From NCBI GenBank assembly GCA_019187105.1, contig JABAQM010000001.1:682001-746000 (forward strand): a DNA stretch of 64,000 nt. Reading direction: 5' to 3'. Origin of the DNA: Fimbriimonadaceae bacterium (GTDB lineage: Bacteria > Armatimonadota > Fimbriimonadia > Fimbriimonadales > Fimbriimonadaceae). The position numbers were made by a program, and so were the translations under genes. Shown piece after piece: positions 1 through 64,000 of the stretch. The notes under the pieces were generated by a model. It made no database searches, was not told the origin of the DNA, and was given only the letters and a program-made list of their open reading frames with translations. Within the stretch, counting starts at the first letter, position 1; every line of letters starts with the position of its first letter.

Positions 1-2
1 CG

Positions 3-314
3 CGAGGGTGGTTTCTATCGGTGGTCCCCAGGGAGAATTGGCTTGATGTCAGTATCGACCCGACGATTGGGTTTCAAGGACCTTGGGACGGATTCTTCCA
101 GGACCCCGGCTTTAATCTCACCAACGTTCTTAACTTCCGCATCACGGCGAGCGCGACAGTTGGTGATGACTTTTTCGTCCCGAACCCCGATCCACATATG
201 GACCCAAATTTTGAGTTCTTCGCAATCGGTCACATCCAAATCTCCCCCGAACCAGGAACCATTGCCGTGATCGGTTTCGGGCTTGCGGCTCTGATTCGAC
301 GGCGACGCAGATAA
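3..314 (+). CDS. PEP-CTERM sorting-domain protein, C-terminal part
   Basis: The reading frame is open to the left edge, so only the last 103 residues are visible. It ends with a classic PEP-CTERM tail: Pro-Glu-Pro, a hydrophobic stretch of about 15 residues (GTIAVIGFGLAALI) and a run of arginines at the very C-terminus. In this family the tail sends a secreted protein to exosortase/archaeosortase-type processing at the cell surface. The rest of the visible part is beta-rich, has no catalytic motif and cannot be assigned a function. A stem-loop follows the stop codon at 332-352. The true start lies outside the window. Confidence 0.8.
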   Translation, partial: RGWFLSVVPRENWLDVSIDPTIGFQGPWDGFFQDPGFNLTNVLNFRITASATVGDDFFVPNPDPHMDPNFEFFAIGHIQISPEPGTIAVIGFGLAALIRRRRR

Positions 315-331
315 TTGCGGGTCGAAAGTCC

Positions 332-352
332 CGGGAGCCTTGGGCGCTCCCG
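332..352 (+). terminator. Stem-loop after PEP-CTERM gene
   Basis: A perfect 7-bp stem (CGGGAGC / GCTCCCG) with a 7-nt loop lies 18 nt after the stop codon. There is no U tract, so it may be a weak terminator or an mRNA-end stabiliser. It argues that the next gene starts downstream of it, not at the TTG inside the hairpin. Confidence 0.5.
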
Positions 353-363
353 TAATACCATGT

Positions 364-840
364 ATGCTTGCGTCAGCGCAGGAAATGGACCTTACGAGCG
401 TTCTCGCCAATAACTACGTGTTTCGGGGCTTGCCGGACGAATCCATCGAGTGGCTTGCCGACCTGTCCGTCATGCAGGAATTCCGGCCTGGCGAAAATGT
501 CGTCGAGGAATTCGGTATCGACAACGACCTCTACGTGATCATCGACGGCGAAGGAACCATCCGCAACGCTTCGGGCAAGATTGTGGCGGAATTCGGGCCC
601 GGCAGCATTGTGGGTGAAATCAGTCTCATCGACGAGGGCCCACGGTCCGCTACCGCCTCCTGTATCACGACGGTACGGGCGGCGAGATTGAAAGCTAACG
701 TCATCCGGGGAACGATGGCGGCGGACGCGGCTTTTGCCGCGGTAGTGCTGAAGAATCTCGCAAAGGTGCTGTGCATGCGCATGCGATCGACCAACCTGCT
801 AATCGACGCTATCGCGATCGATCCCGTTGGCCAGAGCTGA
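364..840 (+). CDS. Cyclic nucleotide-binding domain protein
   Basis: A single-domain protein of about 158 residues with the Crp/CAP-type cNMP-binding beta-roll. The phosphate-binding cassette is visible in the stretch FGPGSIVGEISLIDEGPRSA, with the G-E and the R-S-A of the family, followed by the C-helix. No helix-turn-helix and no membrane segment follow, so it is a sensor or adaptor domain rather than a transcription factor. A longer reading frame starts at TTG 340, but that lies in the preceding stem-loop; ATG 364 or ATG 385 is more likely. Two class III cyclases elsewhere in the window (8153-11104 and 28093-29547) could make its ligand; that link is inference. Confidence 0.75.
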   Translation: MLASAQEMDLTSVLANNYVFRGLPDESIEWLADLSVMQEFRPGENVVEEFGIDNDLYVIIDGEGTIRNASGKIVAEFGPGSIVGEISLIDEGPRSATASCITTVRAARLKANVIRGTMAADAAFAAVVLKNLAKVLCMRMRSTNLLIDAIAIDPVGQS

Positions 841-871
841 ACCGCAACGAAGACCAACCTGACCACGGCGG

Positions 872-1672
872 TTACAGCCCATGATCTTGTCGCTGCTCCA
901 CTTCGCCAGGTGTGGAGAGCTCGGGCAGGGTTGCTTGGCTCAGTCGTTCTACGACATCGGTGGCAGAGGTTGCAAGTCGACGGCGTAAACGGCCGATGAT
1001 CCACTGCATTCGTTCTTGCCGCCTTCGCAGGCTTCGCGCCGACAGAACTCGGATGGCGGCCGTAATGCCCCCAAAAATCAAGGCAACTGAGCCAATCCCC
1101 AGTAACACGGAAGCAAAGGCCTTTCCCAGGATGGCGCCGCCGATCACAGCTACAAACGAACCGATCAGATAGCCGAGGATCGGAGCCTCGGGGAAGCGAG
1201 ACTGCAACCGCGCCCGCACGGAGTCGCCAGCCTGGGTGAGGGTTACCGTGTTTGCATCCATGCCACCGCCAGTGCCAGACCATTCGCGGGTGTTGCCGCG
1301 CTGCTCCATTGCGCCAGTTTCACCATACAGCTGACGCAGTTCGGCAACCGTCTCCTCCCAGGCTTCGTCGCTGAGGTTCCCATCGAGGATCGCTTCAGAT
1401 TCTAAAGAGAACGGTCCTCCCCAAAAACCGGCCCGCTCCTGGACGGCAATGCTCTCTTCCTCCTCAAGGATCTCGTCGAGGACTTCGGGAGCGATGCCCA
1501 ACTCGCTTGCGGCTGCTCTTAGCTCGTCCTCAGAGACTCCTTCTAGCGAGCCATCCGCCCGGTCTGCCGTTTGCCGCTCCGCCGCCCGGCGCATAATCTC
1601 GGCGGTCTGCTTCTCCGTAAATCGCCGTCCGGGCACATCGTTTGGACGGGGTTCGGGGAGCGGTCGTTGCAC
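872..1672 (-). CDS. Two-TM membrane protein of unknown function
   Basis: About 266 residues. The N-terminal 70 residues are charged and helical, with a 'FTEKQTAEIMRRAAE...DELRAAASELGI' pattern like the helical modules found at the N-terminus of various bacterial two-TM proteins. Two adjacent hydrophobic segments lie near residues 168-210 (ILGYLIGSFVAVIGGAIL and FASVLLGIGSVALIFGGI), followed by an Arg-rich cytoplasmic tail. No enzyme motif is seen. The GTG start at 1672 is uncertain; a second GTG at 1636 is possible, and neither has a good Shine-Dalgarno. It converges on the cNMP-binding gene with about 30 bp between the stops. Confidence 0.6.
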   Translation of the reverse strand: MQRPLPEPRPNDVPGRRFTEKQTAEIMRRAAERQTADRADGSLEGVSEDELRAAASELGIAPEVLDEILEEEESIAVQERAGFWGGPFSLESEAILDGNLSDEAWEETVAELRQLYGETGAMEQRGNTREWSGTGGGMDANTVTLTQAGDSVRARLQSRFPEAPILGYLIGSFVAVIGGAILGKAFASVLLGIGSVALIFGGITAAIRVLSARSLRRRQERMQWIIGRLRRRLATSATDVVERLSQATLPELSTPGEVEQRQDHGL

Positions 1673-1896
1673 GGTTTTTGGACTCGCACAGGTGCGCCCA
1701 GCAACTCAGCGAACACAGGCGGTGGGATACGACGTACCGCGGGTGGCATTAGCAAGGGAAATCATGCGCGGGGATATCGTGACCCACAGTCGCTAGAGCC
1801 AACATTGGCGGGGGCAGGCAGCCTGGCTGGCTGCTCCTCAATTCTTATATGGCATCCAGCAATGTTTGCTGGATAATGTTGGGCAGAGGTTTCCCC

Positions 1897-4518
1897 ATGA
1901 TGTTCGTGCCCGCTCTCTTGCTGTCCCTTCAAGCCAAACCCGCTCTACTCTTCTACGAGCGAATCTATATCCCTTACAGAGTCGAGCAAGCGAGTTTAGA
2001 AAACCAGTTGCGCGACTTGCCGGACCGGCGCTTGGTTAGGCAGCGCGACGGATGGGTGTTGCTTCTTCCCGCTGGGCCGAAGATCGGCTCGTACCTGCAC
2101 CAAGCGCAGCGAGACTTTCCTGCCGCAAAGGCGATGCTGCCCGAACTAAAGACCGGAACCATTCTCGATGCAAGCCTTGAAGCGCTTCAGGCAACCCGCG
2201 CCGCCTTCGACCGCTCGCTGAGCGAGTTTGAGCGGCTTCCACCGGATCTAAAGATTCCTCGTCGTCTGGGCCAAGAGGATGGAATGGACTACCTCGATGA
2301 CTACCTTGAGTGGTACGAAGCACGAGCCTTCCCAAACTCGATCATCAACTGGTCCGTGTACCCAGCGGGACGACGCCACCAGGATGGCATGCTCGGCTTC
2401 AAGGTGAAGGGAAAGGAATGGGAGTTCATCGGTCCTCGCAATTTCAAAACGAACGGTATCAAGGGGGCTGGCAACAACAACGTCAATGGAAGAGTCGTCG
2501 GGATTGCAGTAAGGCCCGGTGATGAGGACACCGTCTTTGTGGCTTCGTCACATGGTGGAATCTGGAAGACCACGAACGGCGGCACCAGCTGGAATCCGCT
2601 CAGCTTCAATTGGGAAACCGAGATGACAAATTGTGTCGCGATAAACCCTAACAAACCAAACCAAGTCTTTGTGGGAACCGGCGACTTCGACGAGGGACGA
2701 GGAAATGGCGAAGGCGTCTATGTCAGCGAGAACAATGGCCTATCGTGGACTCGGCGCGGCTCGAGTGCGTTTGGCAACAATAAGGTCCGAGATATCGTGT
2801 TCGTTCCCGAACAACCCAGCGTGGCGATCGCGGCTTCAGGCAGAAACGGAGGAGGCAACTTTCTTCAGCGGAGCGACAACGATGGAGTCAACTGGTCCGA
2901 TGTCGGACCCGCGGTAGCCCACTGGTGCGATCTCAGCGTGAGTATCTCCAGCGCAGCCGGTCGATACATTTGGGCGGCCGGCTATCAGGGTGATTCACCC
3001 GTGCTTTATCGATCCAGCGACGAGGGGTTGACCTGGGTGCCGATCTCCATCAACATTCAAGCACCGGTGTCGGCATTTTGCGTCGCTGCCTCAAAGGTCT
3101 CTCGCAACAAGGTTTACATCTACGCCCCAGACCAAGGACGGGTGGACATGAGCACCAACGGCGGCGGTTCCTGGTCCAACATCTCGGGCAACCTCCTTGA
3201 CGAGGCTGGTGTGAATTACGGCCAGAATGCGTTTAACTTCGGGCTTGAAACCGCCCTCTATGAAGATGTTGCCGGGGATCGGGATGCCGTCTTTGTGGCG
3301 AACGTCGACCTCCTTTACACCTCCGACGACGGGAATTGGGAATCAAAGGGAAAGGCCTACCAGGGATCAAGCGACATTCATGTCGACCATCACCGAATCG
3401 CCAATGATCCCAATGATCCCGAGCGAATCTGGTTCGGCGGCGATGGCGGCGCCTACCTAGCGCTCCATGTCACCGGCGGCATCAATACCTTCTCCATTGC
3501 CGGTCGGAGCAACCTTCTCGGAACCGGACTGGTTAATCGTGTCTCCGCTCATCCCACCAACCCTGACTGGGTCATATCCGGCGCTCAGGACAATGGCAAC
3601 CCCGGCAGCACTGGCGGACTCTTCGACTGGGAGATGCTCTATGGGGGCGACGGCGGACACACGGCCATCGACCAAAAGAATGGCAGTCGCCAGTTCATCA
3701 TGCCGCCCAATGTTTTAGCGCCGAATGGAATCGGCCATCTGATCTACACCAAAGACAGTTGGGCAACCCGGCTCGACTCCCCCGCAGTGAACATCCTTGG
3801 CGACAAGAAGCGATCGAATCCGCACCTCGTCATCGACCCATCCGATTCGAACCGTGTTTACTTCGCCACCGACTACCTGTATCGATTTAACGTCGCCGAT
3901 CTTAACTGGTTCGAAAAAATGGGCGGACAGATGCTCTCGGTCGAGGGACATGTTCGTGCTCTCGCAGTTGCCCCAAACTCGCCCAACGTCATTTACACGG
4001 TCTCCAATAAGGGCGAAGTCTGGATGACTGAAAACGGGGGCGCATCTTGGAAGGCAATTCACACCGGCAACCCATCGCTTCCTGTCACCGGACTCGAGCA
4101 CATCGTGGTTAACCCGAAGAACGCCGCCGATGTGCTGGTTTGCTCAGCGAGTACGACCCAACAGAACCTTTGGCGTTGCTCCAATACCCGTGCTATCCAA
4201 CGCTCGTGGGTCGATGTCAGCGGTTCCGGCACGTACGGCCTCCCGTCGAGCATCCCGATCAACCGCATTGCCCGCCATCCGGTTGCTTCGAACACATGTT
4301 GGGTGGTCGCAACAGACCTCGGCGTGTTCATTACCTACAACGGCGGAGGAAAGTGGGCGGATATCACGCGGCCAAAAGGGCTGCCACGTGTGGAGGCCAC
4401 CGACATCATCATGCAGCCTGGTACGAATTACATGTACGCGTCAACCTACGGTCGGGGCATCTGGCGGATGACGATTCCTCCGGCGACGGATCCGGTTGAC
4501 GATTTCATCGGAAGGTGA
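1897..4518 (+). CDS. Secreted sialidase/VPS10-like beta-propeller protein
   Basis: An 873-residue secreted protein. The start is set by AGAGG 7 nt before ATG 1897, which gives a short signal peptide (MMFVPALLLSLQA). After about 170 residues of helical N-terminal region it carries many Asp-box/BNR-type repeats: GGIWKTTNGGTSW, VYVSENNGLSWT, RSDNDGVNWS, STNGGGSWSN, MTENGGASWKA and ITYNGGGKWAD, ending with YGRGIWRM. This pattern is typical of sortilin/VPS10-like and photosystem-assembly-like (Ycf48) propellers that bind ligands or glycans. No sialidase catalytic Arg triad is obvious, so an enzymatic role is not supported. No sorting signal is seen at the C-terminus. Confidence 0.75.
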   Translation: MMFVPALLLSLQAKPALLFYERIYIPYRVEQASLENQLRDLPDRRLVRQRDGWVLLLPAGPKIGSYLHQAQRDFPAAKAMLPELKTGTILDASLEALQATRAAFDRSLSEFERLPPDLKIPRRLGQEDGMDYLDDYLEWYEARAFPNSIINWSVYPAGRRHQDGMLGFKVKGKEWEFIGPRNFKTNGIKGAGNNNVNGRVVGIAVRPGDEDTVFVASSHGGIWKTTNGGTSWNPLSFNWETEMTNCVAINPNKPNQVFVGTGDFDEGRGNGEGVYVSENNGLSWTRRGSSAFGNNKVRDIVFVPEQPSVAIAASGRNGGGNFLQRSDNDGVNWSDVGPAVAHWCDLSVSISSAAGRYIWAAGYQGDSPVLYRSSDEGLTWVPISINIQAPVSAFCVAASKVSRNKVYIYAPDQGRVDMSTNGGGSWSNISGNLLDEAGVNYGQNAFNFGLETALYEDVAGDRDAVFVANVDLLYTSDDGNWESKGKAYQGSSDIHVDHHRIANDPNDPERIWFGGDGGAYLALHVTGGINTFSIAGRSNLLGTGLVNRVSAHPTNPDWVISGAQDNGNPGSTGGLFDWEMLYGGDGGHTAIDQKNGSRQFIMPPNVLAPNGIGHLIYTKDSWATRLDSPAVNILGDKKRSNPHLVIDPSDSNRVYFATDYLYRFNVADLNWFEKMGGQMLSVEGHVRALAVAPNSPNVIYTVSNKGEVWMTENGGASWKAIHTGNPSLPVTGLEHIVVNPKNAADVLVCSASTTQQNLWRCSNTRAIQRSWVDVSGSGTYGLPSSIPINRIARHPVASNTCWVVATDLGVFITYNGGGKWADITRPKGLPRVEATDIIMQPGTNYMYASTYGRGIWRMTIPPATDPVDDFIGR

Positions 4519-4668
4519 GTTCCCTGGGTTGAGATGAAGTTAAGCCGACGGTGCGCCTGATCAGCTCAACGCTTAGGATTCATTGACGAACGCTGTAGAA
4601 TGGAGATGCGTTTAGTGGCACTATCGTCACTCAACGAATCCCGAAACAATAGAGGGACAAGTGTTTTT

Positions 4669-6552
4669 ATGAATCGCCGTCACACTTGCGGTAATTGTCA
4701 TCTGGTACTCCCCATTCTCTCCCTCTTGGGCACGCTCTCCGTCAGCGCCCGAGCGCACGAAGCGCCAGAGTGGATATGGCAATTGCCGGGCCACACAGAC
4801 TTTGTAACCTCCGTGGGGTACTTGGGTGATGGGAGCATTCTCGCTTCTGGTTCTTGGGATAGAACGTTGCGACTCTGGGACACTGGTACGTGGCAATTGA
4901 TTCGCACCATGACCGGCCATACCGGAGAGGTGCTTTCTGTGAGTTGCTCACCAACCGGCGAAACAATCGCATCGGGGTCGACGGACGAGACGGTCCGGGT
5001 CTGGAACACTCAAACGGGCGAGCTCCTCTTCACCCTGACGGGACACTCGAATGTCGTCACTTCTGTTGCTTTCGCACCTGATGGCCGCACACTTGCCTCT
5101 GGCTCAACAGATAACGCGGTCCGATTCTGGGATGCCAGCTCTGGGGTGTTTCAGCGCAGTTTGACTGGGTCAATGGGTGGGATCACCTCTATAGCTTTCT
5201 CGCCAGACGGTGATACTCTCGCCTCAGGTACGACGAACGATGAAATCATACTTTGGGATGTTCAAATCGGTTCACATTTAGCTTCTCTGACCGGTCATAT
5301 CGGTGATGTCACTTCGGTTGCGTTCTCTCCGGATGGACGCTCGCTCGCCTCCGGCTCCAAGGACAACACGGTTCGACTCTGGGACGTTGTGAACGGAACC
5401 TCGCGCACTCTCGTTAGTCATACAGACCAAGTCTATTCTGTCGCGTTTTCGCAGGATGGTCGAACCCTTGCGTCGGGATCGAGGGACAACACCGCAACGC
5501 TTTGGGACGCCGAAACTGGTGCATTTCTGCACACATTGTCCGACAGCAACACGGACGTCTTTTCCGTGGCGTTCTCACCGGATGGAGTTAAGCTCGTCTC
5601 GGGATCGTCAGACACGATCAGGTTATGGGACGTCGAGGAGGGTACCCTTCTCCACCCGTTATTCGGCCACTCGGACAATGTCAACTCCGTTGCATTCTCG
5701 CCGGACGGTCGCAGATTCGCTTCTGGTTCCGCTGATAGGACTGTGAGATTATGGGACACCCAGAAGAGGTCACTGCTGCACACCCTCGGCGGTCAGACTG
5801 TGTATTCGACAGTCTTTTCACCCGATGGGCACACTCTCGCATCGGCTTCATTTGACGATGTCGTTCGACTCTGGGACGTCGAGACGGGCATGCTTTTGCG
5901 CACCCTTCTTGGCCACACCGACGAAGTCCTGTCAGTGGCATTCTCACCGGACGGTGCGACGATCGCCTCTGGGGCGGGCCTGTTTGATAGTAAAGTTCGG
6001 ATATGGAACGCTCAAACGGGCGCACCGATTCGCACCCTCGGCGGCCACACTGGTGGGGTCAACGCAGTCGAGTTCTCTCCCGACGGGCGCACCCTCGTCT
6101 CGGGAGGTGGCGATAGAAAGATTCGGCTCTGGGATGTTGAAACCTGGCAGGAACTTGATTACCTTTCTGGCCATGGAGGCGATGTCCTTGCTGTTGCCTT
6201 TGCTCCTGACGGACGGACGGTCGCCTCTGGCTCCCGCGACAATTCAATCCGGCTGTGGAGCGTCCAAACCGGAAGCCTGCTGAACATACTCAGCGGCCAC
6301 GGCGATGATGTTTGGGCAGTGGATTTCTCGCCCGACGGTAACGTTCTGGCATCTGGTTCCGCTGACTCAGTACGGATTTGGAATGCGGAGACTGGACAAG
6401 CCCTTCGATCATATCGCGAGCAGATTTTATCAACACGCTCGGTCACTTTTAGCTCGGATGGTCGTTGGCTCGGCATTGGCGGTGTAGTATCTGGCGTCGC
6501 TCGTAACCCTTTTTGGGTTCGAAAGCCGAAATGGACCTATCCCCGTCGGTGA
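4669..6552 (+). CDS. Secreted WD40-repeat protein (13-14 repeats)
   Basis: A 627-residue protein made almost entirely of WD40 repeats of about 42 residues ([31 protein letters not shown]). I count 13 full repeats and a degenerate fourteenth, enough for two seven-bladed propellers. The frame extends to ATG 4600, but ATG 4669 gives a good signal peptide ([20 protein letters not shown]) and has AGAGGG upstream, 12 nt away. No kinase, peptidase or other catalytic domain is attached, which is less common for bacterial WD40 proteins; this suggests a periplasmic or extracellular scaffold. Repeat units are similar at DNA level, so copy number may vary between strains (inference). Confidence 0.85.
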
Positions 6553-6591
6553 CAAACAGAATCGGTTATCTAGAAGCCCGACGCTCAGCGG

Positions 6592-6597
6592 TATCCT
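6592..6597 (+). promoter_or_regulatory. -10 element of a probable leaderless mRNA (carboxylase)
   Basis: TATCCT ends 7 nt before the GTG start codon at 6605 and there is no Shine-Dalgarno. Transcription would begin at or next to the start codon. No convincing -35. Confidence 0.5.
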
Positions 6598-6604
6598 CGT
6601 CCGA

Positions 6605-8218
6605 GTGGAAGTCCTGACCTCCCAGGTCGATCTGCATGACGACGAGCACCGTACCAATGCCTCGGCGATGGCTGAGGTAATGGCGGATTACCGCTGCCAT
6701 ATCGAGAAAGCGCTCGGCGGCGGTGGACCGGATGCGGTGGAGAAGCACTTGAAACGTGGCAAGCTGCTTGCCCGCGACCGGATCGACGCCCTGCTGGATG
6801 AGGGCTCGGCCTTCCTGGAGTTCAGCACCTTTGCCGCTCACGGCATGTACGGCGATGAGGCGCCTTCTGCCGGAATCGTCACGGGGATCGGTCGCATTCA
6901 TGGCCGGGAGTGCATGGTCGTCGCCAACGATGCGACCGTTAAGGGGGGGACGTACTTCCCGATCACGGTGAAAAAGCACCTCCGAGCCCAGGAAATCGCG
7001 CTAGAAAACCACTTGCCCTGCATCTATCTGGTCGACTCAGGCGGAGCGTTTCTGCCGCTCCAGAGCGAGGTGTTTCCCGACCGCGACCACTTCGGCCGCA
7101 TCTTCTATAACCAGGCCCAGATGTCCGCACAGCGGATACCGCAGATTGCGGCGGTGCTCGGTAGCTGCACAGCGGGTGGAGCGTACGTGCCGGCGATGAG
7201 TGACGAGACGGTAATCGTGAAGGGCCAGGGCACGATCTTCCTTGGCGGCCCGCCCTTGGTGAAAGCGGCGACTGGAGAAGAAGTGACGGCCGAGGAGCTG
7301 GGTGGCGCCGATGTCCACACCCGTCTCAGCGGCGTGGCCGACCATTTCGCCGAGAACGATGCCCATGCGCTCGCAATCGTTCGGAATATCGTCGAGTCCC
7401 TCGGCGAAAACCCCAACCAAAAGCTCTGGGGAGATCCTTCGGCTTCCGAAGATCCGATCTACGATCCCCAGGAGCTCTACGGTCTGGTCCCCGCCGATAC
7501 GAAGCACCCCATGGCCATGCGGGAGGTGCTCGCGCGGATCGTGGACGGTAGCAAGTTCCAGGAGTTCAAGGCAAACTTTGGCAAGACGCTCATCTGCGGA
7601 TTCGCCCGCTTTCACGGCCACTTGGCGGGCGTGCTTGCCAACGACGGCATTCTCTTCAGCGAAAGCGCCCAGAAGGGCGCCCACTTCATCGAACTCTGCT
7701 GCCAGCGTCAGATCCCGCTCGTCTTCGTCCAGAACATCACCGGCTTCATGGTGGGCAAACGGTACGAGAACGAAGGAATCGCCAAGCATGGGGCGAAACT
7801 CGTGACTGCGGTGAGTACGGCGACCGTACCAAAATTCACGGTTATCGTCGGCGGCTCGTACGGCGCGGGCAATTACGGCATGTGCGGTCGAGCCTACGGG
7901 CCTCGCCAACTCTGGATGTGGCCCAACGCACGGATTAGCGTGATGGGAGGCGAACAGGCTGCCAACGTATTGCTGACCGTGAAAATGGACCAGTTGGCGG
8001 TAAGCGGCCAGTCGATGTCGCCCGATGACCAGGCGGCCTTCAAGGCGCCAATCTTGCAGAAATACGGGGATGAGAGCTCGGCCTATTTCTCCAGTGCGAG
8101 ATTGTGGGATGACGGGGTCATCGACCCCGTGGACACCAGACGGGTATTGGCTCTAGGCATAGAGGCAAGTCTGAACGCTGCCCCCGAAGCCCCCCGGTTC
8201 AGCGTCTATCGGATGTAG
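6605..8218 (+). CDS. Acyl-CoA carboxylase carboxyltransferase (beta) subunit
   Basis: A 537-residue biotin-dependent carboxyltransferase of the methylcrotonoyl-/propionyl-CoA carboxylase beta family (crotonase fold), moving CO2 from carboxybiotin to an acyl-CoA. Visible hallmarks are the N-terminal VLTSQVD segment, [18 protein letters not shown], the oxyanion-hole glycine motifs [16 protein letters not shown] and [16 protein letters not shown], and full family length. Segment patterns ([35 protein letters not shown]) look most like the methylcrotonoyl-CoA type, but acyl specificity cannot be read reliably. GTG 6605 is supported because homologous sequence begins right after it. The biotin carboxylase/carrier subunit is not in the window. 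The 3' end overlaps the convergent cyclase gene by 66 bp. Confidence 0.9.
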
Positions 8219-11104
8219 CGCTCGAGTTTCGAGCACCAGTTGTTCCGGCGTCATTTCCGCACCCTCCTGAAGCACGCGTTGGAAGTCGTCGGCAAGGATC
8301 GCTTCGCATCGATCCCGCGCGCTCACCACGAGCATTTCTTGCTCGTAGCTGCTCTTGGCACCAAGCTCGGCGTGCATCTGTTCGCCAAAGCCGAATACGC
8401 GCACCGCCTTCTCGACCTTGCCAAGATGCGTCAGCAAGGTGGCGACCGCATAGATCGCTTCGAGCCGGTTTTCTTCGGCATCGGGATCAAGGGATCGCTC
8501 GAAGGCGGTCAGGAGATAGCGGGAGGCCGCCTCAAGGTCTCCCTTAAGGATTTCAACCATCCCCAAATGGACGCCAACGTAAACGAGGTTCGATTGGTCG
8601 CCCAGGTCCTCGCAAAGCTTCTGGCTTTCCAGCAAGGCCGAGGTCGCGGCGGCGTAATCCTGCTGCCGATGGTGTACGATGCCGAGGTTCATCAAGACAT
8701 AGGCCATGCTGCCGATATTGCCAAGCTGCCTGAAGCTTTCGAGACTCTCGAGATAGAGCGACCGCGCTTTTTCAAGGTCCCCGATCGAGCTGTAAACCAA
8801 TCCCAGATTGCAGAGCGTATCGGACATGCCGGCACGGTCTCCCAGCTGCCTGCGAATCGTCAGACACTCCTCGTAATAGGTCTTCGCCGACTCGATGTCG
8901 CGCATCTCCCAGCAAAGGATGCCGAGGTTGTTGTAGCTGTTTGCAAGTCCAAACTTGTCATGGATGTCTTTCCGAATGGTTAGGCTTCTTTCGTGGAAGG
9001 CCCGTGCCTGTTCGAGCTGTCCGCGATCCACGCAGAGAAGTCCGAGGTTCGAAAGCGAAGAGGCAATGCCTTTTTTATCACCGAGTGATTCCCAAGCAAC
9101 CAGACTCGCCTCGTACCATCGCTCCGCATCGTCCAGGTCACGCTGGCGCCAGGCGAGGATGCCGGCGCCATTGCACGACTTCGCCCATCCGATTGTCTTG
9201 CCGTGGCCGCCGGTTACTCTCAGGGCTTCCTGAAGGAGCCTCCGGCCCTCCTTGAGAAGCCCCCGCATGAACCAGTACCGGCTTAGAGCCCCTGTCATTC
9301 GGAGGAGGGATTCCCCCAACGTGGAGTAAGACAGCCCGGACGTGTTGGATACCGCCCACTCGATCGCGAACCGGAAGTTGTCACGTTCGGCATCCATGCG
9401 GCGCATCCATTCTGCCTGGTGCGGAAGCGTCAGTTCGGTTTCCGCCTCTTCGGCCAGCTTCATGAAGTAATCGAGATGGCGCTGGGCGATGCGGTCCGCC
9501 TCTCCGGCTTCCACGAGCTTCTCGTAACCGTACTCTCGCAGCGATTCCAAAAGCCGGTACCGCTTGTCTGCCCCTGGGAATTCGTCAGCGACGACGAGAG
9601 ACTTGTCGACGAGCCGGGACAAGAGTTCGAACACTTCAAACTGGTCAATAACCTCATCGGAGCAGACGACTTCGGCGCACTCAAGCTGAAATCCGCCCCG
9701 AAAGATCGCGAGCCTGGAGTGAAGCGTCCGTTCCGCATCGGTGAGGAGGTCATATCCCCAGTCGATGACCGCGCGAAGGGTCTGCTGCCTCGGAAGCACG
9801 TCTCGACTTCCACCGGTCAGCAACCGGAAACGGTCGTCGAGGCGAGCAGAAATCTGCTCGGGAGATAGCACCCGGACCCGGGCTGCGGCGAGCTCGATGG
9901 CAAGGGGTATCCCGTCGAGCCGTCGGCAGATCTCGGCGACACTGGGAGCGATCTCATCTGTGAGGAGAAAACGGTGATCGCTCAGGGTCGCTCGCTCGGT
10001 GAACAGCCGTATCGCTTCAAACTTGGCAGCCTCGTCTGCATGCAGGCCATTCCCTTCTGCCGGGATCGTGAGGGACGGCATTCGGTAGGTCGATTCGCCT
10101 TTCAGAGAGAGCGGCTCTCGGCTGGTGCAGATGAACTTAAGGTTGGCCGCGGCGGGAATCAAGTGCTCAACGAGGTCGGCGGCAGCCGAAATCAAATGCT
10201 CGCAGTTGTCCAGGATGATCAGGCAATGCCGGCTCTTAACATGATCGATCAGGGAATCCAGAGTCGACTGCCCCGGCGTTTCGCCGATACCGATGGCGCG
10301 GGCCACGAAATCCTCGACAAGGGCTGCATCGGTGAGGGTGGCAAGCTCGACAAGCCAAACGCCGTCGCGGAACTCGTCCAGGCGGTCTGCGGCGAATTGG
10401 AGGGCCGCCCTCGTCTTGCCACACCCCCCAGAGCCAATGATCGTCAGCAGCCGAGTCCGCTCAAACGTCCGACCCATTTCGGCAAGCTCTGCCTCTCGAC
10501 CCACGAAGGAAGTCGTTTGCGCCGGCAAGTTGTTAGGAACTGAGTCGACCGACTTAAGGGGCTCGAAGTCACGCTGGATCCCATCACGCGCGAGCTGAAA
10601 AAGCTGTTCCGGCGCTTGAAGGTCCTTGAGCCGGTGCATACCGAGGTCGATCAATGAAACGCGGGAATCCAGATCGGGACGCGCGAGCGCGGATGCGGCG
10701 AGAGATACCAGAACCTGCCGGCCATAGGCCAAGGCCCGAATGCGGGCGCAGCGGTTGATCGTGCTACCGAAGAAGTCACCATCGCGCTCGTCGACGGGGC
10801 CACTGTGGATCGCCATGCGGACGTTGATGTGGGTGTGTTCTGGCCAAGGTTCCGTCTGCAGCCGCAATTGCAGTTCCGAGGCGGCAAGGATGGCGGTTGA
10901 AGCCTTGGAGAAGACTGCGAAGAGGCTGTCGCCTTCGCCTTTGCTTCGCACAATACGCCCACCAAACGACTCGATCGTTTGATAAGCCACCTCCTCGTGC
11001 CGCAGGAGAGCCTGACGCATATCATCGGGGTAGAGCTCCCAAAGCTTTGTGCTCCCCTCGATATCCGTCATGAGGAAGGTCAGACTCCCAGAGGTCGGAA
11101 ACAT
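8153..11104 (-). CDS. Class III adenylate/guanylate cyclase - STAND ATPase - TPR protein
   Basis: A 983-residue multidomain signalling protein. Residues 1-170 form a class III cyclase domain, with the first metal Asp in [14 protein letters not shown], the second in [10 protein letters not shown] and the transition-state Asn/Arg in [11 protein letters not shown]-loop ATPase of the STAND/AfsR-like type follows ([11 protein letters not shown], Walker [10 protein letters not shown], Walker B-like [10 protein letters not shown]). The C-terminal 400 residues hold about seven TPR repeats (e.g. [20 protein letters not shown]). It should make cAMP or cGMP under control of ligand or nucleotide binding by the rear half. 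ATG 11104 is chosen because the cyclase domain starts at once; the frame extends upstream without similarity. A TACAAT box lies 10 nt upstream. It is divergent from an HD phosphohydrolase gene. Confidence 0.88.
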
Positions 11105-11199
11105 CGCTAACCGTATTGTATCGGGCCCCACGCTGCAATAGCCCAACGACAGGGTCTCAACTAGACAAAGCCTCCGCGATAACCATAATGAAGGCAGCA

Positions 11200-11883
11200 A
11201 TGGCATCCACGGTTGAGACCAAGGTGGTCACGTTGAAGGACGTAAAGTCGAACGTCATCGTGAAACAACTAATCGACGGAGCAAACGACGTGATGAAGGC
11301 GATGGGTTACACCGAGCATGGCCACCGCCATGTCGGAGTGGTCTCCAGCATCACCAAGTACCTCTTAGAAGCATTGGAGCGACCGCCCCGCGAGGTTGAA
11401 CTCGGTCAGATAGCGGCCTACCTTCACGACATCGGGAATGTGATCAATCGTATCGACCACCCCATTTCTGGGGCGGGACTTTCTTATCAGATTCTCCATG
11501 AAATGGGAATGCCGCCTCTTGAAATCGCTCCTATCTTGGGGGCAATCGGCAACCATGAAGAGCTCGTGGGGTCACCAGTGAGCCTGGTGTCCGCCGTTTT
11601 GATTGTTGCCGACAAGAGCGACGTCCACTTCAGCCGGGTCCAGAACCCGATTTTCGAGACATTCGACATCCACGACCGCGTTAACTACGCCGTCCAGCGC
11701 AGCCGGGTGAACCTTAGGTTGGAGGATCACATCGTTGAGCTCAAGCTCGAAATCGACACGTCGTTCGCGACCGTGATGGAGTACTTCGAGATTTTCCTCA
11801 GCCGCATGGTGATGTGCCGGCGCGCCTGCGACACCTTCGGCTACCGGTTCGCTTTGGAGGTGAACGGAACCTACTTGGAGTAA
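11200..11883 (+). CDS. HD-domain metal-dependent phosphohydrolase
   Basis: A 227-residue HD-superfamily hydrolase. The metal ligands are visible in order: His44 in GHRHVGVV, the His-Asp pair at 76-77 in AYLHDIGN, the His in GNHEE and the Asp in VADKSD. This family hydrolyses phosphate mono- or diesters of nucleotides. An AAGG motif 5 nt upstream favours ATG 11200 over ATG 11188. The gene is divergent from the large cyclase with only 95 bp between the starts, so a shared control region is likely. A role in degrading a cyclic nucleotide or (p)ppGpp-like signal is a guess from context. It is convergent with rplI, with 3 bp between the stop codons. Confidence 0.85.
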   Translation: MASTVETKVVTLKDVKSNVIVKQLIDGANDVMKAMGYTEHGHRHVGVVSSITKYLLEALERPPREVELGQIAAYLHDIGNVINRIDHPISGAGLSYQILHEMGMPPLEIAPILGAIGNHEELVGSPVSLVSAVLIVADKSDVHFSRVQNPIFETFDIHDRVNYAVQRSRVNLRLEDHIVELKLEIDTSFATVMEYFEIFLSRMVMCRRACDTFGYRFALEVNGTYLE

Positions 11884-11886
11884 GCC

Positions 11887-12408
11887 CTACTCTTCTTCGA
11901 CCGTCTCGGGGACTTCCTGAACCGGAGCAGGAGCAGTCTCAACGGGCTCTTCCGGCGCATCCGGATCGTAAACATGCACGTCGATAATCGCGTCCACGTC
12001 GCGGTGAAGATCCAGCGCGATCTGGAAATGACCCAGCCGCTTGATCGGCTCAAGCACACCAACCTGCTTCTTCTCCACGTCTTGGCCGAGCTGATCCTTC
12101 ACCGCACTGGCTATATCCTGAGCGGTAATCGCGCCGAACAGCTTGCCGGCATCGCGGCCAACTTTGCCGACAATCTTGACGGTCTTGCCGTCCAGCTTCT
12201 CTTTCAGGCCCTCAGCAGCCGATCGTGTACTTTCCAGCTTGGCGGCAACCCTCTCGTTCCTGCGCTCCAGAGCGCGCACCTGCGCACGGTCCGCAACAAT
12301 CGCAAGCTTGCGGGGAAACAGGTAATTGCGGGCATAGCCGTCGGCGACGTTCACGACTTGCCCTTCCTTACCGACCTTCGGCACCGTCTGATTCAGAATA
12401 ACTTTCAT
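11887..12408 (-). CDS. rplI: 50S ribosomal protein L9
   Basis: A 173-residue protein with the L9 N-terminal signature MKVILNQTVPKVGKEGQVVNVADGYARNYLFPRKLA, the long connecting helix and the C-terminal domain (GRDAGKLFGAITAQDIASAV). L9 binds 23S rRNA at the base of the L1 stalk. The C-terminus carries an extra acidic and proline-rich tail of about 25 residues (DAPEEPVETAPAPVQEVPETVEEE, here quoted in overlap only) beyond the usual 148-150 residues. The start is fixed by homology at ATG 12408. It sits 11 nt behind mlaD and is probably cotranscribed with it, an unusual partner; the rpsF-ssb-rpsR genes usually found with rplI are absent here. Confidence 0.97.
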   Translation of the reverse strand: MKVILNQTVPKVGKEGQVVNVADGYARNYLFPRKLAIVADRAQVRALERRNERVAAKLESTRSAAEGLKEKLDGKTVKIVGKVGRDAGKLFGAITAQDIASAVKDQLGQDVEKKQVGVLEPIKRLGHFQIALDLHRDVDAIIDVHVYDPDAPEEPVETAPAPVQEVPETVEEE

Positions 12409-12419
12409 GGTTTGGCTCG

Positions 12420-13841
12420 CTATTTCCGGATCGAGACGCCGATGACCGGAGCGTTCCGGTCGAAGACTTTGTCGAGTCCCGCCCAAATTGAAACGCCTTG
12501 ACCGATATCGAGCGCAGCCCTCAAATCGAACCTCGGCTTGTTAATGCCGTAGACGTCGCTGCGCACCATCAGCTTTGGCGCGATCAAATAGTCTACCCCC
12601 AGCCCAGCCGTTCCAGCGTAAACGCCGTAGCGAAACTCACTTCCCTTGCCGAAGGGCTTGCCAATCTGGAAGTTCAGCTTGTTTGACTCGAAAGCGTCAT
12701 AGAGGCCGATGTGATAGTTGGTCCCGGCATAAGGGATGGTTACGTCCAGTTCAGCTCGGTTGCGGTTCGGCTTCGTTTCCCGAATGCCGGTCAAGGTTGC
12801 ATCGATTGTTCCAAGACGGGATGCCTGACCACCAATCTTCTCGACCGCGCCCTTCGCCTTGCCCAGCAAGTCTTTTAGGTCGTCCGCAAGACCGTTGATC
12901 TTGTCGGCGAGAACCAGGGCCTTGTCTGCCAGTTGCGAGGCCTTTCCGGTGATTTCAACACCGTCGCTGGACATTTTCTCGGCATTTGCGGCGATCTTGG
13001 TCCCCGACTCGCTCATCGTCCGTGCGTTGGCCATGATGTCATTCAGGGGCTGGCGCAGTGCAGGATCGTTGACAAGGGCGTTCATATCAGCCACCAGCTG
13101 CTGGCCGCTTCTGACGGTAGTCCGCATATCGTCGAGCAATCCGGTTACCTGGCCCTGAACCTTCCCCGATTTCGTAAAGGCATAGACCTCGGCGGTGACC
13201 TTGTTCAAGTTGGCAACCGCCTGCTCTCCTTGGCGGAGCGCGGAAGCCAGCGTAGCTTGGCTTTCGGCGACGAGGACGTCGATACGGGCCGCCAACTTGC
13301 CAAAGTTGTCGGCCGTCTTGGCACTGTTGTCGATGAGCGTCTGCAGGGACTTTCTGAGCTCACCATCCTCAAGCAGCCTGCGAGCGGCTGCTAGCGTGCC
13401 GTTCAATTCTTCTATCGTTTTCTTACTATCAGGCATCAGCGCATCCAGCGCGCCAATTTTTTTGCCGATCATCGTTTCGCCGGGAGCCATCGTCGCGGAC
13501 ACGCCGGCCGGCGCAACGATCTCGACATAACGGTCGCCGATACCGATAAGCGAAGTGGGCAGAGCGGCGATGGAACCCTGGGGGATGGCAACCTTTTCCT
13601 CAAGCTCCATCACCACGCGCGCCTTCCGTTCTGGGGTAAGTTCCACTGCGCCGACTTGGCCAACTTTAACGCCAGAAAGTAGCACTCTTGCCCCGGTTGT
13701 AAGCCCGCCTGCATCGTCAAACAGGGCGTAGTACCGCTTGACTTTTGGAGCAAAGACGCTCCGCCCGAGGATCGCATAGGCAGCGACAAACAGGACGACG
13801 AAGATCGAAACCAGTAGTCCGACGCGGGCGGCGCTCTGCAT
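12420..13841 (-). CDS. mlaD: MlaD/MCE-family lipid transport protein with C-terminal beta-rich domain
   Basis: A 473-residue inner-membrane-anchored MCE protein. It has one TM helix at residues 6-28 (VGLLVSIFVVLFVAAYAIL), an MCE domain at about 35-115 (YYALFDDAGGLTTGARVLLSGVKVG...ALPTSLIGIGDRYVEI) and a long helical region to about 350. The C-terminus is beta-strand-rich (GSEFRYGVYAGTAGLGVDYLI ... SIWAGLDKVFDR), like barrel-type tails seen in some other diderm MlaD proteins. MCE proteins form a hydrophobic tunnel for phospholipid traffic between the membranes. No MlaE or MlaF gene is adjacent. A TACAAT box ends 6 nt before the ATG. Confidence 0.88.
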   Translation of the reverse strand: MQSAARVGLLVSIFVVLFVAAYAILGRSVFAPKVKRYYALFDDAGGLTTGARVLLSGVKVGQVGAVELTPERKARVVMELEEKVAIPQGSIAALPTSLIGIGDRYVEIVAPAGVSATMAPGETMIGKKIGALDALMPDSKKTIEELNGTLAAARRLLEDGELRKSLQTLIDNSAKTADNFGKLAARIDVLVAESQATLASALRQGEQAVANLNKVTAEVYAFTKSGKVQGQVTGLLDDMRTTVRSGQQLVADMNALVNDPALRQPLNDIMANARTMSESGTKIAANAEKMSSDGVEITGKASQLADKALVLADKINGLADDLKDLLGKAKGAVEKIGGQASRLGTIDATLTGIRETKPNRNRAELDVTIPYAGTNYHIGLYDAFESNKLNFQIGKPFGKGSEFRYGVYAGTAGLGVDYLIAPKLMVRSDVYGINKPRFDLRAALDIGQGVSIWAGLDKVFDRNAPVIGVSIRK

Positions 13842-13847
13842 GGCCGT

Positions 13848-13853
13848 ATTGTA
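13848..13853 (-). promoter_or_regulatory. -10 element of a probable leaderless mRNA (mlaD-rplI)
   Basis: TACAAT on the minus strand ends 6 nt before the mlaD ATG at 13841. There is no Shine-Dalgarno and no clear -35. Confidence 0.55.
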
Positions 13854-14091
13854 TCCGTATGTTCACGAGGTGACCCTCATCCCAGGGATTTCGTCTACCG
13901 ATGATAATGGAACGTCGTGGGCTTCCCTGGTAACCTTTTGGGGTCAAACCAATGGTGACCGCGGAACGTCTATGGCGTAGGCAGGTCGTTCGGAACATCC
14001 CAGAACTGGGACTATGTGCTCATACGTAGAACCGAGTACGTGGAAACTATGTTGAAAGGACTGTACGGACAGCAGGAGGCTCAATAACAGC

Positions 14092-16593
14092 ATGTGGCAA
14101 AGATTTACGGAACGGGCGCGGAAAGTTGTGTTTTACGCACAAGAGGAAGCGCAGAAGTTCGGTGAAGGCTACGTGTCGACCGAGCATTTGCTCCTGGGAC
14201 TTGTTCGTGAAGCAGATAGCGTTGCGGCTCGCGTCCTCGAAAGACTCGGGGTGAGCCTTAGCAAGGTCAGGGCCGAAGTGGAAAAGCAGCTCCCGAGGGG
14301 AGATGCCCGCCCAAGCCAAGACATGACGCTGACGCCTCGCGCCAAGCGAGTCATTGATCTCGCTTATGACGAAGCGCGCAATTTAAACAATAACTACATC
14401 GGGACCGAGCACTTGTTGCTGGGATTGATTAGAGAAGGCGACGGGCTGGCAGGCAGAGTCCTGGCAAAGCTCGGCGTCGAAATGGATCGTGCGCGACGTG
14501 AAGTCATGGCGCTTCAGGACAATGAAGCGCAGACGAAATCCAGCTCTCGCGGGTCTTCATCGTCGAATGGGTCCTCCAAGACTCAGACCCTCGACGAATT
14601 CGGCAGAGACTTAACCGAACTGGCCCGCGAAGGCAAGCTGGACCCCGTGGTCGGTCGCCAACCGGAGATCGAGCGGGTAATGCAGATTCTTACTCGCCGT
14701 ACCAAAAACAACCCGTGTCTAATCGGTGAGCCGGGCGTCGGTAAGACCGCGATCGCCGAAGGGCTAGCCCTTCGAATCGTAAGCGGGGATATCCCCGACC
14801 TACTCAAGAACAAGCGCCTGGTTGCGCTCGATCTCGCGGGCCTGGTCGCCGGAACGAAATACCGGGGCGAGTTCGAAGAGCGGATGAAAAAGGTGATGGA
14901 GGAAGTCCGACGTTCGGACGGCCAAGTCATCCTCTTCATCGACGAGCTCCATACGCTGGTCGGCGCCGGCGCTGCAGAGGGCGCGATCGATGCCAGCAAC
15001 ATCATGAAACCGGCCCTCGCACGCGGCGAGTTGCAATGCATCGGTGCGACGACGCAAGACGAGTTTCGAAAGTACATCGAGCGCGACGCCGCACTGGAAC
15101 GACGGTTCCAGTCGGTAAAGGTCCGCGAGCCCAACGAAGAAGAGGCCATGGAGATCCTCAAGGGGCTTCGGGAACGATACGAATCGCACCACAACGTCGA
15201 GATCACCGATGATGCGATATCTGCCTCGGTCACGCTTTCCAATCGATATATCACCGACCGCACCTTGCCGGACAAGGCGATCGACCTGATTGACGAGGCG
15301 GCATCCCGCGTTCGGCTTCAGCAGAGCCTGCCGCCGCTCGACGTACGGCAGGATAAAGTCAAGCTCAGCAAGATGCAGTCGGAAATCGACCATCTGCGGC
15401 GAAAATCCGGAGCCGAAGATGCCGTTAACAAGCTGGTATCACAGCGCGACGAGCTCGAGAACTCGATTGCCGATCGCGAAGAAGCTTGGCACAACGAGGA
15501 AAAGCCAGAGCCAATCGTGTCCGAAGATGAAATCGCCCAGATCGTTCAGAGCTGGACGGGCATCCCGGTCATGAAGCTCGTGGAGGCCGAATCGCAGCGA
15601 TTACTACGTATGGAAGACGACCTTCACAAGCGGATCATCGGCCAGCACGACGCGGTTACTGCAGTCGCCCGAGCGATCCGACGATCCCGAAGCGGACTCA
15701 AGGATCCGAAGCGGCCGATGGGCAGCTTCATCTTCCTTGGACCAACCGGCGTTGGAAAGACCGAGTTGGCAAAGGCCCTCGCGGCGTACCTGTACGACAA
15801 GGAAACCAGCATGGTTCGGATCGACATGTCCGAATACATGGAGCGTTTCTCGGTCAGCCGACTGGTTGGCGCACCTCCGGGCTATGTTGGCTACGATGAG
15901 GGCGGACAGCTAACCGAACAAGTTCGCCGAAATCCGTATTGCGTAGTCCTTCTCGACGAAATCGAAAAGGCCCATCCCGACGTCTTCAACATCTTGCTGC
16001 AGATCATGGAGGATGGCCATCTCACCGACTCGCAAGGTCGGGTGGTGGACTTCCGCAACACCATCATCATCATGACTTCGAACGTGGGCGTCCGCCCGAT
16101 CGAAGTCGAGAAGGGACTTGGCTTCCGGGATGTTCGACAGGACATCACCGATCCGAAGACCTACGAGTACATGAAGAACAAGATGATGGACGAGGTCAAG
16201 AAGCTGTTCCGACCCGAGTTCTTGAACCGCGTCGACGAAATCATCGTGTTCCAGCACCTGCAGAAGAGCGAGATCCTGCAAATCGCCGATCTCTACCTGA
16301 AGCGAGTCAACGAGCAGGCTTCCGCAATCGGAGTCACCATCGAGCTCAGCGACAAGGTCAAGGACATGCTCGTCGATCAAGGCTACGACCCGAACCTCGG
16401 CGCAAGGCCGCTTCGCCGCGCGGTCCAGCGGTACATCGAGGATCCGCTTAGCGAGGAATTCCTCGTCGGCACCTTCCAAGCGGGCGATCGCATCGTGGCC
16501 GACCTCGACGACGACAACAAGGTGGTCTTTACGAAACGAACGGAGGAGCCACCTAAGAAGAAAGAGAAGCAGTTGGCCAAGAACGGCAGCTAG
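14092..16593 (+). CDS. clpC: ATP-dependent Clp protease ATPase subunit ClpC
   Basis: An 833-residue HSP100 unfoldase that feeds substrates to ClpP. It has two N-terminal Clp repeats ([16 protein letters not shown]...STEHLLLGL and a second copy near residue 80), AAA1 with Walker A GEPGVGKT at about 212-219, a middle domain with UVR-like coiled coil near 420-470, and AAA2 with Walker A GPTGVGKT at about 550-557. A C-terminal D2 small domain closes it. The length fits ClpC rather than ClpB or ClpA. AGGAGG lies 12 nt before the ATG, rather far. No CtsR or McsA/McsB genes are adjacent, unlike in Bacillus. It appears monocistronic, with a strong terminator directly behind. Confidence 0.96.
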
Positions 16594-16619
16594 AAAACAC
16601 TGCTCTCCGTAAATGTAAA

Positions 16620-16648
16620 GGGCTGCTCGAGCGAGCAGCCCTTTTTTT
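16620..16648 (+). terminator. Rho-independent terminator of clpC
   Basis: A perfect inverted repeat, GGGCTGCTC / GAGCAGCCC with a 4-nt loop, is followed by seven T residues. It lies 27 nt after the clpC stop. Confidence 0.95.
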
Positions 16649-16668
16649 GTTCGCGCCAGAATCTTCCG

Positions 16669-18987
16669 ATGCGCCGGGAGATTGTCGATTGGGAGTTTCA
16701 GGTGCCGGATGGCCGGTGGCTGCCGGCGGAAGTCCCCGGATGTATCCACCTCGACCTGCTCCGGCACGGTTTCATTCCTGAGCCATTCGCCGAATGCAAC
16801 GAACGTGAGCTCCAGTGGATCGGTGAACGTGCCTGGAGGTATCGGGCAAGGTTCAACCTGACGTCACGTGAATTGGACCATGTCCGGCTTTGTTTCGACG
16901 GTCTGGATGCGGTCGCACGCGTTCAGGTTAACGGAACTTTAGTGGCCGAATGCGCGGCCATGTTCGTTCCCTTGCAGCCTAGGACCGAGTTTCGCATTGG
17001 GGACAACCTAATCGAAATCGAGTTTCTATCTGCTGTGGAATTTTGTCGGATGCTCGAAAGTCTCCATGGGGTCATGGAAGTTTGGAACGGCGATCCCCAT
17101 CGCGTCTACATCCGCAAAGCCCAGTATCACTTTGGATGGGATTGGGGCCCGACCTTTATCACCTGCGGGATATGGCGTCCTGTTTGGCTCGAATGGACCG
17201 ATTGCCTGTTCAAACCCACTGTCCGCACAGAGCTGCAGGGTGAGAGCGGCTTCGTCGAAGTGGCATGGCTTCCCGAATGCGGCTCCAACGCTTACGTCCT
17301 CGAAGTCGAAGTCGTTGGGCCCGGAGGCGACACGGTAGGCAGGACGTTCGTTCCGCTCGCAAGCGGCCGCGCATCGCTTACCGTTACCAATCCTGCCCGA
17401 TGGGGGCTCACGTTGGGAACGACCCAACCGCCCGAGCAGGCGGCCCTTTATCGCGTGGTGATGCGTAGCGAAGGTTTCGGGGAGGTTGAATGCCGCCTGG
17501 GATTTCGTTCCGTCGAGCTTCGACAAGATGGCTGCTTCGACTTCTGGGTGAATGGCGGCAAGCTCTTCTGCGGCGGTGCGAATTGGATCCCAGCCGACTC
17601 CTTTCCTACCCGAGTCACCCCGGATCGATATCGCGAACTGCTAACAGCGGCGAAAGAAGCGGGGATGTCGATGATCCGGGTTTGGGGCGGCGGCATCTAC
17701 GAGGAAGATTTCTTCTATGACGTGTGCGACGAACTGGAACTCCTGGTCTGGCAAGACTTCATGTTCGCTTGCGGGATGTATCCCGGAGATACCGAATACC
17801 TGAACAAAGCACGGAACGAGGCAACCGCTCAACTGCAGCGGCTAACCCACCACCCCTGCATCGCTCTTTGGTGCGGGAACAATGAGGACTACCAAATTGC
17901 AGGAAATCGTTACAAGGAGCACGAGAGACCTTCTGTCGAATCCGCTTTCCCCGCGCGAGTGATTTACGAGAGCGTCCTGCCCCAAGCCGTCAGCCTTGCT
18001 GACCCCAACGCCATCTACGTGCCTGGCAGCCCGTTCGGAGGGCCCGACGCCAATTCGCCTACCATCGGCGACCGCCACGTTTGGGAGGTATGGCACGGAG
18101 CCAAGCAGCCATACCAGGACTATCCGAAGCATGGCGGCCTGTTTGTCAGCGAATTCGGGATGGGTTCATATCCAGACTTGCAGACCTTGGAACCCTGGAT
18201 CGAAGACCGCTCGATTGGTAGCGAGCCAATGCGATGGCATCACAAGGCGCTGGGTGGCGATGATCGCATCACCTACTACTTGAGCGAAAGTCTCCCGGTG
18301 CCGGAAGACCCGGAGGTGTACGCCTTTTACACCCAGATTGTCCAGGCGGAAGCGATGCGCTATGCCTATGAGGGATTTCGCAGGGATGGCTCGGGTGGCG
18401 CGCTCGTGTGGCAGCTCAACGACTGCTGGCCGACCATTAGCTGGTCGATTATCGACTACGACCTGCGGCCCAAACCAGCCTACTACACGATCAAGCGGAC
18501 CTTGCGACCCATGGCACTTTCGGCGCTGCTTGAGAACGGCCGTCTGAGGATTGCCGTTATGAACGGAACTGCAGCGCCATGGAATGGTGTGGTGACGGTG
18601 GATGGAGTGAATCGGGAACTTGGCGTCGGCCCTACATCGGTTGTGGAGATCGAACCGTTGCCGATGGGGGACGACGTTGTCGAGATCCGCTTGTGCAACC
18701 TGGATCGGCGAGTGGTTTGGCCCGAGCCCCTCAAGAAGCTCACTCCGGTCGAGTGCGTGCCGACGGTGAGCCTGGTTGGTGATAAGCGACTTCGGATCGA
18801 GTCGGAAGCACCCACGCCGTTCGTTTGGATTCAAACCGATACGCCCGCACGGTGGAACGACAACCTGCTGCATCTTTTGCCCGGCGAGCCGATTGAAATC
18901 GCGGCCGACCGCAAGTTTGAACGTTATCGACTCTGGTGGCTCGGCGGTCGCACCGACTGGCTTACGCCGCAGCCGCAACCGGACTAG
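16669..18987 (+). CDS. Glycoside hydrolase family 2 beta-mannosidase
   Basis: A 772-residue GH2 enzyme without a signal peptide, so probably cytoplasmic. It has an N-terminal sugar-binding jelly roll (PGCIHLDLLRHGFIPEPF, SGEW-like region), the DWGP motif and an Ig-like domain. A TIM barrel follows with GANWIPADSFPTR and MIRVWGGGIYEEDFFYD, motifs typical of beta-mannosidases. The catalytic acid/base should be Glu406 in CGNNE and the nucleophile Glu495 in VSEFG. Expected reaction: release of non-reducing-end beta-mannose from manno-oligosaccharides or glycoprotein glycans. The start codon follows the clpC terminator by 20 nt. The stop codon interlocks with galE in CTAG. Confidence 0.92.
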   Translation: MRREIVDWEFQVPDGRWLPAEVPGCIHLDLLRHGFIPEPFAECNERELQWIGERAWRYRARFNLTSRELDHVRLCFDGLDAVARVQVNGTLVAECAAMFVPLQPRTEFRIGDNLIEIEFLSAVEFCRMLESLHGVMEVWNGDPHRVYIRKAQYHFGWDWGPTFITCGIWRPVWLEWTDCLFKPTVRTELQGESGFVEVAWLPECGSNAYVLEVEVVGPGGDTVGRTFVPLASGRASLTVTNPARWGLTLGTTQPPEQAALYRVVMRSEGFGEVECRLGFRSVELRQDGCFDFWVNGGKLFCGGANWIPADSFPTRVTPDRYRELLTAAKEAGMSMIRVWGGGIYEEDFFYDVCDELELLVWQDFMFACGMYPGDTEYLNKARNEATAQLQRLTHHPCIALWCGNNEDYQIAGNRYKEHERPSVESAFPARVIYESVLPQAVSLADPNAIYVPGSPFGGPDANSPTIGDRHVWEVWHGAKQPYQDYPKHGGLFVSEFGMGSYPDLQTLEPWIEDRSIGSEPMRWHHKALGGDDRITYYLSESLPVPEDPEVYAFYTQIVQAEAMRYAYEGFRRDGSGGALVWQLNDCWPTISWSIIDYDLRPKPAYYTIKRTLRPMALSALLENGRLRIAVMNGTAAPWNGVVTVDGVNRELGVGPTSVVEIEPLPMGDDVVEIRLCNLDRRVVWPEPLKKLTPVECVPTVSLVGDKRLRIESEAPTPFVWIQTDTPARWNDNLLHLLPGEPIEIAADRKFERYRLWWLGGRTDWLTPQPQPD

Positions 18988-19964
18988 TGGCTTTGATAGC
19001 CGTTCGGATGGTTGCTATGCCAGCGCAAGGCATCTTCCACGATGGTGGTTAGGTCGCTGCGCTCCGGCTGCCAGTGCCACGCTTGGTGGATGGCCGAGGC
19101 ATCCGCGACAAGCTTGGCCACGTCGCCCTCGCGGCGCGGGCCGACCTCGTGCGGCACTGGGCGGCCGGAAACCGTCTCAACCACGTCGATCACTTCCAGA
19201 ACGCTCCGCCCCGTTCCGGTGCCGAGGTTGTAGGTGCCGCCGGGTTCGCCTGCCCTGAGCCTGCGTACGGCTTCCAGGTGCGAGGTCGCAAGGTCGGACA
19301 CGTGGATGTAGTCCCGGATCGCAGAACCATCTGGCGTCGGGTAGTCGGTCCCGAAGACGCTCACCGGAGGCCCCTGGCCCAGAGCCGCTCGTACGACAAG
19401 CGGAACCAAATGGGTTTCGGGACGATGGTCTTCGCCGATTGCTTCGGACGGATGCGCCCCCGCCGCGTTGAAGTAGCGAAAAACGACGGCCTCCCCAATC
19501 AGCAGCGAGGCGATCAGCTCTTCCGCCGCCAGCTTGGTTTTGCCATAGACGCTGGTCGGCTTGAGAGGATGGTCTTCCGCGAGGAGCTCGGTCTGCGGCT
19601 CGCCATAGACCGCTGCCGTCGAGCTGAAGACGAGCCGGCAGCCCACACGGTGGCGGTCCATTGCCTCGAGCAGCTGGAGGGTTCCCCCCACGTTATTTTC
19701 GATGTACTTCTCCGGCTGAGCCATGCTCTCGCCCACTGCGATGTAGGCGGCAAAATGAACAACGATATCAATGGCGTGCGCCGCGAAAAAGTCATCGAGA
19801 TCCTTGCGAATCCGCAGATCGCCGCGAACAAAAGGCATGTTTGCAATGGCGGCGGCATGTCCGTTCTCGAGGCTGTCGAACACGACAAAGTCCTCGCCCG
19901 ATGCGGCAAGCAGGTGGCAGAAGTGGCTGCCGATGTAGCCCGCGCCCCCAAAAACTCCGATCAC
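18984..19964 (-). CDS. galE: UDP-glucose 4-epimerase
   Basis: A 326-residue extended short-chain dehydrogenase. Visible features: NAD-binding GGAGYIGSH at the N-terminus, GDLRI and HFAAYIAVGES, catalytic Ser/Thr in FSSTAAVYG, the YxxxK pair in SVYGKTKLAAE, and the substrate-loop segment FRYFNAAGA. This interconverts UDP-glucose and UDP-galactose for envelope sugars or galactose use. The GTG start is fixed by the Rossmann fold beginning at residue 3. A TACACT box ends 7 nt upstream. The 3' end shares CTAG with the beta-mannosidase stop. Confidence 0.95.
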   Translation of the reverse strand: MIGVFGGAGYIGSHFCHLLAASGEDFVVFDSLENGHAAAIANMPFVRGDLRIRKDLDDFFAAHAIDIVVHFAAYIAVGESMAQPEKYIENNVGGTLQLLEAMDRHRVGCRLVFSSTAAVYGEPQTELLAEDHPLKPTSVYGKTKLAAEELIASLLIGEAVVFRYFNAAGAHPSEAIGEDHRPETHLVPLVVRAALGQGPPVSVFGTDYPTPDGSAIRDYIHVSDLATSHLEAVRRLRAGEPGGTYNLGTGTGRSVLEVIDVVETVSGRPVPHEVGPRREGDVAKLVADASAIHQAWHWQPERSDLTTIVEDALRWHSNHPNGYQSH

Positions 19965-19971
19965 GGTCGAG

Positions 19972-19977
19972 AGTGTA
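19972..19977 (-). promoter_or_regulatory. -10 element of a probable leaderless mRNA (galE)
   Basis: TACACT on the minus strand ends 7 nt before the galE GTG; no Shine-Dalgarno is present. Confidence 0.5.
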
Positions 19978-20002
19978 CGCGGGTACCTTTATCCTCGTCC
20001 CT

Positions 20003-20087
<85 letters not shown>

Positions 20088-20100
20088 CCGGATGTTTTCG

Positions 20101-20577
20101 ATGGACGATGAGCTGCTGCGGAAAGAGTTGCTGATCGGGCTGCAGTACTCCCATGAGGAAGAAGACTGGGTCGTGCCCCTTGGCTTGGCCCTTCAAGACG
20201 TCACCGCCGAGCAGGCATTGCGCCGACCGGCGCCAGACGCGATGGGAATCTGGGACATCGTTCTCCACCTTGCTAATTGGCACGAGAACATGATCGAACG
20301 GATCCATACCGGCGAGGAATCGCGGCCGGCAGAAGGCTCTTGGCCACCGCCACCGGCTGAACCATCGGAGACCGCATGGACCGCCGCAAAGGAACGCCTT
20401 TACCGATCACTGGCCGACCTCAAGGCGACCATGGAAACAACGCCGATGGAGAAGATCCTGGGCAGCTACTATGGCTTGGGTGACCTGCTCTGCAGGTTCA
20501 TCCACAATGGCTATCACATCGGCCAGATCGTGAAGATGCGAGAGATTCTCGGTCCGCCCCTTCCCAACATAGACTAG
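20101..20577 (+). CDS. DinB-family protein
   Basis: About 158 residues of the DinB/YfiT four-helix-bundle fold. The metal-binding His residues are visible in LHLANWHENM and in HNGYHIGQIVKMRE. Family members bind Ni or Zn, and some are thiol transferases acting with bacillithiol or mycothiol; the substrate here is unknown. ATG 20092 is also in frame, giving three more residues. Neither start has a Shine-Dalgarno, and both lie directly behind tRNA-Leu, so the mRNA end may be made by tRNA 3' processing. The stop interlocks with the convergent Hcp-like gene in CTAG at 20574-20577. Confidence 0.85.
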   Translation: MDDELLRKELLIGLQYSHEEEDWVVPLGLALQDVTAEQALRRPAPDAMGIWDIVLHLANWHENMIERIHTGEESRPAEGSWPPPPAEPSETAWTAAKERLYRSLADLKATMETTPMEKILGSYYGLGDLLCRFIHNGYHIGQIVKMREILGPPLPNID

Positions 20578-21062
20578 CCGAGCGGGCTATTCTCTGGCGT
20601 ACCTCCCTTATTCGACTTCATGTCCCACCAGCGGATCTGCTGCTCGCCCAGTCCTCCGTTTTGGTCTGGAACGATATGAGTGTACTCTATACGATTGAAC
20701 GCAACGGTCAGATCTTCAATAGGCATTGTCTCCCAGTCGTCACTTACACGATAACTGGAGATATACGACGTCGTCATCTTGTAGCGCTGGAACAAATATT
20801 CAACACCGTTGTGAACTCTCGTAACTTCTACGATGACCTCTTCAACCGACTTGCCATTGGCGCAACTGTAGAAAATCAGCGGCGACCCCTTGGCACACAT
20901 CTTCGAGATTCGGAAATCTTCAAAGGTCACCCTTCCGTTGCCTCCCTTATCAACGGGGATGTTGATTTCGCCCCAGCTGAATGAAAGGACTGTATGCCAG
21001 TCTCTGTGATCCTTCTGTTGGCATTCTCCCGGAATGCCCTTAATCTTTAAGTAGATGGGCAC
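20574..21062 (-). CDS. Hcp-like (type VI secretion tube protein family) protein
   Basis: A 162-residue protein that matches the Hcp beta-barrel pattern: IYLKIKGIPGE, HTVLSFSWGE, GRVTFEDFRISKMCAKGSPL, CANGKSVEEVIVEV, SSYRVSDDWETMPIEDLTVAFNRIEY and a C-terminal WWDMKSNK. Hcp forms hexameric rings that stack into the T6SS tube. The GTG start at 21062 is fixed by AGGAGG 6 nt upstream; the frame extends to 21101 without support. No tssB, tssC, vgrG or other T6SS gene is in the window, so this is an orphan. It follows the kelch-like gene by 13 nt and is probably translated from the same mRNA. A non-T6SS role is likely but unproven. Confidence 0.75.
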   Translation of the reverse strand: MPIYLKIKGIPGECQQKDHRDWHTVLSFSWGEINIPVDKGGNGRVTFEDFRISKMCAKGSPLIFYSCANGKSVEEVIVEVTRVHNGVEYLFQRYKMTTSYISSYRVSDDWETMPIEDLTVAFNRIEYTHIVPDQNGGLGEQQIRWWDMKSNKGGTPENSPLG

Positions 21063-21075
21063 TGTTAGCCTCCTA

Positions 21076-21681
21076 TTATCGCGGAATGCGCCGCGGCGCA
21101 TCGGGCAAGCGAATCATCTCGACATTGGCCTGGATTGACGCGGAAACACCTCCGATAACGAAAATGGTGGTTCCATCAGTAACGGCCCCGTGGTCGTAGC
21201 GTGGCCTTGCTAGGGGTTCCGATGCGTACCAACGATCGTCATTGGGGTCGTAAACCTCGACTGAGGCCGTTGGCTGCATGCCGTACCCGCCCAAGACGAC
21301 TGCCCTTCCATCCGCGAGAACGACGGCGGCATGCCGTGCCCTCGGAATCGACATGGGCGATGCTAGCGTTGCCGACCCCGTAACCGGATCCAAGAGGACA
21401 GCGGAGTTTAGCGGAATCGGGTGATGCCGAGAGTCGATGGGGCGACTGAACCCTCCAGTGACAAGAATGCGGCCATCAGGCAACAATACCGACGCAGCCA
21501 TGTATCGGCGGAGGGTGATCTCGCCAGATAGGCTCTGGGCAACAAATCGGTGCCGACCCGAGTCTGTTTCATTCAGAAACCGCGCGTAGGGGCTGGCGGC
21601 GAGGGTTGCGGCGCCGATCAGAATTTCCCTTCGCGTTATCGCGCCGTGCTGCAAGCTGGATAGCTGATCGCATGATTTCAT
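21076..21681 (-). CDS. Kelch-repeat protein with Tat-like signal
   Basis: A 201-residue protein whose N-terminus (ITRREILIGAATLAASPYA) looks like a twin-arginine signal with an RRExL motif. Kelch-type blades follow: LLPDGRILVTGGF, VLADGRAVVLGGYG...VEVYDPNDDRW and GTTIFVIGG. There are only about three blades, so the propeller is short or must be completed by oligomerisation. GGAGG 7 nt before ATG 21681 sets the start. The Hcp-like gene follows 13 nt downstream. Function unknown; a folded cofactor-free extracellular binding protein is a guess. Confidence 0.7.
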   Translation of the reverse strand: MKSCDQLSSLQHGAITRREILIGAATLAASPYARFLNETDSGRHRFVAQSLSGEITLRRYMAASVLLPDGRILVTGGFSRPIDSRHHPIPLNSAVLLDPVTGSATLASPMSIPRARHAAVVLADGRAVVLGGYGMQPTASVEVYDPNDDRWYASEPLARPRYDHGAVTDGTTIFVIGGVSASIQANVEMIRLPDAPRRIPR

Positions 21682-22106
21682 GGATTGCCTCCGGGTTGAG
21701 AATACCGATGAGTATGCGGTGCTCGAACGTTCTTAGACCTAATGCCAATCAAAACAGCGACATGCCTGACCAGCTAAAATCGCCAACCCCCGGTCACGGT
21801 GCCCACGAGTTACCTTCAGTGATATCGACGCCAGTTATCGCTTTCTGCAACTGCATTGTCACCCACCTCGTTCCGTAAGAAACCTCCGTATGTAGGAAGG
21901 CACTGTCCACCATGCCACCGCACGCGAAAGGTCGACGCGGATGGTTTCCATTCAGGAGAGTTATCGCATGATTGCGACCCGTCCGCGCTTCAGATGACCG
22001 GCGTTTTCAACTTTTGATGATCAATCTTGCCTAAGCATCGTTAGAATCGTGCTGTAATCGTTATTTTGTCACTTCAAAGGTTGACAGCCCACGAACCAAG
22101 AAACTG
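21682..22106. other. Non-coding region between divergent kelch and cytochrome genes
   Basis: About 425 bp with no supported gene. Short frames here (e.g. a plus-strand one reaching 21878) have no family features and run through the kelch start. The last 100 bp (about 22000-22075) are visibly more AT-rich than the surroundings. I see no convincing riboswitch or repeat. Confidence 0.5.
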
Positions 22107-22134
22107 TTGTTTTGTAAGGGTTTCTGGATACCTT
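22107..22134 (+). promoter_or_regulatory. Promoter of the multihaem cytochrome gene
   Basis: TTGTTT (22107-22112) and TACCTT (22129-22134) are 16 nt apart. TACCTT ends 6 nt before ATG 22141. This is the one leaderless-type site in the window with a fair -35. Confidence 0.5.
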
Positions 22135-22140
22135 AAGGAC

Positions 22141-23385
22141 ATGAGTTCCTTTCAACCTCAATCGCCTCATAACGGGGGTCGGAGACGAAAGGGCCGCATG
22201 TGGATTCCAACCGCCTTCTTGGCCGTTGGGATCTTCGGATTGCTGGGCGGCGCTACCGCCTACAAGCCCCAACCACCCCCCGCACTGGGAGAAATGGTCG
22301 TTATCGCCTATAACGAGCTCGGCATGCACTGCATGAATGAGGACTTCTCCGAAATCTGCATCCTGCCTCCCTTCAACACGATGAAGGCAACCGTGATCGA
22401 CCGACGAAACGAGGATCCCAAGATCCTCACACTCGGCATCACGTTGGACTATTCCATTCCCGGCAACACGGTCAGCCATACCAAGACCAACTTCTGGGAC
22501 TACGACTTGCAGCTCTTTGGCGTCGATCTGCCCTTGGACGTTGGCTTGGGCGGTACCGGTCTTGCGGGGCAAATGTCCGTGACTGCGGACCGCGACTGGC
22601 AGGCAGTCGGCATCCCGGTTACACCGGTAACCGACGCGGGATTCGAGGATCCGTATCAGTTTGCCCAAGTGGTCGTGCGGCTCAATGGCGTCGCCAAAGA
22701 CACCACCCAAGCCGTGATTCCGGTCTCGTGGGAGATCCGATGCGACCGGTGCCACATCCCGAAGGGTGACGATTCCGTGGCGACCGACATTCTCAAGAAG
22801 CACGACCGCAAGCACGGAACGGATCTGGTTAACCAGAAGCCCGTCCTTTGCGCAAGGTGTCACGCCGACCCGGCACTCGGCACGATTGGTGAACCCGGCC
22901 TACCGACAATGAGCTCGGCCATGCACCTATCTCATGCAAAGCGGCCTTACTTGGCGCCACCGGCCTCACAGGCCCAAGGCAAGGAGAACACCTGCTACAA
23001 CTGCCACCCAGGCAAGGAAACGCTGTGTCTCCGAGACGTGCACGCGGCACGGGGTATGACCTGCCAAACCTGCCACGGCGGAATGAAGGCGGTTGGCAAT
23101 CCGACACGCAAGCCGTGGGCCGATCAGCCTCGCTGCGGAAGTTGCCATAACCGACCTGGATTCGAGTTCGAGCAGCCTGGCAAGCTGTTCAAGGACAGCG
23201 TCGGGCACAAGGGCGTGAAATGTGTGGTCTGCCACAACACCCCCCACGCTATTGCGCCGACGGTTACCGAACGCGACAACCAGCAGATGATTCGCGTTCA
23301 GGGTCATGCGGGAACGCTCGACACCTGTTCGGTATGCCATACCAAGGCGCCGGAGCACCCGTTCTTTCACAAAAGGGAGAGCTAA
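22141..23385 (+). CDS. Membrane-anchored seven-haem c-type cytochrome
   Basis: About 414 residues. An N-terminal TM segment (IPTAFLAVGIFGLLGGATA) is followed by a domain beginning MVVIAYNELGMHCMNEDFSEICILPPFNTM, a pattern I know from multihaem proteins of several environmental phyla. The second half has seven CxxCH haem-binding motifs: CDRCH, CARCH, CYNCH, CQTCH, CGSCH, CVVCH and CSVCH. It should carry electrons in the periplasm; the redox partner is unknown. ATG 22141 is chosen on the promoter and leader; ATG 22198 (with AAAGGG upstream) would still keep the TM anchor. A strong hairpin separates it from the convergent haemoglobin-like gene. Confidence 0.88.
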   Translation: MSSFQPQSPHNGGRRRKGRMWIPTAFLAVGIFGLLGGATAYKPQPPPALGEMVVIAYNELGMHCMNEDFSEICILPPFNTMKATVIDRRNEDPKILTLGITLDYSIPGNTVSHTKTNFWDYDLQLFGVDLPLDVGLGGTGLAGQMSVTADRDWQAVGIPVTPVTDAGFEDPYQFAQVVVRLNGVAKDTTQAVIPVSWEIRCDRCHIPKGDDSVATDILKKHDRKHGTDLVNQKPVLCARCHADPALGTIGEPGLPTMSSAMHLSHAKRPYLAPPASQAQGKENTCYNCHPGKETLCLRDVHAARGMTCQTCHGGMKAVGNPTRKPWADQPRCGSCHNRPGFEFEQPGKLFKDSVGHKGVKCVVCHNTPHAIAPTVTERDNQQMIRVQGHAGTLDTCSVCHTKAPEHPFFHKRES

Positions 23386-23392
23386 CGACAAC

Positions 23393-23427
23393 GGGCCGGG
23401 GCGGACTTCCCACGCCGCACCCGGCCC
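23393..23427. terminator. Bidirectional-type hairpin between cytochrome and globin genes
   Basis: GGGCCGGG / CCCGGCCC with an inner GCGG / CCGC extension and one bulged A forms a 12-bp stem, followed by a short pyrimidine tract (TTCTTCC). It sits between two convergent stop codons. Confidence 0.8.
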
Positions 23428-23444
23428 TTCTTCCTGCGCCGAAG

Positions 23445-24302
23445 CTACTTACCGACGATGTCGTCTCTCGTTGAGGCGATCACGGCGAAAAGCTCGTTCT
23501 GCTCTTTTAGTGGGACGTTGTACTTATCAAGAACCTGCTTCAGCAGTCCACCGGCAACTTCCCATTCCTTATCCGATATCTTGAGACCCTTGTGGGAATC
23601 CTTCATGGATCGTCCGGTGTACTTGAAAGGTCCACCTGTGGCCTGCGCTACCTGCTCGGTGAGAAGGTACTTCAGTCCGCCATGGGACACGTTGCCACTT
23701 GTCAAGGCCCTGACCGTATTGGGGTTGGAACCAATCACAGGATCCGCCCCGAGCAGATTAACGAAGTCGTTGATGACTAAGGTTATCGGCGCGATTCCGC
23801 CGAGTCGGGCATAAAGCGACTTGGAATCCTTGAAGATCTCAGTCGTCGGGGGCGCCATCGGCTTTGCAGCCTGCTCTCGCGCTTCGAAAGTCTTGCGCAG
23901 TTCCATAAACGCTTCTCGATCGACACCGAGCCTCTCGAAGCCCTTCCATCGGAGTTGCCATGCGTGTTCGTTCTGTTCGGGCGTATAGGCAAACCACTTG
24001 CACAGACTGGGCACATCATAAGGTGACTTTTGGGGGCCGCCAGTCATGCTGGCAACGTAATTGACGACCATGAACTTGACGAATGGCCGTGGAGCGGTTG
24101 TGATGGCCGATTTGTAATTGGGACTCTTGAGGAGCATCTCGTCCTTCGCTTCCTCATCCACAGCCCAATCCACCGCAGCCGCAATCTTGTGGATGCCACC
24201 AAGGCGGTCGTAAAGGGACTTGGCGGGATCCGCCGGCGCCAAAGCGCTAACGCTGAGCAGGGTGAGTATTGAGATCGATCGCATATCCATAGGAACGATC
24301 AT
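23445..24302 (-). CDS. Secreted tandem truncated-haemoglobin-like protein
   Basis: A 285-residue protein with a signal peptide (SISILTLLSVSALA) and two copies of a group-1 truncated haemoglobin fold. Copy 1 starts at SLYDRLGGIHKIA (about residue 29) and copy 2 at SLYARLGGIAPITLVINDFVN (about residue 162). Copy 2 keeps the family's TGGPFKYTGRSM segment and a proximal His in DSHKGLKIS. Copy 1 is divergent and shows no His in the matching region, so it probably binds no haem. Periplasmic export is unusual for trHbs. The start could also be ATG 24290 or 24284. It faces the seven-haem cytochrome, which suggests but does not prove a shared redox or NO/O2 role. Confidence 0.82.
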   Translation of the reverse strand: MIVPMDMRSISILTLLSVSALAPADPAKSLYDRLGGIHKIAAAVDWAVDEEAKDEMLLKSPNYKSAITTAPRPFVKFMVVNYVASMTGGPQKSPYDVPSLCKWFAYTPEQNEHAWQLRWKGFERLGVDREAFMELRKTFEAREQAAKPMAPPTTEIFKDSKSLYARLGGIAPITLVINDFVNLLGADPVIGSNPNTVRALTSGNVSHGGLKYLLTEQVAQATGGPFKYTGRSMKDSHKGLKISDKEWEVAGGLLKQVLDKYNVPLKEQNELFAVIASTRDDIVGK

Positions 24303-24388
24303 TTATCGACCGGTTTGCCTGGTCCTGAATCGAAGGTGAACACGAAATGAATGTGGCTCGGACGCTTGGATCCGTAAATCCACTTCTG

Positions 24389-25306
24389 CTAGCGGATTCC
24401 CAATAGCCAATCCCGGTTGTTATGCACCATTTCCGGGTGCCAGTCATGCCCCCAAACGTACCGGATCAGTCGCTTCTCACCAGGCAAGGCGTTGTAGATG
24501 GCCTCGACCGCTTCCGGACGCGCGGCCGGATCCTTTTCGCCAAGCGAAACTTGAGTTGGAACCCTGCAATAAGACGCCTGGTTGATCGTGTCGTAATACG
24601 ACAGGGTGTAGTTAAGCTTCTCCATTCCAAGCGGCGTATTCTCGGCGTAGTCGATCAGTTCCTTGAGCGGATACCGATGCGACGTACGATTGAGCGCGAA
24701 GGACATCGCACCCAGGAAGGGCATATCGGCCGCCACCGCGCGAATGATCGGGCACCAGGCGCCCAGCCAGATCGACATCCCCGCCCCCTGGCTCATCCCC
24801 ATCGCCCCGATCCGCTCGGCATCCACTTCAGCCTGAGCCTGCAAAAGCCGCACGGCAATCACGGCGTTCTGAAACATCCGTCGAAACACCCAGGTCGACG
24901 GGTCGCCCACCCCCTCAGCGAAGTAACCGCGCTCCGATCGATAGCCCTCCTGATGAAAAGCGTCGTGACCAAAGAAGTTCAATGAAAGGCTGACCATGCC
25001 CTGGCGCGTCCCGTATTCGTTGGGCAATAACGACTCGCGGCCGTAGGGCGGAACCCAAAGAAAGGCCGGCAACCCGCGCGCATGGGGCGGCGCCGCGATC
25101 CAGCCGTAGAGGACTTCCCCGCCGACGCCCCGAAACGAGAAGGTGTCGACCGTAAAACCCGGTAGGTCGAACTCATTGCGAAACGAGCGGTGCATCTCGA
25201 GCGGAACTGCCATCGCCTCCGCTGTCGCCGCTTGCCAGAAGTCGGCCAGGTCTTCCGGCGGGTAGGGCCTAAACGGGTTGAGCGCCGACGGATCGCTGCT
25301 GTGCAT
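24389..25306 (-). CDS. Alpha/beta hydrolase, acetyl xylan esterase (AXE1) family
   Basis: A 305-residue cytoplasmic esterase resembling cephalosporin-C deacetylase/acetyl xylan esterase. The nucleophile is Ser172 in AMGMSQGAG, the acid is likely the Asp in SLGEKDPAARP and the His lies in WGHDWHPEM. The oxyanion region is VPPYGRESLLP. It should remove acetyl groups from sugars or related esters. The start overlaps the end of the NIL-domain gene by 38 bp in another frame, so the two are probably translationally coupled; that pairing has no obvious metabolic logic. Confidence 0.85.
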   Translation of the reverse strand: MHSSDPSALNPFRPYPPEDLADFWQAATAEAMAVPLEMHRSFRNEFDLPGFTVDTFSFRGVGGEVLYGWIAAPPHARGLPAFLWVPPYGRESLLPNEYGTRQGMVSLSLNFFGHDAFHQEGYRSERGYFAEGVGDPSTWVFRRMFQNAVIAVRLLQAQAEVDAERIGAMGMSQGAGMSIWLGAWCPIIRAVAADMPFLGAMSFALNRTSHRYPLKELIDYAENTPLGMEKLNYTLSYYDTINQASYCRVPTQVSLGEKDPAARPEAVEAIYNALPGEKRLIRYVWGHDWHPEMVHNNRDWLLGIR

Positions 25307-25517
25307 CGACGTGCATTCCGGTCGTCATTAGCCAGGCGGTTGCGCGCTGGATTTCCTCCAGCGGCCCATCGAGGCGAATGAGCATCCAGCCGAAATCGGT
25401 GTCGACATTCGCCTTGAGGATGCTGATCTGGACGGCGAAATCCCTGCCCAGCCGCCAAATCCAGGGCTGCTCCACCTGCTCCTTCCTCGCCGTAAGGGCG
25501 ATATCCACCTGCGCCAT
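25269..25517 (-). CDS. NIL-domain (ferredoxin-like) protein
   Basis: An 82-residue stand-alone domain with the pattern PWIWRLGRDFAVQISILKANVDTDFGWMLIRLDG followed by IQRATAWLMTTGMHVD, typical of the NIL domain. That domain is found at the C-terminus of methionine-importer ATPases (MetN) and in small ferredoxin-associated proteins linked to sulfur transfer or homocysteine formation. No Fe-S cysteines are present. It has a TAACCT box 8 nt before the ATG and overlaps the downstream esterase start. Substrate binding is plausible but unknown. Confidence 0.7.
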   Translation of the reverse strand: MAQVDIALTARKEQVEQPWIWRLGRDFAVQISILKANVDTDFGWMLIRLDGPLEEIQRATAWLMTTGMHVDAQQRSVGAQPV

Positions 25518-25525
25518 ACGCTGCT

Positions 25526-25531
25526 AGGTTA
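25526..25531 (-). promoter_or_regulatory. -10 element of a probable leaderless mRNA (NIL gene)
   Basis: TAACCT on the minus strand ends 8 nt before ATG 25517. The same hexamer precedes rph (30265-30270) and the DUF4380-like gene (42266-42271) at similar spacing. Confidence 0.45.
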
Positions 25532-25552
25532 CCGGAGCCGCGACATCCCCGT

Positions 25553-25558
25553 ATAATG
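25553..25558 (+). promoter_or_regulatory. -10 element for the leuA-tnaA-cyclase operon
   Basis: A consensus TATAAT ends 13 nt before the leuA ATG at 25572, giving a leader of about 6 nt. No Shine-Dalgarno, T-box or leader peptide fits in the space. Confidence 0.5.
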
Positions 25559-25571
25559 ACCACAGACCGCC

Positions 25572-26720
25572 ATGAGCAATCGCGTCCTGATCTTCGATAC
25601 CACCCTCCGCGACGGAGAGCAGAGTCCAGGCGTGCGCCTGAACATGGAGCAGAAACTGGAAATCGCCCGCGCGCTCAAGGAGATCGGTGTCGACATTATC
25701 GAGGGCGGCTTCCCTATCAGTTCGCCGGGCGACTTCGAGAGCGTCAACACTCTGGCACGAGAAGTAAGAGGCGTCACGATCTGCGGACTCACTCGAGCGC
25801 GCGACAAGGACATCGACGTCGCCGCCGAAGCGCTCAAGCCCGCCGAGCGGCCGCGCATCCACACCGGGCTCGGTGTGAGCGACAACCACCTGCAATTCAA
25901 GCTGAAGATGTCGCGCGAGGAAGCCCTCGAAACCGGCGTCAAGGCTGTCCGCCACGCCAAGAACTACACCGACGACATCGAATACTTCATGGAAGACTCC
26001 GGCCGGGCTGATCGCGATTATGTCTATAAGGTCGTCGAGAGCGTGATCGCCGCCGGCGCCACCACCATCAACGTCCCCGACACCACCGGATACGCAACGC
26101 CGTTCGAGTACCGGGACCTGATCGTCGGAATCATCGCCAACGTGCCGAACAGCGACAAGGCCGTCTTCAGTTGCCACTGCCACAACGACCTCGGCATGGC
26201 AACCGCCAATACCCTCGCCGGCGTCGTTGGCGGGGCAAGACAGGTGGAGGTCACCGTTAACGGCATCGGCGAGCGGGCCGGCAACACGTCTCTGGAAGAG
26301 GTCGTCGTCAGCCTCGAAATTCGCAACGACTTCTTCGACTGTAGGTCGGGAATCGACACCAAGGGATTGCTAGCCCTTTCGAGACTCGTCAGCCGCCACA
26401 CCGGGATGATCGTCCAGCGCAACAAGGCGGTGGTCGGCGCGAACGCCTATGCGCACAGCAGCGGAATCCACCAAGACGGCGTCCTGAAAGAGCGTACGAC
26501 GTACGAAATCATCGATCCCAAGCTCGTGGGCGCCGAAAAGAGCGAAATAATTCTAACCGCCCGGTCCGGTCGCCACGGCCTCAAGCATCGGCTCATGGAG
26601 CTCGGCTTCAATTTCACCGACGACCGCTTCGAGACGATATACGAGGAGTTCCTGCGGGTCGCAGATACGAAATCGGAAGTGGGCGACGAAGACCTCCGCG
26701 AGCTCGTAACCACCCGCTAA
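25572..26720 (+). CDS. leuA: 2-isopropylmalate synthase lacking the regulatory domain
   Basis: A 382-residue DRE-TIM metallolyase that condenses acetyl-CoA with 2-ketoisovalerate, the first step of leucine synthesis. Visible: FDTTLRDGEQSPG, EGGFPISSPGDFESV, the metal-binding HCHNDLG, NGIGERAGNTSLEEV and AHSSGIHQDGVLK. It ends at EVGDEDLREL, exactly where the subdomain linker of LeuA gives way to the C-terminal leucine-binding domain, which is missing (usual length about 510). It is therefore probably not feedback-inhibited by leucine in the normal way. A homologous condensation with another 2-ketoacid cannot be excluded. It is followed by tnaA after 3 nt. Confidence 0.88.
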   Translation: MSNRVLIFDTTLRDGEQSPGVRLNMEQKLEIARALKEIGVDIIEGGFPISSPGDFESVNTLAREVRGVTICGLTRARDKDIDVAAEALKPAERPRIHTGLGVSDNHLQFKLKMSREEALETGVKAVRHAKNYTDDIEYFMEDSGRADRDYVYKVVESVIAAGATTINVPDTTGYATPFEYRDLIVGIIANVPNSDKAVFSCHCHNDLGMATANTLAGVVGGARQVEVTVNGIGERAGNTSLEEVVVSLEIRNDFFDCRSGIDTKGLLALSRLVSRHTGMIVQRNKAVVGANAYAHSSGIHQDGVLKERTTYEIIDPKLVGAEKSEIILTARSGRHGLKHRLMELGFNFTDDRFETIYEEFLRVADTKSEVGDEDLRELVTTR

Positions 26721-26723
26721 CCG

Positions 26724-28088
26724 ATGCCGGAAATCATCGAGCCGTTTCGCATCAAGTCGGTCGAACCGATCCGCTTCACCACGCCTGAGCAGCGCGAGCG
26801 AATCCTCGAAGCGGCCCACTACAACCTGTTTCTGGTCGATGCCGACGACGTGCTCATCGACCTCCTCACCGATAGCGGCACGAGCGCGATGTCTGCCGCC
26901 CAATGGGGAGCCATCATGGTCGGGGACGAGAGCTACGCGGGCTCACGGAGCTTTCACCGATTCGAAGCGGCGGTACGAGACATTTGGGGCCTGAAGCACG
27001 TCATTCCGACCCATCAGGGCAGGGCCGCGGAGAAGATCTTGATGTCCCTGCTGGGAGGAGCTGGCAAGGCGATCCCGAGCAACAACCACTTCGACACCAC
27101 CCGGGCCAACATCGAATTCTCGGGCGCAAAGGCGATTGATCTGGTGATCGACGAGGCGAAGAATCTGGATTCGACGTTCCCCTTCAAAGGAAACATCGAC
27201 CTCGAGAAACTTGGCGCATTCCTGGACGCGAACGACGGCAACGTTCCACTGGCGATGATCACGGTCACGAACAACACTGGCGGCGGCCAGCCGGTCTCCA
27301 TGGAGAACATCCGCGCGGTATCAGCGGTGGTCCGGCAGAGAGGCATCCCCTTCTTTATCGATTCGTGTCGCTTTGCCGAAAACGCCTGGTTTATCAAGCA
27401 ACGCGAGCCCGGCTACGCCGACAAGACGCCAAAGGCGATCGCTCAGGAGATGTTCGGCTACGCCGACGGCGCTACCATGAGCCTTAAGAAGGATGGCTTC
27501 GGCAACATCGGCGGCTTTCTGGCCATGAACGACGACGGACTCGCCGAGCAGGCCCGCAACCTGCTTATCCTGACCGAGGGCTTTCCGACCTATGGCGGCC
27601 TCGCCGGAAGAGACCTTGAGGCTCTTGCGGTCGGCCTTGAGGAAACCCTCGACGAGCGATACCTGGAATACCGAACCGCCACCGTTCGCTATCTAGCCGA
27701 CAAGCTATTGGGAGCAGGTATCCGGATCGTGCAGCCCCCCGGCGGGCATGCCGTGTATATCGACGCCGCATCCTTCTTTCCGCAGATCCCGCCGAACCAG
27801 TATCCGGCGCAGGCCCTTGTTGTCGAGCTCTATCGGCGGGGAGGCATACGAGCCGTGGAGATCGGGTCGGTTATGTTTGGCAAGGTTGAAGATGGAAAGG
27901 AATTGCCGGCAACTCAGGAGCTGGTCAGGTTGGCGCTGCCAAGGCGCGTGTATACCCAGGCGCACGTGAACTACCTCGCGGATGTGATTATCGAAGCATA
28001 TTCCGACCGAAGTTCGGCAACGGGATACGCTCTCTCCTACCAGGCACCGTTTTTACGACACTTTACGGCCCATTTCAAACGGTATTGA
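26724..28088 (+). CDS. tnaA: Tryptophanase (beta-eliminating PLP lyase)
   Basis: A 454-residue enzyme of the tryptophanase/tyrosine phenol-lyase family. It keeps EPFRIKSVEPI, LTDSGTSAMS, IPTHQGRAAE and the PLP-binding Lys in MSLKKDGFGN (about 255-256). Two residues that separate the subfamilies point to tryptophanase: Asp124 in HFDTTR (Thr in tyrosine phenol-lyase) and His446 in LRHFTAHF (Phe in the phenol-lyase). It should split tryptophan to indole, pyruvate and ammonia. It lies 3 nt after leuA and 4 nt before a membrane cyclase gene. There is no tnaC-type leader peptide, as expected for an internal operon gene. Confidence 0.88.
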   Translation: MPEIIEPFRIKSVEPIRFTTPEQRERILEAAHYNLFLVDADDVLIDLLTDSGTSAMSAAQWGAIMVGDESYAGSRSFHRFEAAVRDIWGLKHVIPTHQGRAAEKILMSLLGGAGKAIPSNNHFDTTRANIEFSGAKAIDLVIDEAKNLDSTFPFKGNIDLEKLGAFLDANDGNVPLAMITVTNNTGGGQPVSMENIRAVSAVVRQRGIPFFIDSCRFAENAWFIKQREPGYADKTPKAIAQEMFGYADGATMSLKKDGFGNIGGFLAMNDDGLAEQARNLLILTEGFPTYGGLAGRDLEALAVGLEETLDERYLEYRTATVRYLADKLLGAGIRIVQPPGGHAVYIDAASFFPQIPPNQYPAQALVVELYRRGGIRAVEIGSVMFGKVEDGKELPATQELVRLALPRRVYTQAHVNYLADVIIEAYSDRSSATGYALSYQAPFLRHFTAHFKRY

Positions 28089-28092
28089 GAAC

Positions 28093-29547
28093 ATGAGCAC
28101 GCCGACAAGCAGCTACGATCCCGCGCCGAGAGCCCTTGCAGCGATCCTGTTTACGGACGTTGCTGGATTCAGTGCGATGGTCGGTGAAGCCGAAGGTCCC
28201 GCACTGGCGGCCCTCGCTCGCGACTTCAAGTTGATTACGGGTTTGGTCGAGCAGCATGGCGGGAAAGTCGTCAAGAATCTCGGCGACGGATTGCTCGTGC
28301 TGTTCCCTTCCGCCGTACAGGCCACTGAGTGTGCCCTTGAAGTCCAAGGTGGACTCTTGGCTCAGCCACAGGACACGCTGCCGCGGTTGGGTCATCGCAT
28401 GGGCCTTCACCTGGGGGATGTCGTCATGGTCGATGGCGATGCGCTCGGCGATGGGGTCAACGTTGCGGCCCGCTTACAGGCCGAAGCGGACCCAGGTGGC
28501 ATCTGTCTCTCCCAGACGATCTTCGACACCGTGAAGGGCAGAGTTCCGATCAATGCCAAGTTTGCCGGCGAGCTCGAGCTGAAGAACATCGTCGAGTCGG
28601 TTCGCGCCTACAAGGTTCAACCCAATGCCAAAGGCGGCTACACCAAGACCCCTCGGCGTAACACGGCGTGGCGGGCGCCGGTCTTGGCCGCTTCCATCGT
28701 CGTGCTGGCGGGTGCCGTCGTCTTCCTAGGTTACGCGATGCTGAATCGGAACGAGTCTCCACCACCACCGGACCGGCTCCTGGTTCCCGTGGCAGGTCCG
28801 TCGCTGGCGGATTACAAGATGCTGGTCGAGGAAGCCAAGCGGGCCAACGAGGAGCTGCGAAAGCTGCGTGAGGAGCGCGACAGCAAGTCCGTGCCCGCCT
28901 CGATGCCCACCGTAGATCGGGTCGCGGCAGCCGACAAACCAAAGTCGCAAACGACCGCTCCAAGGGCCGGGCAGAAGCCTACGAAGCCGCCGACGGTTCC
29001 GGATGCGCCGAAGCATGAACCGGACCCGGTGGCAGAAGTGAAGATCGACCCCGTATCGATCAAGGAAACGGTGGGAGGCTTCCTATCCCCGGACGAGATG
29101 AAGGAACTGGATATCGCCTTTGCGACGCTGGACGGCAAGGACCTGCCGAAAACCAAACGACCTATGCAGATCGGCGTGCGAGTTGGCCAGCTGTCGATGG
29201 TGCATGCCGTCGTGCGGACGCAAATGGCGGCGGCTTCACGGGAGGATCCCATTCGAATGAACTGGCCAGGAGTGGGCCAAGCCAACGTGTGGCAAGGGGA
29301 CGGCCGAGACATCGTGGTGCAGCGCGGCGCAACGATCTCCCATAAGCAATGGCGGCAGCTTCAGCCGAAGGAGATGAGCGCCCTTATGAAGGCTTGTGTG
29401 GCCGATCCAAAGATCGAGATGCAGATTCCCAAAGCACAAATCGATCGGGCGCTTAAGGCTCTGGAAAGCGGCCGGGGTTTTCGGACCGAATATCGATATG
29501 AAGAAGGCCCCGGTCGGCCCTCGAAGAAGACCCAAGACGGTCGCTAG
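28093..29547 (+). CDS. Class III adenylate/guanylate cyclase with TM segment
   Basis: A 484-residue protein. Residues 1-180 are a class III cyclase domain with metal Asp residues in [11 protein letters not shown] and [10 protein letters not shown] and the Asn/Arg pair in [15 protein letters not shown] helix follows at about 197-217 ([22 protein letters not shown]), then a short coiled coil, a Pro/Lys-rich linker and a C-terminal domain of about 160 residues of unknown type. With one TM and a cytoplasmic cyclase, the C-terminal part should be extracytoplasmic and may be a sensor. It starts 4 nt after tnaA, so indole or amino-acid status could be linked to cAMP (inference). The stop interlocks with rph in CTAG. 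Confidence 0.88.
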
Positions 29548-30257
29548 ATACCGAGCGTCTGCTTCTGCATCACGACCAGTTCGTCGATTCCCTTCTTCGC
29601 CAGCTTCAGCATCTTTCCAAGCGTTTCCGCGCTGAAAGGCTGAGCCTCCGCCGTTCCTTGGACCTCGACAAACTTCCCGCTTTCGGTCATGACCACGTTC
29701 ATGTCGGTGTGGGCGGTACTGTCTTCTGCGTAGTTCAGGTCGAGCATTTCGTGGCCCTGGATGATGCCAACGCTAACGGCAGCGATCGCCTCGTTGATCA
29801 GAATCCTCTTGATCATTCGCTGATCGATCATCCAGCGCATCGCGTCGTAAGTGGCAATGTAAGCACCCGTAATGGCCGCACAACGCGTACCGCCATCGGC
29901 CTGGATGGCGTCGCAATCGAGTGTGATCGTGCGCTCTCCCATCGACTCAAGATCGACCACGGCCCTCATCGCCCGCCCGATCAGTCGCTGGATTTCCATC
30001 GATCGGCCGTTTGGTCCTCGGTTAGAATCGCGCTGGTTGCGATCGCGACCGGAGCGGGGGAGCATGGCATATTCGGCGGTCAGCCAGCCTTTGCCTGAGT
30101 TCTTCATGAAAGGCGGCACCCGATCCTCGACCGTTGCAGTGACGAGGACGTGCGTCTCGCCAATTTTGATCAGACAGGAACCTTCGGCGAACTTCGCGAA
30201 ACCTCGATCGAGGGTGACCGGCCGCAGTTCGTCGGGTTGCCGACCATCCACTCGCAT
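29544..30257 (-). CDS. rph: Ribonuclease PH
   Basis: A 237-residue phosphorolytic exoribonuclease that trims tRNA 3' ends. Family signatures: [16 protein letters not shown] at the start, [78 protein letters not shown] and the acidic [17 protein letters not shown]. The frame stays open to 30545, but homology begins at ATG 30257, and a TAACCT box ends 7 nt before it. Confidence 0.96.
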
Positions 30258-30264
30258 CTGACCC

Positions 30265-30270
30265 AGGTTA
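30265..30270 (-). promoter_or_regulatory. -10 element of a probable leaderless mRNA (rph)
   Basis: TAACCT on the minus strand ends 7 nt before the rph ATG; no Shine-Dalgarno is present. Confidence 0.45.
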
Positions 30271-30295
30271 CCATGGGATGGTTCTCGGCCTTGGG

Positions 30296-30301
30296 TACAA
30301 C
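30296..30301 (+). promoter_or_regulatory. Possible -10 for small membrane protein gene
   Basis: TACAAC ends 6 nt before GTG 30308, the same geometry as the other leaderless-type sites, though the last base departs from TAnnnT. Confidence 0.3.
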
Positions 30302-30307
30302 CGGGCA

Positions 30308-30730
30308 GTGAAGGAAAGTAGCGACGGACGTAGAATACAAGGAACCTCTGCCCCGGCTGGATGGAGACCTGGACCTCTGATCCTGCTCGTACTCTCCTTC
30401 TTTCTTTCTGAAGGTATACGATGCTCAGTCGCTTTGTGGCGATTTGGCGTGCCTGCCACGACCCGAGTTTACGAGAACGATGATAGCGAGTTTTGGAAAC
30501 GCCATAAGCAGTTTCAGGAAGAGTCAGAAAAGAGGGACCGAGCAACCCTTGTATTTAGTAGCATTGCCGGAGCCGCAATGTTTGTCGCCGCGCTGGTCTG
30601 GTCTGGAGCCAGGGTCCTGTCCAGAGCTCATTACCTTGCCGATCGCATCGTCCTTGTGCTGTGCATCGCCATGGGGATTTGGGGGGTGATTACTGCAACC
30701 GGACCGCCGGTCCAGCTCGGCGTGGTCTGA
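30308..30730 (+). CDS. Small predicted membrane protein, unknown
   Basis: About 140 residues with three hydrophobic segments ([52 protein letters not shown]) around a charged helix ([17 protein letters not shown]). No family is recognised. The start is uncertain: an in-frame ATG at 30278 exists, but GTG 30308 has a TACAAC box 6 nt upstream. It is divergent from rph. Confidence 0.5.
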
Positions 30731-30810
30731 CGTTGCCTGGGCCGTTTCAAGTTTGACGGAAACTGTCCGTGAAGCCGTGCGGGCACCGAACAGGAATTTC
30801 CTGAACTCTA

Positions 30811-30937
30811 GAGCGCAGCCGTCCCGCCTGCCATGTTGGCAAGCTCGGACTCCGAACGGTTCTGTAGGAGTCTCGCCTGCAACGAATGGCGATCCGAACT
30901 TCAACCAAAGAGTCTGCAGGCGGGACGCCTGCGCTCC
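30811..30937. repeat. REP-like repeat cluster upstream of the RAYT
   Basis: Three related copies of a GGAGCGCAGGCGTCCCGCCT-type element: a direct copy at 30811-30831, a shorter direct copy at about 30865-30885 (AGGAGTCTCGCCTGCAACGA) and an inverted copy at 30916-30937. The inverted copy folds on itself (GCAGGC / GCCTGC). Direct plus inverted copies make a REPIN/BIME-like unit. The region 30731-30981 holds no supported gene. Confidence 0.8.
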
Positions 30938-30981
30938 AGTTCAACCTGGCCTTTAAAGTCTGCAGATAAGATGATAAGGCT

Positions 30982-31595
30982 GTGGAGCGCGAACCGATCG
31001 GGCGATATAGCCGGGGTTATCTGCCACATATCGATGCAGGCAACCGGCTGCAATCGTAACTTTCCGACTAGCGGATTCTTTGCCAGCACAGGTTCTGGAG
31101 CGGATTCGGCGGGAGACTCGGGACTTTCCCGACCATGACAGGAAAAAGGAGAACGATAGGCGACTAAACGAATACCTTGATCGGGGATACGGTTCTTGCA
31201 TTCTCCGAGACAACGATCTTGCTTCGGTAGTCCAGGCCACGCTGCTTTATCACCACGGATCGAAGTACAAGCTCCTTGCTTGGACGATCATGCCCAACCA
31301 TGTCCATGTACTCATGGACACGGTTCAACAGTATTCGCTGTCCAGCATCTTGCATTCGATCAAGAGCTTTTCAGCACATCGGATCGCTAAGCTGCTGCAG
31401 TCAAAGGGAAAAATCTGGCAGCCAGAATTCTTCGACCGATTGATCAGGAATGATCGACATCTTGATGCCGTCGTGCATTACATCGAATGGAACGCCGTGA
31501 GCGCCGGTTTGTGCAATGACCCCGCTGCATATCGCTGGTCGTCCGCATATCCAGAATGTAGGACCTTGTTGGAGGAATCGCTTCAAGGCCAGTAA
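30982..31595 (+). pseudogene. REP-associated tyrosine transposase (RAYT), frameshifted near the N-terminus
   Basis: A Y1 transposase of the IS200-like RAYT type. The intact part (TTG 31080 to 31595, 171 residues) carries the HUH motif in MPNHVHVLM (His74, His76) and the nucleophile Tyr134 in VHYIEWNAVSAGL. The usual N-terminus is split over two frames: one frame from GTG 30982 reads EREPIGRYSRGYLPHIDAGN, and after a one-base shift (about 31035-31052) another reads IVTFRLADSLPAQVLERIRRE. Joined, these match the RAYT consensus. The catalytic core is complete, so a shortened protein may still be made; otherwise it is a recent pseudogene. REP-like repeats lie on both sides. Confidence 0.75.
31080..31595 (+). 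CDS. RAYT catalytic core open reading frame
   Basis: The longest uninterrupted frame of the RAYT locus, beginning at TTG 31080. It holds both the HUH motif and the catalytic tyrosine. In this family the single-stranded-DNA transposase acts on REP hairpins such as those at 30811-30937 and 31599-31674. Whether translation really starts here is unknown, because it lacks the first beta-strand of the fold found upstream in another frame. Confidence 0.65.
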   Translation: MPAQVLERIRRETRDFPDHDRKKENDRRLNEYLDRGYGSCILRDNDLASVVQATLLYHHGSKYKLLAWTIMPNHVHVLMDTVQQYSLSSILHSIKSFSAHRIAKLLQSKGKIWQPEFFDRLIRNDRHLDAVVHYIEWNAVSAGLCNDPAAYRWSSAYPECRTLLEESLQGQ

Positions 31596-31598
31596 CCT

Positions 31599-31674
31599 GG
31601 AGCGCAGGCGTCTCGCCTGCAACGAAGCCACCCTTGTGGAGTTCCGTTGCAGTCTCAGTGGGACGCCTACGCTA
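31599..31674. repeat. REP-like repeat pair downstream of the RAYT
   Basis: A direct copy (GGAGCGCAGGCGTCTCGCCT..., 31599-31627) begins 3 nt after the RAYT stop. A degenerate inverted copy (GGGACGCCTACGCTAC) ends at about 31674, directly before the end of ftsZ. It has the same direct/inverted layout as the upstream cluster. Confidence 0.75.
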
Positions 31675-31678
31675 CAAA

Positions 31679-32866
31679 CTAATTCTTACCCTTGTGCTCG
31701 CGGATGAACGCAGGGATGTCGAGGTCGGCGTCTTCGAACACCTGTTCTGGTTGGGTCGTGGCCTCGCGGGTTGCGGCGGCTGCCTTCTCCCAGATGTCGC
31801 GTGGGGAGACCCGGTTGAGGGGTACCGCGTCGAGATTGACGGCGGCGCGGACCGGCTCGGGCTCGGGCAGCGGTTCCGGCATCACCGGAGCATAAGCCGC
31901 CTGGCTGGCCTGCTTGCCCTCGCGCGAATAGGGATTGAAGCCGGTCGCCATTACGGTGATACGCACGCGACCGTCCATCGACGGGTCGACCACGGTTCCG
32001 AAGAAAATGTTCGCATCTTCGGCGTCGCAGAGTCCGTGGATATAGCTCATCGCTTCTGCGGCCTCGGTGAGCGTCAGATCTTCGCCGCTCGTGATGTTGA
32101 CCAAGAGGCCCTTCGCGCCGTGGATCGTCTGCTCGAGCAGCGGACTGCTCGTGGCGGACTGGGCGGCCTGAATCGCACGCTGATCGCCAACTCCGTAGCC
32201 AATTCCCATGAGGGCCGGGCCGGCATCGCTCATCACGGCTCGCACATCGGCAAAGTCAACGTTGATCTGACCCGGGATCGTGATGATGTCGCTGATGCCT
32301 TGTACGCCTTGGCGGAGCACATCGTCTGCGACGCGGAACGCGTCCTTCAGCGTCGTCTTTCGCTCGACAACGCTCGAGAGACGGTCGTTGGGAATCGTGA
32401 TCATGGTATCGACCCGGCCCATAAGGGCGGTGATTCCCTCTTCGGCGAGCCGTGCTCGCCGGGGACCCTCGAACGAAAACGGCCGCGTGACTACAGCAAC
32501 CGCCAGCGCTCCGATCTCCCTGGCGAGGTCGGCGATGATTGGAGCCGCACCGGTACCGGTGCCGCCACCCATGCCCGCCGTGACGAAGATCATGTCCGCG
32601 CCTTCGACCACCTTACGGATTTCGTTCTTGCTTTCTTCCGCGGCACTTCGGCCAACCTCAGGATTGCCTCCGGCACCAAGCCCCCGAGTCAGGTTTACGC
32701 CGAGTTGCACCTTTTTCTGGGCGAGGCTCAGCTCAAGAACCTGACTGTCGGTGTTCATGGCGACGAACTCGACGCCCTGAATGCCTGCTTCGATCATGCG
32801 ATTGACGGCATTCGAACCGCCCCCGCCGACGCCGATGACTTTAATGGTTGCGTTTGTTGTGCTCAC
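31679..32866 (-). CDS. ftsZ: Cell division protein FtsZ
   Basis: A 395-residue tubulin homologue that polymerises into the Z ring. The N-terminus is [18 protein letters not shown], the tubulin signature GGGTGTG is at residues 100-106, and the synergy-loop region [15 protein letters not shown] is present. A Pro/Glu-rich linker leads to the C-terminal peptide [11 protein letters not shown] that binds FtsA. The start is the GTG at 32866, because homology begins at once; the frame continues to 32989 without similarity. It follows ftsA after 74 nt and ends the division operon. Confidence 0.96.
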
Positions 32867-32940
32867 TGATATTGGTCCCGCCTGCAAAGAAGATAGAAGG
32901 TTCGAGTGTATCCGTTTTGGGCAAGTTAGTGCCCCTCGGA

Positions 32941-34167
32941 TTAGGCTCTGGCAAACAGTGTTTTGAGCGATCGGATGCGATCTCGCCAAGAATCTGTAGC
33001 AGAAGCTGGTGCAAACTCATCGCCCTCTTCGAGCGCATATTTCGCAAGTCCTACTGCGGTCGACATCGCAGGAAGGCTTGCGACCCGCGCATAATCGCCG
33101 ACGACGATCGGGTGGCCGATGCGAACGCGCTGATAGCCGAGGACTTCGGCGAAAACCAAATCGATGCCTGGCAGACCGCTTCCTCCCCCAGTCAAGACGA
33201 CGCCACCGGGAAGGACGCCGTAGAGGCCACTCTTTTCAATCTGCTGCCGTACGAGTTTCGCCATCTCGCGGACGCGGCATTCGATGATGTCCGACACCAC
33301 TTTTCGCGGGAGCGGTCGGGCTTGGGTTTGGCCCAGCTGCACCACATCGACGAATTGCTCCTGCTCGTGGGCGCTAAGCTTCGCCGAGCCGTATTCCTGC
33401 TTGAGCCGCTCCGCCTCCTCGGGTGACGTTTTGAGGAGCTTGAACATGTCGCTCGTGATGTGCTGGCCTCCCACCGGGATCGAAGCGGTGAAGGCAATCG
33501 CACCACCACTGAACACGGCAACGTCCGTCGTGCCTCCCCCGATATCGACAACGGCCGTGCCCAACTCGATCTCTTCGTCAGTCAGGACGGCGAGCCCGGA
33601 GGCGAGCGGCTGGACCACGATCTGATCCACCCGATTGCCCGTCATCTTGACCGCGCGTTCAGCGTTCTGAAGATGCGTGCTCTGGCCACAGATGATATGG
33701 GTCACGACCTCCAGCTTGCTTCCGCTCATCCCGATCGGCTTTTGGATATTGCGCTGACCATCGATCCGGAACTCCCGGGGGATCGCCTGAATCTGCTCGC
33801 GATCGGGAGGCGTCATCATCTGGCGGCTGTGGTTGACCACTTGGAGAACATCTTCCCGTGTTATCGTCCGGGTCTTGGGAACAATCGGCAGAAAGCCCTG
33901 GGCGTTCAGACCTTCAATATGGGGTCCGCTCAGGCTGACGACGAGACCGTCAACCGGCACTTCGAACTCCCGGGCAAGTTTGCGCACCGCATTGTCGATG
34001 CTCATCGCGGTCTTGTCGAGGTCGGTGACGACGCCTTTTTGAACCCCCTCGCAGGGCACCGCGACGATGCCTTCAACATTGACGTGCCCGGCCTCGGTTT
34101 TTGAAGCGGAAAGGCAAACTACTTTGGTGGACCCGAGGTCGAGAGCGGTAACGGTTCGGTTGGTCAT
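32941..34167 (-). CDS. ftsA: Cell division protein FtsA
   Basis: A 408-residue actin-like ATPase that tethers FtsZ to the membrane. Seen: phosphate-1 [12 protein letters not shown], the 1C-domain region [13 protein letters not shown], phosphate-2 [14 protein letters not shown], the adenosine motif [13 protein letters not shown] and a C-terminal amphipathic helix ([15 protein letters not shown]) that should bind the membrane. ATG 34167 overlaps the stop of the small basic protein gene in ATGA, indicating translational coupling. Confidence 0.95.
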
Positions 34168-34553
34168 GTCGTGCCAGCTGATTGCTGAGCCTGCCGGCGT
34201 TTGCGCTCGCGGGCGTCCTGCCACTGCGTGAGAAGTATGCGGCGGATCAGGCTAAGGTTGACGAAGATTCTACCGCCCAAAATCAGTGCCGACGCAAGAA
34301 AGAGATTGATACCGATTTGATCGCCCAACCATGCAAGAAAGAACGCGATGAGGATGTTGGACAAAAAACCGGTGATAAAGATATCCGTGTGATACTTATT
34401 CTCAAGGGCGCTGCGAATGCCGCCGCAGATTGTGTCCAACCCCGCGAGGCAGGCCACCGCCAAATAGGTTCCAACCTCGGTCCCGATCGGCTGCAGAATC
34501 AGGCGGCCGATGATGATCCCGACGATAAGGGTCAGGATGGGAATGAGAATCAC
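34164..34553 (-). CDS. sbp: Small basic protein (DUF1290) family membrane protein
   Basis: A 129-residue membrane protein with three to four hydrophobic segments (LIPILTLIVGIIIGRLIL; YLAVACLAGLDTICGGI; FITGFLSNILIAFFLAWLG; LFLASALILGGRIFVNL) and a basic C-terminal tail. The AGLDTICGGIRS segment is typical of the Sbp/DUF1290 family found next to ftsA or ftsZ in Firmicutes and related phyla. Function unknown. It overlaps both neighbours by 4 bp. Confidence 0.88.
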   Translation of the reverse strand: MILIPILTLIVGIIIGRLILQPIGTEVGTYLAVACLAGLDTICGGIRSALENKYHTDIFITGFLSNILIAFFLAWLGDQIGINLFLASALILGGRIFVNLSLIRRILLTQWQDARERKRRQAQQSAGTT

Positions 34554-35302
34554 TTATCGATCTCCGGAACCGTCAGCTGGCGAGTGGAGGTCGAACCGGC
34601 ATAGGCCGTCAGGCGGAGCTTCTTGGCGAGCTCGATCTTTACCATGTTGCTGCTTGTCGTACGCAGTTCCTGCAATATTCCCCCAGGAAGCTTCATCGCG
34701 CCAAGCAGAGTATCTGCGTTGCCGATCGCTTCGACGATAACAGGAGACGCGATCTGGACGTTGTCGACCAGAATGACGCTCCCGACGCATCTGAACGAGG
34801 AGCGGGGGCCGACGCGGTGGCCGTTGACTGCTATCGCTTCCGATCCCGCGTTCCAGAGTTCGTTAACGACCCGCAACACGTCAATATCGTGAATGATGGT
34901 TGCATCGACGGGAGCGTCAATGCGCTCGCTGGTGTCGTCCATCAGGCTGATCACGAGACCGGCGCCCTCGACTTCGGTTAGGGCAGCGAACTTTTTGGTC
35001 TCCTGAAGGCTTTCGTTTAAAACCTTGGTTTGCTCCGTCGTGTCAGAGAAGGAGTTCTGAAGTTTCGTGTTCTCGTTCCGGAGCTTGGTCACTTCGGCGA
35101 GCAGCTTGCTGTATTCAGTTTGGACATCGATACTGCCCGTCGCGATGCGGGTGCGCTGATCGGGCGCCATGGTGCTCAACCGCTTATCGCGCGTGTCGGT
35201 CGTAATCCATGCCGCCGACATCATGAGCCCCAGGAGAAGCGTCATGAGGGAAATGGGCACGAGCCAATTGGCGCCGACGGCGCGTCGGGCAAATGGATTC
35301 AC
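34550..35302 (-). CDS. DUF881 (YlxW/YlxX-like) protein
   Basis: A 250-residue protein with one N-terminal TM helix (WLVPISLMTLLLGLMMSAAWI), a coiled coil at about 60-105 and a C-terminal domain with the DUF881 pattern (GAGLVISLMDD, IIHDIDVLRVVNELWNAGSEAIAVNGHRV, ILVDNVQIASPVIVEAIG). DUF881 proteins commonly neighbour sbp and ftsA/ftsZ in Gram-positive-type division clusters; their biochemical role is unclear. 4-bp overlaps with ftsQ and sbp. Confidence 0.88.
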   Translation of the reverse strand: MNPFARRAVGANWLVPISLMTLLLGLMMSAAWITTDTRDKRLSTMAPDQRTRIATGSIDVQTEYSKLLAEVTKLRNENTKLQNSFSDTTEQTKVLNESLQETKKFAALTEVEGAGLVISLMDDTSERIDAPVDATIIHDIDVLRVVNELWNAGSEAIAVNGHRVGPRSSFRCVGSVILVDNVQIASPVIVEAIGNADTLLGAMKLPGGILQELRTTSSNMVKIELAKKLRLTAYAGSTSTRQLTVPEIDK

Positions 35303-36030
35303 GGGTTGGACCTCGGGGTATAGGTCGGACGCTCCGGCAAAGTCAAATTGACTTCTGCAACCGTGTCCAGGAGGCCGGGCCGCTGTTGAATCAGGGACGT
35401 TAGTTTCGTGAGCTTCTCTTTCATTTGATGGGTCGAACCAAGTACAACAACAGCGCCGTCGGCAAGTCGCAGTTTCATGAGACCGTCCGCGGCAACATCT
35501 AGGGTGACATTTCTGAGCGGCAGCTGCCTGAGATCGCCACAGAGCTCCGCGATTCTTCCAGACTCCCAGGCGGCACTCAACGTTGCCTGGAGATTAAGCG
35601 TGTTGGCAGAAAGAAACACGCGCGGCATACCCTCTGGAGGAATTCCGGGAAACATCTGGCCCGTGCCATCGAGCAAGGTCCCTCGGCGATTTGCCACGAT
35701 CGCGACCGGCATCCGACGCCGCACCTCAAGCCGGCCGCGGCCGAAGATGTTTCGAGAAAAGTCGGCATTATCGACAGAGGGACCCGCCATGGCCAGGGTT
35801 TCTATACCGCGCGGATTGACCTGGGCGGCTGCCTTGCCGTCAAGAGATTGCAGGAGCGTAGTCAAGCGACCCCTGTCTGCGGCGGCCGCACCGCTCACTC
35901 GCACCACGCGGATCGCGGTCAATGGACTCGCAGCCAAGCCGACCGCCGTACAGGCAAAAAACGCGACCCAGAGCCAATTCCCCCAGGCGACCGGTCGTCG
36001 GACCTTCCTCTTCTTACGTGTTGCGGGCAC
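35299..36030 (-). CDS. ftsQ: Cell division protein FtsQ/DivIB
   Basis: A 243-residue bitopic protein: basic N-terminus (RKKRKVRRP), one TM helix (WLWVAFFACTAVGLAA), a POTRA domain beginning PLTAIRVVRVSG and the beta domain with RRRMPVAIVANRRGTLLDGTGQMF. This arrangement is standard for FtsQ, which recruits FtsB and FtsL to the divisome. It overlaps murC-ddl upstream by 17 bp and DUF881 downstream by 4 bp. Confidence 0.85.
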   Translation of the reverse strand: MPATRKKRKVRRPVAWGNWLWVAFFACTAVGLAASPLTAIRVVRVSGAAAADRGRLTTLLQSLDGKAAAQVNPRGIETLAMAGPSVDNADFSRNIFGRGRLEVRRRMPVAIVANRRGTLLDGTGQMFPGIPPEGMPRVFLSANTLNLQATLSAAWESGRIAELCGDLRQLPLRNVTLDVAADGLMKLRLADGAVVVLGSTHQMKEKLTKLTSLIQQRPGLLDTVAEVNLTLPERPTYTPRSNP

Positions 36031-38311
36031 GTCGTTGCAACGCCTCCTCGATCATCCAGACGCACAGGTCGGCGAACCCGATTCCAGCGGCTGCGGCACT
36101 GTTTGGCAGCAGGCTGGTTTCGGTCATACCGGGGATGGTGTTGACCTCCAGGATGACGGGTCGATCGCCGACCACGATCATATCGGTGCGAGTGGCACCG
36201 TTACATCCGAGGAGACGGTGAGCCAAGACCGCATACTCCGAGGCTTTGCGGGCGGCAGACTCTGAGATTCGGGCCGGAATGATCTCCTCCGTCGCCCCGC
36301 GTTCGTACTTCGCTCCGAAGTCGTAGCGGCCGGAGGCAGGGACAATCTCCACGATCGGAAGAGCTCTATCACCAAGAACCGGGACCGAGATCTCCACTCC
36401 CTTCAGCCATGGCTCAATCAACACTTGCTCGTCATACTGAAACGCCTTTGCGATGGCATCGTTAAGATCAGAACGCTTCTCTACGAACGACAACCCGACG
36501 GTGCTGCCTTGCGCATTAGGCTTCACCACAGCAGGACATGGAAGGGCCTTTGGGTCGAAGTGTTCGCCGCGTGCAAGCAGCACGGTATCTGCAGTAGGCA
36601 GTCCGACCTCGTGGAGGCATACCTTGGTACGAGCCTTATCCATCGCGATCGCGCTTGTTTGAATGCCAGAACCGGTGTAGGGGATATTCAGCAGCTCAAA
36701 GAAGCCTTGAATTGCCCCGTCTTCGGCGTGAGTACCATGAACACACAAAAATGCCGCATCGGGCCGGTCCGGCCCCGTGAGGTCGGCGAGCGACTGGCCG
36801 GTCAGAAGGCGCTCGGTAATGTCGTATTTCGTGACCGAGTAGCCCTTGCTTTCCAGAGCTTCGGCGACTGCATTTCCAGACAGGATCGAGATCTCCCGCT
36901 CGGCACTGTCACCGCCAAAAACAACCGCGACCCGCTTACCATTTCGCTCAAGTTCCTGGAGGAAACTTGGAGCGAACGCATCGATGTTTCCCGCTCCCAT
37001 TCCGACGATAACGTCATTTTCTTTAACTAATTCTTTTACTTTTCTCGGCAGAAGATGGCGCGACGGCACATACTGAAGCGGCACCGTGAGCAATTCCGCG
37101 ATTCGGGCGGAGCTGATGCCTGGTATCGGATCCTCGCGGGCAGGGTAGATGTCCGTAAGAACAACCTGGTCTGCCAATGACAGTGCGGCGGCGAACTCGG
37201 GAAGGAAGTCTGCCGTGCGACTATATAGGTGTGGCTGGAAAACCACGACAAGACGCCGATTGGCATAGCGCTCCCGCAAGGCCCGAATGCTCGCCCTGAT
37301 TTCGGTAGGATGGTGTGCATAGTCATCCACAACCGCGATGTTGTCGTCCTTTAAAATCTGTAACCTTCTGGTGGCCCCGCCGAAGTTGGCCAAACCCGCA
37401 CCTGCCTTATCCAAATCCACCTTCAGGAACTCGCAAACGGCCAGGGCGCCTAACGCATTTAACCGATTGTGGAGCCCGTGTAGTTTTAGCGGAGGAATCT
37501 GATCGGCCAGGCTCGACCGGTGGGCAGGCGATAGCCCGTAAGGGATCTCGGCGAATGGCGGATGGTTACGAGTGGGAAGGTCTCGAAGCCTGAGGTCGTT
37601 GACCCCGTCATCGTCGGCGCAAGCGATGAGAGCGCCATTTGCCGGAATCCGGCAGGTGAAATCAAGCATGTGAGACTTGAGGCCCTCCCATGAACCATGA
37701 AAATCGAGGTGATCGGGTTCCAAGTTGGTCAGCAGGACCACGAACGGGTCCAAGTCTCGAAGGCTGTCGTATGCCTCGCAGGCCTCAACGACCACAAACT
37801 CGCCGCTTCCTTCCACCACGCCGCCGGGAAAATCGGCGGATTCCGCTCCGATGACCACCCCAGGCTCTGCACCCGCCGCATGGAGGGCGCTCCCTAGAAG
37901 GCCGGTGGTGGTGGTCTTGCCGTGGGTGCCGGTGACGGCGATCAGCTTCTTGTCGCGAAGGAGCCAACCGAGGAGCTGTGACCGCCGAAACATGCCCAGG
38001 TCCAATTCCTGCGCACGCCTCACTTCGGGGCTTTCACGGAGGTCGATGGCGTCGGTGAGGATGACCGCCTCGCCTTCGGCTGGCGATAGGCTGCTGTGGC
38101 CGATTCCAACCTCAATGCCGGATTCAAGCAGCTTGGTGACCACCGGGGAACCAGTTGCGTCCGTTCCCCGGACCCCAAATCCACGGTTTCGGAGCATGAG
38201 CGCCAAAGGCGCCATCCCAGCTCCCCCAATCCCCACTAGGAAGAAGGCGTTGTACCGATCGAGATGCTCTCGCGGCTCAAAGCGGGACTCGATTTCGGCA
38301 AGGGTTCGCAC
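36014..38311 (-). CDS. murC-ddl: Fused UDP-MurNAc:L-alanine ligase / D-Ala-D-Ala ligase (MurC-Ddl)
   Basis: A 765-residue bifunctional cell-wall enzyme. Residues 1-457 are a full MurC: FFLVGIGGAGMAPLA, ATP loop GTHGKTTTT at 129-137, LTNLEPDHLDFH, HGLHNRLNAL, DDYAHHPTE and YPAREDPIPG. Residues 459-765 are a full Ddl: VVFGGDSAEREISILSG, HGTHAEDGAIQGFFELL, YTGSG, VVKPNAQGSTVGL, the Arg in ATRTDMIV and EVNTIPGMTETSLLP. One chain thus adds L-Ala to UDP-MurNAc and makes the D-Ala-D-Ala dipeptide. MurC-Ddl fusions are known in Chlamydiaceae. The frame is continuous across the junction. GTG start; first gene of the operon. Confidence 0.94.
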   Translation of the reverse strand: MRTLAEIESRFEPREHLDRYNAFFLVGIGGAGMAPLALMLRNRGFGVRGTDATGSPVVTKLLESGIEVGIGHSSLSPAEGEAVILTDAIDLRESPEVRRAQELDLGMFRRSQLLGWLLRDKKLIAVTGTHGKTTTTGLLGSALHAAGAEPGVVIGAESADFPGGVVEGSGEFVVVEACEAYDSLRDLDPFVVLLTNLEPDHLDFHGSWEGLKSHMLDFTCRIPANGALIACADDDGVNDLRLRDLPTRNHPPFAEIPYGLSPAHRSSLADQIPPLKLHGLHNRLNALGALAVCEFLKVDLDKAGAGLANFGGATRRLQILKDDNIAVVDDYAHHPTEIRASIRALRERYANRRLVVVFQPHLYSRTADFLPEFAAALSLADQVVLTDIYPAREDPIPGISSARIAELLTVPLQYVPSRHLLPRKVKELVKENDVIVGMGAGNIDAFAPSFLQELERNGKRVAVVFGGDSAEREISILSGNAVAEALESKGYSVTKYDITERLLTGQSLADLTGPDRPDAAFLCVHGTHAEDGAIQGFFELLNIPYTGSGIQTSAIAMDKARTKVCLHEVGLPTADTVLLARGEHFDPKALPCPAVVKPNAQGSTVGLSFVEKRSDLNDAIAKAFQYDEQVLIEPWLKGVEISVPVLGDRALPIVEIVPASGRYDFGAKYERGATEEIIPARISESAARKASEYAVLAHRLLGCNGATRTDMIVVGDRPVILEVNTIPGMTETSLLPNSAAAAGIGFADLCVWMIEEALQRRARNT

Positions 38312-38362
38312 TAGGGAACCTAGATTTTATCCCGTAGAAGTGCGGTTTTGCGAACCGTGAGG

Positions 38363-38581
38363 TCAATCGAGCATCCGATACAAGTTTGGCCTTGGCTTGG
38401 CCGCGACCTCCTTGGCAGCAGCAGCGCGCGCAAGCTTTTCAATCGCGGACTTGACAACCGGGCAGTCGGACTCTTTGCTTTGGATGCAACGATTCACCAA
38501 GGCCCAGGCTTCGTCCAGCGTGAAGGAGCACGAAACCTGAGTTTCGGTTTCGGCTCCGTGGAACGAAGGCTGGCCATTCAT
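38363..38581 (-). CDS. Small hypothetical protein
   Basis: 72 residues, helical, with two cysteines (VSCSFTLDEAWALVNRCIQ and SDCPVVKSAIEKLA) and a basic tail. No family is recognised. A GGTGGAG motif 9 nt before ATG 38581 supports this start over the GTG at 38596, which lies inside that motif. It precedes murC-ddl by about 50 nt and may share its transcript. Confidence 0.6.
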   Translation of the reverse strand: MNGQPSFHGAETETQVSCSFTLDEAWALVNRCIQSKESDCPVVKSAIEKLARAAAAKEVAAKPRPNLYRMLD

Positions 38582-38707
38582 CGTTGGTATCTCCACCTAC
38601 CGTATTGTCTGGCATCGTTGTTCCGCCCCGGGGACCTAAGCCCTACCGTATTCGCGAACGATGAGAACTTTTCGTACGAAAAACGATTTTCTCGCAACTA
38701 ACTGTCC

Positions 38708-38713
38708 TATAAT
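38708..38713 (+). promoter_or_regulatory. -10 element of the large outer-membrane protein gene
   Basis: A consensus TATAAT, 20 nt before ATG 38734, leaves room for a short leader with AGGGA. This contrasts with the leaderless-type sites elsewhere in the window. The -35 is weak. Confidence 0.5.
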
Positions 38714-38733
38714 TTGGGTAGGGAAAATTGGCG

Positions 38734-41700
38734 ATGCGATACCCCAGCCTGAGGGCTTTGGCATGGTTATCCGTAACGTCGTTACCGCTTGCGGTATCGG
38801 CGCAGAATCCATTTGCCTTGGACGCCAAGCCAACCGCAGTCGAAAACAATAAGATCGGCGGCCAAACTACCATGGATCTAATTCGTTTAGATCCGTCGGC
38901 ACTTAGCATCCCCCTGCGTTTCGGAGGCATTGTCGAAGGTTCCGAAATGCTGGAAATCGACGGGCGAACGCTCAAGCGGAACGCCGATTACGCGATCGAC
39001 TATGAGGCCGGGGTAATTTTCCTACGCCGAACGCCCAAGCAAGGCTCGTCGCTCCGGGCCGCGTACCGTTACGACGCGAGCAAGAAACAATCCGACGCCA
39101 ACCGGAGCAGCCTGACCGGTTTCGCCGGCCCTGGCGGCATGAAGCTGAACATCGCCCAGGGAACCAGTTTCATCATGGGCATGGGGATGGCGGAGCGGAC
39201 AGCGGACGGCACCGTCCTCAGCTCGAACCTGTACGGGCTGAACAACAACATGAAGATGTTTAATGGCGCGGGCAAGCTTAAGGGGCTGTTCGTCGTCAGC
39301 GAGCGCAACAAGGTCCAGTCGGAAAGCCTCTGGGAAGAAGAGAAGGCAAAGGACCAATCCGTAGAGGATGGCGATTCGCAGGCCTTGGTTCAAGGACTTG
39401 AGACCAACTTCCTTGGGGGCAAGATCCTCAGCAACGTCCAAGACATCCGCGAGAAATTCAACGGATGGGCGGCCTTCAGCGATGCCGGCTACGATGGCAA
39501 GTCCATAGATGAGCTGAAAAGGGAGCGCGGGCTGAAGCGTTACGACTATGCGCTGCAGGACGTCGGCGTGAAGAATTTCAAGCTTCGACAGGGCTTTCGC
39601 GAGGTGTCTGACGGCAACGGCGCCATCCAATGGCGAAACTACGGAGCCACGATCGGTCCACTTTCGTTCGACTGGCAGGCCCAGAAAGTCGACCCCACGT
39701 TTACTCGGTTCAACGATCTCCGCGAAGCCGATAGGCAATGGCTTGGCAAGGAAGCGGGAATGGATCGACAGCAACTTGTCGCCTCGCTCAACCTGGGAAG
39801 CACCAAAGGCGCATTCTCATCCCAGAAGATCGAGAGCCAGGACGGAAGCGGAATATCGCGCCGCTCCGCGAGCCTTGAGCGCCCCGGGTTCCGAGCAAGC
39901 TACAGCGACCAGGCCGTCGAGCGAGAGTTCAATCGTTTTGGCAACTTGCGCGACGCCGACGCCGGCCAACTCGGGAAAGAATCGGGTCTGAATCGCCAGA
40001 GTTTCTCGATCGAGGCCAGTCCCTTGAAGAACCAGAAGCCGCTGAGCTATGCGGAAAGCATGGTCCGGTCGGAAACCGGGGACTTCAAGAGCATCGACGG
40101 TGGGATCGGCCTGTTCGGTATCAGATTGGACCTTGGCGTTCGCAGGGCAGATCCTGGCTTCGCCAACCTAGGCAGCCTAAGTGACGCCGAGATCAACGGC
40201 CATGTCGCCAGCATGACCCGCTTTTACGATGTCAACCCGTTCCAGGTGCGCCCGGATGAACGGAACTTCTTCCTCCAGGGCGCCGGAATCGAGCGCCTCT
40301 TCCAACGAGTCGAATGGAATCCCGCCAAGGCGTACGCATTCTCTTACGACACGCTCCAAGTCAAGGAGAACGACGACAGCATCGGGGTCAGAACCTATCG
40401 CGTGCAGACTCCCTTCTTGCGCGCCAATTACCGGGAGCAAGACACTGGGCTGGCTGTTGACGAATGGGGCAAGCTTCTTGAATACGAGCGCCAGCGGCTA
40501 GGAACCATCGCGGGCCTCGACAAGAGGAACACCGACGTCGCCATCGATCTGCCGAAGGGACAAGGACTCAACTTCTCGAGCATGACCGCCAAGGCGCCGG
40601 TCGGAGACGCGACTCGAATCACAGGCAACATCAAGACTAAGCCGCTTGAATTCAGCTACCAAAGGCGTGCCGTCGATCCAGAGTTCGAGAACGCCAACCA
40701 GCTCGCCGATCCGGAAAAGGATCGTCTCCACCAACTGCGAGGTTGGGACGAGGTGGACTGGGCTGCGCGCCTTCTCGTGTTGCCGGGGCTCAGGATCGAT
40801 GCTCATTGGCAGGATGCCCAGAATATGGGCAACGACCAGCAGCGCGTCCTCCGCAACACGACCGTCACCTACCAGCCAGATAAGAAATCCGAGATCCTCC
40901 TGCACCGCTATCGACAGCGAAACGATGACCCGAACCGGCTAGAGGCAGACTATCAAGTGGATCGGCTGGCCGTTTGCCGCCAATTCGATCGCTGGGGCAC
41001 CTTCCGGTATGTGGAGGAGAAGAAACGGTTCCAGGGCGAATCCCTCACAAATCAACCAAACGCCGAGACCAAGGGCTGGTCGTACGAAACGCAGCTTCTG
41101 AGAGGCACGGCTTTCAAGACTGAAAAGGCCGAAACCAAGTTTGAGAACGGTGACAAGGAGACGATTACCGCTCACACGCTGAGCGCTGAAATCACCAAGA
41201 ACGCCGGCGTGTCGGTGACAGACCTTCAGATCCAGCGAGAGGGCGAGGGTCGAATGGACGAGACCAAACGCAACTATGGCTTCTGGCTCGACTTGGCAAA
41301 GGGCGTTCGCCTTAGCTATGGCTATGTCCGCAACATGACGGAAGGCAAGCCAGGCGAGATGCAGCAGACCACCACGATCACCCCTGGTACCGTCGGCAGC
41401 GTCAAGATCGACGCGGCGTCCTACCAGCACAACCAGTGGGATGAGCGCCGTTACCAGTCGAATGGCGCCTTGCGGGTGGGCACGGCAAAGCCGATCTCGA
41501 TCGGCGATGTGAAGGACTTCCAGTTCTCCTTCGGTACCGATTCTCAGCGGGACAACTGGAACTGGACCAAGGAGAACCGCGATTTTAATGGCGGCTTTAA
41601 GATTTACGGTATCGGTTTAGGCTTCGCCTGGAGGAGCCAATTCCACATTCCCAGCGGCCTGCGGGCGATCGATCGTGTCTGGACGCTGTCCACCGATCAG

Positions 41701-42249
41701 AGCCCCAACAGCAAGCTCGCCGCCAGTATCTATTACAAAGAGCGATCGATGCCGATCGGCGACGATGCCACAGTCAGGAACTTCAACATTATCGCGCGGC
41801 CGATCCGCGGGCTGGAGATCCAACATCAGCTTTCCACCAATCCTGAAGAGGTCCGCAACGACGTGATCTTGGGCTCGATTACCAAAGCTGATCGCTCCAG
41901 TAAGTGGCAGGTGAATTTCACTGGCCAAAAGAACATCCGGTTTGGGCTCAGCTGGGAAGAGCTGAAGAACGACATGACCAACGCGATGACTCGGTTCGGG
42001 GCGATCAACGTGACCCTCTTTGCCGACAGTCCATCACCGCTGCACTTGTTCTACGGCCTGGAACACATTGACACCACCGGCAATGTGCAGCAAACGCAGC
42101 ATCGATATGGCATCCGGTTCGACCAACGTCCCGGTCCCAAGCAGCTGTTCAGCTTCTACGCAAGCAATCTGAACTACCAATACAGCCGACCAGACGACAA
42201 GAAGATTCAGAACTGGACCGTCCGGCTCGAGTACCAGCTCAAGTTCTAG
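38734..42249 (+). CDS. Large predicted outer-membrane/surface protein with 76-residue repeats
   Basis: A 1171-residue protein with a signal peptide (RALAWLSVTSLPLAVSA). The N-terminal domain (about 30-115) has an IDGRTLKRNADYAIDYEAGVIFL pattern. The middle holds five copies of a motif like VDPxFxxFxxLxxADxxxLGKExGLxR, at about residues 319, 395, 470, 567 and 644. The rest is made of alternating strands with aromatic/charged patterning, ending in TVRLEYQLKF with a C-terminal Phe, as in outer-membrane barrels. I do not recognise the family. Start: ATG 38734, with AGGGA 9 nt upstream; a TTG at 38728 is less likely. It stands alone between a divergent small gene and a carbohydrate-related gene. 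Confidence 0.75.
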   Translation: MRYPSLRALAWLSVTSLPLAVSAQNPFALDAKPTAVENNKIGGQTTMDLIRLDPSALSIPLRFGGIVEGSEMLEIDGRTLKRNADYAIDYEAGVIFLRRTPKQGSSLRAAYRYDASKKQSDANRSSLTGFAGPGGMKLNIAQGTSFIMGMGMAERTADGTVLSSNLYGLNNNMKMFNGAGKLKGLFVVSERNKVQSESLWEEEKAKDQSVEDGDSQALVQGLETNFLGGKILSNVQDIREKFNGWAAFSDAGYDGKSIDELKRERGLKRYDYALQDVGVKNFKLRQGFREVSDGNGAIQWRNYGATIGPLSFDWQAQKVDPTFTRFNDLREADRQWLGKEAGMDRQQLVASLNLGSTKGAFSSQKIESQDGSGISRRSASLERPGFRASYSDQAVEREFNRFGNLRDADAGQLGKESGLNRQSFSIEASPLKNQKPLSYAESMVRSETGDFKSIDGGIGLFGIRLDLGVRRADPGFANLGSLSDAEINGHVASMTRFYDVNPFQVRPDERNFFLQGAGIERLFQRVEWNPAKAYAFSYDTLQVKENDDSIGVRTYRVQTPFLRANYREQDTGLAVDEWGKLLEYERQRLGTIAGLDKRNTDVAIDLPKGQGLNFSSMTAKAPVGDATRITGNIKTKPLEFSYQRRAVDPEFENANQLADPEKDRLHQLRGWDEVDWAARLLVLPGLRIDAHWQDAQNMGNDQQRVLRNTTVTYQPDKKSEILLHRYRQRNDDPNRLEADYQVDRLAVCRQFDRWGTFRYVEEKKRFQGESLTNQPNAETKGWSYETQLLRGTAFKTEKAETKFENGDKETITAHTLSAEITKNAGVSVTDLQIQREGEGRMDETKRNYGFWLDLAKGVRLSYGYVRNMTEGKPGEMQQTTTITPGTVGSVKIDAASYQHNQWDERRYQSNGALRVGTAKPISIGDVKDFQFSFGTDSQRDNWNWTKENRDFNGGFKIYGIGLGFAWRSQFHIPSGLRAIDRVWTLSTDQSPNSKLAASIYYKERSMPIGDDATVRNFNIIARPIRGLEIQHQLSTNPEEVRNDVILGSITKADRSSKWQVNFTGQKNIRFGLSWEELKNDMTNAMTRFGAINVTLFADSPSPLHLFYGLEHIDTTGNVQQTQHRYGIRFDQRPGPKQLFSFYASNLNYQYSRPDDKKIQNWTVRLEYQLKF

Positions 42250-42265
42250 GCCAACCTCCATTCGG

Positions 42266-42271
42266 TAACCT
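42266..42271 (+). promoter_or_regulatory. -10 element of a probable leaderless mRNA (DUF4380-like gene)
   Basis: TAACCT ends 6 nt before GTG 42278; no Shine-Dalgarno. Confidence 0.45.
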
Positions 42272-42277
42272 GAGCCC

Positions 42278-43174
42278 GTGGATATCGTGCCTTACGGGGG
42301 TTGGAACCGTTGCGCCAGGCTGGAAGCTGGCGGCGTCGTCGCCATCGTGACTCTGGAAGTTGGCCCCAGGGTCATTTTTTATGGATTCGATGGCGGTCCA
42401 AACGAGCTGGTCGAGTATCGAGACCAGATGGGCACGGTTGGCGGCAGCGAGTACAAGAGTTATGGCGGACACAGGCTCTGGGTCGCGCCGGAGGATCCGG
42501 AAACGACGTATGAAGCCGATAACGCCGAAGTCGACTACCGGCGGGAGGACGATTGGCATGTCTTCGAGCCGCCTGTGGGGCAATTTGGTTGGCGAAGGAC
42601 CTTCAGGCTACGCATGGGGGAGTTTCTCGAACTTGAGCACCGAATAGAAAACCACGGCAAGGAAGCGGTCACCCTTGCTCCTTGGTGCCTGACCGTCATG
42701 GCTCCAGGGGGAACCTGCTACTTTCCGCTGCCTCCGTTCAAGCCGCACTCTGAGGCACTATTGCCGGCAGGCCCGTTAGTGCTATGGCACTACACCAACC
42801 CGGCCGACTCCCGTTGGACTTGGGGTAGGCGTCTCGTTCGACTTCGCCACGATCCCGTGCTGGGTCCCCAGAAGGTCGGCGCATTCGTCCACCAAGGCTG
42901 GGCCGCTTATGTCAATCACGGCAACACGTTTCTAAAGACCTTTGAGGCAGAAATTGGTGCTGACTATCCGGACGGTGGGTGCAACTTCGAGACCTTTACG
43001 AGGCAGGACATGCTGGAAGTGGAAACGCTTGGACGCCTCCAGACGCTCCATCCCAATGAAGCAGCGATCCATTCGGAATCATGGCGACTGGTTAGGCAAC
43101 TGCCGCCTTCCGACGAAGATGCCGCTGAGGATTTGTTCGCCGGCTTGGCCGATAGAACACCGTTTTATCGCTAA
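42278..43174 (+). CDS. DUF4380-like, galactose-mutarotase-fold protein
   Basis: A 298-residue cytoplasmic beta-sandwich protein. The pattern YGGWNRCARLEAGGVVAIVTLEVGPRVI, NELVEYRDQMG and YGGHRLWVAPEDPETTYEADN fits DUF4380/aldose-epimerase-like proteins. No signal peptide. It may bind or mutarotate a sugar, but no catalytic His/Glu pair can be assigned with certainty. It converges on a large secreted protein gene; the two stop codons interlock in CTAA at 43171-43174. Confidence 0.7.
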   Translation: MDIVPYGGWNRCARLEAGGVVAIVTLEVGPRVIFYGFDGGPNELVEYRDQMGTVGGSEYKSYGGHRLWVAPEDPETTYEADNAEVDYRREDDWHVFEPPVGQFGWRRTFRLRMGEFLELEHRIENHGKEAVTLAPWCLTVMAPGGTCYFPLPPFKPHSEALLPAGPLVLWHYTNPADSRWTWGRRLVRLRHDPVLGPQKVGAFVHQGWAAYVNHGNTFLKTFEAEIGADYPDGGCNFETFTRQDMLEVETLGRLQTLHPNEAAIHSESWRLVRQLPPSDEDAAEDLFAGLADRTPFYR

Positions 43175-46100
43175 TCCCTGAAGGACACCCGACCGAGGTT
43201 GATGTGGCCCCAAGGGCCTGTTTCATGGTCGACGACCTGCAGTCGCATCGTCTGGCCACGGAACTCGGCCACATCCCAGACGACTTCTTCCATTCGCTCC
43301 TCGTTCTTACCATGCGCCGTTATCACAGGGACGCCCAGATCGTTAAGTAACTCGACCCGAACGTCTTTCCCCGCTCCGCCGCCGATTCGGAGGACCATTT
43401 TTGCCTTCGTCACAAGGAACTCAGGCGATCTGACTTCTCCAACAAAGGTGTCGTCGAAACCGCCTCGGCCATCCTCGCAGGTACCGATGAACGCTGCGGC
43501 ACCCGAATCAAAATCCCGACGCTTTGATCTTGTGGGCACCTCCGGAAAGTTGGCCCTAACGCTCCAGCCAGGCATCCGCCAATCGGCAAAATCAAACGTT
43601 GGATCGACCAAAAGAGTCTTGGTGAAGCGAGCGATCTTTCGGCTTCCGAACATCCCTTCGAAAGCGACTGACTTCGGAACATTGGCAATGGGAAGCTTGG
43701 CGGTGAATCCTTTCGGTCCGAGCGTCGCCGGCAATGAATTCTTCCCGATCATGAATTGACCGCTCAGTGCGGTTCCCGCCGCGGTTGACGTGAAGCCGGG
43801 GATGGCGATCAAGACGACATCGTTTCCCTCGACCTCCATGGCGATATCCCGGATTTCCGCCGGCAACTGGGGCTCGACCCGAGTCCTCTCGGACCCTAAG
43901 AACGACTTGACCGTTAGCCGCTGGGCCCCGGTCCATGCTGCAGGAAAGCTCCACATGGTGGCTTCAATGGTGGTCGCCTTTGGGTCGAGCGATCGGACGC
44001 CGTCGATACCCACCGACCAGCCTGCTTGGTCATGGACGAAGACATCGCCGTAACGATCGAGAATATAGGCGGCTGAGGTCATCGTACTTCCCTCCCCCCA
44101 ATCGAACCCGGTACGCCCGTTCTGGCTGTCCCAGCCACTGTGGCCGCAGTTCTCGGGCTCAAGCGCGAACGGATAGTTGGGGTTTGGATAGAGCCCGTTG
44201 GCGATGTGGAGCGGGTGGTTGATGAGAGTAATGCCGGCGCGGGTTGCGGCCACGCCGCGCTCGAACCAATCTCTCCGGCCAAACTGAGCTCCGAAGTCGC
44301 AGAGGGTTGCCCCAAACTGGGCTTGGCGCGCATCCAAGTATTCGCCGTCGGAATTTTGGACACTGAATCCGCCAAAGGTATAAGCGACGTTGCGGTAGGA
44401 GATGTTCCAGGTCGCCTGGTACATGTTCATCACGTCGAGCGCTTGGAATGCGTAGGGAAGAAGATCCCGCGATCCGCCCTGGTTGACATAGACCCGAATC
44501 GCTTCAGCAGACCATTGCATACAAAGCGTGTTTTGGGGAGGGCAGAGCGTGTGGGGATCGTGCATCGCCTCGTCGTCGATCTTCCCGTTCCGCTGTAGGC
44601 ACGTCTTGGGAGAACACGAAAAAAATGTCTCGAAGTCGTAATACCGGTTCTGGGGGATCACATTCTTGACCAGGAACTGGATGGCCTTGCCGGCCGCCTC
44701 AAAGTACTGCTTTTCTTTGGTAAAGCCATAGAGCTCCGCGAAGAACCAGGCGGGCAGTGCGGTCTGGGCGCTGGCGTCGAGTATAGAGACCACCTTGTGA
44801 TCCTTGGTCAGCCAACTGGGAATTGCCCCATCTGCTCGCTGAAACGACAGCATGCAGTCCGCCATCGCTTTCGCATAGGCTAGAGCATCATCCTTTCGAG
44901 GACAGTCCGGAAAATCCTGGATGAACCGGAGGAGCCAGTAGCCTTTCCAAGCCATGCTGGGAAGGTCGTAATAACAATCCGGCGACGGCTTGATGAGGCA
45001 ACCGATCCAGGCCTTCTTGAACGAATCGTAGGTCGTCGGGCAGGCCCCCTTGTCAAGGGGAGCGGCAAGGGCGAGGTTCAGCATCTTAGCGCCCCTGAGC
45101 TTCAGATCAGGCGCCGAGGTCCGTCGACCCCAGGCGTAAATCCCATAGGCCGATCGCAGGTTGTTAAACCAGCATTGCCAGCTGACCCAGCCGTTGGTAT
45201 AGCCCCATCCCGCAGGAACGCCGCCGCACTCGTAATCTCCAATCTTGTGTTCGAACCAGCCGATTTGGGTATCGCCTGCCTTTTCCTTGAACGCGGCGGC
45301 AAAGCACAGCTTGGCCGCATTATTGAAGGGCATGACCTGGGGCAGGACGCGATCGAAGAATCTCCGACCGTCACGATCCCAGAGACGTTGAGCGACTTTG
45401 CTGGTTGCGTCTTCCCCGCTTCCGGCATGGATTTCATAATCGAGTCGCAATTCGGCAGGTACTTGCCGTGTCAGGGATGGGTCGGTAACGTAGCTCACGT
45501 GGCCATCGAGCTTGTGATCGCAAAGGCCGTAGCCCATCAAAGTCGCGTCCACAACGCCATTCATTGCATCGAGTTCGAGGATCGCCGGAATCGGGCGGTT
45601 CTTTGCCAGGGAGTCGGTTGAAGGAATAACGGCCGCCCAAACGCTATCCCGCTCCGCGATGACGGCGGGGGACCGGAAAAAGTGGTCGCCGATAACATGT
45701 CGCGGACTGGGCCTAAGTCCGGGCGCAAAGGTCCGTGTGGGTCGTTTTCCGCTCCCGTTTGGGATAAAGGCGTAGTTGTCGACAAGGTAGTGGATTCGGC
45801 TCCAATTCTGAGGGTGACGAGCGATCAAAGTTACGTCGAGCCGATCTTGCTCGGCATTGAAAGCAACGGTCTTCTCAATCGACCAGTCGCCGAGTTTGCC
45901 GCTGAGTTTGAACTTGGGAACCGTCGGATGGGCGGCAATCTCCGCTTTGGTAAAGTGCCAGTTGGGAGCGTCAGCGTAAAGCCCGGGAGCCCCCAACGAA
46001 AGGGCATTGGAGACTTCGTCCGGGTTGAGCTTCTTTACCTTGCTGTGGCCCGGTGAAGCCATTACCAGCTTCATCTTGCCCTGGCTGTCACGGATATACA

Positions 46101-46218
46101 CCTCTTCGTAGTGGAGGCCGCCCTCGCGGACCACTCGATAACCGATCGACTTTCCGAAGTGCTGCAAACCCGGTGCTCCCTGGACCGAAATCAACGTAGC
46201 AAGGACGATGCCCGTCAT
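43171..46218 (-). CDS. Large secreted protein, alpha/alpha-barrel glycosidase-like
   Basis: A 1015-residue exported protein with a short signal peptide (MTGIVLATLISVQGAPG). The first 250 residues are beta-rich. The middle (about 290-760) shows repeated helical hairpins with aromatic/acidic clusters (YECGGVPAGWGYTNGWVSWQCWFN, LPSMAWKGYWLLRFIQDF, PQNTLCMQWSAEAIR), like six-hairpin glycosidases or lyases. The C-terminal 150 residues form a jelly-roll-like module ending GPWGHINLGRVSFRD, a pattern frequent in carbohydrate-active enzymes. I do not recognise a specific family, and the catalytic residues are not assigned. Upstream it shares an 84-bp divergent region with the M28 peptidase gene. Confidence 0.65.
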   Translation of the reverse strand: MTGIVLATLISVQGAPGLQHFGKSIGYRVVREGGLHYEEVYIRDSQGKMKLVMASPGHSKVKKLNPDEVSNALSLGAPGLYADAPNWHFTKAEIAAHPTVPKFKLSGKLGDWSIEKTVAFNAEQDRLDVTLIARHPQNWSRIHYLVDNYAFIPNGSGKRPTRTFAPGLRPSPRHVIGDHFFRSPAVIAERDSVWAAVIPSTDSLAKNRPIPAILELDAMNGVVDATLMGYGLCDHKLDGHVSYVTDPSLTRQVPAELRLDYEIHAGSGEDATSKVAQRLWDRDGRRFFDRVLPQVMPFNNAAKLCFAAAFKEKAGDTQIGWFEHKIGDYECGGVPAGWGYTNGWVSWQCWFNNLRSAYGIYAWGRRTSAPDLKLRGAKMLNLALAAPLDKGACPTTYDSFKKAWIGCLIKPSPDCYYDLPSMAWKGYWLLRFIQDFPDCPRKDDALAYAKAMADCMLSFQRADGAIPSWLTKDHKVVSILDASAQTALPAWFFAELYGFTKEKQYFEAAGKAIQFLVKNVIPQNRYYDFETFFSCSPKTCLQRNGKIDDEAMHDPHTLCPPQNTLCMQWSAEAIRVYVNQGGSRDLLPYAFQALDVMNMYQATWNISYRNVAYTFGGFSVQNSDGEYLDARQAQFGATLCDFGAQFGRRDWFERGVAATRAGITLINHPLHIANGLYPNPNYPFALEPENCGHSGWDSQNGRTGFDWGEGSTMTSAAYILDRYGDVFVHDQAGWSVGIDGVRSLDPKATTIEATMWSFPAAWTGAQRLTVKSFLGSERTRVEPQLPAEIRDIAMEVEGNDVVLIAIPGFTSTAAGTALSGQFMIGKNSLPATLGPKGFTAKLPIANVPKSVAFEGMFGSRKIARFTKTLLVDPTFDFADWRMPGWSVRANFPEVPTRSKRRDFDSGAAAFIGTCEDGRGGFDDTFVGEVRSPEFLVTKAKMVLRIGGGAGKDVRVELLNDLGVPVITAHGKNEERMEEVVWDVAEFRGQTMRLQVVDHETGPWGHINLGRVSFRD

Positions 46219-46302
46219 AAGTTAAGTATGAAGACTGACGAACGGGGAAATTTGGTCTTCTCAAACTCGGTAGCCATAATGTTAAGCGGAGGATTCATAG
46301 GC

Positions 46303-47841
46303 ATGCGATTATTTATGGGGTGCACCCTGACCTTGGCGGCAATGTCCGCGGTTTGGGGTCAGGCGAGCCCAACTGACATTCAGAAAGTCATCGACGAAGG
46401 CAAGAAGCGCAACCAGGCGGCCAAAACGCTCAACGAGCTTTCGACCAAGATCGGCCCCCGGTTGACCGGCTCGCCCGACCTGGCCAAGGGCCAGGATTGG
46501 GCAGTGGCGAAGTTCAAGTCGTTTGGCATTACCAAGGTCCAGAAGGAGCAGTGGGGCGAAGTTCCGGTTGGCTTCCAGCGGGGGCCACGCCAGTCGGCAA
46601 AGATGGTCGCTCCTTTTGAAAAAGAATTCGTGTTCACGACTCCGGCTTGGTCTCCCGGGACCAGCGGCAAGGCTAAAGGTCGCGCCGTAAAGGCGCCGAC
46701 GACGATGGACGAATTCAACGCCGTCAAGGACCAGCTTAAAGGCGCCTGGGTCGTGATGGGACAGCCGATCAGCATGAGAGGACCCGGATCCAGTAGCAAC
46801 GATTTGCATAAGGCGATCACCGAAGCTGGCATTCTTGGCCGCGTGTATGGCTCAAACGACGAGCGAATTCATACTTGGGGGCGCTTCACCGGCCTCGACT
46901 ACAACAACCTTCCCAAGGATGTGCAAGTCATTATCCGGGCCAGCGACATGAAGTCCATTCAGCGCTGTTTCACCGCCGAACGGCCAGTCGAGCTGGAATT
47001 CGATATTGAGAATCGCTTTATCAAGGGCCCGGTTCCGCAGTACAACGTTGTTGCGGAGATTCCTGGGACGGAGCGACCCGACGAAGTCGTGATTGTCTGC
47101 GGTCACTTCGACTCATGGAACGGCCCGGGATCGCAGGGCGCCAATGACAATGGCACCGGCTCCTCAGTCGCCATCGAAGCCGCCCGGATCCTGATGAAGT
47201 CTGGCGTTAAGCCCAAGAGGACCATCCGGTTCATCCTGTGGTCCGGCGAGGAGCAGGGGCTGCTGGGTTCGCGCGCTTATGTGGAAAAGCATAAGGACGA
47301 GCTTCCCAAGATCTCCGCGGTGTTCAACGACGACGGTGGAAGCAACTACCAAGGTGGGTACGTCTGCACCGAACCGATGAAGAAGATCCTGGATGCGGCC
47401 ATCGCACCGGTTAACGCCGCATTCCCCAATCTGCCGGCGGAGAACCGCGCTGCTGCCAATCTTCCATCGGGCGGATCGAGCGACCACGCGCCGTTCGTAT
47501 GGGCTGGGGTGCCGGCCTTCTTCACGATGGAGAAAGGCAAGCAAGACTACGGCTTTGTATGGCACACCCAAAACGACCGCTATGAGTTCGCGATCGAGGA
47601 ATATCTTACGCAGTCCAGCACCAACGCCGCCGCGGTCGCGTTTTACGTGGCCCAAGAGAAGGATCTGCTTCCGCGGGCGCCCGTCCCTCAGCGAGATAAC
47701 TCGCCTCGACCTCCGGTCGGTGGCGCGTATCATTACGAGGATCAATTCGACCACGATCACGACCACGAAGGCGACTACTTCTACTATGTGCTCGATAGCT
47801 TCTTGCGAAAGTGGCTGCCGGCCCTTCGAGCCATTCGGTAA
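46303..47841 (+). CDS. Secreted M28-family zinc metallopeptidase
   Basis: A 512-residue aminopeptidase-like protein with a signal peptide (MRLFMGCTLTLAAMSAVWG). The two-zinc M28 ligands are visible in order: VIVCGHFDSW, GANDNGTG, WSGEEQGLLGS, NDDGGSN and a late His in VWHTQNDRYE. A PA-like insert precedes the catalytic domain (GAWVVMGQPISM). The C-terminus has a His/Asp/Glu-rich tail (YEDQFDHDHDHEGDYFYY) that may bind metal. GGAGG 10 nt before ATG 46303 sets the start; ATG 46279 is an alternative. A strong terminator follows. Confidence 0.9.
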   Translation: MRLFMGCTLTLAAMSAVWGQASPTDIQKVIDEGKKRNQAAKTLNELSTKIGPRLTGSPDLAKGQDWAVAKFKSFGITKVQKEQWGEVPVGFQRGPRQSAKMVAPFEKEFVFTTPAWSPGTSGKAKGRAVKAPTTMDEFNAVKDQLKGAWVVMGQPISMRGPGSSSNDLHKAITEAGILGRVYGSNDERIHTWGRFTGLDYNNLPKDVQVIIRASDMKSIQRCFTAERPVELEFDIENRFIKGPVPQYNVVAEIPGTERPDEVVIVCGHFDSWNGPGSQGANDNGTGSSVAIEAARILMKSGVKPKRTIRFILWSGEEQGLLGSRAYVEKHKDELPKISAVFNDDGGSNYQGGYVCTEPMKKILDAAIAPVNAAFPNLPAENRAAANLPSGGSSDHAPFVWAGVPAFFTMEKGKQDYGFVWHTQNDRYEFAIEEYLTQSSTNAAAVAFYVAQEKDLLPRAPVPQRDNSPRPPVGGAYHYEDQFDHDHDHEGDYFYYVLDSFLRKWLPALRAIR

Positions 47842-47862
47842 CTTCGAAGAAGACAAGAAGTT

Positions 47863-47899
47863 GACCCCATGCCGATTGGCATGGGGTCTCTCCTTTTTT
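47863..47899 (+). terminator. Rho-independent terminator of the M28 peptidase gene
   Basis: A perfect 11-bp stem, GACCCCATGCC / GGCATGGGGTC with GATT loop, is followed by a short pyrimidine stretch and six T residues. Confidence 0.95.
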
Positions 47900-47911
47900 A
47901 TATCAAGAAAA

Positions 47912-48085
47912 TCAGGCGCGGATGTCGATTCTGGCGCCGGCTGCGGGGGCTACGACGCTGGGCTTGGAGGCGGTCGCTTTCAGCCGTCGCCGGGATTCCA
48001 ATCGAGCTTGCTGCGTGAGCAAGTTGGCGATATAGCCGGTTCGCTGGGCTGGGAGAATCGGGTCCACGCGCTGCATGTTCCTCAT
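47912..48085 (-). CDS. Possible small protein, unknown
   Basis: A 57-residue frame (MRNMQRVDPILPAQRTGYIA...) fills the gap between the M28 terminator and the histidine kinase gene, and its composition looks protein-like (KATASKPSVVAPAAG near the end). The frame continues upstream through the kinase gene without a stop, so the start is unclear, and there is no Shine-Dalgarno. It may be spurious. Confidence 0.3.
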   Translation of the reverse strand: MRNMQRVDPILPAQRTGYIANLLTQQARLESRRRLKATASKPSVVAPAAGARIDIRA

Positions 48086-48129
48086 ACCCAGCACAAAGCG
48101 TGCCAACTGCCCGTTGTCGAGCCGGATGC

Positions 48130-48135
48130 TATCAT
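48130..48135 (+). promoter_or_regulatory. -10 element of a probable leaderless mRNA (histidine kinase operon)
   Basis: TATCAT ends 7 nt before ATG 48143, without Shine-Dalgarno. Confidence 0.5.
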
Positions 48136-48142
48136 CTTTGCC

Positions 48143-49882
48143 ATGGTGGTCCCGCAAAGCAGCCTGGTGAACCTGCTCGAAGCCACCATCAGGGAGCCCA
48201 ACGGCGAGGTCGCGATGGAGTCGTTGGCAGTCGCCGCCCTGGAACTCACCTCCAGTCGCAACTCGATGTTCGCGATACTCAACGAGGATGCGGGGACCCT
48301 GGAACTTCGATTTGGTGCAGGAAAGGACTGGTCCGACGAAACGAGCCGCGAGACGATTCGAATCAGCATTACAGGGGGCGAGGGCATCATTGCCTACGTC
48401 GCCGCTACCGGAAAGCGGGTGGTCTCCAATGACGTCGTCGCTGAACCGCACTACCGTAATCTTTTCGGCAGCCAGAGCGAGATCGCGGTGCCGATCCGCG
48501 ATCGACATGGTCGGATAAACGCGGTCCTTAACCTGGAAGCCAATCGGCTCGGAAACTACACGGACGAGCATGTCGAAATCGCCGAGTTTGTCGCGAATCT
48601 CGCATCGGTCGTATTGGAACGAGTCGATCTTGAGCGGAGAGAGGACGCCCTGATCCAGATCGGTTCATCGCTCGAAGGCGCCTTCAACGACGACGAACTG
48701 ATCGCCAAGGTGCTGAGCATCACCGAGAACGTTCTCCGATTTCAAGCGCTTTCGATCTTTATCCACGACCAACAACGCAATGCCTACGTGCTCCGAGGAT
48801 CGATCGGGACGCTGAAGGAACAGGTGGGAACGATTGCCTACAGTGCCGACGAGGGCTGCACCGGCTGGGTTTGCTATCACGGCGAGAACCTGAGGCTGAA
48901 CCATCCTCAGGACGACCCGCGGTGGAAGGGACGGTTCCTGGAGTTTCCCAGCGAGCAAATCGCGAGCTATCTTGCCGTTCCGATCATGGTTCGGGGATCG
49001 AGTGTCGGGGCCATGCGGGCCGTTCGGCGAAAGTCGGACAACCCCTATATCGACAACCAGTTCACCGCGAACGACGAGCGATTGCTCGCCGCCATCGCAG
49101 ACCAGCTATCGAGCGGTTTGGAGAACATCCGTTCCGTCGAGAAGTTGATTCGAACGGAGCAGATGGCGGCTTGGGGCGAGCTGAGCGCGAAGAGCTCGCA
49201 CATGATCGGGAATCGAGTTTTCGCTCTGAAAGGCGACGTGAACGAGCTTGGCCATTTACTGACCGAATCAGTTACCGACCTCGATGATCTGAGAGGCATC
49301 CAGCGGAGTCTGGAGACGAACGTGACGCGAATCGAGGAAATCCTACAGGACTTTCGAGACTTCGTCACCGCCACACAGCTATCGCTGGTGCAAGCCGATA
49401 TCAACTTCATCGTTCGCGAGGCGGTCGAGGAGGTGTTTCCCCGCAGATCCGAGATCGTGCTCGAGTATGAGCTTGCCGAGGACCTGCCCACGGTCCATAT
49501 CGATTCAAGGAAGCTCAGACGGGCGATTTCTGAGCTCGTCGAAAACTCTCTCAACTTCTTTGAGCAGGGAAAACTGAGGGTGAGGACCGGTATCGCCAGC
49601 AATGCGGCGATCCGGGCCGGAAGAGCGCGAATCGGCAAAAAATATGTCGAAATCGACGTCGAAGATCAAGGTCCGGGAGTGAGCGACGACCAGAAATCGC
49701 TCATCTTCCAGCCCTTCTTCAGCTCGCGCGTCCGGGGAATGGGGCTCGGCTTATCCATCGTCAAAGGAATAGTGGATGCCCACGGCGGCGTCGTTTATGA
49801 GGCGGGACGCCCCGGCGAAGGGGCGCGATTCGTTATCCTATTGCCAGTGCCTGATCGTCCAAAGGAAGAGAAAGCGACATGA
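48143..49882 (+). CDS. GAF-GAF sensor histidine kinase
   Basis: A 579-residue soluble kinase. GAF domain 1 is at about 15-165 (TSSRNSMFAILNEDAGTL...VPIRDRHGRINAVLNLEA) and GAF domain 2 at about 180-330 (ADEGCTGWVCYHGENLRL...YLAVPIMVRGSSVGAMRAVRR). The dimerisation helix carries the phospho-acceptor His353 in LSAKSSHMIGNRV. The ATPase domain has the N box ELVENSLNFF, G1 DQGPGVSDD and G2 RGMGLGLSIVKG. No TM segment and no response regulator nearby, so it is an orphan cytoplasmic kinase. The long frame upstream of 48143 crosses the M28 terminator and is not coding. It overlaps the next gene by ATGA and heads an operon with tsaB and murB. Confidence 0.92.
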   Translation: MVVPQSSLVNLLEATIREPNGEVAMESLAVAALELTSSRNSMFAILNEDAGTLELRFGAGKDWSDETSRETIRISITGGEGIIAYVAATGKRVVSNDVVAEPHYRNLFGSQSEIAVPIRDRHGRINAVLNLEANRLGNYTDEHVEIAEFVANLASVVLERVDLERREDALIQIGSSLEGAFNDDELIAKVLSITENVLRFQALSIFIHDQQRNAYVLRGSIGTLKEQVGTIAYSADEGCTGWVCYHGENLRLNHPQDDPRWKGRFLEFPSEQIASYLAVPIMVRGSSVGAMRAVRRKSDNPYIDNQFTANDERLLAAIADQLSSGLENIRSVEKLIRTEQMAAWGELSAKSSHMIGNRVFALKGDVNELGHLLTESVTDLDDLRGIQRSLETNVTRIEEILQDFRDFVTATQLSLVQADINFIVREAVEEVFPRRSEIVLEYELAEDLPTVHIDSRKLRRAISELVENSLNFFEQGKLRVRTGIASNAAIRAGRARIGKKYVEIDVEDQGPGVSDDQKSLIFQPFFSSRVRGMGLGLSIVKGIVDAHGGVVYEAGRPGEGARFVILLPVPDRPKEEKAT

Positions 49883-50967
49883 AGCGAGCAACAACCGCGG
49901 CCCTATTGGTTTGGCTATCGACCGTCGGAGCATCCGCCCAGGAGGTCAAGCAGTACAGCGTCCCCGACCTGGGCATGAGTTTCGCCTACCCAAAGCATTG
50001 GGGAATGGTCTGGAACAAGAAGCTGGAGATGACGACGTTTACGATTCCCGTCGGTGACAGTGGTGCAACGGCAAAGGCGGAGGTTTTCGCCAGTGCCACA
50101 CGCGACTCCATCGAGGTCTGGCAGGAGGTACAGGTCAGGGTCAACGGTGCGATGCAGCGGGAGATCGAGCGGCAGTGGCAGGAGGAAGTGCTTGGCGTGC
50201 CGATGCTCTATACCAAGCTTCGGTACGTTGTTGGCTCGGAACCAACGACAACTCTGATTGGACTCCTGTACGCCTCTTCCCCGCGCAAGTTCCACTTCCG
50301 CCTTACCGCCCCATCCTCCGCCTTTGACCAAGCCGAGGCAGATTGGCGGAATGTGTTGGTGACGCTCCGGACGGCCTCGGGCGCTCTTCCCTCACCCGAA
50401 GATCCAACACAGGCGCCAAAGATCGACCCGTTCAAGAAGCCCGAAAAGGTGGTCCCACCACCTCCTACGGTGGTGTTGAAGCCAAAGCCTGAGGCCCCAC
50501 TGGGAACGCAGCGCGGCGAGATATCCCTTTCCGCGAAAGCAGGTGCAACGGAGGTTAAGGTTTGGATCCCTAAAGGTTGGGTAGCCAACTGGTCCGACGG
50601 CGTATGGAAGCTGACGCGACCGGACTTCTCCGGTGCCGTCGTGCTTGAGCCTGCAAGCATGCTCGATTCCGTCAAGCCGGAGAGCGCCCTTTCCAAGGCC
50701 TCAGCGAAGCGACTCGACATGTTTACCGTGGTGGAACTGAGGGAAGAGCCCAAGCCTCGCGCCAATGGCGCCGGCGCGATACTCGCCTGGGTGGAGCGTC
50801 GCGGCAAGTCCGGCGAAGGGTTTCTGGCGACACTGGACGCGGTGGGCCGTGCCGGTGACTACTATTGGCGGGCGGCGTTCGAGTGCCGCGATGCCGAGCG
50901 ATACCGCCGCGAAAGGGGCGAAGTCATGAAGCTGCTTGACAAGATAACGATCGAGCCGGCTCAGTGA
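49879..50967 (+). CDS. Secreted protein with two PsbP-like halves, unknown
   Basis: A 362-residue exported protein (signal MKRATTAALLVWLSTVGASAQ). The N-terminal half (about 25-165) and the C-terminal half (about 210-360) share a weak pattern: GMSFAYPKHWGMVWNKK...VGDSGATAKAEVFA versus EVKVWIPKGWVANWSDG...FSGAVVLEPAS. Both end in a helix before a short strand. They are joined by a Pro/Lys-rich linker (PFKKPEKVVPPPPTVVLKPK). This looks like a duplicated PsbP/Mog1-like fold; function unknown. Starts in the kinase stop (ATGA) and overlaps tsaB by 4 bp. Confidence 0.65.
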   Translation: MKRATTAALLVWLSTVGASAQEVKQYSVPDLGMSFAYPKHWGMVWNKKLEMTTFTIPVGDSGATAKAEVFASATRDSIEVWQEVQVRVNGAMQREIERQWQEEVLGVPMLYTKLRYVVGSEPTTTLIGLLYASSPRKFHFRLTAPSSAFDQAEADWRNVLVTLRTASGALPSPEDPTQAPKIDPFKKPEKVVPPPPTVVLKPKPEAPLGTQRGEISLSAKAGATEVKVWIPKGWVANWSDGVWKLTRPDFSGAVVLEPASMLDSVKPESALSKASAKRLDMFTVVELREEPKPRANGAGAILAWVERRGKSGEGFLATLDAVGRAGDYYWRAAFECRDAERYRRERGEVMKLLDKITIEPAQ

Positions 50968-51497
50968 TCTTGGTCCTCAGCACCTCCCACGCCGTTGCAA
51001 GCGTGGCGCTAATCGAGGGTAATCGGGTGGTTAAGGCCGATCAGCTTCATGCTCCAAAGGCCGCTTCCGCCGCATGCCTCCAAATGCTCGCCGCCTTCGA
51101 TTTGAATCTCGTGAACGAAGGCTTCGTAGCAGACGTCGGGCCGGGAAGCTTTACAGGGGTCAAAGTAGGAGTCACCATGGCCAAACTCTTCGGATGGCTT
51201 CATGGTCTTCCCGTAGCCGGTCTCCCCAGCTTTGACCTTATCAGTGCCAGTGAACCAGCCCGGGTTGCGGCCAAGAAGGGTGAGTACTGGATTCGGCGAC
51301 CGGGCGAAGGGCCAGAACGAGTGGTGGATGCAAATCTCGATCCAAGCGTTCTTCCTGCACCCCTGGCCGAACGGGCCGTACACGTAGTGAATCGTCTAGC
51401 CTGGATAGCGCCGGAAGCCCTCGTTCCGGAATACCTCGCCGAGCCCAGCATCAGCAAGCCAAATCGTCCTTATCGCGAGGCGCCGACATGTCCTTAG
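50964..51497 (+). CDS. tsaB: tRNA N6-threonylcarbamoyladenosine biosynthesis protein TsaB
   Basis: A 177-residue ASKHA-fold protein that partners TsaD in making t6A37 of ANN-decoding tRNAs. It has the N-terminal ILVLSTSHAVASVALI and the diagnostic DVGPGSFTGVKVGVTMAKLFGWLHGLPVAGLPSFD. It is shorter than E. coli TsaB (231 residues), with a reduced C-terminal subdomain. It overlaps neighbours at both ends (4 and 10 bp), so it is part of a coupled operon with murB. tsaC, tsaD and tsaE are not in the window. Confidence 0.88.
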   Translation: MILVLSTSHAVASVALIEGNRVVKADQLHAPKAASAACLQMLAAFDLNLVNEGFVADVGPGSFTGVKVGVTMAKLFGWLHGLPVAGLPSFDLISASEPARVAAKKGEYWIRRPGEGPERVVDANLDPSVLPAPLAERAVHVVNRLAWIAPEALVPEYLAEPSISKPNRPYREAPTCP

Positions 51498-52477
51498 CTT
51501 CCACGCTCCCCGGCAGGCTTAAGATCCGCCACGGGGTCTCCCTGGCCCCTCTCACCACGCTAAGGGCAGGCGGTCCGGCTGAATGGCTGGTGAGCGCGAA
51601 CTCAACCGAGGAGCTTGCCATGCTGGCTCAGCACTGCCACCGGCAGCGCCTGCCGCTGACCGTTCTCGGATGGGGGAGCAATGTCCTGCCGAGCGATCAC
51701 GGGGTCGCAGGGTTAACGGTAGTCAATCGGTCTACCGTCATCGACATTCGAGAAGATGGCACCGTCGATGTGGATACGGGGGCGTCATTCCAGGAGCTTT
51801 TCCTGAAGTGTGCCCAGGCGAAACTGGGGGGATTCGAATATGCCGTTGGCATTCCCGGGACGGTTGGTGGTGCCTTGGTCAGCAATGCCGGCGCCTACCG
51901 CAGCCAGATTTCAGAGTTCCTGATCGAGCTCGACGTGGTCGATAATGGGGTGAGGAAGCGGATCCCCCCACTGGCAATGAACTTCGCTTATCGCGATTCG
52001 ATCTTGCGAACGACCGTTCCTCCACCGCTGATCGTGCTGCGGGCCACATTCAGGCTGGCACCGAGAGAGCCAAAAGCAATATACGACGAGGCTCGCGAAT
52101 ACCAACGGCAGAGGATCGGCAAGCAGCCACCGCCGGCGAGCGCGGGAAGCTTCTTCAAGAACGTGAGCGACCCGGACTTGGCCCAACGGCTGCGGAGTTT
52201 GCCGGTTCAGCTTCGAGAGGCCGGAGTGGTGCCGGCGGGCTTCCTGATCATGGAGTCCGGATTACCGGGTCAACGACTGGGTGGAGCCATGATCAGCCGG
52301 CGTCACGCAAACTTCATCCTCAATGTGAGCAACGCTTCGGCTGGCGACATTCGTAGCTTGGCGGAGCTCGCCAAACGGAGAGTCTCTGTCGAATTTGGGG
52401 TAACGCTTGAGGAAGAGGTCCTCTACCTCGGTGATTGGTCGCGATGGGGCGGTCACGAGCACCGATTTGAGGAATAA
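51488..52477 (+). CDS. murB: UDP-N-acetylenolpyruvoylglucosamine reductase
   Basis: A 329-residue FAD enzyme giving UDP-MurNAc. Evidence: LTTLRAGGPAEWLV, the FAD-binding LTVLGWGSNVLPSD, GFEYAVGIPGTVGGALVSNAGAY, NFAYRDSIL, the catalytic Ser in SAGSFFKNV and the closing SVEFGVTLEEEVLYLG. It feeds directly into the MurC step of the murC-ddl gene elsewhere in the window. It is the last gene of the kinase-tsaB-murB operon and starts 10 bp inside tsaB. Confidence 0.94.
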   Translation: MSLASTLPGRLKIRHGVSLAPLTTLRAGGPAEWLVSANSTEELAMLAQHCHRQRLPLTVLGWGSNVLPSDHGVAGLTVVNRSTVIDIREDGTVDVDTGASFQELFLKCAQAKLGGFEYAVGIPGTVGGALVSNAGAYRSQISEFLIELDVVDNGVRKRIPPLAMNFAYRDSILRTTVPPPLIVLRATFRLAPREPKAIYDEAREYQRQRIGKQPPPASAGSFFKNVSDPDLAQRLRSLPVQLREAGVVPAGFLIMESGLPGQRLGGAMISRRHANFILNVSNASAGDIRSLAELAKRRVSVEFGVTLEEEVLYLGDWSRWGGHEHRFEE

Positions 52478-52479
52478 CT

Positions 52480-52485
52480 TATAGT
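52480..52485 (+). promoter_or_regulatory. -10 element of a probable leaderless mRNA
   Basis: TATAGT ends 8 nt before ATG 52494, directly after the murB stop. Confidence 0.4.
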
Positions 52486-52493
52486 CATCATCA

Positions 52494-53087
52494 ATGATCG
52501 CCGCCGCCCTCTTAGCCGTTGCCACCAATGTGAAGCCGGACCTCGAGCTTCGGCTCGTCCTGGTTCCGGCATCGGCTCCAAGCGGCACCGTGGTGGAGGC
52601 CAACCTTGTCGTCAAGAACCTCTCCAAACGCCCGATCCCCTTGACGCGGGCGGTGTGGGACGGCGGGCTTTGCGCCCGAGCATGGATTGAGGTCTTTCTC
52701 GATGGGAAAAGGGTGGAGGTGACAGGCGGCGATTCGAGTTCTCCCTACTTGCAGGTAGGCGAGGACTTTCAAGTGACGTCTGACCGATTCCACCTGGTCA
52801 TGCCCGGGAGCAGCAGCAACGTCTACTGGATAAAGTTCGACCGGTCGATCCCTTCGGGATCCCCCAGGCCATCCGGGAAGGGGGATTATAGCAAGTGGCT
52901 GAAGACGGCGTTACCCCTGTCTGCCGGAAAGTACGAGATTAGAGGCTACTACGAATTTCGTAAGCCAGATCGCCACGAACTGGGAGGCGAAAACGGGTAC
53001 GAGTTCACCCCAACCGCGCTCAACCACTTTCGAAATGCGTTTGTCGGGAAGTTGCAAGCAACCGGCTCACTTTCCATTACGAAGTAG
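52494..53087 (+). CDS. Hypothetical beta-sandwich protein, possibly secreted
   Basis: 197 residues. The first 12 residues are hydrophobic (MIAAALLAVATNV) and may be a weak signal peptide lacking a basic n-region. The rest resembles an Ig-like fold (LRLVLVPASAPSGTVVEANLVVKNLSKRPIPL ... LPLSAGKYEIRGYYEF). No function can be given. It has its own TATAGT box and lies 16 nt after murB. Confidence 0.55.
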   Translation: MIAAALLAVATNVKPDLELRLVLVPASAPSGTVVEANLVVKNLSKRPIPLTRAVWDGGLCARAWIEVFLDGKRVEVTGGDSSSPYLQVGEDFQVTSDRFHLVMPGSSSNVYWIKFDRSIPSGSPRPSGKGDYSKWLKTALPLSAGKYEIRGYYEFRKPDRHELGGENGYEFTPTALNHFRNAFVGKLQATGSLSITK

Positions 53088-53173
53088 CCCGCAGGGGGCG
53101 AAGCTTAGTTTGCGTTCGGAGAAGGGCCTTCCACCACGGAGCAGAGGGCCCATTTGAGCTCACGAAACGCTGT

Positions 53174-53782
53174 TTACTTGCGGCGTCGCCGCACCAGGGC
53201 CAACGCCCCGCCTGCGAGCGCAAACATGGTCGCCGGTTCGGGCGTCACCACAAAGTCGAAGGTGTAGGTAACGGCATTGGTGCCGGTCTGCTGAATCCAG
53301 AACGTATAGTCGTCCCCGGTGAGGGGAGGAGTGAAACCCATCGAGCCAGGACCTTGCCCCATGTCGTCGAGAATGTCGGTTCCAACCGTTAGGTTGCCAG
53401 GACCAAAGTGGGAGTATCCGAGAAGATTTGCCGGGTCCGTTCCCTGATGCGGTTCCGTGAAGACGGAGCCGGCCTGCACCGCGATAAAAGCAAGCTGATC
53501 TTCGCCAGCATAAGCCTTCAAAATCAGCTGCTCAAGCCTAAGGCCGTTGCCAAGGTGAAAATGGATGTACTCGCGGTCGTCGCGAACAGATGTTGCGGTG
53601 AGCAGATTGGAACCAAGGTCGAGCTGTCGACTAGTCGGCACCAGGCGGTCGCCGGAAATGTCCCCATCGACGGCTTCGTCGTAAACCATTGCGGAGGCCA
53701 TCGTCGTCGAACCGAATGCGGCAAGGACGAAGCCCACTCCAATGATTGCTCTCCGATTACATAAAACATGAATGAATGCCAT
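53174..53782 (-). CDS. PEP-CTERM sorting-domain protein
   Basis: About 202 residues: a signal peptide (AIIGVGFVLAAFGSTTMASA), a beta-rich body and a C-terminal PEP-CTERM tail (VTPEPATMFALAGGALALVRRRRK). It is the second protein with this tail in the window, so an exosortase-type system must be encoded elsewhere. The frame runs to 53884, but ATG 53782 gives a proper signal peptide. The body (LEQLILKAYAGEDQLAFIAVQAG) has no recognised domain. Confidence 0.82.
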   Translation of the reverse strand: MAFIHVLCNRRAIIGVGFVLAAFGSTTMASAMVYDEAVDGDISGDRLVPTSRQLDLGSNLLTATSVRDDREYIHFHLGNGLRLEQLILKAYAGEDQLAFIAVQAGSVFTEPHQGTDPANLLGYSHFGPGNLTVGTDILDDMGQGPGSMGFTPPLTGDDYTFWIQQTGTNAVTYTFDFVVTPEPATMFALAGGALALVRRRRK

Positions 53783-53835
53783 GACAAGGAGTTTGACGCA
53801 TTCGGCGCAGAGCCGGGTTCTAATCCCGCAGAAAT

Positions 53836-54372
53836 TCACCAGGTCGGCAAATCCCGGCAATACGTACGAATATCCTCCGCGCAAGAGGGAGGAGGCACGG
53901 TGGCGGGCTTTGCCGCATACCGGATGACTGCCACCTGTCCAGCATGATAGTGATCGTGGCTGGTTACGGTCTCAATAACGCTCCAAGCTGGGCGCATCTC
54001 GCCGGAAAAGTGGCCAACATCAGCGGTGAGGTCTGAATCACCAAGGTGCGCCCACGAGTCGAGCCAATAGGACTGGCTCGCGCGGAGGTACTCAAGGGCG
54101 GCTTGCCAATCTGGCTCGAACCGATCAAGGTCTTCGGCAACCTCTCGCCAACGAATCTCCCCGTTTCGAAAGGCCGTTGCGCCGTAGATGCGTTTGCACG
54201 AGGCGACGTGAAGGACGATTGAGTGAATGGAACCGTCCGTGTGCAAATACTCGTCCTCACTGGCGGCCGATAAGCGACCCCAAGCAACCGGCTGGGAGAT
54301 ACCTGCGAGCGATTCTTCCAGTTCACGGAAAGCGACCTCGGCACGAGCTCTTGCCGCTTCAATGAGCGCCAC
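53836..54372 (-). CDS. DinB-family protein
   Basis: A 178-residue DinB/DUF664-like four-helix protein. The metal ligands are His residues in SIVLHVASCKRIYG and in TSHDHYHAGQVAVIRYA. It is only distantly similar to the DinB protein at 20101-20577. GTG start with a TAGACT box 6 nt upstream. Biochemical role unknown; family members are metal-dependent hydrolases or thiol-transferases. Confidence 0.8.
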   Translation of the reverse strand: MALIEAARARAEVAFRELEESLAGISQPVAWGRLSAASEDEYLHTDGSIHSIVLHVASCKRIYGATAFRNGEIRWREVAEDLDRFEPDWQAALEYLRASQSYWLDSWAHLGDSDLTADVGHFSGEMRPAWSVIETVTSHDHYHAGQVAVIRYAAKPATVPPPSCAEDIRTYCRDLPTW

Positions 54373-54378
54373 TAAGTG

Positions 54379-54384
54379 AGTCTA
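54379..54384 (-). promoter_or_regulatory. -10 element of a probable leaderless mRNA (DinB gene)
   Basis: TAGACT on the minus strand ends 6 nt before GTG 54372; no Shine-Dalgarno. Confidence 0.45.
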
Positions 54385-54632
54385 CATGCTTGATAGGCAT
54401 GGAATGGAAGGGAAGGAACGTCTGTCGGAGGTTAAGTGGCGGGAGCATCCGTGCTCCGTCCTCCGTTACCACCAATCCGTGGTGACAGCCACATATGAGT
54501 ATACGAATTAGGAGCGGAAAACGCAACTCCCTTGGTCGAAACTCGTCGGATTGGGCAGGAACCATCAAATTGGAGCGATAGGCAGGAGTTGTCTCCGCCA
54601 GGAAGCGTCAGACGAGTATCATCACTTCATCG

Positions 54633-55820
54633 ATGCGAGTGTTTCACATCGGCGGGGATTACCCATTCACGCCGTTGTACCGCCAGCTCCTTGTCAGCCT
54701 GGAGTCTGACCGCGATCTTTGCCAAACAATGTACGTGCCGCTCCCGATAGGCACGCAGAATTACCGCAACAACGATTTGGAGACCGCGCAAAGCTCCGTC
54801 ATCTACTCGCAAGATTATTCCAAGCTGGACCGATTCACGCTTCGCCGAAAGGTTGGGAAGATTGCCGCTTCCATCATCCGCCAGGTCGACGTTCCCACCT
54901 TCGATATCATTCACACCCACTACCTGTTCAGCAACGGCGGCGCTGCACAGCTTCTTTCGGCGCGAACAGGAATTCCCTATATCAGTGCCGTCCGCAATAC
55001 CGATGTAAATCTCTATCTCAGGCTCGGGTTGCCCTTTCAGCGATATGGCTACGAGATCATGCGCGATGCTTCCGCCGTGGTCTTCCTGTCCCCTGCGTAC
55101 CGCGATCACGTGCTGGGGCTTGTGAAGCGGTGGGATCCGGGAGGAGAAGTTCGTGCCAAGTCCCATGTGATTCCAAACGGAATCCACCAGTCGTGGCTGG
55201 ACAACACCGGTGCGGTCAGGGACCGTGTTGATGCCAACGCGGTACGCATCATCTACATCGGTGGCTTGACCCGCAACAAGAACATTGAGCGCACGATCCT
55301 CGCGTTGAGGCCACTGCGAGCAAGTGGCCTCAACGCGTCCCTGACCATCATCGGGAAGGGCCCGCAGGAAGAACACTTGCGGAAACTCGCCGCCAAATGC
55401 GGAGAGGCCGTCACCTTCATTCCTTTCACATCCGATAGGGACAAGCTCCGCGGCTACATGGCGGAAGCGGATGTGTTCGTAATGGCTTCCCACACCGAGA
55501 CCTTTGGCTTGGTTTATATTGAATCCCTCAGCCAGGGCCTGCCCATCGTATGGACTCGCGGCGAGGGCATCGACGGCTACTTCCCTGATGGCGACGTGGG
55601 TTACGGTGTCAATCCCCGGTCGTTACCGGAGATCGTGGATGCGGTGGCGAAGGTCGCCCAACATCGACAAGCGCTATCGGATCGAGCCGTGTCCGCTGCC
55701 AAGGACTTCTCGTGGTCCGAAGTTGCCAGCCGCTATCATCAGCTGTATCGGCGTCTCACCGGCCTCACGCCGGTGGCGGTCCCGGCAGGCTCTGAAACCT
55801 TGGCCGAGGTCGACCGGTAG
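54633..55820 (+). CDS. Glycosyltransferase family 4
   Basis: A 395-residue GT-B enzyme. The N-terminal acceptor domain has FDIIHTHYLFSNGGAAQLL; the C-terminal donor domain has IYIGGLTRNKNIERTILAL, LTIIGKGPQEEHL and the EX7E motif in HTETFGLVYIESLSQG. Transfers a sugar from an NDP- or GDP-sugar, acceptor unknown. A TATCAT box lies 10 nt before the ATG. The ABC exporter genes start 15 nt downstream, so an exported glycoconjugate is possible (inference). Confidence 0.88.
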   Translation: MRVFHIGGDYPFTPLYRQLLVSLESDRDLCQTMYVPLPIGTQNYRNNDLETAQSSVIYSQDYSKLDRFTLRRKVGKIAASIIRQVDVPTFDIIHTHYLFSNGGAAQLLSARTGIPYISAVRNTDVNLYLRLGLPFQRYGYEIMRDASAVVFLSPAYRDHVLGLVKRWDPGGEVRAKSHVIPNGIHQSWLDNTGAVRDRVDANAVRIIYIGGLTRNKNIERTILALRPLRASGLNASLTIIGKGPQEEHLRKLAAKCGEAVTFIPFTSDRDKLRGYMAEADVFVMASHTETFGLVYIESLSQGLPIVWTRGEGIDGYFPDGDVGYGVNPRSLPEIVDAVAKVAQHRQALSDRAVSAAKDFSWSEVASRYHQLYRRLTGLTPVAVPAGSETLAEVDR

Positions 55821-55835
55821 ATTAGGTACGAATTC

Positions 55836-56576
55836 ATGTTGGAAGTCCGGCGTCTCGTCAAGGACTATCGTCGCCTGAGGGCGGTCAACGACCTTAGCTT
55901 TGACCTGAAGGGAGGCGAGATTGTCGGTCTGCTTGGACCCAATGGCGCCGGAAAGACAACCGCCCTTCGATGCATCGGCGGCATCCTAAAGCCGACCTCC
56001 GGCCAAGTCCTGATCAATGGCCACGACATCGTCACCGATCAGGCAAAAGCCAAATCAAGCATGGCATTTGTCCCGGAGGTTCCGGCGATGTACGAGTTGC
56101 TGACCGTCGACGAGCATCTCAAATTCATTGCGATGTGCTTTGGGACCCTCGATGTCTATGAGACTCAGGGCACGGCCCTGCTGGACCGCTATAACCTATT
56201 GGAAAAGCGCAACGAACTGGTGGCCACACTGAGCAAGGGCATGAGGCAAAAACTCAGTATCGCTTGTGCCTTCGTCCATAACGCAGACGTTTTCCTCTTC
56301 GATGAGCCGCTCATTGGTATCGATCCGGCAGGCGTGCACGAAGTCAAGAGCGAAATATTGCGTGCCCGCAACGACGGCAAGACGATTCTGGTTTCAACTC
56401 ACCTTTTGGATACGGCCGAAAAGCTTTGCGACCGAGTGATCATCATCGCCCGAGGGTCCAAGGTCGCTGAAGGGTCGCTTGACCAGCTTCGCACCACGGC
56501 AAACCTGGAAGGGGCCGATCTTGAGGAGATCTTCTTGCGGCTCACCGAAGACCAGCCCCAAGAGCCGGTGGCATGA
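55836..56576 (+). CDS. ABC transporter ATP-binding protein
   Basis: A 246-residue ATPase with Walker A GPNGAGKTT at 34-42, signature LSKGMRQKLSIACAF and Walker B VFLFDEPLIGIDP. It belongs to the exporter class (CcmA/NatA-like). It overlaps the permease gene by ATGA, so the two form one transporter. The substrate is not evident. Confidence 0.93.
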   Translation: MLEVRRLVKDYRRLRAVNDLSFDLKGGEIVGLLGPNGAGKTTALRCIGGILKPTSGQVLINGHDIVTDQAKAKSSMAFVPEVPAMYELLTVDEHLKFIAMCFGTLDVYETQGTALLDRYNLLEKRNELVATLSKGMRQKLSIACAFVHNADVFLFDEPLIGIDPAGVHEVKSEILRARNDGKTILVSTHLLDTAEKLCDRVIIIARGSKVAEGSLDQLRTTANLEGADLEEIFLRLTEDQPQEPVA

Positions 56577-58264
56577 AAGCGATCCTCTTCTTGACGACAA
56601 GAAGCTTCGTCAACTCTTTACGCCGATCCGTTACCTCTCCGAAGCGCCTCATCGGGCTCATTTTTTTTCTCGGCTACTACCTGCTCATGCTTCGCCCGAT
56701 GTTGCGCGTCGGCTCGAAGGGTGAGGAGATTATCTTTCCGCGCTCGGCAGGACAGATCCAATTTCCTCCGATGGCGGTGGTCGAAGCCATCGTCTTTGCG
56801 ATCTTTGCGGCCATCACCTTCTTCATGTTCTGCGGCATCTTCGGTTACAAGGGCGTTTTCAAGCCCGCGGATGTTGAGACGCTGTTTCCAACTCCGGTCT
56901 CTCCCCGAATCGTCCTTGGTTTTCGACTAGTGCGCGATTACCTGGTCACGCTGATCATCCCGCTGCTGCTGGCTCTATTCTTCATCCGGCCCGCCCAGCA
57001 AGGGTGGGCTCACCTGTTCCGAGACATTCCAAACCCGTCGTCGGCGGGCCACACCTTCAGGTTTATGACCGTCGCCTGGTTGCTAACCGCAGTCGCCTGG
57101 GTGGCCATCGCTTATGCCGTGAGCATCTACTTCCACCAACCCGAAGAGCGGTTCGAGCGGTATCGCAAGGCCTTCAATTGGGCGGGCGGCACGATCGTAC
57201 TGGTGGCGTGCGCACTGTTGGTTCGCCTGGCCGTATCGGGCATGAGCGGCCAGGAATGGCTGAACCTCGTGGAGAATCCTTGGCTGCGTGGAGTCTTCTT
57301 CATGGCTACGGCGGCGACCGAACTGGCAGTCGCCCCTTTGACCGGCAACTGGGTTGCCGGCATCGGCGGCCTTGCCATTCTTCTGGCCGCAATCGCTACG
57401 TCCGTGGGCCTTGCCCTCAAGCAAGCGGACCGTGTCTACGAGCAAGCGGCCCAGCGGGCCAACACCCTGACCGAGAGTAAGAGTCTTCAGTCCAGCGGTG
57501 ACTTCTACGGAATGCTTGCCAAGCTCGCCCGTGAAGGCAAGATCAAGACCCGCAAGCAGGGATGGATTCATCGAGTGCGGCTTGCCGGTCCCAGTGCCCT
57601 CTTGTGGAAGGAGTACATCCTGCAGTTCCGAGCGGCGCGGGCGTCGGTGGCTTTCTTCTTCCTGTTTGGCCTGATGGTTTCTGTGTTGCCAATCTTGGCC
57701 GTGCAGAATGAACCCGGCACCAGCAAGGGCCCGTTTATCCTGATCATGCAGGCGTTCGCGGTGTTTATGGCAACGATGTTCATGTCGCAGGCGAACATGG
57801 TGGAAACGATAAAGCGAGTTGACCTACAAAAGCCCTTACCCTTTAGTGCGGCTACCGCTTCCGCCTTCGAGATTCTTGGCAAGTCCTTCATCGGAATCCT
57901 GATCGTTCCCTGTGGTGCGATCGCCGGCATGCTGATCAAGCCACAGCTGTGGCAGGAGCTCATTGCGAGCCTGCTCATGCTGCCGACTCTTGCGTTCCTC
58001 CTGTCGGCGGTTTCTTACGTCTTGGTGCTCCTGATGCCCGATGTTGACGACCCCACCCAAAAGGGCTTTCGAGGACTTGTCAATATGCTGGGGATCGCGG
58101 TCTTGGTCGCGCCTTCGGTTCTGATCTACTTGCTGCTCACCGTAGTGCTGCATGTTCCACCTGCCATGGCCGCCATTCCGGTGATGCTCATCAATGTCGT
58201 CATTGGAGCCCTCGTCTCTCTCTTTGCTGGCCGGCTCTACGACGACTTCAATCCAAGCGAATAA
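56573..58264 (+). CDS. ABC exporter permease
   Basis: A 563-residue membrane protein with about ten to twelve predicted TM helices (e.g. AIVFAIFAAITFFMFCGIFG; YLVTLIIPLLLALFFI; LLMLPTLAFLLSAVSYVLVLLM; MLGIAVLVAPSVLIYLLLTVVL). A central cytoplasmic region near residues 285-350 precedes a second membrane block. It resembles large putative ABC exporter subunits of the PF16962 type, but that assignment is from memory of the pattern. It forms a pair with the preceding ATPase. Confidence 0.8.
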   Translation: MKAILFLTTRSFVNSLRRSVTSPKRLIGLIFFLGYYLLMLRPMLRVGSKGEEIIFPRSAGQIQFPPMAVVEAIVFAIFAAITFFMFCGIFGYKGVFKPADVETLFPTPVSPRIVLGFRLVRDYLVTLIIPLLLALFFIRPAQQGWAHLFRDIPNPSSAGHTFRFMTVAWLLTAVAWVAIAYAVSIYFHQPEERFERYRKAFNWAGGTIVLVACALLVRLAVSGMSGQEWLNLVENPWLRGVFFMATAATELAVAPLTGNWVAGIGGLAILLAAIATSVGLALKQADRVYEQAAQRANTLTESKSLQSSGDFYGMLAKLAREGKIKTRKQGWIHRVRLAGPSALLWKEYILQFRAARASVAFFFLFGLMVSVLPILAVQNEPGTSKGPFILIMQAFAVFMATMFMSQANMVETIKRVDLQKPLPFSAATASAFEILGKSFIGILIVPCGAIAGMLIKPQLWQELIASLLMLPTLAFLLSAVSYVLVLLMPDVDDPTQKGFRGLVNMLGIAVLVAPSVLIYLLLTVVLHVPPAMAAIPVMLINVVIGALVSLFAGRLYDDFNPSE

Positions 58265-58291
58265 CTGGTCGGTACACTTCGTTAAAGAACT

Positions 58292-59443
58292 GTGGCAACT
58301 GTTTCGGCTTCGGTAAAGAGAAGCAAGGCGAGACCCTTTCAGATCGCGGCCTTCTTTGTCTTGTTCGCGGTGGGAGGTACCTGGCTCTACAAGGGCATCC
58401 TGCGCGCGCAGGTCGCCGACTACGAGTTGAAGCCGATCAAACCTGGCAACGTGAATCTGATCGCCCTCAAAACCGGCGGCAACTACCGAATCATTGTTTC
58501 AAACCAGATTGCGCAGCTCGCGGAGGTGCAGCGAACATCGTTCGAGGGTCCGACGAGTTACGAAGACACCGAGGAAGAAGCTACCAACAAGAAGCGCATC
58601 CCTCTGAAAGAAATGCTCCTCGGCCTCCAGGGCGACGAAAAGGCGCTCTCCAAGTTCGTGATGATCATGAACGAGCTGAAAGAGGCGGACCTTCCAGCCG
58701 AGCGGGTCATTTGGGAGCCAGAGGACATCCAGAAGGCCCTGGATGGCGACGAGCCGTTGCGGAAGAAGCTGACGAGCGACCTCAACGTCAACTTGGACGG
58801 CACTCCGCTGGACCAGCTCAGTATTCCTTCCATCGAAAACGGCATCGTCGTGAAGGCGCCTGTAAAAATTCGAGTGGTCATTGACGGAGGGCCAAAAATC
58901 CTGAATGCCTACATTCTAGAACCCTACCGGCCCAGGTTCGCCCGAGAGGTCGCCAAGCGTTATTCCGAAAAATTTGTTGACACCAACGCCATTCGCGGCT
59001 ATTACATGGAGGAGGCCAAGAGAGTCCTCGACGATCCGAAGGAACGGGAAAACGTCGCAAATACGTTACGTGACTATATCGATCCGGTCAGATTGGCACG
59101 ATATGCAGAGATCCCCGAACGCTTACTGGGAGATGCCCAGGTGCTGGTAACCGAAAATCACGTGGTGGACGCCAGCTATGTTGAGGAGGAGCGCACCGAC
59201 AACCGGAGACGATTCCGCCTGAGCATCCAGGTCAACGATGAGGGAAAGCGCCGATTGTGGAAGTACAGCATGGATCACAAAGGCGTCCAAATCTTGCTCG
59301 TCGCCAATGGGGTTGCTATAGCGGCACCGCGCATCGCCACCGAACTTACCGGGTCGGACTTTACGATCGACCGGATGCCGGATGAAGACTTGCTTAAAGA
59401 TGCTGTCAAAATGATCAATGACGCGCGAACTGGAGGAAAATAA
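58292..59443 (+). CDS. Membrane-anchored protein with SecD-head-like domain
   Basis: A 383-residue protein with one N-terminal TM helix (IAAFFVLFAVGGTWLYKGI) and a large external region. The C-terminal part, FRLSIQVNDEGKRRLWKYSMDHKGVQILLVANGVAIAAPRIATELTG (shown in part), is laid out like the P1 head of SecD (LxIxLxGxVxxAPxI). No further TM helices or SecD/SecF export motifs follow, so it is not a complete SecD. GTG start, 27 nt after the permease gene and followed 3 nt later by a lipoprotein gene. It may help in late folding or export of the lipoproteins next door (inference). Confidence 0.6.
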   Translation: MATVSASVKRSKARPFQIAAFFVLFAVGGTWLYKGILRAQVADYELKPIKPGNVNLIALKTGGNYRIIVSNQIAQLAEVQRTSFEGPTSYEDTEEEATNKKRIPLKEMLLGLQGDEKALSKFVMIMNELKEADLPAERVIWEPEDIQKALDGDEPLRKKLTSDLNVNLDGTPLDQLSIPSIENGIVVKAPVKIRVVIDGGPKILNAYILEPYRPRFAREVAKRYSEKFVDTNAIRGYYMEEAKRVLDDPKERENVANTLRDYIDPVRLARYAEIPERLLGDAQVLVTENHVVDASYVEEERTDNRRRFRLSIQVNDEGKRRLWKYSMDHKGVQILLVANGVAIAAPRIATELTGSDFTIDRMPDEDLLKDAVKMINDARTGGK

Positions 59444-59446
59444 GAT

Positions 59447-60169
59447 TTGAACCGAACGACATGGATGTTGATCGTCGCTGGCATGCTGGTGGCAGGCTGC
59501 GGCGACAAGAGCTCAAACACGTACAAACCGCAGCCGACACCGAAGATTCCGGTTGCGAAGGTCAATCCGGGCGAAGAAGGGACGCTGTTCCCGTTTACCG
59601 CCGAGAACCAGTGGGTTTACGAGGCCACCGCAACGGCTCAGGCCAATACCGGCGAGCAGCGAGGCGGAAACTTCGAATTGACGTTCAAGATCGCCAAGGT
59701 CGACAATCAGGGTGACAGCAAGGTGGCCCAGGTCCAGATCATCAGGGACGGCAAGGTCGAGTCAAACCAGCGTTGGGTATCCAACTCGAAGGGACTTTAT
59801 CAGGCAAGTTCGAACGCCGGCCAAGGCGACTTCTCGCCAATGCAGCCGCAGGTCATGTTCCCAATCGCCGAAGGTGGCACCTTCTCATGGACTGGCAATG
59901 GACCGAGACCGGTCGGCAAGCCAGGGACATACACCGTCACCTCCAAAGTGATCGGTCCGCAAGAAGTCGATACCGGCTTAGGTCGGATCAGCGCGATAGC
60001 GATCGAGTCCAAGTCGCAATGGGCTGATGGCAAGAAGACCGTCCAGGCAACGACGACTCAATGGTGGGCACCAGGGGTCGGTCTCGTACGTTACGTGCAG
60101 AACACGACTGACGGTACGATCGCCACCGCTCAAACGTTGAAACTCAAAAGCCACACGCTGAAGAATTAA
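59447..60169 (+). CDS. Lipoprotein, paralogue 1 of 3
   Basis: A 240-residue lipoprotein: TTG start with GGAGG 10 nt upstream, a signal peptide and the lipobox LVAGC. The mature part shows the pattern VMFPIAEGGTFSWTG, then VDTGLGRISAIAIESK, then TQWWAPGVGLVRYV. The next two genes share these three motif positions, so the three are tandem duplicates. Function unknown; it should sit in the outer or inner membrane facing the periplasm. Confidence 0.8.
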   Translation: MNRTTWMLIVAGMLVAGCGDKSSNTYKPQPTPKIPVAKVNPGEEGTLFPFTAENQWVYEATATAQANTGEQRGGNFELTFKIAKVDNQGDSKVAQVQIIRDGKVESNQRWVSNSKGLYQASSNAGQGDFSPMQPQVMFPIAEGGTFSWTGNGPRPVGKPGTYTVTSKVIGPQEVDTGLGRISAIAIESKSQWADGKKTVQATTTQWWAPGVGLVRYVQNTTDGTIATAQTLKLKSHTLKN

Positions 60170-60175
60170 TAAAAG

Positions 60176-60895
60176 ATGAGGCACTGGCTCGCACTGTTAA
60201 TCGCCGCCGCTCTGATTGCATCGGGCTGTACTCCCGAGGAACAGAGCAAGGGGTCCACGGGGACATCGACGACCGGATCGACACCCACATCCGCAAGCGA
60301 TTCCCAGATTCCAGAGAATCTCAAGCATGCCGGCTACCTCTACAGCGGGGCCAGCAGCGACAAGCCGGTCAAGTTCAAGCTTGCCTATCCCGGCGAAAAG
60401 GAGCCCACGATCGTTGAACAGACGATCAAGTTCTCCAAGCTAGAGAAGGGCAATGCCACGTTCGACGTGGTTCGGAACGGTCCCATGGCCGACAAGCTGG
60501 GCAACGAGGTTTCGGTTGTCCAACCCGATGGCGTCTATACCGTTACTTCCACAAAGGGGCGTCTGGAAAAGCCGATCTTGGGCCTTCCCGCGGACTTGAA
60601 GGTCGGAAGCAAGTGGAAAAGAGTGGGCAAGTTGATTGAACCAAGCTCCATGACGGCAACCGAGACATCGGAAGACTGCGAAGTGGTCGCCGAGGAGAAG
60701 GTCGTGACGGCCGCAGGTACATTCGATGCTCTAAAGATCGTAAGCAAGGGCTACTTCAAACAGGTCGATATTAAGTCCAATATCACGAGTACGTCCTGGT
60801 ACGCGCGCGACATCGGGCTGGTCAAGCTCGAGTTCGCCGTCAAAGATAAGAATGGAGCCGATTCCGGGACACTTAAGTTGGAGTTGACGCCGTAA
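60176..60895 (+). CDS. Lipoprotein, paralogue 2 of 3
   Basis: A 239-residue lipoprotein with lipobox IASGC followed by a Ser/Thr-rich linker (STGTSTTGSTPTSASDS). The shared pattern is LPADLKVGSKWKRVG, then TAAGTFDALKIVSKG, then TSWYARDIGLVKLEF. Start at ATG 60176, 6 nt after the previous stop. Same operon. Confidence 0.8.
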   Translation: MRHWLALLIAAALIASGCTPEEQSKGSTGTSTTGSTPTSASDSQIPENLKHAGYLYSGASSDKPVKFKLAYPGEKEPTIVEQTIKFSKLEKGNATFDVVRNGPMADKLGNEVSVVQPDGVYTVTSTKGRLEKPILGLPADLKVGSKWKRVGKLIEPSSMTATETSEDCEVVAEEKVVTAAGTFDALKIVSKGYFKQVDIKSNITSTSWYARDIGLVKLEFAVKDKNGADSGTLKLELTP

Positions 60896-60905
60896 TTTGG
60901 GAGGA

Positions 60906-61559
60906 GTGCGGCTGATTCATGTTTCAACTACCACCAAAGGTGTCCTGATCATGGTTGTCGCGTCTCTTGCCGGCCTTGCCATGATCGCGGGCTGCCAGAA
61001 CGAGCAGCAGGCCACGCCGCAGCAGCTGGTAACGACCTATTCGGCGTCGGACCAGCTCAAGCCGGACGGACTGCCCTACACGAAAGCCAACCTAATCCTC
61101 GCGGGAACCTTGTTCCCCGTCGAGATGAGCCGCGCGGTAAACGGCACCACGGTGAAATTCACTCTGACGGCCCACGACGAAGTCATCGAAGAGGAAATCT
61201 ACGAATCCACGAAGGAAAAGTTCGCGATTCTCGATCTGGCCGGAGAAACCTACAAACCCGCCTTACCTTTGCTGCAGTTCCCCATCAAGCCGGGAGATGT
61301 CTGGAAGTGGCAGGGCGAGATGATTGCCGGGGGCATCGTCCGCAAGGCCACCGCAAAAGTCACGATCAGCGAGGATAAGTTGAATCTAGCCGACGGCGTT
61401 TATGAGACCTTGAAATCCAGCGTCGAGCTGGAGATGCCAAGCGGAGGGCCAACACCAGCCAAGCGCATCCTTTCTTTCTGGTTTGTCAAGGAAAAGGGGA
61501 TGATCAAGCGCGACATCGCGGCCAGCTCGACGCGCGAACCTCGCGCCGCCCAAGAGTAG
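60906..61559 (+). CDS. Lipoprotein, paralogue 3 of 3
   Basis: About 217 residues with lipobox MIAGC. The shared pattern is LQFPIKPGDVWKWQGE, then LADGVYETLKSSVELE, then LSFWFVKEKGMIKRDI. The start is unsettled: GTG 60906 follows a GGGAGGAG sequence with no spacing, TTG 60897 lies before it, and ATG 60951 would leave a signal peptide without basic residues. It is followed by rodA after 4 nt. Confidence 0.75.
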   Translation: MRLIHVSTTTKGVLIMVVASLAGLAMIAGCQNEQQATPQQLVTTYSASDQLKPDGLPYTKANLILAGTLFPVEMSRAVNGTTVKFTLTAHDEVIEEEIYESTKEKFAILDLAGETYKPALPLLQFPIKPGDVWKWQGEMIAGGIVRKATAKVTISEDKLNLADGVYETLKSSVELEMPSGGPTPAKRILSFWFVKEKGMIKRDIAASSTREPRAAQE

Positions 61560-61563
61560 GACC

Positions 61564-62694
61564 GTGTCGGCGTTTGCCATGGATCGTGGTTCGCCGGTTG
61601 GCCAGCCAAAACTGTGGCAGCGCATCGACGTATGGCTGGTCGTGTCCGCTGCCATCCTGCTCTTCTTTGGCCTGACCAGCCTCTACAGCTTCGACCATGG
61701 TCGTGGCGAACGGAATTTCATCGACCAAGCCGTAAGGGTCATCATTGGATTCGGGCCGTTCCTTCTGTTTTTGCTTGTCGATTACCGATTCTGGCGCCGG
61801 ATCGCGGTCCCGATGTATGTCTTGAACGTCGGGCTGCTGGCCCTCGTCGTGGTCATGGGATCGCAGGGTGGTGGAGCTCAACGATGGCTCAACATCGGCC
61901 CGATCGAGTTTCAGCCGAGCGAGATGACCAAGCTCCTAATGACGCTCACGCTCGCCACTTTCTTCGCCAATCGCCTTGATCGGATCAGGTCTGTTTGGAC
62001 CTTTGGCGCCTCTTTCCTCCACGTTTTGCCCAGCCTCGTCCTGGTGTTTGCGCAGCCGCACCTTGGGGCGACGCTCGTTCTGATCGTCACCTGGTTAGCG
62101 GTGTCCTGGTTTATGGGCGTACCGGGCAAGTTCATTATCGGTGCGATCGCCCTCGCCGCCGCCCTGCTGGTGTTCAGCGTCAAGACACCCGGCATCCTAA
62201 GCGACTACCAGCTAAAGAGGCTTGAGGGCATGGTTGTCAGCGATGAGCGTGGAAAGGGGTATCAGCAAATGAGAGCCTCTCTTGCCTTTGGAGTGGGCGG
62301 TGTCTCCGGCTCTGGATTCCTCAAGGGAGAACAGAAAGCCGCCGGCAATATTCCCGAGCAACGAACCGACTTTATTTTCACCATCATCGGCGAAGAAGGC
62401 GGGCTTGTGGGCTCAACTCTTGTTCTGGCGGCATTTCTCTTTTTCTTTTATAGAATCTGGTTGGTGACCTACCAAGCGCCCGACGAGTTTGGAAGAGGCA
62501 TAGCTGCCGGCATCCTCTCCGTTCTTGGATTCCATACGGTAGTGAACCTGGGCATGAATCTGCAGCTCACGCCCGTCGTGGGCCTCTGGCTCCCATGGAT
62601 GAGCTACGGAGGGACCGCGATCTGGCTATGCATGGCGTGCCTCGGCCTTCTCCTCAGCATTCGTTTGCGTACGGACGCTTCCATGTTTAGCTAG
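61564..62694 (+). CDS. rodA: Rod-shape SEDS peptidoglycan polymerase RodA
   Basis: A 376-residue SEDS protein with about ten TM helices. Diagnostic segments: GAQRWLNIGPIEFQPSEMTKL, FAQPHLGATLVL, the catalytic Asp in NIPEQRTDFIFTIIGEEGGLVG, and PVVGLWLPWMSYGGTAIW near the C-terminus. The wording of these motifs fits RodA better than FtsW. It polymerises lipid II glycan strands with a class B PBP, which is not in the window. GTG start at 61564; ATG 61579 is possible. ftsK follows 20 nt downstream with its own -10 box. Confidence 0.9.
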   Translation: MSAFAMDRGSPVGQPKLWQRIDVWLVVSAAILLFFGLTSLYSFDHGRGERNFIDQAVRVIIGFGPFLLFLLVDYRFWRRIAVPMYVLNVGLLALVVVMGSQGGGAQRWLNIGPIEFQPSEMTKLLMTLTLATFFANRLDRIRSVWTFGASFLHVLPSLVLVFAQPHLGATLVLIVTWLAVSWFMGVPGKFIIGAIALAAALLVFSVKTPGILSDYQLKRLEGMVVSDERGKGYQQMRASLAFGVGGVSGSGFLKGEQKAAGNIPEQRTDFIFTIIGEEGGLVGSTLVLAAFLFFFYRIWLVTYQAPDEFGRGIAAGILSVLGFHTVVNLGMNLQLTPVVGLWLPWMSYGGTAIWLCMACLGLLLSIRLRTDASMFS

Positions 62695-62702
62695 CGGGCC
62701 TG

Positions 62703-62708
62703 TATAAT
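62703..62708 (+). promoter_or_regulatory. -10 element of a probable leaderless ftsK mRNA
   Basis: A consensus TATAAT ends 6 nt before ATG 62715, so the +1 would fall on the A of the start codon. It lies in the 20-bp gap after rodA. No clear -35. Confidence 0.55.
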
Positions 62709-62714
62709 CCCTGT

Positions 62715-64000
62715 ATGCAGCCAGCCACGGATCGGCAGGCCGCACGGAACACGCCTAGGACGGAGCAGATCGCGAATGGACAGTCGCGTCGCCGTCTGGC
62801 CGAGCCCGTGCATGACCGACGTCACGATGTCGCGGGAATCCTCCTGCTTGCCCTTGCAGGCATTCTCCTGATCGCCCTCGCCCTTGGCAATGCGGGAGCT
62901 GTTGGGCAGTTCCTTCACGACTCCATCAGATTGTTCTTTGGCAGAGGCGCCTGGCTGACGCCCATTGTGCTGGGCTTTATTGGCATTTCCCTGATCGCTG
63001 GCCGATCGCGGTGGGAATGGGGGCGCATGAGTTGGGGGCTCAGCATTCTGTTTGTCACTGTGGTCGGCGCCATGGCGGGATCCGTTAGAGGAGACTTCTT
63101 CGATCCGTCGATCGTTGCCGGCTCGGGCGGCTACGTTGGAGCCGTGATCGGTTGGCTCCTCGACATGCTCCTCGGGGTCGCCAAACCCGTTGGTTTCGGA
63201 GCCCTTGGCATGGTGGGGCTGATCCTCTGCCTTGACGCACCGATTCGATCGGTACTATCGACGCTTGCGGCCCGGGCTCGACAGGTGAAGCCTCCCGTGG
63301 CCAAACTTGGCCAACAGCGAGAGCGGCCAATACCAACCCCGATGGCAGCAGTTCGTATGCCGGAGCCGGAGGCTATTGCTGGCGAGCCTATCCGGAAGAA
63401 GCCTGAGCCCCGGATCAGCGACACGATAAGCACGAGCGCCACGACGCTCGAAGCGATACCAAAGGAAGGCTATACTCTTCCCCCGCTCAACTTGCTGGTG
63501 GACCCTCCCGCACGGCCGAAGCGTTCGCCCGAGGAAATGCGCCAGAACATCGAGATACTGGAAGGAACCCTTGAGCAATTCAACATCGACGCCAACGTCG
63601 TCGAGATCGCCACCGGTCCAACCATAACCCGCTACGAGATCCAGCTTGGCCCCGGAATTCGTGTCGCCCGAATAACCGCTCTGGCCGACAATATCGCGAT
63701 GAACCTGGCTGCCTCCCACGTCCGGGTCGAAGCACCCATTCCCGGCAAGGCCGCGATCGGCGTGGAAGTGCCGAACGTCCACCGATCGGTGGTATCGCTG
63801 CGCGAGCTGTTTGATGCCGACGAAGTCCGCACCAACCCTTCCCGCCTCGTGGTCGCCCTGGGACAGGATGTAAGCGGCAACAATCGCTATGCTGACTTAG
63901 CCAAAATGCCTCATCTCTTGATCGGCGGGGCAACCAACAGCGGCAAATCGATAGGGCTGGCGACCATTATCACTTCCCTACTCCTGCGAAACACGCCCAA
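62715..64000 (+). CDS. ftsK: DNA translocase FtsK/SpoIIIE, N-terminal part
   Basis: The first 428 residues are visible; the gene runs off the right edge. Four TM helices lie at about 40-175 (VAGILLLALAGILLIALAL; PIVLGFIGISLIAG; GLSILFVTVVGAMAG; GFGALGMVGLILCL). A short linker of about 80 residues follows (long in E. coli FtsK). Then comes the alpha domain (LEQFNIDANVVEIATGPTITRYEIQLGPGIRVARI) and the start of the RecA-like motor, with LIGGATNSGKS (Walker A about 404-412). It pumps chromosomal DNA through the closing septum. Confidence 0.94.
   Translation, partial: MQPATDRQAARNTPRTEQIANGQSRRRLAEPVHDRRHDVAGILLLALAGILLIALALGNAGAVGQFLHDSIRLFFGRGAWLTPIVLGFIGISLIAGRSRWEWGRMSWGLSILFVTVVGAMAGSVRGDFFDPSIVAGSGGYVGAVIGWLLDMLLGVAKPVGFGALGMVGLILCLDAPIRSVLSTLAARARQVKPPVAKLGQQRERPIPTPMAAVRMPEPEAIAGEPIRKKPEPRISDTISTSATTLEAIPKEGYTLPPLNLLVDPPARPKRSPEEMRQNIEILEGTLEQFNIDANVVEIATGPTITRYEIQLGPGIRVARITALADNIAMNLAASHVRVEAPIPGKAAIGVEVPNVHRSVVSLRELFDADEVRTNPSRLVVALGQDVSGNNRYADLAKMPHLLIGGATNSGKSIGLATIITSLLLRNTP

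Follow-up and report, generated by a model that had tools for sequence, protein, structure and literature searches.

The window, a 64,000-nucleotide stretch of the 3.3-Mb Fimbriimonadaceae genome G000, carries two convergent genes that code for a truncated haemoglobin made of two globin units and for a seven-haem c-type cytochrome. Our preferred reading, to which we give a probability of about 0.6, is that the genes represent two separate families, found side by side in G000 by chance. The globin would be an exported tandem group-1 truncated haemoglobin (TrHbN) with a haem-free unit 1, and the cytochrome would be a separate electron carrier. What is new is an exported tandem TrHbN-2-like family in which a unit devoid of the haem anchor is conserved. 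Multidomain truncated haemoglobins and the exported haemoglobin-multihaem fusions of cable bacteria were already known. This half-blind globin is more interesting than the cytochrome next to it. The original prediction, which had described the two genes and proposed that their products work as a pair, is largely correct in its anatomy. The genes are real and the pairing is unsupported.

Gene layout and the tandem globin family

The cytochrome gene (22141..23385, + strand), recognised by seven CxxCH motifs and 15 aligned relatives, consists of 414 codons (414 aa) from ATG 22141 to the stop codon at 23383-23385. The tandem globin gene (23445..24302, − strand) consists of 285 codons (285 aa) and runs from 24302 down to its stop at 23445. 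The two genes are arranged tail to tail, and the 59-bp gap between them holds a hairpin at approximately 23393..23427, a possible shared terminator on the basis of its fold energy. This energy is −28.8 kcal/mol (z −2.56), a value matched by 4 of 200 shuffles. The hairpin was absent from the output of a simple terminator scan. The coordinates confirm the convergence of both genes on one hairpin, as had been proposed.

A family-alignment search retrieved 12 tandem globin genes from 11 of the 291 Armatimonadota genomes. Export was read from hydropathy and from the AxA motif in the N-terminal sequence. In the window, the signal-like N-terminus (24237..24302, − strand, from hydropathy) starts at ATG 24302 or ATG 24290 and ends near ALA/APA. 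A hydrophobic N-terminal stretch is present in all 12 tandem globins, with best 12-residue hydropathy values of 1.95 to 2.83, and it is the maximum of the whole protein in all of them except that of G014. An AxA motif occurs within the first 36 residues in 11 of the 12, at a position that is not always cleavage-like. The N-terminal sequences therefore support the signal peptide postulated for the globin and point to export of both proteins. The predicted model of the whole globin has a mean pLDDT of 89. One genome, G075, contains two similar tandem globin genes (L007 and L012), each near a contig end; their units are 89% and 96% identical, and both proteins have the proximal (F8) His in both units.

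Most studied truncated haemoglobins are cytosolic. The statement that a signal peptide is rare among truncated haemoglobins looks overstated, as judged from plasmids, where 26 records with a truncated-haemoglobin match were found and six were inspected by eye. Five of these six (Azoarcus, Cupriavidus, Microvirga, Sinorhizobium and Caballeronia) have an export-like N-terminus, with a lipobox-like GSC in the Cupriavidus protein and a start codon that is not settled in the Sinorhizobium one; the N-terminus of the Methylocystis protein is not export-like. In the frames read, each of the six proteins consists of one unit, and the Azoarcus record contains a second match. Export is not unique to the tandem globin family. 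On the Caballeronia plasmid (L072, 2090-4133), the export-like truncated haemoglobin is flanked by a DUF3034 gene and by a gene annotated as encoding a methylamine utilization protein. A protein resembling a single truncated-haemoglobin unit (30% identity) and annotated as hypothetical is also found in Salmonella phage STG2 (MK005300.1, 81190-81588).

One intact globin unit and one without proximal histidine

Unit 2 (23448..23822, − strand, delimited by alignment and model) keeps its proximal His (codon 23592-23594). It scores 28.4 bits with the Pfam Bac_globin model, over the cut-off of 21, and its sequence matches solved group-1 truncated haemoglobins. The predicted structure superimposes on TrHbN of Shewanella benthica (8uzu) with a Z of 19.0 and an rmsd of 1.4 for 116 aligned residues. 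The F8 His is found in unit 2 of 12 out of 12 tandem genes. By its Bac_globin score, by the fold of its model and by its F8 His, unit 2 is a group-1 truncated haemoglobin.

The distal pocket of unit 2 is apolar in all 12 genes, with V, I or A at B10, L or I at E7 and V or L at E11. Three aligned single-unit relatives of the same phylum that have no export signal (G100, G021 and G141) carry Tyr, Gln and Gln at these positions. According to PMC11904497, an apolar B10/E7/E11 set marks subgroup TrHbN-2 and is tied to low O2 affinity; its authors also state that their TrHbN-2 protein escapes easy prediction and emphasise its reactivity with peroxide. Unit 2 has the hydrophobic residues of this subgroup at B10, E7 and E11, the three positions covered by the comparison. 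At CD1, where Phe is preferred, the alignment has Leu or Ala, and the reading of the pocket is incomplete because the CD loop that contains CD1 is extended here and aligns poorly. Compared with the TrHbN-2 protein SbHbN of S. benthica (8UGZ), unit 2 shares the predicted fold (Z 18.8-19.0), the F8 His and the hydrophobic B10/E7/E11 set, whereas the window globin differs by its export-like N-terminus, its tandem organisation, its longer CD loop, the lack of a visible aromatic CD1 and the presence of one unit without F8 His.

Unit 2 would bind one haem b via the F8 His. Since its distal pocket is apolar, it is most likely a reversible binder of diatomic gases with a low O2 affinity, presumably located in the periplasm. 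Its role would be gas storage, buffering or scavenging rather than fast NO dioxygenase activity. As such, the exported tandem globin lends itself to testing the function of a gas binder of low affinity outside the cytoplasm.

Unit 1 (23868..24221, − strand, from alignment and model) has a Cys at the F8-equivalent position (codon 24000-24002) and no proximal His; no other His was seen by eye in its F8 stretch. The claim that only the second unit keeps the proximal His is thereby verified. No Pfam match to unit 1 of the window was obtained at E 1. Its matches to solved truncated haemoglobins are weak (E 0.075 or worse), and a designed protein ranks above them at 0.0032. Residues 21-142 of the model align with the globin domain of DosC with a Z of 8.4 and an rmsd of 3.4 over 110 residues, the tool urging caution for helical folds at such a Z. 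Alignment to relatives together with the predicted fold identifies unit 1 as a globin.

Five genes have a His at the F8 position of unit 1 (G016, G060, G064 and the two of G075). The other seven carry Cys (G000), Asp (G165, G164 and G176), Glu (G014 and G026) or Gln (G007). These seven His-less units group together as a single clade (support 92/87) that 94% of 200 bootstrap trees recover; the branch of G026 is long. The tree thus gives moderate support to a single loss of the F8 His in unit 1. The 12 unit 2 sequences also form one clade (89/80). The unit 1 sequences do not, as the two of G075 group with the unit 2 sequences and the single-unit globins (98/93). With the unit 1 sequences of G075 on the unit 2 side, the tandem may have arisen once or more than once.

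Amino-acid identity is lower for unit 1 than for unit 2 in 10 of the 10 pairs compared. The dN/dS ratio of unit 1 could be computed for four of the 10 pairs and is always below 1, from 0.11 to 0.32, with synonymous sites near or at saturation in every pair but that of G075. Values for units 1 and 2, respectively, are 0.17 and 0.09 for G164/G176, 0.32 and 0.12 for G016/G060, and 0.11 and 0.03 for the two G075 genes. In G000/G007, the one pair involving the window for which both units were computable, the values are 0.20 and 0.23, so that unit 1 is not the faster one. Unit 1 is still under purifying selection.

Two other explanations of unit 1 have to be weighed against a retained haem-free domain. 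Unit 1 could be a decaying relic of the duplication, en route to loss and without any role; we regard this as possible though doubtful. The lower identity of unit 1 in all pairs and the blindness of Pfam to the window's unit 1 agree with decay. However, dN/dS is well below 1 wherever it is computable, all seven His-less genes have kept an open reading frame, the His-less units form one clade, and five of the seven share a new signature, HAW where the G helix begins (by eye), that is found in none of the five others. Alternatively, unit 1 might still bind haem through another ligand, for instance the Cys at the F8 position, and the protein might be a two-haem sensor or redox protein. The Cys found in the window and the globin-like predicted fold would allow this. 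In the six other His-less genes, however, the F8 column holds Asp three times, Glu twice and Gln once; such varied residues make a common haem role unlikely, and we consider this explanation very improbable. A globin domain retained without haem accounts for the data on unit 1 better than a relic does. In the His-less clade, unit 1 would have lost its haem anchor and been kept as a domain with the globin fold, probably with a role in contact or stability. An exported globin in which one unit is intact and the other has no anchor is a natural test of the globin fold without haem.

Multidomain truncated haemoglobins were reportedly already in print in Hade et al. 2017. In Chlamydomonas, as described in PMC7082302, THB5 has four truncated-haemoglobin units and THB3 is a truncated haemoglobin without F8 His. 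Repeated units in one chain and the absence of F8 His therefore both have precedent there. In contrast with these proteins, the window globin is bacterial and signal-bearing, and its His loss is confined to unit 1 of a two-unit chain, within one clade. Among the matches listed from open-licence PMC papers, no title or abstract opening mentioned the present seven-haem cytochrome or a bacterial truncated haemoglobin that is both exported and tandem, which is not proof of absence.

The seven-haem cytochrome

The cytochrome begins with a hydrophobic segment (22198..22263, + strand, from sequence) that may be a signal peptide or a membrane anchor, the start being ATG 22141 or ATG 22198. It is followed by a conserved N-terminal beta domain (22291..22737, + strand; residues 51-199, from alignment and model) and by the haem part (22741..23340, + strand). 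The CxxCH motifs at residues 201, 237, 285, 308, 332, 361 and 396 correspond, by counting from residue numbers, to positions 22741, 22849, 22993, 23062, 23134, 23221 and 23326. Fifteen relatives, 50-68% identical to the window's protein, were aligned with it. As had been predicted, the protein has seven CxxCH and a conserved N-terminal domain: the seven motifs are present in 16 of the 16 sequences, and N-x-L-G-M-H-C is invariant in the N-terminal domain. The hydrophobic N-terminal segment may be the membrane anchor that had been described for the cytochrome, or it may be a cleaved signal peptide. In three of the 16 sequences, a lipoprotein-like GCGGGG was seen by eye at the N-terminus.

With its seven motifs and its export-like hydrophobic N-terminus, the protein is a multihaem c-type cytochrome. 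Nine His outside the motifs and two non-haem Cys are invariant in the 16 sequences, and nine invariant His provide ligands enough for seven bis-His haems. A bis-His electron carrier is the best reading suggested by the sequences. The cytochrome would be periplasmic or membrane-attached, and all its seven haems could be bis-His.

The structural model is of moderate quality (mean pLDDT 71). In the model, the N-terminal domain is beta-rich and gives weak matches, many of them Ig folds, with Z from 3.1 to 3.7. Foldseek returned nothing with an E of 0.001 or lower, and VIA-align no match with Z of at least 5, which does not prove a new fold. A profile built from the 16 sequences found weak solved relatives, the best being an ammonia-forming nitrite reductase (E 0.0098). 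Library models match mainly the haem part, where Cytochrome_C7 is over its cut-off. PF22113 (MtrC/MtrF domains II/IV) reaches 30.7 bits, barely over its cut-off of 30, and matches only six of the 16 members at E 0.01. TIGR03508 (DmsE-type decahaem) reaches 31 bits, far under its cut-off of 192.2. The likeness to DmsE- and MtrC-type cytochromes thus concerns the haem part, weakly for TIGR03508 and barely over the cut-off for PF22113. The window's protein differs from them in having seven haems, not ten, and no conserved partner gene nearby; we take the MtrC/MtrF family to have ten haems, partly from the NCBIfam name of TIGR03507. The copies of Pfam and NCBIfam searched held no model specific to the seven-haem family. 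On plasmids, nothing related to the cytochrome was detected at E 1e-5, and its N-terminal domain was matched at E 2 at best; PHROGs gave no match at E 0.01. A distant member of the phylum, G218, has two copies of this cytochrome family (L117 and L124).

Association of the two genes across genomes

A family-alignment search at E 1e-30 or better located the cytochrome in 22 of the 291 Armatimonadota genomes. Both genes occur in three of the 291 (G000, G016 and G060), and they adjoin in G000 only. In G016 they are on contigs C5 and C9, and in G060 on contigs C7 and C9, each gene lying 13 kb or more from the ends of its contig. Eight of the 11 tandem-globin genomes have no cytochrome, including the single-contig genome G007 of the same family. 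Over the phylum, the overlap of three genomes compares with 0.8 expected (Fisher one-sided p 0.04). Within the family, 1.9 shared genomes are expected and p is 0.30, a value obtained with a family size of at least 79 genomes and which a larger count would lower.

Gene neighbourhoods were compared in 25 regions, some of them short at contig ends: those of 15 other cytochromes, of eight other tandem globins and of the single-unit globin of G094, and that of the window. No conserved neighbour emerged, the only groups found in more than three of the 25 regions being the cytochrome, the globin and overlapping frames. Gene trees also disagree, since unit 2 of G000 groups with that of G014, a genome without the cytochrome, and the G000 cytochrome groups with those of G012, G016 and G060. 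As evidence counter to chance, a tandem globin occurs in three of the four genomes of this nearest cytochrome clade.

The periplasmic O2/NO-handling or electron-transfer pair put forward originally was reasonable in principle because fusions of this kind exist in cable bacteria. PMC11976967 and PMC13047784 describe exported fusion proteins in which one or two truncated-haemoglobin domains are linked to an Ig-like domain and a multihaem cytochrome, and which are proposed to act as an alternative periplasmic oxidase. The window's proteins can be likened to lPHCtX of these bacteria in that an exported truncated haemoglobin goes with a multihaem cytochrome. The beta-rich N-terminal domain of the window's cytochrome, with its weak matches, may or may not be a counterpart of the Ig-like domain that lPHCtX has next to its haem domain. 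In lPHCtX, however, the parts are fused, while here two genes stand on opposite strands and mostly do not co-occur; the haem number also differs, with five there and seven here, in the window as in 15 of the 15 relatives.

A functional pair, the two-gene counterpart of these truncated haemoglobin-pentahaem fusions, would have the cytochrome feed electrons to the exported globin and O2 or NO reduced in the periplasm. The adjacent and convergent genes, the export-like nature of both proteins, the globin in most genomes of the nearest cytochrome clade and the cable-bacteria precedent speak for it. The rarity of the combination, its separation in the other two genomes, the tandem globins without cytochrome, the discordant trees for G000 and the unlike haem number speak against it, and we hold it to be decidedly unlikely. 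Still less probable, in our view, is a split version of the cable-bacteria fusion in which unit 1 would dock the cytochrome to form a periplasmic O2- or NO-reducing module. The pair does not pass the co-occurrence test and is not supported. Functional pairing by gene neighbourhood was rejected on the 25-region comparison together with the co-occurrence statistics. The adjacency in G000 is most likely incidental, in agreement with the preferred reading of two independent families, and this negative result guards against reading function into chance adjacency.

A denitrification context was considered and rejected, as the NosZ and NirK profiles are not over cut-off in G000. The NosZ profile (TIGR04246) is over cut-off in five of 101 genomes, not including G000 yet including the tandem-globin genome G075, and the NirK profile (TIGR02376) in none of the 101. 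In this search, which covered NosZ and NirK, no home-made source of NO was found in G000. The weak NosZ matches of most other genomes, mainly at profile positions 500-578, resemble the CuA portion of a cytochrome oxidase, as we infer.

Close to the two genes lie two further genes that overlap each other (20574-21101 and 21076-21681, both − strand), one of the Hcp family and the other with kelch repeats; PF05638 matches this Hcp gene and nothing else in the genome. The sheath gene of the type VI secretion system (PF05943) was not found in the G000 genome. The kelch-repeat gene beside the Hcp gene has a twin-arginine-like N-terminus, RREILIGAA, as seen by eye.

Follow-up and report, generated by a model that had tools for sequence, protein, structure and literature searches.

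The window analysed here is a 64,000-nucleotide stretch of Fimbriimonadaceae DNA from a genome of 3.3 Mb, and its forward strand carries the gene for the 1171-residue protein examined in this report (Table 1). Divergent from this gene lies a cell-division cluster that includes a 765-residue fusion of MurC and D-Ala-D-Ala ligase (36014-38311, minus strand). Directly 3' of the gene and on the same strand is a 298-residue protein without a Pfam family (42278-43174), which follows the gene in many relatives too and whose cluster is represented in 17 loci; a 1015-residue protein, also without a Pfam family, comes next (43171-46218, minus strand). Neighbours found in relatives comprise an oxidoreductase-like gene, the 298-residue protein and cell-division genes; they vary among relatives, and no clear functional operon was seen.

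Table 1. Features of the gene and its product, with positions in the window
Feature	Position	Strand	Basis
Gene for the 1171-residue protein	38734..42249	+	open frame; ATG start, stop codon included
Probable signal peptide, residues 1-23	38734..38802	+	translation read directly
Small N-terminal beta domain, residues 44-115	38863..39078	+	TIGR04189 matches, DUF2460-like signal, model strands
Predicted barrel wall, 54 antiparallel strands, residues 144-1170	39163..42243	+	AlphaFold2, two orthologs
Unit c0, residues 215-292; motif loop 239-266	39376..39609	+	hhalign 64-98% vs other units; unit HMM 2e-11
Unit c1, residues 297-372; motif loop 320-342	39622..39849	+	hhalign; unit HMM E 3e-21
Unit c2, residues 373-448; motif loop 396-419	39850..40077	+	hhalign; unit HMM E 3e-22
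Unit c3, residues 452-545; longer loop 473-518	40087..40368	+	hhalign; unit HMM E 3e-4
Unit c4, residues 548-622; motif loop 572-595	40375..40599	+	hhalign; unit HMM E 5e-16
Unit c5, residues 624-700; motif loop 648-670	40603..40833	+	hhalign; unit HMM E 1e-17
C-terminal half of the predicted wall, residues 671-1171, without the motif, end YQLxF	40744..42246	+	strands in both models

The gene product and its tandem units

Read by eye, the translation opens with a basic start and a hydrophobic core leading to a site between ...SLPLAVSA and QNPF, and the first 23 residues are probably a signal peptide. The protein ends in ...EYQLKF; a C-terminal Phe is found in 23 of 29 relatives and the ending YQLxF is conserved. 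Both the signal-peptide-like start and the final Phe had been pointed out in a first-pass annotation of this DNA, and both are there in the translation. The small beta domain that follows the signal peptide, which we place in the periplasm by inference, corresponds to positions of about 597-650 in the SprA profile TIGR04189; of 39 orthologs, 12 match this profile, the best with an E of 4e-7. A weak DUF2460-like signal was also detected in this domain in 18 of the 39 orthologs, and in the window protein DUF2460 (PF09343) scored 15.6 bits (E 0.011), below its gathering threshold of 30.4 bits.

Residues 215-700 consist of six tandem units of ~76 residues each, designated c0 to c5. The annotation had described five such repeats, with motif copies at residues of about 319, 395, 470, 567 and 644. 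These copies are all present and the repeats and their length are confirmed, but the count was one short: c0, the first in order, had been missed, and its motif lies at residues of about 236-269 (QDIREKFNGWAAFSDAGYDGKSIDELKRERGLKR). The motif consensus is VDxxFxRFxxLxExDRxxLxxExGLxR. When the units were compared profile to profile using the 39 orthologs, 14 of the 15 pairs reached 92-99.7% probability and the first-to-last pair 64%, while as a control pairs with any of four other stretches of the same protein gave at most 9.5%. The homologous span in these comparisons was ~58-73 residues per unit, which indicates that what is repeated is the entire strand-motif-strand unit and not the motif alone. 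The profile search with the repeats that had been proposed as a check gave a clear result, a unit HMM picking out all six copies in the window protein, with E from 3e-22 to 3e-4, and 195 shuffled sequences giving E 0.32 at best. Since this HMM derives from these very proteins, with five of their six copies as input, a model made from c1 only provides a stronger test; it recovered c2, whose nearest unit in sequence is c1, from 35 of the 39 orthologs, and the remaining copies from a minority of them.

The predicted wall

AlphaFold2 was run separately on the window protein, with an alignment of 26 natural sequences, and on an ortholog 28% identical to it, although the alignments of the two runs hold largely the same sequences. 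Mean pLDDT was 83.5 for the window protein and 85.0 for the ortholog, and pTM was 0.48 in both cases, so that the global shape is uncertain. Both models show the N-terminal beta domain and then the same continuous run of 54 antiparallel strands, mostly of 9-15 residues; a further short strand precedes the 54. In the models each repeat unit consists of four strands (a double hairpin), and its motif folds as a short helical hairpin that links the second strand to the third. The six units cover only about strands 4-27 of the ~54, and the motif loops, which come after strands 5, 9, 13, 17, 21 and 25, therefore all lie on one face. Turns on the opposite face are short (median 3 vs 5, p = 0.002; p = 0.04 when the motif loops are left out). 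Apart from the motif loops, connections are of at most 9 residues, with two exceptions (19 and 17 residues) that both lie away from mid-chain. Since the number of strands is even, both ends of the wall fall on the face opposite the motifs. As a rule the C-terminal strand of an outer-membrane barrel ends on the periplasmic face, and by this convention the helical hairpins, being opposite the C-terminus, would be extracellular. The pattern of strands, the placing of the loops on one face and the fold of outer-membrane type are predicted features, and the size of 54 strands likewise rests on prediction.

The putative signal peptide, the C-terminal Phe, the loop asymmetry and the fold matches together indicate an outer-membrane barrel. 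For both models the best Foldseek matches were SprA (first), LptD, SlpA and TonB-dependent receptors. ApoB100 belts ranked high as well, which suggests that being a long amphipathic sheet is enough to score. Sequence-profile searches of the PDB with the repeat unit and with the whole protein gave nothing meaningful, and a library of viral structures yielded weak, unconvincing matches only. Hydrophobic alternation over the strands averaged 1.62, compared with 1.21 (SD 0.12, maximum 1.69) in 2000 permutations; it was thus above nearly all of them, and many individual strands alternate weakly. The last strand alternates strongly (p = 0.006), and in many strands the side that would face the lipid is only weakly hydrophobic. 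Covariation was calculated from 107 sequences, in which neighbouring strands are coupled (p about 1e-22); strands 1 and 54 gave no sign of pairing (14th percentile at the best setting), at a power such that only 62% of true neighbours stand out.

The annotation had envisaged an outer-membrane barrel whose hairpins each carry the same extracellular or periplasmic loop module, and this interpretation is partly supported. The models contain no clearly soluble fold, and the motifs appear in them as like helical hairpins on a single face, in support of a barrel at the outer membrane with the same loop module repeated along it. The module is predicted, however, on every second hairpin rather than on each, and along only the first part of the wall, and of the two sides offered the extracellular is favoured over the periplasmic.

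Family, distribution and unit number

The annotation knew of no named family for the motif, and this view holds, as the database check revealed no characterised family covering the protein, and neither the window protein nor its orthologs matched any Pfam or NCBIfam family at threshold. Matches were present in 57 of 61 genomes searched (own genome included), nearly always as a single copy and mostly at full length, the full-length ones being 26-45% identical. In a search of the phylum, 16 of the 45 families of Armatimonadota had strong matches, with E of about 1e-30 or lower. The search also returned weaker ones (E about 1e-4 to 1e-15) that probably represent the N-terminal domain alone, since the window's own genome has such a paralog. 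Eighteen homologs from outside the genus set have 1029-1278 residues and align along most of their length. Against genome contigs a single-protein query found nothing, and an alignment-based query found 29 loci, nearly all of them Armatimonadetes or Fimbriimonadales. In the order Fimbriimonadales the protein is near-universal. It is missing from some fairly complete genomes that have Omp85, and since these lineages retain Omp85 an outer membrane does not depend on the protein, which is common, not indispensable. For the same reason we rejected its presence as a marker of possessing an outer membrane. Two small, nearly complete genomes of the same family (G029 and G158, genus g30, 1.5 Mb) are among those that have Omp85 and no copy of the gene.

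The proteins of Fimbriimonadales have six units, the weak c3 being split or below threshold in a few, while several homologs of another family have five units and one homolog has four. When these were scored against six position-specific profiles, most five-unit proteins proved to consist of c0, one c1/c2-like unit, c3, c4 and c5, and the four-unit protein to lack both c1 and c2; for one five-unit protein, L108, the assignment was less clear-cut. Units therefore seem to have been gained or lost at one place and by whole double hairpins. Franklin et al. 2018 (PMC6340704) treat outer-membrane barrels as hairpin-repeat proteins and discuss their growth by duplication of hairpins and double hairpins. 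The variation by whole units provides sequence evidence for this mechanism. Growth through hairpin and double-hairpin duplication is common to both cases; in the present family, unlike those considered there, six consecutive repeats are still recognisable in sequence and their number varies among homologs.

Proposed assembly and its alternatives

The genome is that of an LPS diderm and encodes BamA, TamB, LpxC and LptF/G. We propose that the protein is exported and inserted by BAM as an unusually large outer-membrane beta-barrel. A small SprA-type periplasmic domain would be followed along the chain by a continuous antiparallel wall of ~54 strands, of which strands ~4-27 would have arisen through tandem duplication of the four-strand double-hairpin unit, each unit contributing a short helical hairpin to the extracellular rim. 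The wall would close on itself or on a partner into a channel roughly 10 nm wide, a width given by standard barrel geometry for n = 54. Six helical hairpins, together with any partner, would cap this channel, which like the SprA translocon would be a conduit for bulky cargo. We consider this account as a whole only slightly less probable than an even chance. That the chain forms one closed 54-strand barrel of ~10 nm capped by the hairpin rim, with relatives of ~46, 50 or 54 strands through gain and loss of four-strand units, we hold more tentatively, and somewhat below even. New here are a sixth unit, the recognition of the unit as a double hairpin, the wall of 54 predicted strands, the whole-unit variation and the SprA-type N-terminal domain.

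SprA/Sov, the type IX translocon of Bacteroidota (TIGR04189, PF14349; PDB 6h3i, 8gl6), was the top Foldseek match of both models and shares with the window protein the small N-terminal beta domain and a very large single-chain wall. The window protein is about half as long as SprA, with ~54 predicted strands as against the 36 of SprA, and differs from it also in its tandem double-hairpin units with helical hairpins. By membership tests the protein is not a SprA: TIGR04189, whose curated whole-protein cut-off is 200 bits, does not match the window protein, the best of the orthologs scanned singly reached 25.4 bits over about 50 residues only, and SprA_N (PF14349) was found neither in the window protein nor among the 39 orthologs. 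The sorting tail of type IX cargo (TIGR04183) was absent from the protein's own genome and gave a few borderline matches in relatives, and none of the gene neighbours points to transport. Type IX secretion was therefore rejected despite the SprA-like domain and fold. Because of this domain and the fold similarity a SprA-like conduit is nevertheless the most natural guess at function, and we regard cargo transport itself as unlikely. Elsewhere in the genome an 870-residue barrel-like protein comes directly after a csaB-like gene (L052:5794-8406, plus strand; contig C1, about 2,390,800-2,393,400); it carries a SprA-type domain (E 8e-11) and may be another outer-membrane protein with no family assigned.

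The main rival to a conduit is a structural role, in which the protein would be an outer-membrane scaffold of S-layer type, like Deinococcus SlpA or OmpM, with a helical rim that organises the surface. SlpA, of the S-layer deinoxanthin-binding complex, is also a large outer-membrane barrel. Its chains are among the fold matches, one ortholog has a weak SlpA_C match (E 2e-4), and wide conservation without operon partners would suit a bulk surface protein. However, the Pfam search for SLH, the domain of tethering barrels such as SlpA and OmpM, was negative for the window protein and its 39 orthologs, and no other wall-binding domain is present in the protein. The N-terminal domain resembles SprA, unlike an SLH-coiled-coil connector, and the protein further departs from SlpA in its helical-loop repeat units and its larger number of predicted strands. 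We judge a scaffold unlikely, to about the same degree as cargo transport.

Somewhat less probable is a chain that folds into two barrels, a repeat-built one of ~24-28 strands followed by one of ~26-28, each about the size of LptD or a TonB-dependent receptor. The low pTM and the restriction of the motif to the first half would fit this arrangement. VIA-align 2, like Foldseek, matched outer-membrane barrels, with Z scores of up to 16.8 (BtuB, Cir) over about 320 residues; each match spans one 22-strand-sized stretch at a time, which would fit two barrels as well. The rmsd of about 8-19 A is what a much flatter wall would give, as though known barrels were too narrow to accommodate it. The matched stretch shifts, however, from residues 560-1004 to 767-1118 between the two models, as a continuous sheet predicts, and there is no linker between the halves, the 19- and 17-residue connections lying away from the middle.

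Least probable, and in our view improbable, is an open periplasmic or lipid-carrying sheet (TamB, ApoB or AsmA-like) in place of a membrane barrel, which the high-ranking ApoB100 belts, the weakly hydrophobic strands and the lack of a covariation signal between the two ends of the wall would allow, but which is opposed by the aromatic C-terminal strand, the turn and loop asymmetry with helical loops all on one face, the alternating strands, the preponderance of barrels among the fold matches and a TamB already encoded in the genome.

LptD, the LPS translocon of 26 strands, is likewise a large outer-membrane barrel and a recurrent fold match. The window protein has no LptD domain, and the genome has a separate candidate adjoining LptF/G, a 764-residue OstA-type protein with an OstA domain and a barrel-like part (L182:1906-4200, minus strand), which probably accounts for the LptD role. 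The LptD barrel domain PF04453 misses this candidate and was found neither in the window protein nor anywhere in the genome, the E. coli control being positive. Replacement of LptD by the window protein was rejected, since LpxC, LptF/G and the OstA-type protein beside LptF/G are present despite the lack of PF04453.

If the proposed single barrel is correct, it would have half again as many strands as any known single-chain barrel. The widest of these is SprA, with 36 strands, according to a 2023 review (PMC10418385), and a conserved family of ~54 strands would lift that limit. Such a size would raise the questions of how BAM inserts so large a wall and what plugs so wide a pore. The natural series of unit numbers would be a direct test bed for barrel growth by double-hairpin duplication, and the family would offer a way into the outer membrane of Armatimonadota, which has been little studied.

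Other large proteins were noted in passing. The window encodes one that combines nucleotide cyclase, AAA and TPR domains (8153-11206, minus strand), and a large protein elsewhere (L184:4962-7886, minus strand) has a layout that looks similar by eye. Close to the latter, and at a second locus, are three secreted-looking proteins, two of them in tandem, whose N-terminal parts are nearly identical (L184:1156-4847 and L052:10151-11665, both minus strand); their C-termini resemble phage tail-spike chaperone domains.
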